The position numbers and the translations under genes are program-made. Shown here one piece after another: positions 1 to 51,965 of a stretch of DNA of 51,965 bases. How positions within the stretch are numbered: position 1 is the first letter of the stretch; every line of letters starts with the position of its first letter. The DNA comes from Solirubrobacteraceae bacterium (GTDB lineage: Bacteria; Actinomycetota; Thermoleophilia; Solirubrobacterales; Solirubrobacteraceae). The notes under the pieces are model-generated. The model was not told the DNA's origin. It searched no databases and saw nothing but the letters and a program-made list of their open reading frames with translations. The DNA is taken from assembly GCA_024711025.1 (NCBI GenBank), contig JANJTP010000072.1:1-51965 (forward strand), given 5' to 3'.

Positions 1-483
1 GACCGGGACGACGGTGGCCCCCATGAGGCGCATGCGGAAGACGTTCAGCTGTTGCCGACGCATGTCCTCCTCACCCATGTACACGACGCACTCGAGTCCG
101 AGTCGGGCGCAGACCGGCGCCGTCGCCACCCCGTGCTGCCCCGCTCCGGTCTCCGCGATGATGCGGCGCTTCCCCATCCGGCGGGCCAAGAGGGCCTGTG
201 CGAGCGCGTTGTTGATCTTGTGCGCACCGGTGTGCAGCAGGTCCTCGCGCTTGAGCCAGATCGACCGGCCGGCGACCTCGCTCAGCCGCTCGGCCCGGTA
301 GAGCGGCGTGGGACGGCCCGCGTAGTCGCGCAGCAGCAGGTCGAGCTCGGAGCGGAAGGCGCCGTCGCGCCAGGCGTCGAGCCAGGCGGCCTCGAGCTCG
401 ACGAGCGCCGGCATCAGCGTCTCGGGCACGTACTGGCCGCCGTAGGGGCCGTAGCGGTGCTCGACGCCCGCGGAACCGCTCAC
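1..483 (-). CDS. trpB: Tryptophan synthase beta subunit (N-terminal part; gene continues beyond window edge)
   Basis: TrpB condenses indole with serine, using PLP, in the cytoplasmic alpha2-beta2 complex. Only the first 161 codons are present. The translation has the family opening ([17 protein letters not shown]), the [16 protein letters not shown] segment with the PLP-binding lysine at residue 89, and the [13 protein letters not shown] loop. The start is a GTG whose first bases overlap the TGA of trpF (GTGA), so translation is probably coupled. It is the last tryptophan gene visible; trpA would be expected just past the edge. Identity is secure; the truncation is only the window boundary. 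Confidence 0.97.
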
Positions 484-1163
484 GGGGCGGCCTCGAGGGC
501 CTCTTCCCCGCGCGCGGCGGTGGGCTCGTCGTGCACGGCCCGGACCGCGGCGACGAACGCCTCGACCTTCGCGGAGTCCTTGCGTCCCGGTGCGGCCTCG
601 ACGCCGCTGGCGACGTCGACGGCCCAGGGGCGCACGACCTCGATGGCCTTCGCGACGTTGTCGGCCCGCAGCCCGCCGCTGAGGATCAGCGGGGTGGCGG
701 AGCGACGGTGGGCGACGAGCTCCCAGTCCCAGGTCTCCCCGGTGCCGCCGCGGAGCGAGGGGTGATGGGCGTCGAGCAGGTGGAAGTCGACGTGGTAGCG
801 CCCGAGCGCCTGCAGGTCGGCTCCGGAGCGCACCCGTGCGGCCTTTATGACCTTCGCGCCGGTGCGCCGACGAACCTCGTCGGCGTACGCGGGACCCTCG
901 TCGCCGTGGAGCTGGACGAGCGTCAGCCCCAGCGCGTCGACGAGCGCCGTGAGCTCGTCGAGCGGAGCGTTGACGAACACGCCGCAGACCTCGACGAGAC
1001 GCTTGAGCCGGCGGGCGACGAGCTGCGCCTCGGGCAGCTCGCAACGTCGCGGCGAGCCCTCCCAGAAGACCATCCCGACGGCCCAGGCGCCAGCCTCGAC
1101 GGCGAGCTGCGCGTCGTCGAGACTCGTGATGCCGCAGACCTTGATGCGGGGCGCACCGGACAC
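480..1163 (-). CDS. trpF: Phosphoribosylanthranilate isomerase
   Basis: TrpF catalyses the Amadori rearrangement of phosphoribosylanthranilate to CdRP, the third step of tryptophan synthesis. The 227-residue (beta/alpha)8 protein carries KVCGIT near the N-terminus with the catalytic general base Cys10, LVQLHGDE in the middle, the general acid Asp131 in HLLDAHH, and the phosphate-binding ILSGGL and VDVASGVE loops. Length is normal. The GTG start lies 17 bases after the htrA stop and the stop overlaps the trpB start. Separate trpF and trpC genes show that this organism does not rely on a bifunctional PriA/HisA for this step. Confidence 0.96.
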
Positions 1164-1180
1164 CCCGCCATCGTGGCAGA

Positions 1181-2374
1181 TCAGGGGAGCGGCACCGTCT
1201 GCGCCTGGCCGGTCGGCGTGCCCTGCGGCCGTGCGGCGAGCGTCACGGTGACGGTGCGCCGCTTGCCGTCGCGCACGACCGTGACCTTCACGTCGTCGCC
1301 CTTGCGCTTGGCCGAGACCGCGGCGGCGAGGCCCTCGCTCGACGTGATCGCCTTCCCGTCGACCTCGGTGATGATGTCACCGCCGAGCTGGACGTCCTGG
1401 CCGTCGATCTGCGCCGGGATGTTGCCGCCCCGGATGCCGGCCTTCGCGGCCGGGCCGCCCGGCTCGACCGCTGTGACGAGGACGCCCTTGTCGGTCGGGA
1501 GGTTGAGCCCGGCGAGCTTGGAGTCGACCGTCACACCCGAGACGCCGAGGTAGCCGGTGTTGACGGTGCCCTTCTTGAGCTCGGGGAGCAGCTTGCGTGC
1601 GGTGTCGATCGGAACGGCGAAGCCGATGCCGACGTTCCCGTTGCCGTTGCCGCCCGTCGCGATCTGCGAATTGATGCCGATCACCTCGCCGGCCGCGTCG
1701 ATCAGCGGGCCGCCCGAGTTGCCCGGGTTGATCGCGGCGTCGGTCTGGATCACGTTGCTGATCGTGAAGCCGTTGAGCCCGCGGATCTGACGTGCCTTGG
1801 CGGACACGACGCCCGTGGTCAGCGTGCGGTCGAGCCCGAACGGGTTGCCGATCGCGACCACCGGGTCGCCGACCTGGACGTCCCTGGCCGAGCCGAGGGT
1901 GAGCGGCGCGAGCTCGAGCCCGGACGGCTCGACCTTGAGCACGGCGAGGTCGGTCGAGCGGTCCTTGCCGAGGATCTTGGCGTCGACGGTCTTCTGGTCC
2001 TGGAACTGGACGGTCACCTTCGACGCGCCGTCGACGACGTGGGCGTTCGTCAGGATCGTCCCCTGCTTGTCGATGACGAAGCCGGACCCGGTGGCCTCGC
2101 CGCGCTGCTGCTGAGGGAGGCCGAACGGGGAGCTGGTCTGCTGGACGACCTCGGCGCGGACGAAGACGACGCCCGGCGCGTCGCGCTTATAGATGTCGCG
2201 CGCGGTCAGTGCGCCGCCGCCCTTCGCCGGCTCGAGGCTGCTCGACAGCGGGGCCTGACGCACGACCGTCGTCGTCTCGGAGCCGATGCCGACGACGCTC
2301 GCCAGACCGACCGCCACGACGGCGCCGGAGAGGCCGGAGAGGAGGGCGATCGCCCAGGTGCGGGTGCTCTTCAT
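1181..2374 (-). CDS. Membrane-anchored HtrA/DegP-type serine protease with PDZ domain
   Basis: A 397-residue envelope quality-control protease. Residues 7-31 form a single hydrophobic signal anchor, so the catalytic part should lie outside the membrane. The trypsin-like domain holds the triad His112 (TNAHVVDG), Asp142 (STDLAVLKV) and Ser220 ([10 protein letters not shown]). A C-terminal PDZ domain covers roughly residues 285-385. The linker at about 40-60 is low-complexity. Its position between trpC and trpF is odd because it has no metabolic link to tryptophan. A hairpin just upstream (2420-2443) may partly insulate it. Which paralogue (PepD, HtrA or DegP-like) cannot be settled from sequence alone. 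Confidence 0.93.
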
Positions 2375-2419
2375 CTGCTCAGCATGCGGATGGTTGTTGA
2401 AGGGCCAGTAAACCCCGGA

Positions 2420-2443
2420 TGAGAGCCCGCTGTGGGCATCTCA
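2420..2443 (-). terminator. Stem-loop at the trpC stop codon
   Basis: Read on the minus strand, TGAGA-T-GCCC pairs with GGGC-TCTCA around the loop ACAGC: nine pairs with one bulged T. The first TGA is the trpC stop codon. No T-run follows, so it is at best a weak or partial terminator, or an mRNA end-stabilising hairpin between trpC and htrA. Confidence 0.45.
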
Positions 2444-3232
2444 GCGCTCATCGGCCTCCATCCCGGCGAGGGCGCGCAGCGCCGCCCCGGGGTCCGCGGA
2501 GCGCATCAGGCTCTCGCCCACGAGAACCGCGTCGACGCCGACGCGCTCGAGGTCCAGGAGCTGCTCGCGAGTGCGGAAGCCGGACTCGCTCACGACCGTC
2601 TTGCCGGCCGGGATGTCGACGAGCAGCTCGTACGTGCGCTCGATGTCGACGCTGAAGTCCGCGAGGTCGCGGTTGTTGATGCCGATCAGGTCCGGGTCGA
2701 CGACCTCGAGCACCCGTGCCACCTCACCCTCGGTGTGCACCTCGACGAGCACGTCGAGGTCGAGGTCGACGGCCTGCGCATGCAGCGCGGCGAGCGCTCG
2801 GTCGTCGAGCGCGGCGGCGATCAGCAGGATCGCGTCCGCTCCCGCCGCCGCGGACTCGACGACCTGGTAGGGGTCGACGACGAAGTCCTTGCGCAGGATC
2901 GGCAGGCTCGCGGCCGCGCGCGCGGCACGCAGGTCGTCGAGCGATCCGCCGAAGTGCGGGCCCTCGGTCAGCACCGAGAGCGCCGCGGCGCCCGACTGCT
3001 CGTAGGCGCTCACGATCCCCTCGACCGTCGCCCCCACGCGGATCTCGCCGGCACTCGGCGAGCGGCGCTTGAACTCGGCGATCACGGCGACCCCGGGCCG
3101 GGCGAGCGCCTCGGCGAACGGGCGGATGTCGCGCCGTTCGAGGTGGCGCTCGAGCTGCTCCAGCGGCAGATCGCGCCGGCGCCTGGCAACGTCCTCACGA
3201 GTGACGTCGACGATCCGGTCGAGAACGCTCAC
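2441..3232 (-). CDS. trpC: Indole-3-glycerol-phosphate synthase
   Basis: TrpC decarboxylates and closes CdRP to indole-3-glycerol phosphate. The 263-residue TIM-barrel has VIAEFKRRSPSAG (Lys55), ILRKDFVVDPYQV (catalytic Lys115), LVEVHTEGE (Glu164), the GINNRDL loop, VVSESGF and VLVGESLM. All active-site elements are intact and the length is typical of monofunctional TrpC. The GTG start overlaps the trpD stop as GTGA. No trpF domain is fused; trpF is a separate gene two places downstream. Confidence 0.97.
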   Translation of the reverse strand: MSVLDRIVDVTREDVARRRRDLPLEQLERHLERRDIRPFAEALARPGVAVIAEFKRRSPSAGEIRVGATVEGIVSAYEQSGAAALSVLTEGPHFGGSLDDLRAARAAASLPILRKDFVVDPYQVVESAAAGADAILLIAAALDDRALAALHAQAVDLDLDVLVEVHTEGEVARVLEVVDPDLIGINNRDLADFSVDIERTYELLVDIPAGKTVVSESGFRTREQLLDLERVGVDAVLVGESLMRSADPGAALRALAGMEADER

Positions 3233-4257
3233 CGGGCCAGCTCCAGGCTCAGCGCCACGTAGCGCTCGAGCGCGCGCTCGGCGGCGCCGCCGTCGATCGC
3301 CGCAGCGGCGCTCTCGACCCCATCGGCGAGCGAGTCCGCACGGCCCGCCGCGTAGATCGCGGCGCCCGCGTTGAGCACGGCGAGATCGCGTGCCGAGCCG
3401 CGCTCCCCGGCCAGGATCGAGCGGGTGGCCTGCGCGTTCTCGCTCGGCGTGCCGCCGACCAGCGCATCCGGATCGGCGCGTGGCAGCCCCACGCCCTCAG
3501 GCTCGACGACATAGCGGCGCAGTCTCTGCTCCTCGACCTCCACGACATGAGTCGGGCCGGACGTCGAGAGCTCGTCCAGACCGTCGACGCTGGACACTAC
3601 CAGCGCGCGATCGGTGCCCAGCCGCGCGAGCGCCCCGGCGACGAGGTCGAGCGCCCCCGGATCGGCCACGCCGACGACCTGGCGGCGCGCGCCCGCGGGG
3701 TTTGTCAGCGGTCCCAGCAGGTTGAAGATCGTCCGCACCGCGAGGTCGCGGCGCACGGGCACGACGTGGCGCGTCGCGGCGTGGTGCGCGGGGGCGAACA
3801 TGAAGCCGAAGCCGGCCTCGTCGATCGACCGCGCCACGCCCTCGGGCGAGACGTCGAGCCGAGCGCCGAGCGCCTCCAGCAGGTCGGCGGAGCCGCTCAG
3901 ACCGGTCGCCGAGCGGTTTCCGTGCTTGGCGACCGCGCACCCGGCACCGGCCGCGATCAACGCCGCCGTCGTCGAGACGTTGAACGTCCGCCGGCCGCCG
4001 CCGGTCCCGGCGGTGTCGACGAGATCGCCGCGGGTCGGACGCACCGGCGTGGCCATCGCCCGCATCGTCTCGGCGAGGCCGGCGACCTCCTCCTCCGTCT
4101 CGCCCTTGGTCCGCAGCGCTATCAGGAAGCCGGCGATCTCGGCGGTGCTCGCGGCGCCGTCCATGATCTGCGCGAGCACCGAGGCCGCCTGCTCGCGGGA
4201 CAGGTCGCGCCGCGAGGCGAGCGCGTCGATCGCCGCGGTGATCGTCGGGTTCGACAC
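3229..4257 (-). CDS. trpD: Anthranilate phosphoribosyltransferase
   Basis: TrpD joins anthranilate to PRPP. The 342-residue protein shows the helical N-terminal domain, then the PRPP-binding GTGG loop (residues 84-87, in DTAGTGGG), NVSTTAALIAAGAG, and the KHGNRS motif at 111-116 that contacts anthranilate. Length is normal. It uses GTG at 4257, two bases after the trpG stop, and its own TGA overlaps the trpC GTG, so trpG-trpD-trpC form a tightly coupled block. Confidence 0.97.
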   Translation of the reverse strand: MSNPTITAAIDALASRRDLSREQAASVLAQIMDGAASTAEIAGFLIALRTKGETEEEVAGLAETMRAMATPVRPTRGDLVDTAGTGGGRRTFNVSTTAALIAAGAGCAVAKHGNRSATGLSGSADLLEALGARLDVSPEGVARSIDEAGFGFMFAPAHHAATRHVVPVRRDLAVRTIFNLLGPLTNPAGARRQVVGVADPGALDLVAGALARLGTDRALVVSSVDGLDELSTSGPTHVVEVEEQRLRRYVVEPEGVGLPRADPDALVGGTPSENAQATRSILAGERGSARDLAVLNAGAAIYAAGRADSLADGVESAAAAIDGGAAERALERYVALSLELAR

Positions 4258-4259
4258 GG

Positions 4260-4826
4260 TCAGGCAGGCAGGCGCAGGAAGTTCTCGAGCAGACGCCGGC
4301 CCGACTCGGTGAGGACCGACTCGGGGTGGAACTGCACGCCTTCGGCGGGCAGCTCGCGATGGCGGATCCCCATCACGACACCGCCGCCGCGCGCGCTCAG
4401 CTCGAAGTCCTCGGGCAGCTCGTCGGCGACGACCAGCGAGTGGTAGCGCCCGACGGTCAGGGGCGACTCCAGCCCCTCGAAGATCGTCCGTCCGTCATGC
4501 TCGATCGTCGTCGTCTTGCCGTGCACCGGCACGTGGCGCACCACGCGTCCGCCGAACGCCTGGGCGAGCGCCTGGTGGCCGAGGCAGACGCCGAGCAGCG
4601 GCACGCCGGCCTCGGGGAAGCGGCGCACGACCTCCAGCGAGACGCCGGCGTCGTCGGGCGTGCAGGGACCGGGTGAGACGACGACGCGGTCGGGCGCGCG
4701 CGCAAGCAGCTCCTCGACGCCCGCGTGGTCGTTGCGCACGACGTCGAGCTCGGCTCCGAGCTCGCCGAGCAGCTGCACGAGGTTGTAGGTGAAGCTGTCG
4801 TAGTTGTCGATGACGAGGACTCGCAT
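4260..4826 (-). CDS. trpG: Anthranilate synthase component II (glutamine amidotransferase)
   Basis: TrpG supplies ammonia from glutamine to TrpE. The 188-residue class I amidotransferase begins [15 protein letters not shown], as the family does, and has the oxyanion strand [11 protein letters not shown] and the triad Cys81 (GVCLGHQ), His167 and Glu169 (VQFHPES). I chose the ATG at 4826 because the family motif starts there. The same frame stays open upstream through trpE, but that extension is only trpE read out of frame. The ATG lies five bases after the trpE stop. It could also serve para-aminobenzoate synthesis as an amphibolic subunit if no pabA exists elsewhere. Confidence 0.96.
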
Positions 4827-4831
4827 CGCGC

Positions 4832-6310
4832 TCACCCCCAGTCCGGCTGCGTGGCCGCGAGCTCGATCGCCCGACGCACCGCGCGGGCCTTGTTGACGGA
4901 CTCCTCGTACTCGTAGGCCGGCACGGCGTCCGCGACGGTACCGCCACCGGCCTGCACGTGCAGCTCGCCGCCGGTCGCGACCACCGTGCGGATGTGGATG
5001 CAGGTGTCGAGGTCGCCGGCGTAGCTCAGCCAGCCGATCGCGCCGCCGTAGCCGCCGCGCTTGATCGGCTCGAGCTCGTCGATGATCTGCATCGCGCGGA
5101 CCTTCGGCGCGCCGGACAGCGTCCCGGCCGGCAGCACCGCCCGCAGCGCGTCCATCGGCCCCACGCCGGACCTCAGCGTCCCGGAGACCGACGAGACGAT
5201 GTGCATCACGTGCGAGTACGTCTCGACCGACATGAACGTGTCGACCCGCACCGAGCCGTACTCGCACACGCGGCCCAGGTCGTTGCGGCCGAGGTCCACC
5301 AGCATCACGTGCTCGGCCCGCTCCTTCTCGTCCTCGAGCAGTCCCGCGGCGATCACGATGTCCTCCTCGGCGCTGCCGCCGCGCGGCCGGGTGCCGGCGA
5401 TCGGCCGCGTGGAGACCTGCCGCCCGCTGACCGTCAGCAGCGGCTCGGGGCTGGCCCCCGCGACCTGGAAGTCGCCGAAGTCCAGGAAGTACATGTAGGG
5501 GCTCGGGTTGACGACGCGCAGCCCGCGGTAGACCGAGAACGGGTCGAGGTCGCTCGCCGCGCTCCATCGCTGCGAGGGGACGACCTGGAACGCGTCGCCC
5601 GCGTGGACGTACTCGACGATCCGCTCGACGATCGCCTCGAACTCGGCCCGCTCGAGGTTCGAGCGCAGCTCGGGGATCTCATGCGGCCCGCGTTCGGCCT
5701 GGCGCGGCACGGGTCCGGCGAGCAGGTCGCGAACGCCCGCGATCGCGCCGGCCGCCTCGGCGTACGCCGCGGACGGGTCCTTACCCCCGTCCGCCTCCAC
5801 GTTGGCGAGGATCGTGATCGTGTGCTTGAGATGGTCGAAGACGACGAGCAGGTCGCTCAGCATCAGCGCCATGTCCGGCAGGCCGAGGGGGTCGGGGTTC
5901 GGCTCCCCGAGCGGCTCGACCGTCCGCACGAGGTCGTAGCCGAAGTAGCCGACCGCCCCGCCCGCGAACGGGGGCAGGCCCGGCTGCGGCGCTTGGCTCC
6001 AGCGGCCGACGGCCTCGGCCGCCAGGGCATACGGGTCGCCGCCGTCGCCGAGCGACCAGCGCAGAACCGAGCGCGGACGCACGCCGATGAAGCTGTAGCG
6101 CCCGACGCGCTGGCCCTGCTCGGCAGACTCGAGCAGGAAGGCGGGGCGCCCCGGCTCGCTCGCGCGCAGCTTGAGGAACGCGGAGACCGGCGTCTCGCAA
6201 TCGTCGATGAAGGTCTGTCGCAGCGGTACGAGCGAGTGCTCGCGCGCGAGCAGGCGCACCTCGTCGAGCGACGGCTCGACGCCGGCGGGGGCTGCGTAGG
6301 GCCGGCTCAC
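4832..6310 (-). CDS. trpE: Anthranilate synthase component I
   Basis: TrpE converts chorismate to anthranilate and is the feedback-controlled entry step. The 492-residue protein has the LLES element (residues 59-62) of the tryptophan-binding regulatory site, so allosteric inhibition is likely retained. The chorismate-binding half shows [29 protein letters not shown] and [17 protein letters not shown]. It starts at a GTG 24 bases downstream of hisIE. That space is too short for a leader peptide or attenuator, so any transcriptional control must act further upstream, before hisIE. Confidence 0.97.
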
Positions 6311-6334
6311 GCGGGGGGCATCCTCACAGAGCGC

Positions 6335-6934
6335 TCAGCGTCGCCGCTCGATCAGCACTCGCTCGGCATCGGCGAGCGTGCGTCCTCGGCCGTGCAGCAG
6401 CACGGTCAGGTGGTAGAGGACGTCGGCCGCCTCCTGGTCGAGGCGATCGTCGGTCTCCTCCCGCGCCGCGCGGGAGACCTCCTCTGCCTCCTCGCGGACC
6501 TTCGCTCCGACAAGCGGCGGGTCGTCGAGCAGCGTGACGGTGTACGAGCCCTCGGGCCGCTCCCGGGCGCGCTCGGCGAGTGTGCGCTCGAGCCCCGGCA
6601 GCGCCTCGTGCGGCGCCGGCGGATCGAGCTCCCCCTCGTGGAAGCAGCTGCGCGCCCCCGTGTGGCAGGCAGGTCCGGCCGGCTCGACGAGCGCGAGCAG
6701 CGCGTCGCCGTCGCAGTCGAGGCGTAGCGCCCGTACGCGCTGGACGTTGCCGCTCGTCGCGCCCTTGTGCCACAGCTCACCGCGCGAGCGCGACCACAGG
6801 TGAAGCTCACCGGTCGCCCGCGTACGCTCGAGCGCGTGCTCGTTCGCGTAGGCAAGCGTCAGCACCTCGCCGCTCGTCCAGTCCTGGACGACGACAGGCA
6901 CCAGGCCGCGCTCGTCGAAGCGAATCTCCATCAT
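6335..6934 (-). CDS. hisIE: Bifunctional phosphoribosyl-AMP cyclohydrolase / phosphoribosyl-ATP pyrophosphatase
   Basis: This fusion carries steps 2 and 3 of histidine synthesis. Residues 1-105 are HisI, with [14 protein letters not shown] and the zinc cysteines 74, 90 and 97 (DCDGD, GPACHTG, RSCF). Residues 113-199 are HisE, with the helical KVREEAEEV...EAADVLYHL nucleotide-hydrolase core. Two ATG codons stand in tandem at the start; either could be used. No other his gene is here. It sits at the head of the trp genes, and both pathways consume PRPP. A strong hairpin separates it from era. Confidence 0.95.
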
Positions 6935-6949
6935 CGGGATTCAAGCAGC

Positions 6950-6980
6950 GTCGCGGCCTCCGGCGGAGCCCGCGACGCAG
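6950..6980 (-). terminator. Strong hairpin between era and hisIE
   Basis: Two 14-base arms (6950-6963 and 6967-6980) pair with a single mismatch around the three-base loop GCC. On the minus strand it follows the era stop by two bases and is followed by TGCTTGAAT, which is only weakly T-rich. It probably ends or attenuates the era transcript and makes hisIE-trp a separate unit. Confidence 0.6.
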
Positions 6981-6982
6981 GG

Positions 6983-7864
6983 TCAGTCGATCCCGAGCCT
7001 GTCCAGCAGGCGCTCGTCGGCACGCCAGCCGCGCCGTACGCGCACCGAGAGCTCGAGGTGCACCCGCGTGCCGAGCTCGCGCTCGAGCTCGCGCCGCGCC
7101 GCGCTCCCCACCTGCTTGATCATCCGTCCGCCGGCCCCGATCAGGATCCCCTTCTGCGACTCGCTCTCGACCCAGACGCGGGCCCGCACGACGCTCAGGT
7201 CCTCGCGCGGGCGCTCGACCTCCTCGACGATCACCTCGACGGCGTGCGGCACCTCCTGGAACGTCCGCCGCAGCACCTGCTCGCGCACCAGCTCCGCGAG
7301 CACGACCGCGAGGGGCTGGTCGGAGCGATCCTCGACGTCGAACAGGAACGGCCCTTCGGGCACGAGCGTCGCCAGATGGCCGGCAAGCTCCTCCACCCCC
7401 TCCCCCGTACGCGCGGACACCGGGAAGATGTCCTCGCCGACACCGAGCTCCGCGGCGGCGACCAGCGCCTCGGCGATCTGAGCCGGGCGAAGCCGGTCGA
7501 CCTTGTTCAGCGCAACGACGACCGGCACCGGGGAGCGCCCGAGCAGAGCCGCGATGAAACGGTCCCCCGGCCCCACCCCCTCGCGGGCGTTCAGCACCAG
7601 CAGCGCCGCGTCGCAGTCGGCGAGCTCTACCTCGACACGGCGCTGCATGCGTCGCGTCAGCTCGTCCAGCGGCCGCTGGACGCCCGGCAGGTCGATGAGC
7701 ACGAGCTGGACGTCGCGACGGGTCGCGACGCCGCGGATCGCTCGCCGCGTCGTCTGCGGCTTGTCCGAGACGATCGCGACCTTCTCGCCGACGATCGCGT
7801 TGACGAGCGTCGACTTGCCGACGTTCGGGCGCCCGGCGAGCGCGATGAGGCCGGCGCGCGTCAC
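6983..7864 (-). CDS. era: GTPase Era
   Basis: Era is an essential GTPase that binds the 3' end of 16S rRNA during 30S maturation. The 293-residue protein has the G1 loop GRPNVGKS (residues 11-18), an effector loop with QTTRRAIRGV, G3 DLPG, G4 NKVD and G5 VSART. A C-terminal KH domain carries the GILIGAGGRMIKQ signature. Length is standard. The GTG start overlaps the ybeY stop (GTGA), so it is translationally coupled to ybeY, matching their shared role in rRNA processing. Confidence 0.97.
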   Translation of the reverse strand: MTRAGLIALAGRPNVGKSTLVNAIVGEKVAIVSDKPQTTRRAIRGVATRRDVQLVLIDLPGVQRPLDELTRRMQRRVEVELADCDAALLVLNAREGVGPGDRFIAALLGRSPVPVVVALNKVDRLRPAQIAEALVAAAELGVGEDIFPVSARTGEGVEELAGHLATLVPEGPFLFDVEDRSDQPLAVVLAELVREQVLRRTFQEVPHAVEVIVEEVERPREDLSVVRARVWVESESQKGILIGAGGRMIKQVGSAARRELERELGTRVHLELSVRVRRGWRADERLLDRLGID

Positions 7865-8253
7865 GAGTCGCGGGCGAGCAGCTCGTCCTGCAGCGCGAGC
7901 ATCTGGCCGTCATCGGACTCGTGGTCCATCCCGGCGAGGTGCAGCGCGCCGTGGACGATCGCCTCGCGCAGGTCGGCGGTGTGCGCCGCGCAGATCACGA
8001 TGTCGCCCAGCTCGCGCGGCCCGGCGGCCGGGCCGCTCTCGTCGACGCCGAACGACAGCACGTCGGTGGGGCCGTCGACGCCGCGATGGGCGCGGTTCAA
8101 CTCCGCGATCCGCGAGGCGCTCACGTACTCCACGGCAAGATGGCCGTCGCGGATCCCGACGGCGACGAGCGCGAGCGCGATGAGCCGCTCGGTCTCGGCC
8201 GCGGGCGGCGCGCCGGCGACCTGCCCGGCACCGATGATCTCGACCTCGAGCAT
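7861..8253 (-). CDS. ybeY: Endoribonuclease YbeY (16S rRNA maturation)
   Basis: YbeY is a zinc-dependent single-strand RNase needed for 16S 3'-end processing and ribosome quality control. At 130 residues it is slightly short but complete. The metal site is the H-x3-H-x5-H motif with His101, His105 and His111 (HGALHLAGMDH), preceded by TDVLSF and the GDIVI strand. It lies between phoH (three-base gap) and era (GTGA overlap), the usual phoH-ybeY-era order of Gram-positive genomes. Confidence 0.96.
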   Translation of the reverse strand: MLEVEIIGAGQVAGAPPAAETERLIALALVAVGIRDGHLAVEYVSASRIAELNRAHRGVDGPTDVLSFGVDESGPAAGPRELGDIVICAAHTADLREAIVHGALHLAGMDHESDDGQMLALQDELLARDS

Positions 8254-8256
8254 CGC

Positions 8257-9234
8257 TCAGGCTCGGCGCCGCTCGGCCGGGCGCAGCTCCGGCGCGGCGC
8301 GCTCGGCGAACGCGCCGTAGGCCTCGACGATCCGCTGCACGAGCCGGTGGCGAACGACGTCCTCGCCACCGAATCGGACGAACTCGATGCCCTCGACGTC
8401 GCGCAGGATGTCGCCGACGACGACCAGGCCCGAGCGCTCGTCGCGCGGCAGGTCGATCTGCGTGACGTCTCCCGTGATCACCATGCGCGAGCCGAAGCCA
8501 AGCCGCGTCAGGAACATCTTCATCTGCTCGGGACTTGTGTTCTGCGCCTCGTCGAGGATCACGAACGAGTCGTTCAGCGTGCGACCGCGCATGAATGCCA
8601 GGGGCGCGACCTCGATGACGCCGCGCTCGAGGTGGCCTGCGACGCGCTCGGGGTCGAGCATGTCGTTGAGCGCGTCGAACAGCGGCCGCAGGTAGGGATC
8701 GATCTTCGCCATCAGGTCGCCCGGCAGGAAGCCGAGCCGCTCGCCGGCCTCGACGGCCGGGCGCGTCAGGATGATCCGGTTGACCTCGCGCCGCGACAGC
8801 GCGGCGGCCGCCATCGCGACCGCGAGGAACGTCTTGCCGGTGCCCGCGGGGCCGATTCCGAACGTCACCGTGTTGCGCCGGATCGAGTCGACGTAGCGCT
8901 TCTGGTTGACCGTCTTGGGCGCGACGCGCCGCGCCCGATGGCGCCAGACGACGTCCTCGAGGATCTCGGCCGGCGAGGAGTGTCGGTCCAGCGCACCGGT
9001 CACGGCGGAGATCGTGCCGTCGCCCAGCTCGTGGCCCTGCTCGGCCAGCTCGGCGAGCTCGCGCACGACGGTCGCCGCGCGGGCCACCGTCTCGGCCTCC
9101 CCGTCGAGCGTCACGACGTTGCCCCGCAGGTGGAGCGCGCAGTCGACGTGCTCCTCCAGCTGGCGCAGCACGCTGTCGCCGGTCCCGGCCAGCGCCGCGG
9201 CGGCGTCGTTGGAAAGCTCGATCGTCCGGCGCAT
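8257..9234 (-). CDS. phoH: PhoH-like ATPase
   Basis: A 325-residue cytoplasmic P-loop ATPase of the PhoH/PhoL family. Residues 1-80 are an N-terminal region of the kind found in ybeY-linked PhoH proteins. The Walker A motif GPAGTGKT is at 128-135, and Walker B with DEAQNTS is at 228-234. The family is linked by gene order to YbeY and RNA metabolism; its biochemical role remains uncertain. The ATG shares one base with the yqeY stop (TGATG), so it is coupled to that gene. Confidence 0.93.
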
Positions 9235-9665
9235 CAGCCTCCCAGCGCCTCCCGGGCAAGCGTCGAGACCCGGCGCCCGTCGGCGCGGCCGGCGACCTGC
9301 GCCATCGCCGCCTTCATGACCTGGCCGAGGTCCTTCGGCGAGCCGGCGCCGGTCTGCGCCACTGCCTCCGCGACGATCGACCGAAGCTCCTCGTCGGACA
9401 GATCCGCGGGCAGGTACGCCTCGATCATCCTCGCCTCGGCGAGCTCGGCCTCCGCCATCTCGGGGCGGCCTCCGCCACGGAAGGCGTCCGCCGCCTCGAG
9501 ACGGCGCTTGCGCTCGCGACGCAGCACCGTCAGCTCGTCTCCCTCGCCGTCCTTGGCCGCCTTCTGCAGCTCCGACAGCACCATCCGAAGGGCGGCGACG
9601 CGATCCCGCTCGCCGGCCTTCATCGCGACCGCGAGATCACCTCTCACCGTGTCCGTCAACGTCAT
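9234..9665 (-). CDS. yqeY: GatB/YqeY domain protein
   Basis: A 143-residue, mostly helical protein matching the YqeY family: a charged helical N-terminal half, then the IEAYLPADLSDEELRSIV segment and a C-terminal DLGQVMKAAM motif like the tail of GatB. The family is proposed to bind tRNA or act in Asn/Gln tRNA amidation, without a proven reaction. The ATG at 9665 follows a TAGACT hexamer by nine bases with no Shine-Dalgarno sequence, so its mRNA is probably leaderless. It heads the yqeY-phoH-ybeY-era unit. Confidence 0.93.
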   Translation of the reverse strand: MTLTDTVRGDLAVAMKAGERDRVAALRMVLSELQKAAKDGEGDELTVLRRERKRRLEAADAFRGGGRPEMAEAELAEARMIEAYLPADLSDEELRSIVAEAVAQTGAGSPKDLGQVMKAAMAQVAGRADGRRVSTLAREALGG

Positions 9666-9674
9666 GCACCCCAG

Positions 9675-9680
9675 AGTCTA
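9675..9680 (-). promoter_or_regulatory. TAGACT -10 element, leaderless yqeY promoter
   Basis: TAGACT on the minus strand ends nine bases before the yqeY ATG. A normal start site 6-9 bases downstream would put the mRNA end at or within a few bases of the ATG. No -35 element is recognisable. Confidence 0.55.
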
Positions 9681-9710
9681 CGGGGCGCGACGGCAGTTCC
9701 GATGCGCTCG

Positions 9711-10121
9711 CTACGAGCCCGCCTTCTCGGAGACGTACTCGGCAACGGCTTTGATCTCGTCGTCCTTGAGGACGCCCTCGAACGGGGGCATCGCCCCGCG
9801 CCCGTTCGTGACCGTGCGCTCGACGAGCGACTTGTTCGGCTTGAGCTGATCGAGGTTCGGCCCGACCGCGCCGGTCGCGCCGGCATCGCCGAGCGTGTGA
9901 CAGCTCGCGCAGTTCGCCGTGAAGATCTGCTTGCCGTCGGCCGCGGCCTGAGTCTCGGTCGTCTCGGTCGTGGCGGTCGTCGTCTCGCTCGTCGCGGACT
10001 GCTCCTGCGTCGTGGCGGTCGTCTGGTCTCCGCCACCGCCGCATGCGGCGAGGACCCCGCTCGCGGACGCGGCGAGGGCGAGCACGACGAGAAGGCGGGG
10101 CAGGGTGCGAATGCGCGACAT
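9711..10121 (-). CDS. Lipoprotein mono-heme cytochrome c
   Basis: A 136-residue exported c-type cytochrome. Residues 7-26 are a hydrophobic signal ending in a lipobox (LAAC, Cys27), so it should be lipid-anchored on the outer face of the membrane. Residues 33-62 are a Thr/Ser/Glu-rich tether. The heme site is CASCH (Cys71, Cys74, His75) and the distal ligand is probably Met111 in GAMPPFEG. I start at the ATG at 10121, preceded by GGAAGGA, rather than at the upstream in-frame ATG that abuts the -10 box. It probably shuttles electrons to a terminal oxidase, but no oxidase gene is nearby. Confidence 0.9.
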   Translation of the reverse strand: MSRIRTLPRLLVVLALAASASGVLAACGGGGDQTTATTQEQSATSETTTATTETTETQAAADGKQIFTANCASCHTLGDAGATGAVGPNLDQLKPNKSLVERTVTNGRGAMPPFEGVLKDDEIKAVAEYVSEKAGS

Positions 10122-10184
10122 GTTTCCTTCCGGTTCGACGGCCGGCGCGCCGGCATGACCGGCCACGCGCTCGCGGCCCACCAT

Positions 10185-10213
10185 ACGCTACGACGCCCCG
10201 TGGCGCAGGGCAA
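10185..10213 (-). promoter_or_regulatory. Promoter of the cytochrome c gene
   Basis: On the minus strand TTGCCC (10208-10213) and TAGCGT (10185-10190) are separated by 17 bases, the best two-box promoter in the window. It predicts a leader of about 55 bases before the GGAAGGA-ATG start of the cytochrome gene. Confidence 0.6.
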
Positions 10214-10245
10214 CGCGCACCGGGCGCAACCGGTCGCGATCACGT

Positions 10246-10296
10246 GCCGCAGCCGCCCGCCACGGCACCCCGCGCCGCGGTACCCCGCGCTGCGGC
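10246..10296. repeat. Inverted repeat downstream of the hydrolase gene
   Basis: GCCGCAG (10246-10252) and CTGCGGC (10290-10296) flank a G+C-rich stretch that repeats ACCCCGCG. It lies just past the hydrolase stop and could be a T-less transcription end. Otherwise the 194-base gap holds only the cytochrome promoter. Confidence 0.35.
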
Positions 10297-10315
10297 TCCC
10301 CGCCCGCCGCGACGC

Positions 10316-11221
10316 TCAGCCGCCGCGCGGCAGGACCCGCGCGAGGAACGCGATCTGGTCGGCGACGGCGCGCCGCAGCGGCTCGCCCTCGTAGATGTCG
10401 AAATGTCCGATCGGGTAGCGCGCCAGCTCGCCGCGCGGCGCCAGCTCGGCCATGCGGATCGCGCCGCCGGGCGGTGTCGTCGCGTCGCGCTCGCAGACGC
10501 AGACGAATAGCGGGCACGAGACGCGCCCGGCTGCACGCACCGGTCGCCAGGCGACGAGGCGGAGCAGGACCCGCGCGGCGACCGCATTGCGCCAGCGAGA
10601 ATCGGCGCCCACGATCGCGCGGAACCCGGGCTCCGCCTCGGGCGCCGTCAGGACGGCGTACGAGCCCGGCGGCCCCACCGCGGCGATCATGCGCGGCGCC
10701 CCGCCGAGCGCGGCGAGGCCGATGTCGAGCAGCGCGTCGAGCGTTCCGCGCAAGGCGATCCACGGTGCGGCCGCGCGGAGCTGCGCGAGCCCGTCCGCGA
10801 ACGGCGCCTGCGCGATCGCGGCGGCGAGCCGATCGTCGCCGGCGGCGACGTCGACGACGTGCCCGCCGCTCAGCGAGCTGCCCCACAGAGCGATCCTCTC
10901 CGGGTCGACCCACTCCAGGCGGCGCGCGTGCTCGATCGCCGCCCGGTAGTCGTCCTGCTGGCCCGCGACGTCGACCACCTGGCGCGGCTCTCCCCCGGAG
11001 TCGCCGAAGCCGCGGTAGTCGAACGCCAGAACGCCATGGCCGGCGTCGGCGAAGGGCTCGGCGAACGCCAGCAGACCGTCGCGCCGCGTGGCGCTGAAGC
11101 CGTGCGCCATGACCACGCACGACGTCCTGTGCTCCGCGTCGGCACCCGTGGGGCGCAGCAGCCAGGCGGCGAGCGCGGCCCCACCGGACCGGATCGTCGT
11201 CTCCTCGATCGCGTGGGCCAC
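10316..11221 (-). CDS. Alpha/beta hydrolase
   Basis: A 301-residue cytoplasmic alpha/beta-hydrolase-fold enzyme with no signal peptide. The oxyanion strand VVMAHGFSATRRDGL is followed by FDYRGFGDSGG, the nucleophile elbow with Ser116 (GSSLSGG), an acid candidate in CERDATTPP, and a C-terminal catalytic His in GHFDIYEGE. The architecture resembles dienelactone-hydrolase-like or CocE-like serine hydrolases; the substrate cannot be inferred. It starts at a GTG with a GAGG ribosome site inside the prmA end, nine bases downstream of prmA, and is probably cotranscribed with hrcA-dnaJ-prmA. Confidence 0.88.
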   Translation of the reverse strand: MAHAIEETTIRSGGAALAAWLLRPTGADAEHRTSCVVMAHGFSATRRDGLLAFAEPFADAGHGVLAFDYRGFGDSGGEPRQVVDVAGQQDDYRAAIEHARRLEWVDPERIALWGSSLSGGHVVDVAAGDDRLAAAIAQAPFADGLAQLRAAAPWIALRGTLDALLDIGLAALGGAPRMIAAVGPPGSYAVLTAPEAEPGFRAIVGADSRWRNAVAARVLLRLVAWRPVRAAGRVSCPLFVCVCERDATTPPGGAIRMAELAPRGELARYPIGHFDIYEGEPLRRAVADQIAFLARVLPRGG

Positions 11222-11230
11222 AGCCGATCC

Positions 11231-12076
11231 TCAGCTCTCGAGCAGCAGCGCCGCCCACTCGCCGCGGCACCGGCGGCCGACCTCGCGCAGCCCGACCTGA
11301 CGTGCGAACGCGGCCGCGACCTCATCGGCCTCGCCGACCAGCAGGCCGCTCGCGATCAGCCGCCGCGGGATGGCACCGTCGACGAACCCGCCCCGCGCGA
11401 TCGTCAGCAGCAGCGGTCGCACGAGGTTCGCGAGCACCGTCGGGGCCATGGGCGGCGGGCCGTCGAGCAGCAGGTCGAAGCGCCGGGCGCTGACCCGGGC
11501 GCCGTTGGCGGCCGCGTTCGCGAGCGTCGCCTCGATGCTCGCCTCCTCGTGGTCGAGACCGAGCACCGGGCCCCACCCCAGGCGCGCGGCCGCGATCGCC
11601 AGCACGCCGGAGCCGCAGCCGAGGTCGACGCAGGCACCGCCGGGCTCCAGCGTCAGCAGCAGCTCCAGGCACAGGCGCGTCGTCTCGTGCGCTCCGGTGC
11701 CGAAGGCCTGCCCCGGGTCGATGACGAGATCCAGCGCCCCACCGCCGCCGGGCTGCGCAGGCTCCCAGGGCGGGCGAACCCTGAGCCCGAGCCCGCCGGC
11801 GCGCTCGCAAGGCAGCTCGACCGGCCGGTGGAAGGCCCTCCAGCGCTCGTGCCAGTCGTCGGGGATCTCCTCGCTGACGATGTCGACGAGCGCCCCGCCG
11901 ACGGCGGCGCGCAGCTCCGGCAACGCCGGGAGCTCCCCAGGTGGCCCGTAGACCGCGTACTCGACGACGTCGCCCGGCAGCTCGCGCTCCTCGACGCCTG
12001 ACGGGGCCAGCTCGAGCAGCTCGGCGAGCGCGATCTCGGCCTCCGCGCGCCGCACACGCAGCGCGAGGCGGATCAC
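11231..12076 (-). CDS. prmA: Ribosomal protein L11 methyltransferase
   Basis: PrmA trimethylates ribosomal protein L11. The 281-residue protein has an N-terminal L11-recognition domain and a class I methyltransferase domain with DPGQAFGTGAHETT, the SAM-binding VDLGCGSGVLAI motif, an acidic LGLDHEE strand end, and ANLVRPLL in place of the usual NIL. The GTG start overlaps the dnaJ stop (GTGA). The hrcA-dnaJ-prmA order is common in Gram-positive bacteria. Confidence 0.94.
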   Translation of the reverse strand: MIRLALRVRRAEAEIALAELLELAPSGVEERELPGDVVEYAVYGPPGELPALPELRAAVGGALVDIVSEEIPDDWHERWRAFHRPVELPCERAGGLGLRVRPPWEPAQPGGGGALDLVIDPGQAFGTGAHETTRLCLELLLTLEPGGACVDLGCGSGVLAIAAARLGWGPVLGLDHEEASIEATLANAAANGARVSARRFDLLLDGPPPMAPTVLANLVRPLLLTIARGGFVDGAIPRRLIASGLLVGEADEVAAAFARQVGLREVGRRCRGEWAALLLES

Positions 12077-13212
12077 CGCCGGCCGCCGAGCAGCCGCCGC
12101 AGCTTCGCCCCGACGCCCTCGGGCTCCGCCAGGTTCTCGGCCGTCAGCGAGTCGGCGAGTCGGCGCAGCAGCTCCCGCTGCTCATCGCCCAACCGGCGCG
12201 GGATGACGACGTTGACGACGACGCGCAGGTCGCCGCGTCGATCGGGGCGGCGCAGCGTCGGCATACCCTGATGGCGCAGCACGAGAACCTCGCCGGGCTG
12301 GGTGCCGGCCGGGATCGCAAGCTCCTGCTCCCCCTCGAGCGCCGGCACGGCGAGCGTCGCGCCTAGCGCCGCCAGCGGCGCGGGAACGTCGAGCACCGTC
12401 ACGAGGTCGTCACCGTCGCGCAGCAGGCGCTCGTCGGGGGCGACGTGGACCTGCACGTAGAGGTCGCCCGGGGCGCCCCCTCGCTCGCCCGCGTGGCCCC
12501 GCCCGGAGAGGCGGATGCGCTGGCCGTCGGCGATCCCGGGGGGCACGTCGACCTCGAGCTCCCGCGCTCGCACGACGCGCCCGCGACCGTCGCACTCCGC
12601 GCACGGGCTCTCGGGGATCCGGCCGGCGCCCAGACACGCGTCGCAGGCCGCGGTCCGCATCACCTGGCCGAACGGCGAGCGCGCGACGACCTGAAGCACC
12701 CCGGCACCGCCGCAGCGCCCGCACGTGCGCAGGCCCGTGCCGGGCTCGGCACCATCGCCCCCGCACCGCTCGCAGGCGCCGACCGCCTCGAACGCGACGT
12801 GGACCCGCTTCCCGGCGGCCGCCGCGCGAAGGTCGATCTCGACGCCGACGATCGCGTCGTCCCCCTGCGTGGGCCCGCCCGGCGATCCGCCGAACCCGCC
12901 CATGCCACCGCCGAAGAACGCCTCGAAGAGGTCGCCGATCGAGCCGAACCCCTCGAAGTTGGGCCGCATCCCGCCGTTGCGCAGGCCCTCGTGGCCGTAG
13001 CGGTCGAAGATCTCGCGCCTGCGAGGGTCGGAGAGGATCTCGTAGGCCTCGGCGGCCTGCTTGAACTTCTCCTCGGCGTCCGGATCATGGGCGTTGACGT
13101 CCGGGTGCAGCTCGCGCGCGAGGCGACGAAACGCCTTCTTGATCTGGACCTCGTCGGCGTCGCGCGGTATGCCGAGCAGCTCGTAGGGATCGCGCGGGAG
13201 CGTGGAGGCCAT
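12073..13212 (-). CDS. dnaJ: Chaperone DnaJ (Hsp40, zinc-finger type)
   Basis: DnaJ stimulates DnaK ATPase activity and delivers unfolded clients. The 379-residue protein has a J domain with HPD at 36-38, a Gly/Phe-rich segment at about 80-118, and four CxxCxGxG zinc repeats starting at Cys147, 164, 190 and 204, followed by the substrate-binding beta domains. This is a complete type I DnaJ. It starts 12 bases after hrcA. DnaK and GrpE are not in the window, so this is the second, hrcA-linked kind of dnaJ locus. Confidence 0.96.
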   Translation of the reverse strand: MASTLPRDPYELLGIPRDADEVQIKKAFRRLARELHPDVNAHDPDAEEKFKQAAEAYEILSDPRRREIFDRYGHEGLRNGGMRPNFEGFGSIGDLFEAFFGGGMGGFGGSPGGPTQGDDAIVGVEIDLRAAAAGKRVHVAFEAVGACERCGGDGAEPGTGLRTCGRCGGAGVLQVVARSPFGQVMRTAACDACLGAGRIPESPCAECDGRGRVVRARELEVDVPPGIADGQRIRLSGRGHAGERGGAPGDLYVQVHVAPDERLLRDGDDLVTVLDVPAPLAALGATLAVPALEGEQELAIPAGTQPGEVLVLRHQGMPTLRRPDRRGDLRVVVNVVIPRRLGDEQRELLRRLADSLTAENLAEPEGVGAKLRRLLGGRR

Positions 13213-13224
13213 CGACCGGCGAGG

Positions 13225-14238
13225 CTAGCGCTCGTAGACGTCCTGGACGTAGCGCGAGAGCTGCAGGGCCGCTTCGCGGACGGTCGCGATCGTCATCCCG
13301 TAGTCCATTCGCACCGGCCCGATCACGGAGACGGTCCCGAGCCGCCGAGCGGGCAGGCCGTAGGCGGCGGCCACGACCGCGAGCGACTGCAGCGCCGGCA
13401 GCTCGTTCTCGCTGCCGATACGCACCAGGACGTCCGGCTCGGCGAGCGCGGCGCTCAGCACGCCGAGCAGCGTGACCCGCCGCTCGAGGGCCGTGAGCAG
13501 CTCGTTGATCTGGGCCAGGTCGGCGAGCCGCCCGACGCCCAGCAGCCGTGAGGCGCCCTCCACGTAGAGCGTGTCGTCCTGGGTCGCGGCGAGCTCGGCG
13601 AAAGCCGGGGCGAGCGCCGCGACGAACCGCTGCTCGCTCTGTCCGAGGGATGGATCGAGCAGCCGCTGCTGGAGCATCCGCGCACCGACGCCGAGGCCGA
13701 CGAGCTGCTCGTTCAGGTACTCGCCGGCCCAGCCGATGAGGCCGGGATCGACGGCGTCGGGGAAGCTCAGGACGCGGCGGCTCACGCCGCCGCTGGAGGT
13801 GATCACGACGACCATCACGACGCTTGGCTGCAGGGCCAGCACCTCGACGTGGCGGATCGTCGCCGTGTCGGCCGGGGGTGCGCTCACGACGGCGAGCAGG
13901 TTCGTGACGCGGGCCAGCGTCTCGGTCGTCGCGTGCATCGCCTGGTCCAGCTCGCGGCGCACGAGCGGCAGGTCGAGCTCGGCGCGGCGCGGACGGGCCG
14001 GCAGCAGCCGGTCGACGTAGAAGCGCCGGCCGGCGTCGGTCGGCACCCGACCCGCCGAGGTGTGCGGGTGCGTGACCAGTCCCAGCTCCTCCAGCACGGC
14101 GAGCTCGTTGCGGATCGTCGACGGGCCGCAGCCGAGCTCAGCGTCGGTGGCGAGCGTCTTGGAGCCAACCGGCTGATCAAGCTCCTGGTTAGCCTCGACG
14201 ACCTTTCGTAAGACGAGCTGTTGTCTGACGGTGAGCAC
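13225..14238 (-). CDS. hrcA: Heat-inducible transcription repressor HrcA
   Basis: HrcA represses class I heat-shock genes through CIRCE operators. The 337-residue protein opens with the winged-helix MLTVRQQLVLRKVVEA...PVGSKTL and PSTIRNELAVLEELG, then the HTSAGRVPT motif, the GAF-like middle domain and the C-terminal IGPVRMDYG segment. The GTG start has no Shine-Dalgarno sequence but sits eight bases after TAGACT, so its mRNA is probably leaderless. No CIRCE inverted repeat is visible in front of it, so autoregulation is not evident. Confidence 0.96.
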   Translation of the reverse strand: MLTVRQQLVLRKVVEANQELDQPVGSKTLATDAELGCGPSTIRNELAVLEELGLVTHPHTSAGRVPTDAGRRFYVDRLLPARPRRAELDLPLVRRELDQAMHATTETLARVTNLLAVVSAPPADTATIRHVEVLALQPSVVMVVVITSSGGVSRRVLSFPDAVDPGLIGWAGEYLNEQLVGLGVGARMLQQRLLDPSLGQSEQRFVAALAPAFAELAATQDDTLYVEGASRLLGVGRLADLAQINELLTALERRVTLLGVLSAALAEPDVLVRIGSENELPALQSLAVVAAAYGLPARRLGTVSVIGPVRMDYGMTIATVREAALQLSRYVQDVYER

Positions 14239-14246
14239 CGATACCG

Positions 14247-14252
14247 AGTCTA
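14247..14252 (-). promoter_or_regulatory. TAGACT -10 element, leaderless hrcA promoter
   Basis: TAGACT on the minus strand lies eight bases before the hrcA GTG, with no ribosome-binding sequence between. The next gene upstream (an SDR) ends 25 bases beyond the hexamer, so this gives hrcA-dnaJ-prmA its own start. Confidence 0.5.
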
Positions 14253-14277
14253 CGCCCGGGTTCGGGCAGCGGATCGC

Positions 14278-15066
14278 TCAGATGATGATCGCGACCGCCC
14301 CGCCGTCGGCCGACCACGCGGCGCCGCTGACGATGCTCGCCCGGGCCGAGCACAGGAACGCGACGACGTCCGCGATCTCGCCTGGCGCGGCGAGCCTCCC
14401 GAGTGGCGCCTTCGCGGCTTGGAGGGCGATCGCCTCGTCGCGTGAGATGCCCCGCGCCGCCGCCACCTGGTCGGCCAGCCCGCCGGGCGCCATCCACAGC
14501 TCGCTGGCCACCGCGCCCGGGGTCACCGCGTTGACGAGCACGCCGTGAGCGGCCCATAGGTCGGCGAAGATGCGCGAGAGCGAGAGCTGCGCGGCCTTGG
14601 TGACGCTGTACGCGGCGTTCGTCGCCGACGGGCGCTTGGCGGAGGAGGAGCAGACGTTGACGATCCGCCCGCCGCCGCGCCGCGCCATCAGCGGCGCCGC
14701 GGCGCGCATCAGCCGCATCGGAGCCAGCACGTTCAGCGCGTACTGGTCCAGCCAGTCCTCGTCGGTCAGATCGTCGACCGCGCCGGCGAAGCTCGTCCCG
14801 GCGTTGTTGACGAGCACGTCGATCCCGCCCATCTGCTCGACTGCCTCGGTGACGATCTCCTCGTCCGCCGTCGGGTCGGTGACGTCGCACGCGAGCCATT
14901 CGGCCCGCGGCCCGCAAGCCTCCGCCGCCGCGCGCAGGGCCGCCTCGCGGCGAGCGACGAGCAGCACGCGCGCGCCCTCGGCGCTCAGCCGCTCGGCGGT
15001 CGCCCGGCCGACGCCGCTCGACGCGCCGGTGACGACGCAGATCCGCCCTTCGAGCCCGAGATCCAT
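14278..15066 (-). CDS. Short-chain dehydrogenase/reductase (SDR)
   Basis: A 262-residue classical SDR with a Rossmann fold. It has the cofactor loop TGASSGVGRA near residue 14, a CDVTD acidic turn, NNAGTSF, a catalytic Ser in VCSSSAKRPS, and Tyr/Lys in YSVTKAA. The C-terminus resembles FabG-like or glucose-dehydrogenase-like enzymes (SADGGAVAII). Substrate unknown. The RR after the first strand (VARREAA) hints at NADP but is not decisive. It lies 36 bases downstream of lepA on the same strand. Confidence 0.88.
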   Translation of the reverse strand: MDLGLEGRICVVTGASSGVGRATAERLSAEGARVLLVARREAALRAAAEACGPRAEWLACDVTDPTADEEIVTEAVEQMGGIDVLVNNAGTSFAGAVDDLTDEDWLDQYALNVLAPMRLMRAAAPLMARRGGGRIVNVCSSSAKRPSATNAAYSVTKAAQLSLSRIFADLWAAHGVLVNAVTPGAVASELWMAPGGLADQVAAARGISRDEAIALQAAKAPLGRLAAPGEIADVVAFLCSARASIVSGAAWSADGGAVAIII

Positions 15067-15102
15067 CGGGGCATCATCGCCGGTCGCGAGCCGCGCTCCC
15101 GC

Positions 15103-16908
<1,806 letters not shown>

Positions 16909-16961
16909 GGCGGATCGGGCGCCGCGGCCGCCGCTTGCGGCCGACGTGACGCCAGCGGTAC

Positions 16962-16967
16962 AGGGTA
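16962..16967 (-). promoter_or_regulatory. Candidate -10 element (TACCCT) for lepA
   Basis: TACCCT on the minus strand in the 92-base murJ-lepA gap would give a leader of about 45-50 bases. No -35 element or ribosome-binding sequence supports it further. Confidence 0.35.
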
Positions 16968-17000
16968 GGCGTCGCGGGCTCGCCGGCTGCCGCGCGGCCG

Positions 17001-18827
17001 TCAGGCGGCGGGGCGCCGGCGCCTGATTCGGGCGGAGACGAACCGGCGGATCTGCTCGGCCTCGGGGATCCGCAGGAGGAGGACCGCGAGCGCGTATGCG
17101 GCCAGGCCGGCGGCGACCGCCGGCCCGACGGCGATCAGGCGCGCCAGCGGGCCGCCATCGCCGACGACGCCGGAGATCAGCCACCACACGCCGTAGGCGA
17201 CCAGCGCCAGCGGCACCGACGCGACGAGGATCCGGGCCGCCGCGTCGAGCGTCCGGGCGCCCTCGATGCTGCCGTGCAGGTCGCGGCGCAGCGCGCCGGC
17301 CTGCGCGGCGGTCATCACCGCGCTCGCGATGGCGGTCCCGATCACCGGGCCGGCGATCCCGAGCGGCCGGTAGAGCGCCAGCGACACGGCGACGTTCACG
17401 GCCAGGCTCGCCGCGGCGAGGCTCGTCGGCACCCACGGTCGCTGCAGCGAGAAGAACGCACGGGTCAGCAGCAGGTTGATGCCAGCGAACGGGAGCGAGA
17501 AGGAGAACCAGAAGAGGGCCTTCGCGACCTCTTCCGTCGACGATCGGCCGAACGAGCCGTACTGGTAGATCAGCTCGACGATCGGCGCCGCCAGGACGGC
17601 CGTCAGCACGGCGGCGGGGACGAGCAGCAGCAGGTTCTGGCGCGCTCCCGTGCCGAGCAGGCTGCGCAGGCCGGCTATGTCGCGCCGCGCCACCAGTCGG
17701 CTCAGCGAAGGGAACAGCACGGTCGCCAGAGCGACGCTGAACATGCCCTGCGGCAGCATGTAGATGCGGAACGCCGCGTCGATCGCCCGCGGCACGCTGT
17801 CGGCGATCAGCGCGCCGATCACCGAGTTGATCAGCAGATCGACGTTGATCACGCCCAGGCCGATGGTCACCGGCAGCATCAGGTGCAGGACACGGCGGAC
17901 GCCGGGGTCGCGCCAGTCGACGTGCAGCTGCAGTCGCAGGTCGATCCGCCCGAGGACCGGCACGACCATCAGGAGCTGGACGATCGTCCCGACGAGCACG
18001 CCGATCGCGTACGCGTAGATCTGCTTGTCCGGCTCGAACACGCCGTGCAGGCCGATCAGCGTGCCGATGATGATGATGTTCCAGACCAGCGGCGCGAGCG
18101 CCGGCACCGTGAAGTGGTGGTGGGCGTTGAGGATGCCCACGAGCAGGCCGTTGAGGCCAAGGAGCACGACGACCGGGAACAGGACCTGCGAGAGACCGAC
18201 CGTGAGGTCGACCAGCTGCGGCGTGAACTGGTCGCCGGGCACGAACAGCGGCATGACGACGCCGGCGGCGACGATGAAGAACGCCGTCAGGGTGCCGAGG
18301 ACCAGCAGGATGAGCCAGAACAGCGTCGATGCGAGCAACATCGCCTCGCGGCGCTTGCCCCGCTCGAGGTATTCCGTGAAGACCGGTACGAAGGCGGCGC
18401 TCAGCGCGGCGTCGGCGAACAGGCCGCGCACGAGGTTCGGGACCTGGAAGGCGATCGTGAACGCCGACGCCGCGCCGCTCGTGCCGAAGTAGCGCGCGGC
18501 GACGATCTCTCGTGCCAGGCCCGCGAGCCGCGAGAGGGCCGTCGCGACGGAGAAGATCGCGGTGTTGCGCGCGACGCCGCTTCCTCGCCGAGGCGCCCGC
18601 GACGCGTCTGCCCGGCCGTCGTCGAGGGCCCCCGCGACCTCGTCCCCGCGCTCGTCGACCGCGCCGCCCGTGCGCCCGCGCCGTCCGACGCGCGCGGCAG
18701 CGGCCGCATCGGTGTCGGGCGAGATCGCTCCGGCCGCGGCGGCGTCGAGCACGTCGGCGACGCCGGGCGCCTCGCTCGAGCCGTCGTCGGGCCCCCGTCG
18801 GCCGGGGCTGCGGTGGCTCGGGGTCAC
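17001..18827 (-). CDS. murJ: Lipid II flippase MurJ (MviN family) with N-terminal extension
   Basis: MurJ flips the peptidoglycan precursor lipid II across the membrane. The multi-spanning core begins around residue 85 ([20 protein letters not shown]) and runs to about 595, with the expected 14 hydrophobic helices and family motifs such as [11 protein letters not shown] and a basic C-terminal tail (RIRRRRPAA). Residues 1-84 are a hydrophilic, Ala/Gly/Asp/Arg-rich extension not needed for the fold. The GTG start is supported by TAGCAT nine bases upstream. The gene is divergent from rpsT. Confidence 0.92.
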
Positions 18828-18836
18828 TTCGCGAAG

Positions 18837-18842
18837 ATGCTA
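18837..18842 (-). promoter_or_regulatory. TAGCAT -10 element, leaderless murJ promoter
   Basis: TAGCAT on the minus strand ends nine bases before the murJ GTG with no ribosome-binding sequence between. This supports the long N-terminus of MurJ. Confidence 0.5.
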
Positions 18843-18898
18843 CGGCCCCGGGCCGACCGCACACCCCGAACCGACACACGGCACGCGAGTCGGACCGC

Positions 18899-18904
18899 TA
18901 CACT
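18899..18904 (+). promoter_or_regulatory. TACACT -10 element of rpsT
   Basis: TACACT on the plus strand lies 12 bases before the rpsT ATG, giving a leader of at most about six bases. It is divergent from the murJ promoter 57 bases away. Confidence 0.5.
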
Positions 18905-18916
18905 TCGCCGCCGGCC

Positions 18917-19183
18917 ATGGCCAACATCCATTCTCAGAAGAAGCGCATCCTGCGCGCAGCCCGCGAGCGCGACGAGAACCGTCGCTACACCTCGGCGATC
19001 AAGACGTACTTCAGGCGCCTGGACGCCGCAGTCGCCAGTGGCGACGACGGCAGCGCCGACGCCGAGCACCGCCGCCTGATCTCGACGATCGACAAGGCCG
19101 TTGGCCGCGGCGCCCTGCACCGGAACACGGGCGCCCGCAAGAAGTCCCGCGCCGCGCGCGTCCGCGCCGGTCACGGCGACTGA
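18917..19183 (+). CDS. rpsT: 30S ribosomal protein S20
   Basis: S20 is a primary 16S rRNA-binding protein of the small subunit. The 88-residue, strongly basic helical protein starts MANIHSQKKRILRAARER and ends with the ISTIDKAVGRGALHRNTGARKKSR segment typical of the family. The ATG at 18917 is chosen because the family N-terminus begins there; the frame stays open upstream only as a murJ antisense reading. It is one of few plus-strand genes here and runs convergently towards holA. Confidence 0.97.
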   Translation: MANIHSQKKRILRAARERDENRRYTSAIKTYFRRLDAAVASGDDGSADAEHRRLISTIDKAVGRGALHRNTGARKKSRAARVRAGHGD

Positions 19184-19212
19184 GCCGCGCCCGGGCTTCG
19201 ATCCCGCTCGAG

Positions 19213-19251
19213 TCGAACGCACGTCGCCCCCGGTCGACGTCGCTCGTTCGA
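19213..19251. repeat. Nested inverted repeat between convergent rpsT and holA
   Basis: TCGAACG (19213-19219) pairs with CGTTCGA (19245-19251), and inside it CGTCG pairs with CGACG. It lies in the 138-base gap between two converging genes and may act as a bidirectional, T-poor transcription end. Nothing else is seen in the gap. Confidence 0.45.
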
Positions 19252-19321
19252 CCGCCGGCGACGCCGGCCCCGGCCGACGCGATCGTCCGACCGCGAGCGG
19301 TACCGGCGCCGCCGACGCGAA

Positions 19322-20290
19322 TCAGGTCACCGCGAGCAGCGCCCGGGTCACGAGCGTGTCAGGCGCGAGCTCGCTGCCGCCGCGCGTCGCGACCTCGAGC
19401 TCGGCGAAGCGCTCGACCGCCAGCCGCAGCGCCCCCAGGTCCGCCCCCTGCGCCTCGCGGATCCGGCGATCGGCCGCATAGGGGCTCATTCGGGCACCCC
19501 GTTTGATCTCCGCCGGCGAGACGCCGGCCTCGATCCGCTCGGCGATCGTCGCGAGCTCGCGCAGCCTCCGGGAGACGACCGGTGCCAGCCGCGCCGGATC
19601 CTCGCCCTGCTGGCGCAGCGAGCCGTACGCGGCGAGCGCGGCCTGCCGGTCGCGCGCGGCAACCGCGTCGGCCAGGGCCCAGACCTGGCGCTCCGCCGAG
19701 AGCGCAGCCGCCGACTCGACGACGTCCACATCGATCGTCGAGCCCGATCCGTGCTCGAGAGCCAGCTTCTCCAGCTCGCGCAGCAGACGCTGCTGACGGT
19801 CGCCGACCTGGGCGATCAGCGCCTGCGCGGCCGCACCGTCGAGGCGCACACCCATCCTGGCTGCCTCGTCGACCGCCCACCGCGGGAGATCCCGCGCCTT
19901 GCGAAGACGCTCGGCGGTGACGCTGCCACCGGCCGCCTCGACCGCCCGCACCAGCGACTGCGGCGCCTGGAGCCTTCCCTCCTCGGAGGCGAAGAAGGCG
20001 ATCGTGGTGTCGGGCGGCATCGCGGCCATCGTCGGTACGAGCGCGGCCTCCACCTCCGCGTCCTTCCAGCGCTCGGCTCCGTCGACCACGATGAAGCGCC
20101 GGCCCGTCGCGAAGGTCATCGCGTTCAACGCGGCCGCGGCACCCTCCGGCGTCGCCGCGTCGCCCGCGAGCACCTCGACTCCGGCGGCCCCCGACTCTGC
20201 CTCGGCAAGGACGCGCAGCCGACTGCGGCGTTCCGCGACCCGCCCGTGATCGTCGCCGTGAACCAGGTAGACGGGCTTGAAGGCGGGCAC
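19322..20290 (-). CDS. holA: DNA polymerase III delta subunit
   Basis: HolA is the clamp-loader subunit that opens the beta clamp. The 322-residue protein begins PAFKPVYLVHGDDHGRVAE and contains the AAA+-like delta domain (FIVVDGAERWKD), a DLPRWAVDEAARMGVRLD lid segment with QVGDRQQRLLRELEKL, and the C-terminal helical collar domain. I choose the GTG at 20290 because the family N-terminus starts there and a TAGACT hexamer stands eight bases upstream. The reading frame is open further back only inside comEC. Neighbouring comEC is a common partner in Gram-positive genomes. Confidence 0.93.
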   Translation of the reverse strand: MPAFKPVYLVHGDDHGRVAERRSRLRVLAEAESGAAGVEVLAGDAATPEGAAAALNAMTFATGRRFIVVDGAERWKDAEVEAALVPTMAAMPPDTTIAFFASEEGRLQAPQSLVRAVEAAGGSVTAERLRKARDLPRWAVDEAARMGVRLDGAAAQALIAQVGDRQQRLLRELEKLALEHGSGSTIDVDVVESAAALSAERQVWALADAVAARDRQAALAAYGSLRQQGEDPARLAPVVSRRLRELATIAERIEAGVSPAEIKRGARMSPYAADRRIREAQGADLGALRLAVERFAELEVATRGGSELAPDTLVTRALLAVT

Positions 20291-20298
20291 GCCACGCG

Positions 20299-20304
20299 AG
20301 TCTA
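20299..20304 (-). promoter_or_regulatory. TAGACT overlapping the comEC stop codon (holA promoter)
   Basis: The TAG stop of comEC is the first half of TAGACT, which lies eight bases before the holA GTG. The spacing matches the other leaderless promoters in the window. Confidence 0.5.
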
Positions 20305-22572
20305 GGCGCTGCCCTGGACGCGCATGAGGCCGGCGCCCGACCGAACGCTCAGAGCGCCGGCCGCCGAGTCGACACGCACCGTTCCGTCGCGGTCCGTTCG
20401 CAGCGTCGGAACGCTCGCCGCGCGCAACGCGGCAAGCGTCGACGGCGCCGGGTGCCCGTAGCCGTTCCCCGCGCCGACCTCGATGACGGCCAGTCGCGGA
20501 CGCAGCCGCTCGAGGACGGCCCGCAGACCGGGATCGGCGCTGCCGTGATGGCTCACCTTCAGCACGTCGACCGGACCCGGATCGAGTCGCGCGAGGACGT
20601 GCGACTCGGCATCCGCGCCGAGCAGCACGCGCAGGCCCGGCCCACGTACGAGCAGGACGATCGCACGATCGTTCGGATCGCCGCGAGCGCCGACATCGCC
20701 TCGCGCGGGCGGCCACAGCACGCGGAGCTCGAGGTCCCCGACGCGCAGCACGTCGCCGGCGACGGGCGCGACGAGCCTCACGCCGGCCGTGGCGGCCGCC
20801 ATCGCCAGCTCGGTCCCCTCGCGCTCGCGCAAGCCATCACGACCGTCGAGCACGACACCGACCGGCAGCGCGCGCACGACCGCATCCGCGCCGCCCAGGT
20901 GATCGGCCTGCGCGTGGGTCCCCACGAGCACATCGAGGCGGCTGACCCCCACCTCGCGCAGGCGCCTCACGATCGGGCCACCCGGGGGCCCCGCATCGAC
21001 GAGCACCGCGGCCCGCGCGCTCTGCACGAGCGTCGCATCCCCCTGCCCGACGTCGAGGAACGAGACCCTCGCCGAGCCCACTGCCGGCGGGGCCGGCGGC
21101 GACGCGCGCAGGACGAGGGCATAGGCGCCGCCGAGCACCAGGGCGACGGGCGCCACGACGAGTGCCGCGCGGCGAGCTCGCGCGCTCAACACGGCAGCGG
21201 CGCTCATCGCGCAGAGCACAAGCACCAGCCAAGGGCTCGCGGCGAGCCGCGAGCCCGGCAGCTCGGCCGTCCAGGCGCCCACCGCCATGATCCAGGCGAG
21301 CGGCGGTCCTGCAGGCCAGCACAGCGCGGCGGCTGCTGTCGGTGCCACCTGACCGACGAAGGCGGCCAGCATCCCCAGCCAGGTGACCGGCGCCACGACC
21401 GGCGCGACGAGCAGGTTCGCGACCAGACCCGCGACCGGAACGGTGCCGAAGGCCGCCGCCGCGATCGGCGCAGTGCCGAGCGACGCGGCGGTCGTGAGCG
21501 CAGCGGCCTGCGCGGCGGCGCGGGGCACCCCGCGCCTTCCGAGAACGCCGGCGAGCGGCGCGGCGAGCAGCGCTATCGCCGCCACCGACGCAAAGCTGAG
21601 CTGCCACCCGACGTCCTCGACGCCGAGCGGGTCGAGCGCAAGCGTCACGACGGCGGCGAGCAGGAGCGCATGCCAGCGGGCCGCGGGTCGCGAGGCGAGT
21701 GCGGCGACGATCGCCGCCGCCCCCATCACGCCGGCCCGGCGGATCGACGGGCCGCCCCCGGCGAGCGGCACGTAGAGAGCGACGAGCGCGAGCACCAGCA
21801 GCAGCCGCGAGCGATGGCCGAGGCCGAGCGCCGCCGCTCCGGCGAGCACGAGGGTCGCGAGCAGCGCGACGTTGGCGCCGCTCGCGGCGACCAGATGACC
21901 GAGCCCGGAGGCTCGCAGCCGATCGCGATCCTCGAGCGAGAGCGCGGCGTCGTCGCCGAGCACCATGCCGCGCAGCAGTGCGGCATCGGGGGCCGCCAAC
22001 CTGCCATCGAGCGCTCGTGACGCCCGCCTGCGGACCGCGTCGACGGCGCCCCACGGGCCGCCGCGCCGCTTCCCCGTCCAGGTCACCCGGTCGGCGACGA
22101 GCACCGCCCGCACGTGCCGCGGACGAAGCCAGCGCTCGCGCTCCGCCGGTGGAGCCGCGCGGGCGCTCACCACGACGAGCTCGCCGGTGCCGCGCATCAC
22201 CGGCGCCGGCCCCTCGCGCACGCGAAGCAGCACCGGCACGCGATCGAGCTCCGCCAGTGCGCGCCAACCCGTGCGCTCGACCCGCGGCGACTCGAGCAGC
22301 ATGAGCTGCGCCCGCACATGACCGCTCGCCGGACCGACGCGGCCCTCGAGGCTCTCAAGCCGCAGGTCGGCGGCAACGATGCCGCAGAGGAGCGCCGAAG
22401 CGGCGGCGACGGACCAGGCGGTCGACGGGCAGATCAGGGGAAGCGCCAGCACCACGCCCAGCACGAGCCACGGAGCGCGGGGTCCGAGCGCCAGGCCGAT
22501 GGCGGCGGCGAGCAGCAGCACGTGCGACGGCCGGGCGCGCAGCGCGCCCGGCGCCATGTACAGCCATCTCAT
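20302..22572 (-). CDS. comEC: ComEC/Rec2-type DNA uptake channel
   Basis: ComEC is the inner-membrane channel for single-stranded DNA in natural transformation. The 756-residue protein has N-terminal membrane helices and an extracytoplasmic OB-like region, a central competence domain of hydrophobic helices (around LGHLVAASGANVALLATL), and a C-terminal metallo-beta-lactamase-like domain with LDVGQGDATLVQ, GTHAQADHLGG and VSHHGS. The THAQADH site has Gln-Ala where Asp-Ser or Asp-Asp is usual, so metal binding may be changed. The ATG overlaps the comEA stop (ATGA). Confidence 0.93.
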   Translation of the reverse strand: MRWLYMAPGALRARPSHVLLLAAAIGLALGPRAPWLVLGVVLALPLICPSTAWSVAAASALLCGIVAADLRLESLEGRVGPASGHVRAQLMLLESPRVERTGWRALAELDRVPVLLRVREGPAPVMRGTGELVVVSARAAPPAERERWLRPRHVRAVLVADRVTWTGKRRGGPWGAVDAVRRRASRALDGRLAAPDAALLRGMVLGDDAALSLEDRDRLRASGLGHLVAASGANVALLATLVLAGAAALGLGHRSRLLLVLALVALYVPLAGGGPSIRRAGVMGAAAIVAALASRPAARWHALLLAAVVTLALDPLGVEDVGWQLSFASVAAIALLAAPLAGVLGRRGVPRAAAQAAALTTAASLGTAPIAAAAFGTVPVAGLVANLLVAPVVAPVTWLGMLAAFVGQVAPTAAAALCWPAGPPLAWIMAVGAWTAELPGSRLAASPWLVLVLCAMSAAAVLSARARRAALVVAPVALVLGGAYALVLRASPPAPPAVGSARVSFLDVGQGDATLVQSARAAVLVDAGPPGGPIVRRLREVGVSRLDVLVGTHAQADHLGGADAVVRALPVGVVLDGRDGLREREGTELAMAAATAGVRLVAPVAGDVLRVGDLELRVLWPPARGDVGARGDPNDRAIVLLVRGPGLRVLLGADAESHVLARLDPGPVDVLKVSHHGSADPGLRAVLERLRPRLAVIEVGAGNGYGHPAPSTLAALRAASVPTLRTDRDGTVRVDSAAGALSVRSGAGLMRVQGSA

Positions 22573-23132
22573 GGTGCCACCAGCCCGCGCAGCGCCTCCA
22601 GCCTCTTGGGCCCGATTCCCGGGATCTCGGCGAGCTGATCGACCGACGAGAAGCCGCCGTGATCGGTGCGCCACGCGACGATCTTGTCGGCCGTCGCCGG
22701 CCCGACTCCGGCGAGACCGTCGAGCTGCTCGACGGTGGCCGAGCTGAGGCTCAGCGGCCCGCGCCGCTCGCCGCCGATGTCGCTCGCAGGCCCGCGAGCC
22801 GGAACCAGCACCTGCTGACCGTCCGCCACGCGAGCGGCGAGGTTCACACCCGCGGTGTCGGCGCCGCGCCGCGGCCCTCCGGCAGCGCTCAGCGCGTCGC
22901 GTACGCGCGCTCCCGCGCGCAGTCGGTAGACGCCCGGGCGCAGCACCGCCCCCGCCACGTGAACGACCGGCCGCGGCGCCCGACGCTCGAGGACGGCGGC
23001 TCCCGCGACGGCCTCGGGAGCGACAGGCGTCGCGGCACGCTCGCGGGCGGCGATCCAACGCCATCCGAGAGCGAGCACGACGAGGGCGCAGAGGACGTAG
23101 ACGAGCAGCGCTCCACGGCGGTCGACGGGCAC
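22569..23132 (-). CDS. comEA: ComEA-like DNA-binding competence protein
   Basis: ComEA is the membrane-anchored receptor for extracellular double-stranded DNA. The 187-residue protein has one N-terminal transmembrane helix (about residues 8-24), an SLBB domain (PVVHVAGAVLRPGVYRL...QVLVPA, about 55-112) and a C-terminal helix-hairpin-helix pair (LDGLAGVGPATADKIVAWR, IPGIGPKRLEAL). The domain order is complete. It starts at a GTG six bases after TAGCGT and is coupled to comEC. Pilus genes needed for transformation are not in the window. Confidence 0.93.
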   Translation of the reverse strand: MPVDRRGALLVYVLCALVVLALGWRWIAARERAATPVAPEAVAGAAVLERRAPRPVVHVAGAVLRPGVYRLRAGARVRDALSAAGGPRRGADTAGVNLAARVADGQQVLVPARGPASDIGGERRGPLSLSSATVEQLDGLAGVGPATADKIVAWRTDHGGFSSVDQLAEIPGIGPKRLEALRGLVAP

Positions 23133-23138
23133 GCCGCG

Positions 23139-23144
23139 ACGCTA
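23139..23144 (-). promoter_or_regulatory. TAGCGT -10 element, leaderless comEA promoter
   Basis: TAGCGT on the minus strand ends six bases before the comEA GTG, the right distance for transcription starting at the codon itself. It would drive comEA-comEC. Confidence 0.5.
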
Positions 23145-23193
23145 CGGACCGCTTTGCGGACCGTGGGCGCAGGATTTCGCCGCGGCTGCTGCG

Positions 23194-23652
23194 TCAGTGC
23201 GACGAGAGCGCCACGATCCGCTCGACCGCCGCCTCGGCCGTGCTGACCTGCTCGACGCCATGCACGTCCCAGGTACCCAGCCCGACGACCGGCTTGCCGG
23301 CCTTCAGCGCCAGCGCGATCTCCGAGAGCGTCCCATAGCCGCCTCCGATCGCGAGGACCGCGGACGCAAGACGGACGAGGAGGGCGTTGCGGCCCTCCCC
23401 CAGCCCCGTCGCGATCGGCAGCTCCACCCAGCCGTTGGCCTCGTCGGGATCCTCGCCCGGCAGGATGCCGATCGTCGAGCCGAGCTTCGACCGCGCGCCG
23501 CGGCTGGCCGCCTCCATGACTCCCCCGAGCCCGCCGGTGACGAGCGTGAGCCCGGCGATCGCGAGCCCGGCGCCGACATCCTCGGCGGCATGGAGAGTCG
23601 GTGCGTCGGCCTCCGCCGGGCCGACGATCGCGACGATCGGAGCGCGCTTCAT
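23194..23652 (-). CDS. LOG/SLOG-type nucleotide-binding protein (TIGR00725-like)
   Basis: A 152-residue Rossmann-like protein. It has VTGGLGGVMEAASRGA and the GGGYGTLSEIALALK signature shared with the lysine-decarboxylase-like/LOG superfamily, and matches the short TIGR00725 branch. Some LOG proteins release cytokinin bases from nucleotides; for this short branch the role is not established, so I give no reaction. It starts three bases after the leuS stop and is probably cotranscribed with leuS. Confidence 0.85.
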   Translation of the reverse strand: MKRAPIVAIVGPAEADAPTLHAAEDVGAGLAIAGLTLVTGGLGGVMEAASRGARSKLGSTIGILPGEDPDEANGWVELPIATGLGEGRNALLVRLASAVLAIGGGYGTLSEIALALKAGKPVVGLGTWDVHGVEQVSTAEAAVERIVALSSH

Positions 23653-23655
23653 CGC

Positions 23656-26130
23656 TCAGCGCACCACGACGTTGACGAGGCGGCCGGGAACGACGACGAC
23701 CCTCACGATCTCGCGCCCGTCGACATGCGCCCTGACGTTCGGCGCGGCGAGCGCGAGCTGCTCGAGCGCCTCGCGCTCCGCGTCGGCGCTGACCTCGACG
23801 CGGTCGCGCAGCTTGCCGTTGACCTGGCAGACCAGCTCGTACGTGTCCGACTCGAGCAGCGCGGGGTCGGCCACCGGCCACGGCTGCTCCCAGACGCGCC
23901 CGCCCATCAGCAGCGACCAGCCGTCGGCGGCCACGTGCGGCGCGAACGGGAACAGCAGCGAGCTCGCGGTTGCGAGCGCGAAGCGCAGCGCGCCGGAGCC
24001 CGCCCGATCGCGCAGTCGCGAAGCCTCGTTGACGAGCTCCATGATCGCCGCGATGGCGGTGTTGAAGGCGAATCTCCCCGTCATGTCGCCGGTGACCTTG
24101 TCGATCGCCCAGTGGGCCTTGCGCAGAAGCGCGAGGTCGGCTCCCTGCGGGTCTTCGGGCGGCTCTCCAGGCTCGCGCTCGGCGACCTCGGCGCTGAGGC
24201 GCCACAGCCGCGCGAGGAACCGATGGACGCCCTCGACACCCTCGTCGGACCAGTCCGCATCGTGGTCCGGCGGGCCGATGAAGAGGATGTAGGCGCGCGC
24301 CGTGTCGGCTCCGTAGCGCTCGACGATCTCCCGCGGCGAGACGACGTTGCCCTTGGACTTGGACATCTTCGCCCCGTCCTTGGTGATCATCCCCTGCGTG
24401 AAGAGCCGGGCGAACGGCTCCTGCACGTCGAGATGCCCGAGATCGCTCAGTGCCTTGCAGAAGAAGCGGGCGTACATCAGGTGCAGGATCGCGTGCTCGA
24501 CGCCGCCGATGTACTGGTCGACCGGCATCCACTCGCGCAGCACCGCGGGGTCCCAGGCCGCCGCATCGTTCAGCGCGTCGCAGTAGCGCAGGAAGTACCA
24601 CGAGGAGTCGACGAAAGTGTCCATCGTGTCGGTCTCGCGCTGCGCCGGCCCACCGCACCGCGGGCAGCTGGTCGACAGCCACTCCTTCGCGCCGGCAAGC
24701 GGCGCGTGACCCCGCGGCGCGTAGTCGCTGACATCGGGCAGGACCACGGGAAGATCCTCGACCGGAACGGGCACGGGGTCCGGGCCACAGCTCTCGCAGT
24801 AGACGACCGGTATCGGGCAGCCCCAATAGCGCTGACGCGACACCAGCCAGTCACGCAGCCGGTAGTGCACGGTGCGATGCCCCCGGCCCTCGCGGTCGAG
24901 CCAGTCCACGATCGCCTCGAGCGCCTCGCGGTTGGGCAGCCCGTCGAACTCCGGCGCCGAGCTCACGAGCGGGCCGTCGCCGACATACGGCAGGCCCTCG
25001 TCGTCGCCGTCCGGCGCCTCGCCCTGGACGACGCGCCTGATCGGCAGGTCGAAGCGCCGCGCAAAGGCGTAGTCGCGCTCGTCGTGGGCGGGCACGGCCA
25101 TGATCGCGCCGGTCCCGTACTCGAGCAGCACGTAGTCGGCGACGTAGATCGGCAGCGCCTCGCCGTTCACCGGGTTGACGACGTGGCGACCGAGGAAGAC
25201 GCCCGTCTTCTCCTGCTCGGCGGAACCGCGCAGTTCCCTCGGCTCGGTGAACGACCGGGTCACGTACTCGCGGACGGCCTCCTCGTTGCCCGTGCCCGCG
25301 GCAAGCCGCTCGACGTCCGGGTGCTCGGGGGCCAGGACGAAGAACGTCGCGCCGAAGAGCGTGTCGGGACGCGTCGTGAAGACCGGGTAGTCGATCCTGA
25401 GCTCCTCGCAGCGGAACGTCACCTCGGCGCCTTCGGAGCGTCCGATCCAGTTGCGCTGCATCGTCTTGACGTGCTCCGGCCACTCGATCGAGTCGAGATC
25501 GTCGAGCAGTCGGTCGGCGTAGTCGGTGATCCTCAAGAACCACTGCGTGAGCTGACGCACCTCGACGAGAGCGCCCGATCGCTCGCCGCGACCGTCGATC
25601 ACCTGCTCGTTGGCGAGCACCGTCCCGTCGACCGGGTCCCAGTTGACGGCCGCCTCCTTGCGGTACGCGAGCCCATGGCGCAGGAGCTCCAGGAAGATCC
25701 ACTGCGTCCAGCGGTAGTAGCTCGGCTCATGCGTGCCGAACTCGCGCGACCAGTCGATCGAAATGCCCCACGAGCGGAACTGGCGCTGGAACTCGGCGAT
25801 GGCCCCGTCGGTCGACTCCCGAGGATGCTGACCGGTCTTGATCGCGTGGTTCTCGGCCGGCAGCCCGAAGGCGTCGTAGCCCATCGGATGCAGGACGCGC
25901 CGACCGCTGCGCCGGTGGAAATGCGCAACCGCGTCGCCGACCGCGTAGACCTTCAGGTGACCGATGTGCGGCTCCCCGCTCGGGTAGGGGAGCATCTCGA
26001 GCACGTACGACTTGGGGGGCTGCTCGACGCCGCCGGGCCCGGCGTTCGGCGTCTCCCACGTGCGCTCCTCGGCCCAGATGCCCTGCCAGTGCGGCTCGAT
26101 CTCGCTCGGGTCGTAGCGGTGCTCGGTCAT
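23656..26130 (-). CDS. leuS: Leucyl-tRNA synthetase
   Basis: LeuS charges tRNA-Leu. The 824-residue class I enzyme has HIGH at 55-58 (PSGEPHIGHL), the CP1 editing domain with the TTRPDTLFGATF motif, a zinc-type insertion (CESCGPDP and CPRCGGP), KMSKS (GAKMSKSKGNVV), and a C-terminal anticodon-binding domain. It is the bacterial form and full length. I chose the ATG at 26130 because the family N-terminus (YDPSEIEPHWQ) follows. The leader is too short for a T-box. It diverges from trkA. Confidence 0.97.
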   Translation of the reverse strand: MTEHRYDPSEIEPHWQGIWAEERTWETPNAGPGGVEQPPKSYVLEMLPYPSGEPHIGHLKVYAVGDAVAHFHRRSGRRVLHPMGYDAFGLPAENHAIKTGQHPRESTDGAIAEFQRQFRSWGISIDWSREFGTHEPSYYRWTQWIFLELLRHGLAYRKEAAVNWDPVDGTVLANEQVIDGRGERSGALVEVRQLTQWFLRITDYADRLLDDLDSIEWPEHVKTMQRNWIGRSEGAEVTFRCEELRIDYPVFTTRPDTLFGATFFVLAPEHPDVERLAAGTGNEEAVREYVTRSFTEPRELRGSAEQEKTGVFLGRHVVNPVNGEALPIYVADYVLLEYGTGAIMAVPAHDERDYAFARRFDLPIRRVVQGEAPDGDDEGLPYVGDGPLVSSAPEFDGLPNREALEAIVDWLDREGRGHRTVHYRLRDWLVSRQRYWGCPIPVVYCESCGPDPVPVPVEDLPVVLPDVSDYAPRGHAPLAGAKEWLSTSCPRCGGPAQRETDTMDTFVDSSWYFLRYCDALNDAAAWDPAVLREWMPVDQYIGGVEHAILHLMYARFFCKALSDLGHLDVQEPFARLFTQGMITKDGAKMSKSKGNVVSPREIVERYGADTARAYILFIGPPDHDADWSDEGVEGVHRFLARLWRLSAEVAEREPGEPPEDPQGADLALLRKAHWAIDKVTGDMTGRFAFNTAIAAIMELVNEASRLRDRAGSGALRFALATASSLLFPFAPHVAADGWSLLMGGRVWEQPWPVADPALLESDTYELVCQVNGKLRDRVEVSADAEREALEQLALAAPNVRAHVDGREIVRVVVVPGRLVNVVVR

Positions 26131-26140
26131 CGGGGCTCGA

Positions 26141-26146
26141 AGGATA
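26141..26146 (-). promoter_or_regulatory. TATCCT -10 element of leuS
   Basis: TATCCT on the minus strand lies ten bases before the leuS ATG, implying a leader of four bases or fewer. The 157-base divergent gap contains this and the trkA element and nothing else I recognise. Confidence 0.45.
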
Positions 26147-26275
26147 GAGTCGTCCGGCCTCCGAGCACCGTGCGCCGAGCCCGCGGATCGCCGACGAGGC
26201 CCGGCATCGCGGATCGCGTGACCGCACCCGCGACCCGCCGCGGGGCCGCCTCCGGCGACCGGTCGTGACGCCGCG

Positions 26276-26281
26276 TATCTT
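26276..26281 (+). promoter_or_regulatory. TATCTT -10 element, leaderless trkA promoter
   Basis: TATCTT on the plus strand lies six bases before ATG 26288. It decides the start: the in-frame GTG at 26282 directly abuts the hexamer and could not be on the mRNA. Confidence 0.55.
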
Positions 26282-26287
26282 GTGCTC

Positions 26288-27610
26288 ATGCGAGTCGTCG
26301 TCGTCGGCGCCGGTCGGGTCGGCCGTGCAGCCGTCGAGTCGCTCCACGAGGAGCACGAGTGCACGGTGATCGACTCCGACCCCGCCCGCCTACAGGCGAT
26401 GTCGCAGTCGTTCGACGTGCACGTCGTCGAGGGCAACGGTGCGGGACGCGAGGCGCTGCAGACGGCAGGGGTGGGCGACGCCGAGCTGCTGCTGGCCTGC
26501 ACATCGCGGGACGAGGCGAACCTCGTGACGGCGATGCTGGCGAGGCGCCTCTCGCGAGCGCGGACCGTCGTGCGCACGACCGACATGGACTATCTCGAGG
26601 CATGGCGCGAGGGCGACCTCGACGTCGACTTCATGGTCTCCACCGAGCTCGAGACGGCCAACGCCGTATCCCGCGTCGTCGGCGTTCCCGGCACGCGGCA
26701 GACCGACTTCTTCTTCGACGGTGAGATCCAGGTACTCGAGTTCGACCTGCCGCGCAACGCGCAGCTCCCCTTCTGCGGGCGCCCCCTGGCCCAGGCCGCG
26801 CTGCCCACGGACTCGCGGGTGGTCGCGATCATCCGCGATCGACGCCGGCTCGTTCCCGGACCTCAGGAGTCGCTGCTGCCCGGGGATCGCGTGATCGTCG
26901 TCGCGTCGCGCCACGCGGCACGCGCGTGGAGCCGGCTCCTCATGCAGGGGGAGCGCGTGATCAACGACGTCGCCCTGTTCGGCGGTGGACGCGTCGGCAC
27001 GGCCATCACTCGCGTGCTGCTCGACCGCGAGATCCGCGTGCGGCTGATCGAGGCCGACGCCGAGCGAGCTCGACGACTCGCGGAGAGCTTCTCGGGGGCT
27101 CGCGTCTATCACGCGACCGGCTTCGAGCCGGAGTTCCTGCGGCGCGAGCGGATCGTCGGCGCGACCGCCGCGGTCTTCGCGATGCGAGACCGCACGCGCA
27201 ACCTCTACGCCGCAGTCCTCGCGAAGGTCCACGGCGTGCCGTTCACGATCGCGGTGCTCGAGCAGCCCGGCGACGCCGACGTCTTCGACGCCGCCGGCGT
27301 CGACTCCACGATCAACCCCCCCGCTGAGACGGCGGAGGTCATGGTTCGCTTCGCACACGATCCGCGAACGCGCCAGATCGCGATGTTCGAGGACGACCGC
27401 TTCGAGGTTCTCGACATCACGGTACGGCCCGAGAGCCCGTTCGCCCACCGCCGGCTCAGCGACCTGCCGCCGACGACCAGCACGATCGGAGCGCTCGTGC
27501 GCGACGGCCACGCGCTCTTCCCCGAGGCGGATCTGACGATCGAGCCGGGCGACCGGGTGATCGTCATGGTCGAGGCCGAGCGTGCCGGCGTCGTCGAGCG
27601 CGCTCTCTGA
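26288..27610 (+). CDS. trkA: Trk potassium uptake regulatory subunit TrkA
   Basis: TrkA is the cytoplasmic nucleotide-gated ring of the Trk potassium system. The 440-residue protein is a full tandem: RCK_N domain 1 (VVVVGAGRVGRAAVESL), RCK_C (ending LLPGDRVIVVAS), RCK_N domain 2 (VALFGGGRVGTAITRVLL) and RCK_C (ending EPGDRVIVMVEA). Both glycine-rich NAD(H)/ATP loops are intact. It is followed 13 bases later by trkH. The leaderless start excludes a potassium-transport or c-di-AMP riboswitch in front of it. Confidence 0.95.
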   Translation: MRVVVVGAGRVGRAAVESLHEEHECTVIDSDPARLQAMSQSFDVHVVEGNGAGREALQTAGVGDAELLLACTSRDEANLVTAMLARRLSRARTVVRTTDMDYLEAWREGDLDVDFMVSTELETANAVSRVVGVPGTRQTDFFFDGEIQVLEFDLPRNAQLPFCGRPLAQAALPTDSRVVAIIRDRRRLVPGPQESLLPGDRVIVVASRHAARAWSRLLMQGERVINDVALFGGGRVGTAITRVLLDREIRVRLIEADAERARRLAESFSGARVYHATGFEPEFLRRERIVGATAAVFAMRDRTRNLYAAVLAKVHGVPFTIAVLEQPGDADVFDAAGVDSTINPPAETAEVMVRFAHDPRTRQIAMFEDDRFEVLDITVRPESPFAHRRLSDLPPTTSTIGALVRDGHALFPEADLTIEPGDRVIVMVEAERAGVVERAL

Positions 27611-27623
27611 CGGTCCACACAGA

Positions 27624-29162
27624 GTGACCGACCAGCTTCGCCGACCGCTCGCCCACCCACGGCTCGGCGTCGACCTCGCCACGACGCTCGACATCGTCGG
27701 AGCCGTGCTGAAGTGGTTCTCGACGGCGTTTGCGGCGCCCGCCGTGGTCGCGCTGATCGCGGGCGAGTCGCCGTGGCCCTTCGTGCTCGCCGGGGTCGCC
27801 GCGCTCGCTGCCGGCCTGGGACTCGATCGCCTCGTCGCCGACCGGGACAGCGAGCCGCTGGGGCCGCGCGAGGGCTTCCTGATGATCGCGCTGGTCTGGC
27901 TGCTCGTGCCAGCGTTCGGGGCACTGCCGTTCCTGCTGAGCGGCGCCGACCAGCTCGCGCGCCCGGTCGATGCCTACTTCGAGGCGGTGTCCGGGTTCAC
28001 GGCCACCGGTGCGACGGTGCTCGACAACGTCGAGTCGCTCGGTCAGGGACTGCTCTTCTGGCGCCAGCTGAGCCACTGGCTCGGGGGCATGGGCATCATC
28101 GTCCTGGCGATCGCCGTGCTGCCGCGACTGCGCGTCGGCGGACGGCACCTGCTGCAGCGGGAGCTGCCGGGGCCGACGGAGATCGAGCGGCTCGGCGCGA
28201 CCGTCCGCGAGACGGCCCGGCGGCTGTGGAAGCTGTACGTGGGGATGACCGTCGTCGGCATCCTGCTGCTGGCCGGAACCGGATGGCTGGGGCTCGACCC
28301 CCGGATGAGCCTGTTCGACGCATTCGCGCACGCGACCTCCGCGGTCTCTCTCGGCGGGTTCTCCACGCAGGCCGAGTCGGCCGGTGCGTTCGCGCCGATC
28401 ACCCAGTGGATCCTGATCGGCCTGATGGTCGTCGCGGGCGTCAACTTCCTGCGTCTCTACCGCCTGATCGTGCTGCGCGAGGTCCGTGCCGTCTCACGCG
28501 ACGAGGAGCTGCGCCTCTACCTCGCGCTGCTCCTGATCGGGACTGCGATCGTGGCCTCCGAGCTGTTCTCGAGCGGTGCGGTGCACGGCTTCGCCGGCGT
28601 TCGCCATGCCGCGTTCCAGACCGTCTCGGTGATGACCACCACCGGCTTCGCCACGCTCGACTGGACGACCTGGGGCGCGCTCGCGACGCTGACGCTGCTG
28701 CTGCTGATGTTCGTCGGCGCGTCGGCCGGCTCGACCGGCGGCTCGATCAAGGTCGTGCGCCACCTGATGCTGTTCCGCCTGGCGCGCCGCGAGCTCGAGA
28801 TCGCCGTGCACCGCGAGGTGGTGATGCCGGTCCGCGTCAGTCGGGTCACGATCGACGAGGGCGCGCTGCGCTCGGCCGTGATGTTCGTCCTGCTCTACCT
28901 CACGGTCTTCGCAGTGGGCTCGCTCGCCCGGGTCATCGACGCCCGACGAGTCGGCGGGGAGCTCGGTGCCTTCGAGGCTCTGGGAGCCGCGGCGGCGTGC
29001 CTGGGCAACGTCGGCCCAGGATTCGGCATCGCGGGGCCGTTCGGGTCGTATTCGAGCTTCAGCGACCTCTCGACCGTGCTCCTCTCGGCGCTCATGTGGC
29101 TTGGCCGCCTGGAGATCGTGCCGGTCGCGGTGCTGCTCACGCGGACGTTCTGGCGGGCGTGA
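27624..29162 (+). CDS. trkH: Trk/Ktr-type potassium transporter membrane subunit TrkH
   Basis: TrkH is the potassium-conducting pore. The 512-residue protein consists of four membrane-pore-membrane units. The filter segments are SGFTATGAT, SLGGFST, MTTTGFATLD and LGNVGPGFG, each with the glycine required for potassium selectivity. A conserved GGSIKVVRH loop gives the gate lysine. The GTG at 27624, just after trkA, is chosen; upstream frame belongs to trkA. The two genes form a complete transporter. Confidence 0.94.
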   Translation: MTDQLRRPLAHPRLGVDLATTLDIVGAVLKWFSTAFAAPAVVALIAGESPWPFVLAGVAALAAGLGLDRLVADRDSEPLGPREGFLMIALVWLLVPAFGALPFLLSGADQLARPVDAYFEAVSGFTATGATVLDNVESLGQGLLFWRQLSHWLGGMGIIVLAIAVLPRLRVGGRHLLQRELPGPTEIERLGATVRETARRLWKLYVGMTVVGILLLAGTGWLGLDPRMSLFDAFAHATSAVSLGGFSTQAESAGAFAPITQWILIGLMVVAGVNFLRLYRLIVLREVRAVSRDEELRLYLALLLIGTAIVASELFSSGAVHGFAGVRHAAFQTVSVMTTTGFATLDWTTWGALATLTLLLLMFVGASAGSTGGSIKVVRHLMLFRLARRELEIAVHREVVMPVRVSRVTIDEGALRSAVMFVLLYLTVFAVGSLARVIDARRVGGELGAFEALGAAAACLGNVGPGFGIAGPFGSYSSFSDLSTVLLSALMWLGRLEIVPVAVLLTRTFWRA

Positions 29163-29208
29163 GGACGGCTCCCCGCCGGCCCGGCGCAGTTCCATCCGAG
29201 CCCCATGG

Positions 29209-29220
29209 GAACATACGTTC
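29209..29220. promoter_or_regulatory. LexA-type (SOS) operator overlapping the nuclease start
   Basis: GAACATACGTTC fits the Gram-positive SOS box GAAC-N4-GTTC, and with one more base each side matches 13 of 14 positions of the Bacillus form CGAACRNRYGTTYC. The flanks extend the symmetry (CCCATGG on both sides, with a one-base offset). TACGTT inside it (29214-29219) is a possible -10 box, and the ATG of the next gene lies four bases downstream. Bound LexA would block initiation. No binding data exist here. Confidence 0.65.
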
Positions 29221-29223
29221 CCC

Positions 29224-29733
29224 ATGGGATCGAGGTGGACACCGAGCGAGAAGGGCGGCATCGCGGAACTCGAGATCGCGGCACACGCCGCCCGCCTCGG
29301 GTTCGTGGTCTCGCGGCCGGTTACGGAGGGCTGCCGGTATGACCTCATCTTCGATGTTGGAGATCGTCTGCTGCGAATCCAATGCAAGTGGGCGTGCCTC
29401 CGGTCCGGAGCCGTCGAGATCCGGTCGAGTACGTGCCGGAACTCTCCCCGTGCGGGGTATCTGCGCGACAGATACGACTCGAGGGAGATCGACGTGGTCG
29501 CCGGATTCTGCGACGCGCTCGACACCGTCTACGCGGTGCCGGTCCACGTCATCAGCGATCGCCATGTGCTCCACCTCCGTGTCGAGCCGCCGAGAAACAA
29601 CCAATCCCGACTTGTACACTGGGCGTCCGATTACGAGCTCGGGGCTATAGCTCAGCTGGGAGAGCGCCGCCATGGCATGGCGGAGGTCGTCGGTTCGAGC
29701 CCGACTAGCTCCACTGGATCGAAGGCCGCCTGA
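29224..29733 (+). CDS. PD-(D/E)XK endonuclease-like protein (group I intron endonuclease type), reading into tRNA-Ala
   Basis: Residues 1-130 resemble the small I-Ssp6803I-type PD-(D/E)XK family. A helix with Glu15 (KGGIAELEIAAHAARLGF) is followed by a strand with Asp40 (CRYDLIFDVG) and Gln53-x-Lys55 (RIQCKWA), the variant Q-x-K active site of that group. Residues 140-164 are not nuclease: they are the tRNA-Ala gene translated (GAIAQLGERR...GSSPTSS), and the TGA lies in the tRNA terminator loop. By hand count the nuclease part is about 64-65 % G+C, with many A/T third positions, below its neighbours, so it was probably acquired. It may be a freestanding homing-type or repair nuclease; substrate unknown. 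Confidence 0.7.
   Translation: MGSRWTPSEKGGIAELEIAAHAARLGFVVSRPVTEGCRYDLIFDVGDRLLRIQCKWACLRSGAVEIRSSTCRNSPRAGYLRDRYDSREIDVVAGFCDALDTVYAVPVHVISDRHVLHLRVEPPRNNQSRLVHWASDYELGAIAQLGERRHGMAEVVGSSPTSSTGSKAA
29615..29620 (+). promoter_or_regulatory. Candidate tRNA-Ala promoter (TACACT) inside the nuclease frame
   Basis: TACACT stands 20 bases before the first tRNA base, giving a 5' leader of about 14 bases for RNase P to remove. It lies in codons 131-133 of the nuclease frame. No -35 box is clear. Confidence 0.45.
29641..29713 (+). tRNA. tRNA-Ala (anticodon GGC)
   Basis: The 73-base cloverleaf is complete: a 7-pair acceptor stem with the G3:U70 alanine identity pair, a 4-pair D arm, CCGCC/GGCGG around the loop ATGGCAT (anticodon GGC, reading GCC and GCU), a five-base variable loop, and GTCGG/CCGAC with TTCGAGC. 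The discriminator is A. CCA is not encoded (ACT follows), so a CCA-adding enzyme is needed. No intron is present. Confidence 0.97.
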
Positions 29734-29750
29734 TGGCGGCCTTCTTCGTT
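29721..29750 (+). terminator. Intrinsic terminator of tRNA-Ala
   Basis: A perfect ten-pair stem (29721-29730 with 29735-29744) with loop TGAT is followed by TTCGTT. The loop contains the stop codon of the overlapping nuclease frame. It separates the rightward island from the leftward DUF2182 gene. Confidence 0.9.
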
Positions 29751-29798
29751 AGCGGCGCGTGGGCGGACAACGCCGCATCGAAGCCCGCGCCGCCCCGA

Positions 29799-30767
29799 TC
29801 ACTGCATGCCGGCGCCGCCGCCGGGGATCGTCAGGCCCGGGATCGCCTCCGGCGCCGCCATCAGCAGGACGCCCAGAGCCACGAGCACGAAGGCGGTGCC
29901 GTACGTCGCCGCTCGCCCCCAGGGGAGTGTCTTCTCCACTGCGATCAGCGCCGCCACCAGCGCCATCCAGGCGAGGCTCATGACACCGAGCGCGAACAGC
30001 GACGCCATCAGCGCCCAGCAGCAGCCCACGCACCATGCGCCGTGTCGGGTGCCCATCCGCAGGGCACCCGACGGCCCGTCGCGCCACGAGCCGAGCAGGA
30101 AGCCGAGCGGGCTGCGGCACTTGGCCAGGCAGACGTCCTTGAAGGGAGTCAGCTCGTAGGCGGCCGCGGCAACGAGCGTGCCGCCGGCCAGCCAGCGACC
30201 GGTGCCATCCCACGACAGCTCGGAGCCGAGCAGGCTACGCCCGAGACTTGAGATGGCGAAGGCGAGCAGCCCCGCGGCCGTCCACGCGAGGAGATAGCCC
30301 GCCGTGAATGCGGCCGGGGCGATCCGCGCCCCGATCGCCCCCACCCTCGGCACTCGAGACACGCCCGCTCCAGGCACGCCGCCGCCCCCCGGAATCGCCA
30401 CCGCGCCCGCTCCAGGCACGCCGCCGCTCCCCGGCGGCGGCACCACGCCCGCTCCGACGCCGCGTGCCGCACCTGCGGCCATCCGCGAGTAGAGGGCGAC
30501 CGTCGGGGCGACCGACGGGAACATCATCGCCGCCATCATCACTACCCACACGCCGACGAACCAGCCGAGCGCCCCGAGATCCGTTCCCGGCCCCTCGTCC
30601 ATGCCCCGCATCGAATCCGCCGTCGACCACCACGCGAGGCCCGCGAGCGCGAGCAGCGTCGCCACCAGAGCCAGGCGGGCCCGTACCGCCGCCAAGGCGG
30701 GATCCGAACCCGCCCGGCGCCCGCGGGAGCGTGCGCCCACCGCGGATGCGGATGCGGCCCGGCTCAC
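29799..30767 (-). CDS. DUF2182 multi-spanning membrane protein with a tandem-repeat loop
   Basis: A 322-residue integral membrane protein of the DUF2182 family, annotated elsewhere as a predicted metal-binding membrane protein. Family marks are MMAAMMFPS near residue 80, YELTPFKDVCLAKCRSP near 204-220, and GAWCVGCCWALM near 243-254; paired Cys and Met residues suggest metal or redox chemistry, not proven. Residues about 101-143 are a Gly/Pro/Ala-rich loop encoded by a 42-base tandem repeat. It starts at a GTG one base after the DUF1326 stop, so the two are cotranscribed. Confidence 0.85.
   Translation of the reverse strand: MSRAASASAVGARSRGRRAGSDPALAAVRARLALVATLLALAGLAWWSTADSMRGMDEGPGTDLGALGWFVGVWVVMMAAMMFPSVAPTVALYSRMAAGAARGVGAGVVPPPGSGGVPGAGAVAIPGGGGVPGAGVSRVPRVGAIGARIAPAAFTAGYLLAWTAAGLLAFAISSLGRSLLGSELSWDGTGRWLAGGTLVAAAAYELTPFKDVCLAKCRSPLGFLLGSWRDGPSGALRMGTRHGAWCVGCCWALMASLFALGVMSLAWMALVAALIAVEKTLPWGRAATYGTAFVLVALGVLLMAAPEAIPGLTIPGGGAGMQ
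30362..30457. repeat. 42-base in-frame tandem repeat in the DUF2182 gene
   Basis: A 24-base core (cgcccgctccaggcacgccg plus ccgc) occurs at 30362-30385 and again at 30404-30427, and its first ten bases recur at 30446-30455. The period is exactly 42 bases, or 14 codons, so copy changes keep the frame. Confidence 0.85.
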
Positions 30768-30768
30768 C

Positions 30769-31371
30769 TCACGCAGCCCAGGAGAAGCTCGACGCCGAGA
30801 AGCCGGCCCTGCCCTCGTACTCGATGCCGAAGGCGCTGATGCTCGAGCGCGTCGCCTTCGAGATCGTCAGCTCGGATCCGACAGGATGGAAGATCCCGCT
30901 GAGGCGCGCGGGCTCTCCGGACTCGACGCCGAACGACACGACGTCCTCGATCTCGAAGTCGACGGCGTCCCCGATCCTCACGCTGTGGCGCAGCCCCTCC
31001 TCACGCACCTCGATCGGAGCGCGCTCGACCCCCAGGCTCTCCCCGACGAGCGGCCCGAGCGCCTGCATCGGCCCCCCGAGCTGGCCGGCGAAGACCGCGC
31101 CCAGCTTCTCGGCCTGCTCGTCGGAGGCGGCGGCGTCGATGAAGACGCCGAGCCGCCAGCCGCCGTCACTCATGACCTTGGGCGAGTCGGCGATGGCGGC
31201 GACGGTCAGGCCGCCCACATCGACACCCTCCACCTCGCCCCCCGCGATGTTGAAGACGAGCGTCACCCGGCAGCGGTCGTAGTCGGCACCGAGCGCCAGC
31301 GACGCGGTGCACGGACAGACAACCTCGCACGAGCACGTCTCGAAGTAGCTTCCCTGGAGGTTCCAGGACAT
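30769..31371 (-). CDS. DUF1326 protein
   Basis: A 200-residue soluble protein of family DUF1326. It begins MSWNLQGSYFETCSCEVVCP and has the family Cys cluster (Cys13, 15, 19, 21, with Cys34 nearby), a likely metal or disulfide site. No signal peptide. The function is not established; the family often sits next to DUF2182, as here, which suggests a two-component membrane/soluble module. The ATG at 31371 has a GGGGGTGG ribosome site. A TTGACT at 31433-31438 may be the -35 box, with only a poor -10 (GAAGAT) 17 bases on. Confidence 0.85.
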   Translation of the reverse strand: MSWNLQGSYFETCSCEVVCPCTASLALGADYDRCRVTLVFNIAGGEVEGVDVGGLTVAAIADSPKVMSDGGWRLGVFIDAAASDEQAEKLGAVFAGQLGGPMQALGPLVGESLGVERAPIEVREEGLRHSVRIGDAVDFEIEDVVSFGVESGEPARLSGIFHPVGSELTISKATRSSISAFGIEYEGRAGFSASSFSWAA

Positions 31372-31490
31372 CTGCCACCCCCTCGGAGAGTATGTCGGCG
31401 GTTGCGCCGATCTTCCTCCGAGCCGGACGAGCAGTCAACAGCGATCGGGGCCCGCTGAGCCGGGCGAGCCGTCGTGGATCGTCGGTGAGC

Positions 31491-31934
31491 TCAGCCGGCG
31501 GTATCGGCGGGCTGCAGGTCCCCGTCCGGGCCCGCGACGAAAGCCCGGCGCGGGACGTCGCCCCACAGTGACTCGAGCCGGTAGAAGTCGCGGGTGTCCG
31601 GCGTGAAGACGTGGACGACGACGTCGAGATAGTCCATCAGGATCCAGCGCGCCTCCCCAAGCCCCTCGACGCGCCGCGGGAGCAGGCCGTGATCGTTCTT
31701 GAGCCCGATGTGGATCGCGTCGTGGATCGCCTTCGCCTGACGGTCGCTCGCACCCGTGCAGATGAGAAAGGCGTCGGTGAAGCCGGAGATGCCGCCGAGG
31801 TCGAGCGCCACGACGTCCTGCGCCTTCTTGTCCAGCGCGTAGCCCGCGATGAGCTCCGTGAGCCGCTGGGGGTCGAGCGCCTCGCGCTCCACTGCGCGCT
31901 CTGGGGCCGCGACCTGCGGCGTGGACGGACTCAT
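31491..31934 (-). CDS. rsfS: Ribosomal silencing factor RsfS
   Basis: RsfS binds L14 and blocks joining of the ribosomal subunits in starved cells. The 147-residue protein has the family core KKAQDVVALDLGGISGFTDAFLICTG...ASDRQAKAIHDAI and the closing GEARWILMDYLDVVVHVF...REFYRLE-like segment. It has a short variable N-terminus and a C-terminal tail of about 20 residues. The ATG overlaps the nadD stop by four bases (ATGA), matching the widespread nadD-rsfS pair. Confidence 0.95.
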   Translation of the reverse strand: MSPSTPQVAAPERAVEREALDPQRLTELIAGYALDKKAQDVVALDLGGISGFTDAFLICTGASDRQAKAIHDAIHIGLKNDHGLLPRRVEGLGEARWILMDYLDVVVHVFTPDTRDFYRLESLWGDVPRRAFVAGPDGDLQPADTAG

Positions 31935-32575
31935 GCTCGATGCTGCTCCTCGGTCGGCGGCGTCTCCTGGGGTCGCCTCCCACGATAGAGCCCACGGCGG
32001 CCGATCTCGTCGGCCACCGCGTCGGGCACGAGGTAGCGCAGCGATCGGCCCGCCGCCGCCCGCGCGCGCAGCATCGTCGAGGAGACGTCGAGGCGCGGCA
32101 TGTCGAAGAACGCGACACGCGAGCCGTCATGGAGCGGAGCGAGCCGCGCCGCGATGTCGGCATGTGACAGCCCCTCGCGCCCGGCGACGGCGAGCATCGC
32201 CAGCCGCAGGATCTCCGCCGGCTCGCGCCAGGTCGTCAGGCTCGCCGCCATGTCGCCGCCGACGACCAGAGTCAGCTCGTCGCCCGGCCTGCGCCCGCGC
32301 AGCTCGCGAAGCGTGTCGACCGTGAACGAGGGCCCCGGGCGCCCCAGCTCGAGCGGCTCGACCGTCAGGCGCTCGTCGCCCTCGACCGCCAGCTCGCAGA
32401 GCCGCAGCCTCGTCCACGGGCCGGGGTCGTCCGGCACCTCCTTGTGCGGCGGTCTGGGCGCCGGCACGAGCGCCACGCGATCGAGGCGCAGCTGGTCGCA
32501 GGCCTCCTGCGCGCAGACCAGGTGTCCGATGTGCGGCGGATTGAACGTCCCCCCGAGTAGGCCGATCCGCGCCAC
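31931..32575 (-). CDS. nadD: Nicotinate-nucleotide adenylyltransferase
   Basis: NadD adenylates nicotinate mononucleotide, a step common to all NAD synthesis routes. The 214-residue protein has GGTFNPPHIGH at residues 8-18, the phosphate-binding loop with the HxGH motif, and the C-terminal SSTMLRAR version of the ISSTxIR motif. Length is normal. The GTG at 32575 has a strong AGAGGAAG ribosome site three bases upstream. It lies between proA and rsfS in the conserved obgE-proBA-nadD-rsfS order. Confidence 0.96.
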   Translation of the reverse strand: MARIGLLGGTFNPPHIGHLVCAQEACDQLRLDRVALVPAPRPPHKEVPDDPGPWTRLRLCELAVEGDERLTVEPLELGRPGPSFTVDTLRELRGRRPGDELTLVVGGDMAASLTTWREPAEILRLAMLAVAGREGLSHADIAARLAPLHDGSRVAFFDMPRLDVSSTMLRARAAAGRSLRYLVPDAVADEIGRRGLYRGRRPQETPPTEEQHRA

Positions 32576-32614
32576 GCCTTCCTCTCGCGTCCGGCCGCTC
32601 GCTCGCCCACGCGC

Positions 32615-33889
32615 TCAGCGACGCACGTGCCCGTCGCCGGTGACGACGTACTTGACCGTGCACAGCTCGCGCACGCCGATCGGGCCGCGCGCGTGCAGCT
32701 TCTGGGTCGAGTTGCCGATCTCGGCGCCCATCCCGAACTCGGCGCCGTCGGTGAACCGCGTCGACGCGTTGATGTAGATGCACGCGGCGTCGACGCCGCG
32801 CTCGAACTCCAGCGCCGCGCTGAGATCCTCGGTGACGATCGCCTCCGAGTGGCCGGAGCCGTGTCGTGCGATGTGATCGATCGCCTCGCCTACGGAGTCG
32901 ACGACGCCGACCGCGAGCACCGGCGCCAGGAACTCCGTGTCCCAGTCATCAGCGACGGCGTCGACCAGCCGGCCGCCGAGAGCAGCGCCCGCCGCCGCCC
33001 GCGCGCGGGCGTCGACGCGCAGCTCGACCCCCTCCGCGTCGAGCGCCTCCAGCGCGCGCGGAAGGAACGAGGCGGCCGCGCCCGCATGGACGAGCAGCGT
33101 CTCCGCGGCGTTGCAGACCCCCGGCCGCTGGACCTTGGCGTTGACCGCGATCGCCACCGCCTTGTCGAGATCGGCGGAGCGGTCCACGTAGACGTGGCAG
33201 TTGCCCGACGCCGCGTAGATGACGGGCACCGTGGCGACTCCCTCGAGCGCCGCCTTGAGCCCCTCCCCGCCGCGCGGCACGATCAGGTCGACGAGCCCCT
33301 TCTGGGTCGCCAGCTCGGCGAGCTCGTCGCGCCCTCCCCCGCAGACCGGCGAGATCGATCCGCCGGGCAGGCCGGCGGACTCGGCCGCATCGCCGGCCAC
33401 CGCGGCGAGCACCGCGTTGGAGCGCATCGCCGAGGAGGAGCCGCGCAGGACGCAGGCGTTGCCCGACTTCAAGCACAGCGCGGCGGCGTCGATCGTCACG
33501 TTCGGCCGCGCCTCGTAGACGACCGCCACGACCCCGAGCGGCACGCGGACCTTGACCAGCTCGAGGCCGTTCTCCAGCCGGCCGCCGCCGATGATCTCGC
33601 CCACCGGGTCGGGCAGCGCGGCCACCTGCCGCGCGCCTTGGGCGATCGCGGAGATCCTCTTCTCGTCGAGCGCCAGCCGGTCCAGGAGCGCGGCGGAGAG
33701 CTCGGCATCCCGCCCGGCCTCCACGTCGGCGGCGTTCGCCTCGAGGATCTCGGCCGCACGCAGCTCGAGCGCGTCGGCGATCGCGTGCAGCGCGCGGTCG
33801 CGCGTGGCACCGTCGGTGGCGGCGAGTCTCCGCGAGGCGCGCTTGGCGGCCCGGCAGACGTCGGCGACCGATTCGGCGGTTGTGGCCAT
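32615..33889 (-). CDS. proA: Gamma-glutamyl phosphate reductase
   Basis: ProA reduces gamma-glutamyl phosphate to glutamate semialdehyde with NADPH, the second step of proline synthesis. The 424-residue aldehyde-dehydrogenase-fold protein has SGNACVLRGSS, LIVPRGGEGL, the catalytic cysteine in QRPGVCNAAETLLVH, and the C-terminal FTDGAEFGMGAEIGNSTQK motif. I chose the ATG at 33889 because the helical family N-terminus starts there and TACCCT lies seven bases upstream. It follows proB in the same direction. Confidence 0.96.
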   Translation of the reverse strand: MATTAESVADVCRAAKRASRRLAATDGATRDRALHAIADALELRAAEILEANAADVEAGRDAELSAALLDRLALDEKRISAIAQGARQVAALPDPVGEIIGGGRLENGLELVKVRVPLGVVAVVYEARPNVTIDAAALCLKSGNACVLRGSSSAMRSNAVLAAVAGDAAESAGLPGGSISPVCGGGRDELAELATQKGLVDLIVPRGGEGLKAALEGVATVPVIYAASGNCHVYVDRSADLDKAVAIAVNAKVQRPGVCNAAETLLVHAGAAASFLPRALEALDAEGVELRVDARARAAAGAALGGRLVDAVADDWDTEFLAPVLAVGVVDSVGEAIDHIARHGSGHSEAIVTEDLSAALEFERGVDAACIYINASTRFTDGAEFGMGAEIGNSTQKLHARGPIGVRELCTVKYVVTGDGHVRR

Positions 33890-33896
33890 GCCGGCA

Positions 33897-33902
33897 AGGG
33901 TA
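33897..33902 (-). promoter_or_regulatory. TACCCT -10 element, leaderless proA promoter
   Basis: TACCCT on the minus strand ends seven bases before the proA ATG. It suggests proA can be transcribed independently of proB. Confidence 0.45.
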
Positions 33903-33954
33903 GAGCGCACCGGTCGGGCCGGGCGCTCACACATGCCTCGCGCCGCCTCTCGCG

Positions 33955-35046
33955 CTAGGCGAGCACCAGGTAGTCGCGATGCACGGCCTCGTCCGGCGCG
34001 CGCGGCAGCAGCTCGCGCACCGCGTCCGACTTGCGGCCGATCACCCGACACAGGTCGGTCGCCGCGTAGTTGGAGATCCCCTTGCCGAGGAGCCGCTCGC
34101 CGTCGCGAACCTCGACCGCGTCGCCCTCGCCGAACGCCCCGTGCACCGCGACTATCCCGACCGGCAGCAGCGACGCGCCGCCGTCGCGCAGCGCGCGTGC
34201 GGCGCCGGCGTCCACGACGAGCGTCCCGCGCGCCGGCTTGGCGTACTTGAGCCACAGCTCGAAGCTCGAGTAGCGCTGGTCCTGCGGGGCGAAGCGCGTC
34301 CCGACCGGCTCGCCGGCCAGCGCACGGGCGAGCACGCCCTCGCGCAGTCCGGAGCAGATCGTCGCGGGGATCCCCGCGGCGGTCGCCATCTCCGCCGCAA
34401 CGACCTTCGAGCGCATCCCGCCTGAGCCGAGAGCGGAGGCGCTCTGGCCGATCTGCAGCGAGGCGAGCTGCGCGATGTCGCGCACCTCCTCGACGAGCGG
34501 CGCCCCCGGCTGCGAGCGCGGATCGGCGGTGTGCAGCCCGTCCTGGTTGGTCAGCAGCACGAGCCGCTCGGCACCGACGAGGATCGCGACCTGCGCGGCG
34601 AGGAAGTCGTTGTCGCCGAACGAGATCTCCTCGGTCGCCGTCGTGTCGTTCTCGTTGACGACGGGGACGACGCCCCAGTCCAGGAGACGCCCGAGGGTCT
34701 GTCGCGCGTTCAGGTAGTGCTGGCGGTGGCCGACGTCGAAGAACGTCAGCAGCACCTGCGCGCTCGTCACTCCGCGCTCTCGCAGCAGCTCGTCGTACGC
34801 GCGATAGAGCTTGCCCTGGCCGACCGCGCTCGCCGCCTGCAGATCGGCCATCGCGGAGGGGCGCCCGTCGAGCCCCATGACCTGCATCCCGCGTGCGATC
34901 GCGCCGCTCGTGACGATCACGATCTCGTCGCCGGCCAGCCGGCGCTCGGCGACCTCGTCGCAGACGTGGCCGAGCACGTCGGTGCGCAGCGTGCCGTCGT
35001 CGTGCGCGACGGTGTTCGACCCGAGCTTGACGACATAGCGGCTCAC
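33955..35046 (-). CDS. proB: Glutamate 5-kinase
   Basis: ProB phosphorylates glutamate and is normally inhibited by proline. The 363-residue protein has an amino-acid-kinase domain (YVVKLGSNTV, VTSGAIARGM, NENDTTATEEISFGDND, GSGGMRSKVVAAEMA) and a C-terminal PUA domain from about residue 270. Both domains are intact. The GTG start follows TATCGT by nine bases without a ribosome-binding sequence. proB is followed by proA after 65 bases. Confidence 0.96.
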   Translation of the reverse strand: MSRYVVKLGSNTVAHDDGTLRTDVLGHVCDEVAERRLAGDEIVIVTSGAIARGMQVMGLDGRPSAMADLQAASAVGQGKLYRAYDELLRERGVTSAQVLLTFFDVGHRQHYLNARQTLGRLLDWGVVPVVNENDTTATEEISFGDNDFLAAQVAILVGAERLVLLTNQDGLHTADPRSQPGAPLVEEVRDIAQLASLQIGQSASALGSGGMRSKVVAAEMATAAGIPATICSGLREGVLARALAGEPVGTRFAPQDQRYSSFELWLKYAKPARGTLVVDAGAARALRDGGASLLPVGIVAVHGAFGEGDAVEVRDGERLLGKGISNYAATDLCRVIGRKSDAVRELLPRAPDEAVHRDYLVLA

Positions 35047-35055
35047 CGGGCCGGC

Positions 35056-35061
35056 ACGATA
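35056..35061 (-). promoter_or_regulatory. TATCGT -10 element, leaderless proB promoter
   Basis: TATCGT on the minus strand lies nine bases before the proB GTG, in the 123-base gap below obgE. The rest of the gap is G+C-rich with no further recognisable signal. Confidence 0.5.
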
Positions 35062-35169
35062 GCCGCGAGCCGGGGCGGCGCCGAGCCCGGCCGGGGTCGA
35101 GGACAGCGCTTTGCACGAGCCCGGCCCCGGCCGATGACGGCGGCCCGGCGACAGCCCGCGGTCGCCGGG

Positions 35170-36456
35170 TCAGCCGGGATCGAGCTCGAACACGGTGCCC
35201 GCGATCTCGACGTCGTCGCCGGGCGTGAACCCGGCCTCCTCGAGTGCCCGAATCACGCCCATCCGCTCGAGGCGGCGTTCGACGTGTGCGAGGGCCTCCT
35301 CGTTCTCGACGTCGTAGCGTGCCAGCAGGCGCTCGACCGGCGGGCCGCTGACGCACAGCATCCCGTCGGCGCTCCGCTCCACGGCCCAGGCCCGTGCCTG
35401 GGCCGGACGGAAGACGCGGTGCTCGGCGAGTGCGTCGATCCCGGCCTCGTCGATGACCGGCGCCTGGACCGGCGTCGCGCGAGTGAGGGCGGCGACGAGC
35501 TCGTCGAGCCCGCGCCGCGTGGCGCTCGACGTCACGATGACGGGCACGTCCTCCCCGAGCCGCTGCCGCCAGTGCGCCGCGGCCCGCTCGGCCGCCTCGG
35601 GATGCACGAGGTCTGCCTTCGTGAGGGCGAGGATGCGTCCCAGTCGCGCCAGCCTCGGGTCGTGGGCCTCCAGCTCACGCTCGACCAGCTCGAAGCTCGC
35701 GACGGGGTCGGAGCCGTCGAGCGGCGCGAGGTCGAGCACGTGGACCAGCAGCCGGGTGCGCTCGATGTGCGCGAGGAACTCGTGACCGAGGCCGGCGCCG
35801 TCGCTCGCGCCCTCGATCAACCCGGGGATGTCGGCGAGCACGAGCTGGCGATCACCGGTGTCGAGCACGCCGAGCACGGGCTCGAGCGTCGTGAACGGGT
35901 AGTCGGCGACCTTCGGCGCCGCACGCGTGAGGACCGACAGCAGCGACGACTTGCCGGCGTTGGGCAGGCCGACGAGCCCGACGTCCGCGAGAAGCTTGAG
36001 CTGCAGGTCGATCCAGAGCTCCTCGCCGGGCAGGCCGCGCTCGGCGAATCGCGGCGTCTGGCGTGTCGGGCTCGCGAAGCGCTTGTTGCCCCGCCCGCCG
36101 CTGCCGCCGCGCGCGGCGAGCGCCCGCTGCCCGGGAGTGACCAGGTCGTGAACGGTCCCGTCGGGCAGTCGGACCACGGTGCCGGGCGGGACCGAGACGA
36201 CCAGGTCCTCACCGGCCGCCCCATGGCGCAGCGCGCCCTCGCCGTGATGCCCGCGCCCGGCCCGATGGTGCGCCTTGCGCTTGAACGGCTGCAGGTCGCG
36301 CAGCGAGTCGTCGCAGACGAGGACGACGCTGCCGCCGTGCCCGCCGTCGCCGCCGTCCGGCCCGCCGCGCGGGACATGCGCCTCGCGGCGCAGCGAAGTG
36401 CAGCCGTCGCCGCCGCGACCGCCTTGAACGAAGATGTGAGCCTTGTCGTAGAGCAT
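35170..36456 (-). CDS. obgE: GTPase ObgE/CgtA
   Basis: Obg is an essential GTPase in 50S assembly and growth control. The 428-residue protein has the glycine-rich Obg fold (YDKAHIFVQGGRGGDGCTSL...GGPDGGDGGHGG), a G domain with GLPNAGKS at 163-170, DIPGLIEGAS and LTKAD, and a C-terminal OCT domain from about residue 350 as in Gram-positive Obg proteins. The ATG at 36456 has GGGGA five bases upstream; the frame is open further upstream without homology. It diverges from a plus-strand SDR, which breaks the usual rpmA-obgE adjacency. Confidence 0.96.
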   Translation of the reverse strand: MLYDKAHIFVQGGRGGDGCTSLRREAHVPRGGPDGGDGGHGGSVVLVCDDSLRDLQPFKRKAHHRAGRGHHGEGALRHGAAGEDLVVSVPPGTVVRLPDGTVHDLVTPGQRALAARGGSGGRGNKRFASPTRQTPRFAERGLPGEELWIDLQLKLLADVGLVGLPNAGKSSLLSVLTRAAPKVADYPFTTLEPVLGVLDTGDRQLVLADIPGLIEGASDGAGLGHEFLAHIERTRLLVHVLDLAPLDGSDPVASFELVERELEAHDPRLARLGRILALTKADLVHPEAAERAAAHWRQRLGEDVPVIVTSSATRRGLDELVAALTRATPVQAPVIDEAGIDALAEHRVFRPAQARAWAVERSADGMLCVSGPPVERLLARYDVENEEALAHVERRLERMGVIRALEEAGFTPGDDVEIAGTVFELDPG

Positions 36457-36519
36457 GTGTCCCCGGATGCGGCGCCGCCGGAAGACGACGCCGCCAGTCC
36501 ACCAGCCTAGGAGCAGTCG

Positions 36520-37212
36520 ATGTCCGACTCCGTCTTCCTGATCACCGGCGCCTCGAGCGGGATCGGTGCGGCCACCGCCCGCGCCGCCGCGCAGGCCGGC
36601 CACCGGCTCGTCCTGGCGGCTCGCTCCCGCAAGCCGCTGGAGGCGCTCGCCGACGAGCTCGGTGGCCCGCAGAGGGCGATCGCCGTGCCGACCGACGTCC
36701 AGCTGTGGGACGACTGCGAACGCCTCGCCGCAGCCGCCCGCGACGCGTTCGGGCGGATCGACGTCGTCTTCGCGAACGCCGGCTTCGGAGCCAGGCGCGG
36801 CTTTGGGCACGACGGCGAGAGCAACGAGCACTGGCGCGAGATGGTGCTGACGAACGTGCTCGGCGTCGCGTACACGATCCGGGCGACGCTCGACGACGTG
36901 CGCGCTGCGATCGGCCACTACCTGCTGACGAGCAGCGTCGCGGGCCGCGTGGCGATCCCCGGCAGCCTCTACAGCTCGACGAAGTGGGCCGTCACGGGGA
37001 TGGGCCGGTCGTTGCGCGGCGAGCTGGAGGGCAGCGGCGTACGAGTCACGCTGATCGAGCCCGGCATGGTCGACACGCCGTTCTTCGACGAGCGGCCGAG
37101 CTCGGTGCTGCGCGACGTGGACATCGCGAACGCGGTGATATACGCGGTCTCGCAGCCGCCGCACGTCGACGTCAGCGAGATCCTGGTGCGGCCCACGCGC
37201 CAGGCGCTGTAG
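36520..37212 (+). CDS. Short-chain dehydrogenase/reductase on the opposite strand within the L27-Obg cluster
   Basis: A 230-residue SDR with TGASSGIGAATA at about residue 8, DVQLWDDCERL at the acidic turn, ANAGFGA, a catalytic Ser in LLTSSVAG, and Tyr-x3-Lys in YSSTKWA. The end (PFFDERPSS...ANAVIYAVSQPPHVDVSEILVRPT) resembles YdfG/serine-dehydrogenase-like SDRs. Substrate unknown. The ATG is preceded by TAGGAGCAGTCG, a good ribosome site. It interrupts rpmA-obgE in the reverse orientation, which suggests later insertion. Confidence 0.88.
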   Translation: MSDSVFLITGASSGIGAATARAAAQAGHRLVLAARSRKPLEALADELGGPQRAIAVPTDVQLWDDCERLAAAARDAFGRIDVVFANAGFGARRGFGHDGESNEHWREMVLTNVLGVAYTIRATLDDVRAAIGHYLLTSSVAGRVAIPGSLYSSTKWAVTGMGRSLRGELEGSGVRVTLIEPGMVDTPFFDERPSSVLRDVDIANAVIYAVSQPPHVDVSEILVRPTRQAL

Positions 37213-37242
37213 CCCCTTGCCCCCGCTCGGCGGACGAGCGGC

Positions 37243-37506
37243 CTACTCGGCCGACTCGGCGGCGACGACGTTCACGACGCGGCCACGGCGGCCGCGGGTG
37301 AACTCGACGGTGCCCTGGGCCTTGGCGAACAGCGTGTCGTCGCGGCCGATGCCGACGCCGTCGCCGGGCTTGAAGCGGGTGCCGCGCTGGCGAACGATGA
37401 TCTCGCCGCCGTGCACCGTCTGGCCCGCGAAGACCTTCACGCCAAGTCGCTTGGCGTTCGAGTCGCGGCCGTTGCGAGAGGAGCCGAGCCCCTTCTTGTG
37501 AGCCAT
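37243..37506 (-). CDS. rpmA: 50S ribosomal protein L27
   Basis: L27 is a basic 50S protein whose N-terminal tail reaches the peptidyl-transferase centre. The 87-residue sequence opens [20 protein letters not shown] with no Firmicutes-type cleavable extension, followed by [23 protein letters not shown] and [16 protein letters not shown]. The ATG has GGAGG upstream and lies four bases after rplU. It ends convergently with the SDR 30 bases away. Confidence 0.97.
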
Positions 37507-37510
37507 GGTC

Positions 37511-37885
37511 CTAGGCCTCCTTCGTCTCGGCGGCCGGCGCGTCGGGCGCCGGCGCGGCCTTCTTCTTCGCGTTGCTCGCGAGCAGCTCGATGCCCGTGAC
37601 CTCGATCCGGGTCAGCTCCTGGCGGTGGCCCGAGGTGCGCTTGTAGCCGCGCTTCGGCTTGAACTTGAAGACGCGGATCTTCGGTCCGCGCAGGTGCTCG
37701 ACGACCTTCGCGTCGACCTTGACCCGCTGCAGGCCGTCGGCGTCGAAGACGGTCTCGTCGGAGCGCAGGAGCACCGGCTCGAGCGCCACGGTGGCACCCT
37801 CGTCAGCGTGCAGCCGCTCGACGAGCAGGGTCTGACCCCGCTCGACGCGGTACTGCTTGCCGCCGGTCTTGACGATCGCGTACAT
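37511..37885 (-). CDS. rplU: 50S ribosomal protein L21
   Basis: L21 binds 23S rRNA in the large subunit. The 124-residue protein has [18 protein letters not shown] and the C-terminal [19 protein letters not shown] signature, plus an alanine/lysine-rich tail of about 20 residues. It starts with AGGAAG ten bases before the ATG, overlapping the region just after the RNase E/G stop. It is cotranscribed with rpmA. Confidence 0.97.
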
Positions 37886-37894
37886 GAGGACTTC

Positions 37895-39820
37895 CTAGTC
37901 GGAGGTGGTGTCCGTCGCGCCGGCGTCGGCCGGAGCAGCGGAACGGCGCCTGCCACCTCTGCGGCCACGGCGCCGAGACCTTGATTCTAGGGCATCGCCG
38001 CTCGCGGCGGAGGCGGAGCCTGCCGGAGAGCCGTTCTGGGTCCCGCCCGGCTCCTCGCCGACCAGCTCGGCGCGGGCCGAGTTGCGCCCGGCCTCGGCGA
38101 TCCGCACGAGCCGCTTCTCCCCCAGGTGGCGCCCGCCGCCGGTGACCGCGACGATGTAGCCGTCGATCTTCGCGACCGCGTCGTCGACGTTGTACATGTG
38201 TGGCTCGACGATCGTGACGAGCACCTCCTCGCCCTCGTGGAACGGGACCGCGCGCTCGCGCACCTCCTCGGCGGAGCCCTCCATCACGACCTCGAAGTGA
38301 TCGAGGTGGAGGCTCTCCGAGCCTTCGAAGTGGAACAGCTTCCCGGTCGCCTGCTCGAGCTCGTGGAGCATCCGCGAGCCCTGTCCGGTGAACTCTGCGC
38401 TGACGTCGGGGTGGACCTTGACCAGGAACGCCTCGGTGCCGCGCCGGGCGCGCGAGGCGAGCTCGCGCAGCCTGCGGTCGAACTCGATCGCGACCGTCTC
38501 CTCGCTGAGCACGACGCCGTCGCCGTCGCACGTCGGGCAGGCGCGGCTGATGATCTCGCGAACCCCCTCGGTGACGTTCTGGCGCGTCATCTCGACCAGT
38601 CCGAGCTTGGAGATCTCGGCGGTGAACGTCTTCGTGCGGTCCTCCTGCAACGCGGCGCGGAGCGTCTTGAGGACCGCCTCGCGATTGCGCGCCTTCGCCA
38701 TGTCGATGAAGTCGATGACGATGATCCCGCCGATGTCGCGCAGGCGCAGCTGGCGCACGACCTCGTCGGCCGCCTCGAGGTTCGTCTTGGTGATCGTGTC
38801 CTCGAGCCGCGCCTGCCTGCCACGGCCGACGAACGAGCCGGAGTTGACGTCGAAGACCGTCAGCGCCTCGCCGTAGTCGATCATCAGGTAGCCGCCGCTC
38901 GGCAGGTCGACCCGCCGCGAGGTGAGCCCCGCGATGACCTCCTCGACGCCGTATGCCTCGAACAGCGGCTCGGAGCCCTGGTAGAGCTCGACCCGGTCGA
39001 CCAGCTCGGGGGCCGTGCGGGTGAAGAACGAGACGAGCCGCTGGTACTGCCCCTCGTCGTCGACCAGCGCCCGCTCGAAGTCGGCGCTGAAGATGTCGCG
39101 CACGACACGCACCGACAGGTCCGCCTCCTGGAAGACGAGCGACGGCGCCGACTGCTCGGCCGCGCGCCGCTCGAGGACCTCGTGGAGCTTGAACAGGTAG
39201 GGCAGCTCGCGTTCGAAGTCCTCGCGCCTGGCGCCGTGGGCGGCGGTCCTGACGATCGCGCCGCCTTCGCGCAGGTCGAGGCCCTTGACCTGCCGGCGCA
39301 GCCGCTCGCGCTCCTTGTCGTCGAGTCGCTTGGAGACCCCGACGCCCTCGCCACTGGGCGCGTACACCAGGTAGCGCCCCGCGATCGTGAGGTCCATCGT
39401 GACGCGCGCGCCCTTCGACTTGAGCGGGTCCTTGACGACCTGCACGACGACCTCCTGCCCGGGCTTCAGCAGGTCGCTCATGCGCTTGCCGCCGTCCTGC
39501 CCGCGCCCGCGGCGCGGGATCTCGACGCCCGGCAGGACGAGCTCGTCGATGTGCAGGAAGCCGTTCTTGTCGAGGCCGATGTCGATGAACGCGGCCTCGA
39601 GGCCGTCGAGCACGTTGTCGACCCGACCCTTGTAGATGTTGCCGACGATCGACCGGCTGCCGCGCCGTTCCAGGTACAGCTCGGCGACGCGATAGCCGGC
39701 CATCGGGTCCTTCTGGCCCTGGGCGCTGCGCGCGCGGGCCTTGGCCGGCGTGCCGGCCTGCTCCAGCAGCGCGACGCGGGTCTCCCACGGGTCGACGCTG
39801 ACGAGGACTTGCTTCTTCAC
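37895..39820 (-). CDS. Ribonuclease E/G family endoribonuclease
   Basis: This enzyme initiates mRNA decay and rRNA/tRNA processing. The 641-residue protein starts KKQVLVSVDPWETRVALLE, contains an S1 domain (about 58-140: NIYKGRV...GLEAAFIDIG...GFLH), RNase H-like and DNase I-like parts with the metal aspartates in LTVFDVNSG and IVIDFIDM, and the Zn-link CPTCDGDG. After the catalytic core it has a short Arg-rich tail ([14 protein letters not shown]) rather than a long RNase E scaffold, so it is RNase G-like or a compact RNase E. I used the GTG at 39820, where homology begins. Confidence 0.94.
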   Translation of the reverse strand: MKKQVLVSVDPWETRVALLEQAGTPAKARARSAQGQKDPMAGYRVAELYLERRGSRSIVGNIYKGRVDNVLDGLEAAFIDIGLDKNGFLHIDELVLPGVEIPRRGRGQDGGKRMSDLLKPGQEVVVQVVKDPLKSKGARVTMDLTIAGRYLVYAPSGEGVGVSKRLDDKERERLRRQVKGLDLREGGAIVRTAAHGARREDFERELPYLFKLHEVLERRAAEQSAPSLVFQEADLSVRVVRDIFSADFERALVDDEGQYQRLVSFFTRTAPELVDRVELYQGSEPLFEAYGVEEVIAGLTSRRVDLPSGGYLMIDYGEALTVFDVNSGSFVGRGRQARLEDTITKTNLEAADEVVRQLRLRDIGGIIVIDFIDMAKARNREAVLKTLRAALQEDRTKTFTAEISKLGLVEMTRQNVTEGVREIISRACPTCDGDGVVLSEETVAIEFDRRLRELASRARRGTEAFLVKVHPDVSAEFTGQGSRMLHELEQATGKLFHFEGSESLHLDHFEVVMEGSAEEVRERAVPFHEGEEVLVTIVEPHMYNVDDAVAKIDGYIVAVTGGGRHLGEKRLVRIAEAGRNSARAELVGEEPGGTQNGSPAGSASAASGDALESRSRRRGRRGGRRRSAAPADAGATDTTSD

Positions 39821-39837
39821 GGGTGGTCTCTCTCTGT

Positions 39838-41010
39838 CTAGAAGGTGAGCACCCGGCCCTTGGACGCCAGCGCGGCGCGGCCCTGCGCGTGGATCGACTG
39901 CAGCAGACCCACGGCGAGCATCGTCGTCATGAGCGACGAGCCCCCGTAGCTCATGAGCGGCAGCGGGATCCCGGTGATCGGCATGATGCCGATGTTCATC
40001 CCGACGTTCACGAAGACCTGGAAGAGCAGCATCGCGACGATGCCGCCGGCGACAAGCGCCCCGTACAGGTTCTTCGAGAGCGTCACGACGCGCAGACCGC
40101 GCCAGATCAGCAGGGCGTACAGCGAGAGGACGAGCGCGGCCCCGGCGAAGCCCCACCGCTCGCCGATGACGGCGAACACGAAATCGGTGTGGTGCTCCGG
40201 GAGGAAGTCGAGCTTCGTCTGGGTCGAGCCCTCGCCGCGGCCGGTCTTCTCACCGGAGCCGATGGCGATCGTCGACTGCTTCTGCTGGTAGCCCTCGTCA
40301 CTGGCGGTGTCGGACGGGTGCAGGAACGCCGTCAGGCGCTCCTTCTGGTAGTCGTGGAGGACATCGACCCCGGCGGCCGGGAGCGCGACGAGCGCGAGCG
40401 CGACCGCCACGGCGGCGAGCGCGCCCAGGGCGGCGAAGTGCCGCCACGGAGCGCCGCCGACGAACAGCACCGCGAGGCCGATGACGATGTAGACCAGGGC
40501 CGAGCCGAGGTCCGGCTGGAGCATGACGAGGCCGGCCGGCACGAGCGCGAGCAGCATGATGCGCGCGGTCGTGTGCCGACCGGCCGTCCGTCGCGTCTGG
40601 TCGACGACGAACGCCGACAGCGACAGCACCAGCAGGACCTTCCCCAGCTCGGATGCCTGGAAGGAGAAGAATGGAAGCTCGATCGCGCGCCGCGAGCCGC
40701 GGGCCACGCCCCCGAAGGCCATCACGGCGACGATCGAGGCGAGCAGCAAGGCGTAGATGCCGTGGCGCAGCTCGCGCAGGCGGGAGTAGTCCAGTCGCCA
40801 GAGAACGCCGGCCGCCGCCAGACCGATGACCGCGTAGGCCATCTGGCGCGTGGCCGTCGCCTCGGAGGCGGCTCGGGAGACCGCGAGCACCGAGCAGGCC
40901 GCCAGGCCGATCGCGGCGATCGCAATGCCGGGGTCCAGCCCCCAGGAGAACGAGCGGGTGCGCGGCGCCGGCGCGGTCTCGGGCGTTCGCAGCGAGGTGC
41001 GCGCGGTCAC
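39838..41010 (-). CDS. rodA: SEDS peptidoglycan glycosyltransferase RodA
   Basis: RodA polymerises lipid II during elongation together with PBP2. The 390-residue membrane protein has about ten helices, with RRAIELPFFSFQASELGKV, LQPDLGSALVY carrying the conserved functional Asp, the extracellular SDEGYQQKQS...AIGSG loop, TDFVFAVIGE, and GIPLPLMSYGGSS. I choose the GTG at 41010, which overlaps the PBP2 stop as GTGA; the frame upstream is PBP2 read out of frame. Confidence 0.95.
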   Translation of the reverse strand: MTARTSLRTPETAPAPRTRSFSWGLDPGIAIAAIGLAACSVLAVSRAASEATATRQMAYAVIGLAAAGVLWRLDYSRLRELRHGIYALLLASIVAVMAFGGVARGSRRAIELPFFSFQASELGKVLLVLSLSAFVVDQTRRTAGRHTTARIMLLALVPAGLVMLQPDLGSALVYIVIGLAVLFVGGAPWRHFAALGALAAVAVALALVALPAAGVDVLHDYQKERLTAFLHPSDTASDEGYQQKQSTIAIGSGEKTGRGEGSTQTKLDFLPEHHTDFVFAVIGERWGFAGAALVLSLYALLIWRGLRVVTLSKNLYGALVAGGIVAMLLFQVFVNVGMNIGIMPITGIPLPLMSYGGSSLMTTMLAVGLLQSIHAQGRAALASKGRVLTF

Positions 41011-43058
41011 TGCGTCCTCGACGCGCCGGGGGCGCATTGGGCCTTGACCTCGAACCAGCGACGCAGCATCCGGCACGCGACGGGGGCTGCGGCCTCCGCG
41101 CCGAAGCCGCCCTGCTCGACCGTCACGGCGACGACGATCGGGCGGGCGGGGTGCGGCACATACGCTATGTACCACGATTGGTCGCCGTGCGGCTGGCGCT
41201 CTGCGGTGCCCGTCTTGCCATAGACCGGCAGGCGGCGCTGCGGCCAGCCGGCGAATACGTCGGCCGACGTGCCGCCGGCGCCGGTCGTCGACAGGTGCAG
41301 GCCGTCGAGCACGGCGCGGCGGTCGCCGGCGTCGATGCCGACCCGGCGAGCCGCCGGCACGGGCAGCCGCTGGATCTCGCTGCCGCCCTCGTCCTCGATC
41401 GCCGTGCCGAGGTGTGGCCGCACGACCTGTCCACCGTTGGCGATCGCGGCGTAGGCAACCGCCATCTGCAGTGGCGAGGCCTGCACGTCGCCCTGGCCGA
41501 CGGCGAGGTTGACGTTGTCGCCGACCGACCAGGGGCGCCCGTCCGAGTAGAGGCAGTCGGGCGGGCAGCGCTTGCCGGTCTTCTTCTCCCAGCGTTTCTC
41601 CTTGCGGTTCTGCGCGGCGCGCCAGGCGCGATCGGGGATCGTGCCCGCGGCCTCGCCCGGCACGTCGATGCCGGTCGGCCGACCGAGGCCGAGCTTGCGC
41701 GCCCAGCTCTGGATCGCCTGCCCCCGCAGCCCGTTGGCCTGGGCGCCGAGCTTGTAGAAGTAGACGTCGGAGGAGACCTGGAGCGCACGCCGCATGTCGA
41801 TCGTGCCGTAGACGGCGTCCTGGGCGTTCTTGAACTGCTGCTTGCCGAGCTTGAAGACGCCCGTGTCCTCGACCGGCGTCTCCGGCGTGACCAGGCCACG
41901 GTCGAGCGCCGCGAGCGCGGTTATCGGCTTGAACGTCGAGCCGGTCGGGTAGGCGCCGCCGATCGCGCGGTTGAAGCGCGGCGCCCCGGCCTGGTCGCGG
42001 ACGAACAGCTCGTCGTAGCGCGCCTGGCTGATCGGCCGCGCGAGGACGTTCGGGTCGAACGTCGGCGAGGAGCCCATCGCGAGCACCTCGCCGTCGCGCG
42101 GGTCGAGCGCCACGAACGCGCCGGCCGTGCCGGGCCCGCCCGCGATCACCGAGTCGAGCTGCTGCTGGCCGGTGCGCTGCAGGCCCAGGTCGAGCGACGT
42201 GCGCAGCGAGAGCCCGGCGCGCGGCTCGCGGGCGAGCCGCTGGCTCTTGGGCCGTCCGGCGGCGTCGACGGTGATCGACTGGGTGCCGCTCGCGCCCCGC
42301 AGGAAGCGGTCGTATGCGCGCTCGATCCCCTCCTTGCCGACGATCGTCCCGGGGCGCACGTCGCTGAAGTCCTTCGTCTCCAGCTGTGCCGGGCTCACCT
42401 CGCCGGTCGTGCCGACGAGCTGGGCGGCGGTTGCGCCAAGCGGGTAGCGACGCAGGTAGACCTGCTCGACCGCTATCCCCGGGAAGCGCATCTGGCGCTC
42501 CAGCAGGAAGTCGCGCATCGAAGCCGGCACGTCGACCTTGAGGCGCACGTTCGCGTAGGGGACCATCGCGAGCTGCTGCGTGACGCGGCGGTTGATCTCC
42601 GCGGCGGACATCCCGAGCACGGCTCCCAGGCGCCGGTAGCGCACGGCGAGCTCGGGCGTCGCCGGCGGCGGTATCGGCACCGGCGCGCCGCGCCGGCCCT
42701 TCGGTCGCAGCGACCGCCGGCCCATCAGCTGGCCCCAGCGTGCGGCATTGCTGCGCGCCTGCTCGGGCAGGCTGCGGGGATCGAGCTGCAGGACCGTCGC
42801 CACGCGGTTCTCGACCAGCGGCCGCCCGTTGCGATCGACGATGCTGCCGCGGGGCGCGGCGATCGCCACGGTGCGCACTCGGTTGTCCATCGCCTCCTGG
42901 CGGTAGCGGTCGCCGGACAGGACCTGCAGGAACCAGAGCCGCAGGAAGATCAGCGCGAACAGCCCGAACGCGACCGCGCCGAAGATCGCGATCCTCAGCG
43001 CGAGCTGAGGGTTGACCGGTGGGGTGCGCGGCCCATGGCCGCCCGCCGGCTCGAGCAT
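41007..43058 (-). CDS. mrdA: Penicillin-binding protein 2 (elongasome transpeptidase)
   Basis: PBP2 cross-links peptidoglycan during rod elongation. The 683-residue protein has one membrane anchor (about residues 21-47), a pedestal domain beginning RGSIVDRNGRPLVENR, and a transpeptidase domain with Ser374 in STFK, SSD at 429-431 (the SxN position) and KTG at 615-617. A Cys pair occurs at KRCPPDCLYSDGRPW near 500. The ATG at 43058 shares one base with the mreD stop (TGATG). It is the cognate partner of the adjacent RodA. Confidence 0.94.
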   Translation of the reverse strand: MLEPAGGHGPRTPPVNPQLALRIAIFGAVAFGLFALIFLRLWFLQVLSGDRYRQEAMDNRVRTVAIAAPRGSIVDRNGRPLVENRVATVLQLDPRSLPEQARSNAARWGQLMGRRSLRPKGRRGAPVPIPPPATPELAVRYRRLGAVLGMSAAEINRRVTQQLAMVPYANVRLKVDVPASMRDFLLERQMRFPGIAVEQVYLRRYPLGATAAQLVGTTGEVSPAQLETKDFSDVRPGTIVGKEGIERAYDRFLRGASGTQSITVDAAGRPKSQRLAREPRAGLSLRTSLDLGLQRTGQQQLDSVIAGGPGTAGAFVALDPRDGEVLAMGSSPTFDPNVLARPISQARYDELFVRDQAGAPRFNRAIGGAYPTGSTFKPITALAALDRGLVTPETPVEDTGVFKLGKQQFKNAQDAVYGTIDMRRALQVSSDVYFYKLGAQANGLRGQAIQSWARKLGLGRPTGIDVPGEAAGTIPDRAWRAAQNRKEKRWEKKTGKRCPPDCLYSDGRPWSVGDNVNLAVGQGDVQASPLQMAVAYAAIANGGQVVRPHLGTAIEDEGGSEIQRLPVPAARRVGIDAGDRRAVLDGLHLSTTGAGGTSADVFAGWPQRRLPVYGKTGTAERQPHGDQSWYIAYVPHPARPIVVAVTVEQGGFGAEAAAPVACRMLRRWFEVKAQCAPGASRTQ

Positions 43059-43630
43059 CAGGCCCTCGAGAGCGGCGAGAGGCCGCCGGTCGTGTACGCC
43101 CGCCGGCGCCGGCGCCGCGGGTCCTCCGGCAGCGCCGGCAGCAGCACGCGGCGGACGAGAGCGTGCACCGGCGCCGCGAGCAGCGTCCCCCACGCCAGCG
43201 TCAGCGCCAGCCGCCAGAGGATCGCCGGGTCGAGCGGCGCGTCGCCACCGAGCAGGAAGCTCATCAGCGCGAACCCGACCAGCGCCAGCGCCGTGGCGCC
43301 GGCGCCGACGGCGATCGGCACGAGCGCGCCCTGCGGGTCGCGCAGCTCGCGCAGGCGCCCCGCTCCGTAGCCCAGGGCGAGGAGCAGCAGCGACGACATG
43401 CCGACGGTCTGCACGAGCGCGAGATCGAGCAGCAGCCCGATGCCGAAGCCGAACGCCGCCCCGGGCAGCGATCCGGCGAGCAGCCCGACCGCGGCGACGA
43501 CGAGCGGCGTGACGTCGGCGTTGGCGCCGAGGATCTCGAGCTGCGAGACGGCCGCGATCTGGACGATCGTCGCCACCAGGCCGATCACCGCCAGACGCCA
43601 GAGAAGCTGCCGTGGGTCGAGGCCGATCAC
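43058..43630 (-). CDS. mreD: Rod shape-determining protein MreD
   Basis: MreD is a small membrane protein of the elongation complex. The 190-residue sequence is almost entirely hydrophobic with about five to six helices, and has the family-like GLLLDLALVQTVGMSSLLLLALGYGAG segment. The Arg-rich C-terminus (DPRRRRRRAY) should be cytoplasmic. Identification rests on hydropathy plus its position between mreC (GTGA overlap) and mrdA (TGATG overlap). Confidence 0.88.
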   Translation of the reverse strand: MIGLDPRQLLWRLAVIGLVATIVQIAAVSQLEILGANADVTPLVVAAVGLLAGSLPGAAFGFGIGLLLDLALVQTVGMSSLLLLALGYGAGRLRELRDPQGALVPIAVGAGATALALVGFALMSFLLGGDAPLDPAILWRLALTLAWGTLLAAPVHALVRRVLLPALPEDPRRRRRRAYTTGGLSPLSRA

Positions 43631-44496
43631 GGGCGGTTTCCGTTGGGGCGCGCGGTCAGCACCTGGACGAGCTCCAGCCGGCGCAGGTCCGCATACGGTG
43701 CGATCTCGACCTGCTGTGTGTCGGTGCCGGCATCGGTCACGCGCGTCACGCGGCCGATCGGGATGCCGGGCGGGTAGAGCGACTGCAGCCGGTCGGCGGC
43801 CGACGAGGTGCCCGCCGTGACGACGCTCCAGCCGCGTTCGACGCGGTCGCTGCGAGTCGTGTAGCGCAGCCGCAGGTCGCCGGCGCCGCCGGCCGAGGTC
43901 TGCACGACGCCGCGCACGCCGTTCTCACTGACCCGCGCCGAGACGGCGACTCTGCTGTCCGTGATCAGCGTCACGATCGCGGAGCCCGGAGTGGCGGTCG
44001 TCACCTGGCCGACGAGGCCGTCGCCGGTGATCGCCGGCTGACCGACCCTCACGCCGTCGCCGCTGCCCTTGTCGATCGTGATCGTCCCGTACCAGACGGT
44101 CGGCGACTGGCCGATGACCCGGGCGGTGACCGGCCTCGTGGCCGCCAGCCCGGCGGCGTCGTCGAGCCCGAGGATCCGCCGAAGCTGGACGTTCTGGCGC
44201 GCCGCGTCGGTTCCCGCGATCGCCTGCCGGCGCAGCTGCTCGTTCTCCCGCTCGAGGTCGGAGACCCGCCCCTTTGCGTCGACCGTGTCGCCGATCCACC
44301 GGGCCAGGTCGCGAGCCGGCTTCAGCACGCGGCTCGCCCCCTCCTGGATCGGCGAGAGCACCTCGAGCGCACCGCGCTGCACGCTGTGCAGCCCGCCGCC
44401 GGCCGACTCGCCGAAGTACACGGTGAGCAGCAGCAGCGAGCATGCCACCAGCAGCGCGAGGGCTACCCGGCGCCGTCGGAGCGACTTGTCGTACAC
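43627..44496 (-). CDS. mreC: Rod shape-determining protein MreC
   Basis: MreC is a bitopic scaffold that activates PBP2. The 289-residue protein has a basic N-terminus, one membrane helix (about 11-30), a coiled coil at about 70-108 (RVSDLERENEQLRRQ), and the extracytoplasmic beta-barrel pair typical of the family (VTARVIGQSPTVWYGTITIDKG, GDGVRVGQPAITGDGLVGQV). Length and domains are complete. It follows mreB after 51 bases and overlaps mreD. Confidence 0.95.
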   Translation of the reverse strand: MYDKSLRRRRVALALLVACSLLLLTVYFGESAGGGLHSVQRGALEVLSPIQEGASRVLKPARDLARWIGDTVDAKGRVSDLERENEQLRRQAIAGTDAARQNVQLRRILGLDDAAGLAATRPVTARVIGQSPTVWYGTITIDKGSGDGVRVGQPAITGDGLVGQVTTATPGSAIVTLITDSRVAVSARVSENGVRGVVQTSAGGAGDLRLRYTTRSDRVERGWSVVTAGTSSAADRLQSLYPPGIPIGRVTRVTDAGTDTQQVEIAPYADLRRLELVQVLTARPNGNRP

Positions 44497-44547
44497 GTCG
44501 AAGCTGGAGCGTTGCGGGGCATGGGATCTCGAGCCGGGCCGCTCCTC

Positions 44548-45621
<1,074 letters not shown>

Positions 45622-45667
45622 TCAGGGCACCCGGACTTCCGGGCGCGAGCGCGCCGCGTCGCGCATG

Positions 45668-45673
45668 AGTGTA
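45668..45673 (-). promoter_or_regulatory. Candidate mreB promoter (TACACT) with structured leader
   Basis: TACACT on the minus strand would give a leader of about 60-65 bases. The leader can form a hairpin with CCCGG (45630-45634) and CCGGG (45639-45643). No ribosome-binding sequence precedes the ATG. Confidence 0.4.
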
Positions 45674-45700
45674 GCGCCGGACCCACTCGGAAACCCCTGC

Positions 45701-46309
45701 TCAGAACGGCGGCACGAGACCTTGCACGAGCCCTCGCAGCGCCGGCACGGGTAGGCCGACGACATTCAGGTAGTCGCCGTCGATCCGCTCGACGAGCGCC
45801 GCGCCGTGCCCCTGGATCGCATAGCCGCCGGCCCGTCCGCGCCACTCGCCGAGCGCGACGTGGGCGGCGATCTGTGCCGCTTCGAGCGGCGCGAACGTGA
45901 CGCTCGTCCGCTCGATGCGCTGCAGCAGCCGCCCTTCCGCGGTCACCACCGCTATCGCGCCGAGCACGTCGTGGGAGCGGCCCTGCAGCTCGGCGAGGTA
46001 GCGGCGCGCCTGCTCCTCGTCGGCGGGCTTGCCGTAGAGGCGGCCGTCGAGCGTCACGACGGTGTCGCACGCGAGCACGACGGAGACCTCGCGCTCGGAG
46101 GGCTCGAGCGCCGTCATCCCGGCCAGCGCCTTGCACCGGGCGTTCTCGGCGGCGGCGACCGTCGGCTCGCCGTCGCCGAGCTCGGCGACGTCCGTGGGGC
46201 GCGCCACGAAGCTCACCCCGAGCTGGTCGAGGATCGCGCGGCGCTGCGGGGAGGCCGACGCCAGGACCAGGTGCCACGAGGGACGCCAGCGCAGCGGCTC
46301 TTCGCTCAT
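45701..46309 (-). CDS. maf: Maf-family nucleotide pyrophosphatase
   Basis: Maf proteins hydrolyse nucleoside triphosphates, often modified ones, to monophosphates. The 202-residue protein has the N-terminal substrate loop LVLASASPQRRAIL, AENARCKA, the acidic VVLACDTVV strand, GKPADEEQARRYL and the C-terminal GYAIQGHGAALVERIDGDYLNVVGLP. I chose the ATG at 46309, with GAGAGAGGG upstream, over an in-frame start 16 codons earlier. Maf next to mreB is a common arrangement. Confidence 0.93.
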   Translation of the reverse strand: MSEEPLRWRPSWHLVLASASPQRRAILDQLGVSFVARPTDVAELGDGEPTVAAAENARCKALAGMTALEPSEREVSVVLACDTVVTLDGRLYGKPADEEQARRYLAELQGRSHDVLGAIAVVTAEGRLLQRIERTSVTFAPLEAAQIAAHVALGEWRGRAGGYAIQGHGAALVERIDGDYLNVVGLPVPALRGLVQGLVPPF

Positions 46310-46327
46310 CGCCGGCGCCCTCTCTCG

Positions 46328-46350
46328 CCTTCGGACGGACGGCCCGAAGG
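46328..46350 (-). terminator. Hairpin between ndk and maf
   Basis: CCTTCGG (46328-46334) and CCGAAGG (46344-46350) form a perfect seven-pair stem with a nine-base loop downstream of the ndk stop. No T-run follows, so termination is uncertain. Confidence 0.35.
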
Positions 46351-46376
46351 ACCGCACGCCCGGGCCGACGATCGGA

Positions 46377-46784
46377 TCAGCTCAGCTCCGGGAAGAACAG
46401 AGCGGCCTCGCGGGCGGCGGACTCGTCCGAGTCGGACCCGTGGACCATGTTGCTGCCGAGCTCGACGGCGAGGTCGCCGCGGACCGATCCGGGCGCGGCC
46501 TCGAGCGGGTTCGTCGCGCCGATCACCTGGCGCGCGGCCGCGACGGCCTGGTGGCCCTCGAGCACCATCGCGACGAGCGGTCCGCTCGTGATGAAGTCGA
46601 CGAGCTCGCCGAAGAACGGCCGCTCGGCGTGCTCGGCGTAGTGGCTCTCGGCCAGCTCGCGCGGCATGGTCATCTGCTTGAGCGCGGCCAGCCGCAGGCC
46701 CTTGCGCTCGAAGCGGGCGATGATCTCACCGGTGAGGTTGCGCGCGAACGCGTCCGGCTTGACCAGGATGAGGGTCCGGTCCAT
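46377..46784 (-). CDS. ndk: Nucleoside diphosphate kinase
   Basis: Ndk balances nucleoside triphosphates through a phosphohistidine. The 135-residue protein starts [19 protein letters not shown] and has the catalytic His115 in NMVHGSDS, with RGDLAVE and the C-terminal EAALFFPE segment. Length is normal. The ATG at 46784 is preceded by GGAGAACCC, a proper ribosome site; the upstream in-frame extension is not conserved. Confidence 0.97.
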
Positions 46785-46859
46785 GGGTTCTCCGTGTTCG
46801 GTGGTTGTCAGCTTTGATCGTCCGCGCCACACCCGGGATCGGCCATCTCGAGGGATCGC

Positions 46860-47501
46860 TCAGCGATTCCCGGGAGATGAAGGGGCGTCGGGGCCGACGA
46901 TCTCGTCGTAGCCCTCGATCGGCGCCGTCTCCGCGTATGCGCCGGCTTGGTGGGGATCGTCGACTTGCGGCCCAGCGGCGTCGGCGCGGCGCTCGCGGAC
47001 ACCGGGCGCGGCACGCCCGCGGCTGCGGCTGCGGGCCGTCGGCGTGACGCCCGGGATCGCCGCCTCGCAGTAAGGGCAGACGAGCCAGTCCGGATCGAGC
47101 GGCCGTGAGCACTCGCGGCACTTGTCGCGCAGCCTGTGCAGGCAGTGCGGGCAGCGCAGGAAGTCGCGCCCGGCGATCGCCTCGCAGTTCGGGCAGAGCT
47201 CGTGGCCGGAATCGACCAGCCGCGCGCGCGCGGCCTCCATCTCGAGCTCGCGCTCACGGACGTCCTCGAGGTACTCGGGCGGGCGGACGATCGTGTAGAC
47301 GAGCGTGCCGATGAACGGGAAGACGAGCGCCGCCAGCACCGCGGACGCGATCAGCACGCCGTCGTCGAGCCGCCGCCGGGCGTCGGAGAGCGTGTACCAG
47401 ACGAGCGCCAGCCAGATGACGGCCACACCGAGCAGCACGAGCGCGACGACCGTGTTCAGCGTGCCGTTCTCGATCCCGAATATGGCCGGAATGGGCGTCA
47501 T
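46860..47501 (-). CDS. Membrane protein with double zinc ribbon
   Basis: A 213-residue protein with two membrane helices (about residues 15-38 and 48-72), then a charged helix (EYLEDVRERELEMEAARARL), then a double zinc ribbon with four CxxC pairs at Cys103/106, 117/120, 128/131 and 142/145 (CPNC, CPHC, CREC, CPYC), and a disordered acidic tail. It should place a zinc module in the cytoplasm. The function is unknown; such ribbons often bind protein or nucleic acid. The ATG follows TACCCT by ten bases. Confidence 0.82.
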   Translation of the reverse strand: MTPIPAIFGIENGTLNTVVALVLLGVAVIWLALVWYTLSDARRRLDDGVLIASAVLAALVFPFIGTLVYTIVRPPEYLEDVRERELEMEAARARLVDSGHELCPNCEAIAGRDFLRCPHCLHRLRDKCRECSRPLDPDWLVCPYCEAAIPGVTPTARSRSRGRAAPGVRERRADAAGPQVDDPHQAGAYAETAPIEGYDEIVGPDAPSSPGNR

Positions 47502-47511
47502 GGGCAAAGGG

Positions 47512-47517
47512 AGGGTA
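47512..47517 (-). promoter_or_regulatory. TACCCT -10 element of the zinc-ribbon gene
   Basis: TACCCT on the minus strand lies ten bases before the ATG at 47501, giving a leader of four bases or fewer. Confidence 0.4.
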
Positions 47518-47566
47518 GTGGACGGTTCGCCGTCGGCCCGCCGGCACCTTCCGGGCCGGCCGGGCC

Positions 47567-47686
47567 CTAGAGGACGGTCCGGCCGAACAGGTAGCCGATG
47601 CCGAAGAACAGGAGGATTACGAGCGCCACGACGATCGCGACGGCCAGCACCATCGTGATGACGGACGGTCCGCCGCGCTCGCTCAC
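47567..47686 (-). CDS. Small single-pass membrane peptide (39 residues) coupled to folC
   Basis: A GTG that overlaps the folC TGA (GTGA) opens a 39-codon frame ending in TAG. The product is SERGGPSVITM, then a hydrophobic helix of about 20 residues (VLAVAIVVALVILLFFGIGY), then LFGRTVL. The exact stop-start overlap, the same as in many gene pairs here, and the clean hydrophobic helix argue that it is real. No family is recognised. It could regulate a membrane partner, possibly the zinc-ribbon protein just downstream, but that is only proximity. Confidence 0.65.
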   Translation of the reverse strand: MSERGGPSVITMVLAVAIVVALVILLFFGIGYLFGRTVL

Positions 47687-48963
47687 AGCGTCGAGCCCCG
47701 GGGTGCGTCCGGCCCGCGCAGCAGCTCGGCCAGCAGGTAGAGCGAGCCGGTCGCGAGCGCGACCCCGTCCTCCCCCGCCGCCGCTCTCGCCGCGGCGAGA
47801 GCCTCATGCGGGTCGGCGATGACGTGCACGGACGGGCCGCTCAGCTGGCGCGCGAGCGACTCCAGCGTCGCCGCCGGCAGCGCCCGCGGGTTGCGCAGGC
47901 TCGTGAAGATCAGCTCGGCGCAGAGCCCGAGCAGCTCGCGGAGCATCTCGACCGCGTCCTTGTCGTCCAGCACCGCCACGCACGCCACCAGGCGCCGACC
48001 CGCGAGGAAGCCGCGCAGCGCCTCGGCGAGCGCGCGGACGCCGTCGAGGTTGTGCGCGCCGTCGAAGATCGTCACGGGCCGCTCGTCGACGACCTCGAAG
48101 CGGCCGGGAACGAGCGTCGCCGAGGCGGCCGCGGCGGTGAGCGCATCGTCGTCGAGCCGGCCGAGCAGCTCGCCCGCGGCGGCGCACGCGAGCGCGAAGT
48201 TGCGCCGCTGGTAGGGCGGCGCACCGGGTAGCTCGACGGGCGGCCCGGCGGGCGCATTGACCAGCCGCGCTCCGCGTGCGGCGCAGACCCGCTCGGCGAC
48301 CGCAAGCGCGTCCGGGTGCAGCGTCGGGCCGACCACGAGCGTCGCGCCCGGCCGCACGACGTCCAGCTTCTCGGCGGCGATGTCGGCGATCGTGGGGCCG
48401 AGCAGGTGGGTGTGCTCGAGCGACACGCTCGTCAGCACCTGCACCTCAGACGCGATCACGCTCGTCGCGTCGTAGCGGCCGCCGAGTCCCGCCTCGACCA
48501 CGGCGACGTCGACGCCCTGCCGCGCGAGCTCGTCGTAGGCGGCGGCGGTGATCGCCTCGAACTGCGTGACGACCTCCCCGGCGGGCAGCGTGCGATTCAC
48601 GGCGGCCGCGGCGCGTGCGGCGCGCCGTACGGCGCCGGCGAACCGCTCCGGAGCGATGTCGACGCCGTCGACGCGCACCCGCTCGGCGAACGAGACGAGG
48701 TGCGGTGACAGGTAGGCGCCGGTGCGCAGCCCGTGTCCGGCGATGATCGCCGCGATCATGCGGACCGTCGAGGACTTGCCGTTGGAGCCGACGACGTGGA
48801 CCGCGCGCAGACGCTCCTGCGGCGAGCCGAGCGCGGTCATCAGCCTGCGCATCCGCCCGAGGCCGAACGTCATCCCGAAGCGCTCGAGCGACAGCAGCCA
48901 TCGCTCGGCGTCCTCGATGCTCCAGGCACGGTCGGTTGCGGGCTGCGGCACGATCGACGACAT
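47683..48963 (-). CDS. folC: Folylpolyglutamate synthase / dihydrofolate synthase
   Basis: FolC adds glutamates to folates. The 426-residue Mur-ligase-like protein has GSNGKSST at residues 59-66, AYLSPHLVSFAERVRVDG, the VVEAGLGGRYDATS motif, SLEHTHLLG, and the C-terminal IFDGAHNLDG. Length is normal. It starts 15 bases after the valS stop. TAGATT, whose TAG is the valS stop codon, lies 12 bases before the ATG and could act as a -10 box. valS-folC adjacency is widespread in Gram-positive bacteria. Confidence 0.95.
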   Translation of the reverse strand: MSSIVPQPATDRAWSIEDAERWLLSLERFGMTFGLGRMRRLMTALGSPQERLRAVHVVGSNGKSSTVRMIAAIIAGHGLRTGAYLSPHLVSFAERVRVDGVDIAPERFAGAVRRAARAAAAVNRTLPAGEVVTQFEAITAAAYDELARQGVDVAVVEAGLGGRYDATSVIASEVQVLTSVSLEHTHLLGPTIADIAAEKLDVVRPGATLVVGPTLHPDALAVAERVCAARGARLVNAPAGPPVELPGAPPYQRRNFALACAAAGELLGRLDDDALTAAAASATLVPGRFEVVDERPVTIFDGAHNLDGVRALAEALRGFLAGRRLVACVAVLDDKDAVEMLRELLGLCAELIFTSLRNPRALPAATLESLARQLSGPSVHVIADPHEALAAARAAAGEDGVALATGSLYLLAELLRGPDAPRGSTL

Positions 48964-48978
48964 CGACGGCCCGGGAAT

Positions 48979-51537
<2,559 letters not shown>

Positions 51538-51546
51538 GGGCCGCGG

Positions 51547-51552
51547 AGTCTA
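51547..51552 (-). promoter_or_regulatory. TAGACT -10 element, leaderless valS promoter
   Basis: TAGACT on the minus strand lies nine bases before the valS GTG with no ribosome-binding sequence. Same sequence and spacing as at yqeY and nearly the same as at hrcA and holA. Confidence 0.55.
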
Positions 51553-51557
51553 GATCG

Positions 51558-51612
51558 GGGCGCCGCCGCAGGACCCGAGGCCACCCCGCGAGGCCGGGGC
51601 GGGGCGGCGCCC
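51558..51612. repeat. Ten-base perfect inverted repeat upstream of valS
   Basis: GGGCGCCGCC (51558-51567) and GGCGGCGCCC (51603-51612) flank a 35-base G+C-rich spacer in the 116-base gap between valS and the next gene. It could end the transcript of the upstream 94-residue gene or bind a regulator near the valS promoter. Confidence 0.5.
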
Positions 51613-51653
51613 GGACCCGGAGGGGCGCTCGCGCCGCGATCCCGAGGCGCCCG

Positions 51654-51938
51654 TCAGCCCTTCGGCTTCTTGGTTCTGAGCCCGGGCGTCGGGAACGGCG
51701 TCGCCGCGCTCGCGAGGTCGCGGCCGAGGCCGAGGTGGTCTAGCCGCCCTGCGATCTCGACGATCTCGTGCCGCTCCGACTGGCTCATGCGGTGCGGCAG
51801 CCCCTTCGAGGACCTCAGGATCTGGGCGACGCGCGCGCGGTCGCGCTCGGCGATGCGATGCCAGTGGTCCCAGAGCACCTGCAGCGCGGCGATCAGCAGC
51901 AGCCATGGGACGGCACGAAAGCGCCTCATCAGGGGCAT
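51654..51938 (-). CDS. Hypothetical small membrane-anchored protein
   Basis: A 94-residue protein I do not recognise. Residues about 9-25 (AVPWLLLIAALQVLWDHW) are a membrane helix after a basic start (MPLMRRFR), followed by a charged helical region (IAERDRARVAQILRSSKG, SQSERHEIVEIAGRLD) and a basic Pro/Lys-rich end (RTKKPKG). Topology is probably N-in, single-pass or signal-anchored. ATG 51938 or 51929 are both possible; TACGAT six bases before the former favours it. Confidence 0.6.
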   Translation of the reverse strand: MPLMRRFRAVPWLLLIAALQVLWDHWHRIAERDRARVAQILRSSKGLPHRMSQSERHEIVEIAGRLDHLGLGRDLASAATPFPTPGLRTKKPKG

Positions 51939-51944
51939 GTCGCG

Positions 51945-51950
51945 ATCGTA
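51945..51950 (-). promoter_or_regulatory. TACGAT -10 element of the terminal small gene
   Basis: TACGAT on the minus strand lies six bases before the ATG at 51938, matching the leaderless pattern. Confidence 0.45.
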
Positions 51951-51965
51951 GCGAGGCGGTCGCCG

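What the first reader, a model, noticed from the sequence alone, without database searches (positions are those of the whole stretch)
29224..29750. Nuclease reading frame runs straight through a tRNA-Ala gene and stops in its terminator loop
Seen: the frame stays open across all 73 bases of tRNA-Ala(GGC). Codons 140-164 translate the tRNA, and the TGA falls inside the TGAT loop of the tRNA's ten-pair terminator. Its body is lower in G+C than its neighbours. Known: I-Ssp6803I-type nucleases are associated with introns in tRNA genes. Inference: this gene may have landed by targeting the 5' flank of a tRNA and lost its own stop, using the tRNA and terminator as its 3' end. That would make a composite of SOS box, nuclease, tRNA and terminator. 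Translation and tRNA processing would compete on one transcript.
Basis: partly seen in the sequence, partly recalled or inferred. Interest (0 to 1): 0.6.

Follow-up and report, generated by a model that had tools for sequence, protein, structure and literature searches.

The report
Nuclease gene overlapping a tRNA gene
A gene for a DNA-cutting enzyme of the selfish "homing" type sits directly in front of an alanine tRNA gene and is written straight through it, with the tRNA's own promoter hidden in its last codons; relatives show the arrangement is real, recurrent and linked to tRNA genes, and some carry a further protein domain after the tRNA in the same reading frame, so a protein appears to be translated through a working tRNA gene.

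Summary
The PD-(D/E)XK nuclease frame (29224-29733) stays open through tRNA-Ala(GGC) and stops in the terminator loop. It is not a one-off. Of 122 distinct relatives taken from 61-, 232-, 396- and 399-genome surveys, 119 lie next to a tRNA, and nuclease clade tracks tRNA identity and geometry.

In the Ala-GGC clade the nuclease mostly ends 0-32 nt from the tRNA. It either reads through (55 of 84) or ends at the tRNA's own U8-A9-G10 (16). The tRNA's -10 box lies inside the nuclease's last codons (72 of 76 loci; 10 expected). A LexA/SOS box precedes the start; the same motif precedes lexA, dnaE2, imuB and uvrA in this genome. Syntenic empty sites exist.

The strongest point lies outside the window. 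In relatives a Phd/YefM-like domain follows the tRNA, in the nuclease's frame every time, although tRNA and linker lengths change. This implies translation through the tRNA.

Best explanation: an SOS-controlled, free-standing, I-Ssp6803I-type homing endonuclease that targets tRNA genes and is fused to its tRNA. Cleavage, homing and readthrough are inferred, not shown. The stop in the terminator loop is incidental: an empty site has the same stop.

The parts
29209..29220 (.). SOS (LexA) box GAACATACGTTC; the start codon lies 3 nt beyond it
   Evidence: Sequence. Exact motif in 51 of 138 nuclease upstream regions against 0.003 expected per region. Same motif precedes lexA, dnaE2, imuB and uvrA of this genome.
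29224..29733 (+). Nuclease reading frame, 169 codons plus TGA, running through the tRNA gene
29248..29640 (+). PDDEXK_5 (PF11645) domain; active-site residues E15, D40, Q53, K55 present
29615..29620 (+). Putative -10 box TACACT of the tRNA promoter, written inside the nuclease codons V-H-W
   Evidence: TANNNT near this place in 72 of 76 loci against 10.0 (sd 2.8) by synonymous resampling
29641..29713 (+). tRNA-Ala(GGC), the only GGC isoacceptor among the tRNA-Ala hits examined in this genome; also codons 140-164 of the frame
   Evidence: the two other full-length tRNA-Ala hits checked are TGC and CGC
29721..29744 (+). 10-pair hairpin (terminator-like) with the TGA of the frame in its loop
   Evidence: Sequence; similar hairpin and stop phase in empty ortholog L048

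Best explanation
[quoted passage not shown] It is repressed by LexA and made during SOS, when recombinational repair is active. It cuts tRNA-Ala(GGC) loci that lack it, and repair from the occupied allele copies nuclease and tRNA together. It can sit on an essential gene because it ends flush with the 5' end of the tRNA, carries the tRNA's -10 promoter box in its own last codons, and needs no stop codon of its own: it borrows U8-A9-G10 or reads through the tRNA. In several relatives the frame goes on into a Phd/YefM-like DNA-binding domain, so one polypeptide would be nuclease, tRNA-encoded linker and Phd. Shown by sequence comparison: family, tRNA link, embedded -10 box, SOS box, empty sites, frame conservation to Phd. 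Inferred: cleavage of the tRNA locus, homing, SOS induction, and actual translation through the tRNA.
For: Family and fold: (2OST is the top Foldseek match, E 4e-12). tRNA within 700 nt in 119 of 122 distinct relatives; two of the other three are cut by contig ends; the own genome has 47 tRNAs in 3.1 Mb. Clade tracks tRNA identity and geometry: 19 changes against 49.9 shuffled. Phage relatives lie beside tRNAs too, one overlapping tRNA-Val by 21 nt. Empty syntenic sites, patchy presence, and 60 of 158 copies truncated or frameshifted fit a homing life cycle. -10 box in the ORF. SOS box. Phd-like domain in the nuclease's frame in every case, with at least 4 tRNA-length and 12 linker-length changes on the tree, all frame-neutral.
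Against: No cleavage, homing or expression data. The occupied allele keeps an intact tRNA, so if the target lies wholly in the tRNA, self-protection needs explaining. The window copy has no Phd domain and its tail after the tRNA is just terminator sequence. ATG, GTG, TTG or CTG lies in phase within the tRNA or linker of every Phd-bearing locus, so separate initiation of the Phd part is not excluded. Nuclease mobility between hosts is not demonstrated; the tree is weakly resolved.
Confidence: 0.66

Rival explanations
1. Readthrough is a bystander. A nuclease gene abuts a tRNA, has lost its stop, and the frame happens to be open in the tRNA; the extra residues do nothing and are not selected.
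For: Most tRNA-Ala(GGC) genes are open in this phase (67 of 74 without Phd). In the window the tail is terminator sequence, and the same stop phase exists in an empty site. In the Gaiellaceae-like family, phases with readthrough and with a stop at U8-A9-G10 both occur.
Against: Does not explain a conserved Phd-like domain in frame in every relative that has one, with compensated length changes, nor its codon-position pattern (third position most variable, dN/dS about 0.43).
Confidence: 0.4
2. Domesticated SOS nuclease. The gene once homed but is now kept by the host for a repair or defence role, and the tRNA link is historical.
For: SOS control, catalytic motif kept in 102 of 105 full-length copies, fixed genomic place.
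Against: Patchy presence, frequent decay, several tRNA targets and phage relatives in tRNA clusters look selfish rather than domesticated.
Confidence: 0.15
3. Cleave-and-rescue element. The nuclease cuts ordinary tRNA-Ala(GGC) genes and its own linked tRNA is an immune, recoded copy that rescues the cell.
For: The tRNA is carried in the same frame, and the anticodon stem is very variable while staying paired: 32 stem sequences in 86 occupied alleles. SegB cuts within tRNA genes (PMC13096335).
Against: Anticodon stems are variable in empty alleles as well (12 in 29); no target site is known.
Confidence: 0.2
4. Integration hotspot. tRNA genes attract integrases, and the nuclease is ordinary cargo.
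For: tRNA genes are common attachment sites (general knowledge; PMC8371274).
Against: No recombinase seen next to it and no repeated tRNA fragment over 10 nt in the 5 kb around. The junction is at the 5' end with mostly 0-32 nt spacing, unlike 3'-end attachment sites.
Confidence: 0.03

Closest known systems
I-Ssp6803I, PD-(D/E)XK homing endonuclease of Synechocystis (PDB 2OST, Pfam PF11645)
   Same: Same family by sequence and predicted fold, same catalytic pattern; tied to a tRNA gene (tRNA-fMet, general knowledge)
   Different: I-Ssp6803I is encoded in a group I intron inside the tRNA. Here no intron is found, and the gene lies outside the tRNA, overlaps it and contains its promoter box.
SegB of phages T4/T6 (GIY-YIG, free-standing)
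   Same: Free-standing homing endonuclease beside tRNA genes, cuts within tRNA sequences, spreads the tRNA region (PMC13096335)
   Different: Unrelated nuclease family, phage not chromosome, and I know of no reading through the tRNA or SOS box in that system
HNH endonuclease genes in tRNA clusters of mycobacteria
   Same: Homing-type nuclease genes lying among tRNA genes in Actinobacteria (PMC6582537)
   Different: Different nuclease, large horizontally acquired clusters, no overlap described in the passages read
Archaeal suicidal tyrosine integrases (SSV1, pT26-2)
   Same: A protein-coding gene that contains part of a tRNA sequence as its attachment site (PMC8371274, and general knowledge)
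   Different: Only part of the tRNA, the gene is split on integration, and it acts by site-specific recombination

Membership tests
PDDEXK_5 / I-Ssp6803I nuclease family | Sequence match above the curated cut-off | tested here: met
   107 bits against 26.1
PDDEXK_5 / I-Ssp6803I nuclease family | PD-(D/E)XK fold | tested here: met
   Model of relative L203: 2OST is the best match, TM 0.76 by target, E 4e-12; the window protein itself matches 2OST by sequence
PDDEXK_5 / I-Ssp6803I nuclease family | Catalytic E, D, Q-x-K | tested here: met
   E15, D40, Q53, K55 conserved in alignment A1; that these are the catalytic residues rests on the family literature
Group I intron-encoded homing endonuclease | Lies within a group I intron | tested here: not met
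   Rfam scan of 28900-30000 finds only the tRNA above its cut-off; the tRNA is uninterrupted
Free-standing homing endonuclease gene | Presence/absence polymorphism with syntenic empty sites | tested here: met
Free-standing homing endonuclease gene | Cleaves the empty allele near the insertion site and is copied into it | not testable with these tools
   Needs enzyme and cross-strain assays
LexA regulon gene | LexA box at the promoter, same motif as at known SOS genes of the genome | tested here: met
   binding and induction not tested
Type II toxin-antitoxin antitoxin (PhdYeFM, PF02604) | Phd DNA-binding half plus a toxin-binding half | tested here: not met
   Tails of relatives match only the first ~40 of 74 positions; absent in the window. 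Adjacent toxin genes were not looked for in the relatives.
tRNA-targeted integrative element | Recombinase and repeated tRNA fragment | tested here: not met
   No repeated tRNA fragment over 10 nt; no recombinase noticed among the ORFs near it, though not every ORF was scanned

The most novel reading that the evidence does not exclude
A functional tRNA gene, with its promoter, is nested sense-strand inside a conserved protein-coding gene, and ribosomes translate through it: nuclease, tRNA-encoded linker and Phd-like DNA-binding domain as one protein. The gene is a selfish element that carries its essential target with it, a natural analogue of a cleave-and-rescue drive under SOS control.
Probability: 0.45. 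Interest if true: 0.88.

Novelty: new variant of a known kind. Interest (0 to 1): 0.74.

Why it matters
If true, this is a dual-use stretch of DNA that is at once protein code, tRNA promoter and tRNA. It would show how a selfish nuclease can settle on an essential tRNA without an intron, by ending flush with the tRNA and supplying the promoter. It would make a whole Pfam family (PDDEXK_5) predictable as tRNA-gene-bound homing enzymes across Actinobacteriota and phages. The Phd-bearing relatives give a direct test of whether ribosomes can translate through a gene that must also fold and be processed as tRNA, and of how the two uses of one RNA are balanced.

Tried and rejected
Group I intron: no Rfam match. 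Integrase/att-site origin: no repeated tRNA fragment over 10 nt. Special stop in the terminator loop: the same phase and stop occur in nuclease-free L048. Target site from anticodon-stem differences between occupied and empty alleles: both are variable, inconclusive. First profile for the search for related loci was too diverse; a narrower one gave 40 named loci. Literature searches for tRNA genes read through by a protein gene, for this family beside tRNAs, and for Thermoleophilia gave nothing on point; the library holds only open-licence papers, so prior reports elsewhere are possible. The third phase of the tRNA (codons starting at base 3) is used by 0 of 84 nucleases; no explanation found.

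Full report
What is there. A frame from ATG 29224 runs 169 codons to TGA 29731-29733. Its first 139 residues are a PDDEXK_5 nuclease (Pfam E 1e-30; PDB 2OST I-Ssp6803I E 1e-9). Codons 140-164 are tRNA-Ala(GGC), called independently by ARAGORN and Rfam. The stop lies in the loop of a 10-pair hairpin. GAACATACGTTC at 29209-29220 precedes the start. The body is 64.3% G+C against 72.7% for the window.

It recurs. PF11645 was found in 21 of 61 relatives, 74 of 232 genomes of the order, 106 of 399 of the class and 33 of 396 of the phylum; these samples overlap. Named relatives are Thermoleophilia, mostly Solirubrobacterales and Gaiellaceae-like bins. In the first 30 loci read, every nuclease sat near a tRNA. 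Over 122 distinct loci the number is 119, with two of the three exceptions at contig ends. With 47 tRNAs in a 3.1 Mb genome, about 2% would be expected by chance. tRNA identities and geometries include Ala-GGC downstream in the same direction (71), Tyr-GTA, Ala-TGC (mostly convergent), Thr-TGT (mostly divergent), Arg-CCG, Arg-TCT and Thr-CGT. On the nuclease tree these labels need 19 changes against 49.9 when shuffled, and 70 of 71 Ala-GGC copies fall in one supported clade. Phage relatives behave alike: beside tRNA-Met in a Salmonella phage, overlapping tRNA-Val by 21 nt in a Synechococcus phage, within a tRNA cluster in a Klebsiella phage, just after tRNA-Asn in a halovirus. An Enterococcus phage and a haloarchaeal plasmid copy have no annotated tRNA nearby (the plasmid table lists no RNA genes).

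Empty sites. In the window's genus, G016 (L048) has leuS, a hydrolase gene, tRNA-Ala(GGC) and rsfS without nuclease; the window has leuS, trkA, trkH, nuclease, tRNA, two more genes and rsfS. In genus g44 the upstream gene ends 35-62 nt before the tRNA in six empty genomes and 476-509 nt before it in three occupied ones, and the downstream gene is displaced too by the Phd-like tail. So the locus exists with and without the nuclease. About 60 of 158 distinct copies are truncated or frameshifted (some are cut by contig ends), as expected of a homing gene that spreads and decays. Loss in the empty genomes is not formally excluded.

Ends and promoters. In 84 Ala-GGC loci with an intact nuclease end, 55 read through the tRNA, 5 stop inside it, 16 stop at the tRNA's U8-A9-G10 (TAG), and 8 have their own stop. 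The tRNA's -10 box, TANNNT, is inside the last nuclease codons in 72 of 76 loci, against 10.0 (sd 2.8) when codons are resampled synonymously and 10 of 76 at a control position. In the window it is TACACT at 29615-29620. So the tRNA need not depend on the nuclease promoter. The nuclease promoter region carries an exact GAACN4GTTC in 51 of 138 loci against 0.003 expected per region. In this genome the same motif precedes or overlaps the starts of lexA, imuB, dnaE2 and uvrA, so it is very likely the LexA site.

Beyond the tRNA. In relatives (not in the window) the frame continues into a domain matching the first ~40 positions of PhdYeFM_antitox. All such domains found, 24 locus records before the named set was added, are in the phase of the tRNA start and, where the nuclease end is intact, of the nuclease. 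tRNA length (73 or 74 nt) changes at least 4 times and linker length at least 12 times on the nuclease tree; every combination is a multiple of three. Where the D-loop has one more base, the second half of the tRNA is read in another frame and the linker compensates. Ten of 24 have no ATG, GTG or TTG in phase between tRNA start and domain, but those ten all have an in-phase CTG, so separate initiation is not excluded. The domain shows most change at third codon positions and median dN/dS 0.43. AlphaFold gives a confident nuclease and a confident Phd-like fold joined by a low-confidence tRNA-encoded stretch; Foldseek finds 2OST first, and VapB46 and a prevent-host-death protein for the tail.

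How it most likely works. Shown: the anatomy, the tRNA association, the embedded -10 box, the SOS box, presence/absence at the same place, and frame conservation across the tRNA in Phd-bearing relatives. Inferred: SOS induction, cutting of empty tRNA loci, copying by recombinational repair, and translation through the tRNA. A long SOS transcript would hold nuclease code and tRNA; RNase P cutting would leave nuclease mRNA without a stop, which may hold nuclease output low. This last step is speculation.

Compared with the known. The enzyme belongs to the I-Ssp6803I family, but the intron that defines that system is absent. It works most like SegB, a free-standing homing endonuclease that cuts in tRNA genes and spreads the tRNA region (PMC13096335; PMC6582537, cites the T4 work). 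Archaeal suicidal integrases (PMC8371274) are the nearest case known to me of a protein gene containing tRNA sequence, but only a part of it. I found no report of this family as tRNA-flanking genes or of a protein gene read through a whole functional tRNA, within an open-licence library only.

Verdict. Observation confirmed; interpretation partly supported and enlarged. The stop in the terminator loop is incidental; the tRNA overlap, embedded promoter and in-frame Phd tail of relatives are the real finding.

Noticed in passing
L048, L049, L034: the 40 nt before tRNA-Ala(GGC): Some nuclease-free alleles keep a short stretch before the tRNA that looks like the nuclease C-terminus (for example L049 'VNWAPQFER' then tRNA), so tRNA promoters there may be nuclease relics.
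   Followed up: partly
tRNA-Ala(GGC) genes, many loci: The anticodon stem is highly variable with pairing kept (32 sequences in 86 occupied, 12 in 29 empty alleles), and positions 32/38 are often complementary C-G, G-C or A-T.
   Followed up: partly
Ala-GGC nuclease loci: Of the three phases in which a nuclease could meet the tRNA, one (codons starting at tRNA base 3) is used by none of 84 loci.
   Followed up: no
29190-29198 and upstream of many nuclease genes: A recurrent motif TTCCGTCCG / CCGTCCG (window: TTCCATCCG) lies shortly upstream of the SOS box; it may be a -35 element or a target half-site.
   Followed up: no
L121 (G277:C1:1006443-1007251) and L027 (G026:C4:129931-130735): Two PDDEXK_5 copies in tandem near tRNA-Ala(TGC).
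   Followed up: no
L196 and L229 record titles: Records titled Bifidobacterium breve and Chlamydiae hold this Solirubrobacterales-like locus; probably misnamed bins.
   Followed up: no
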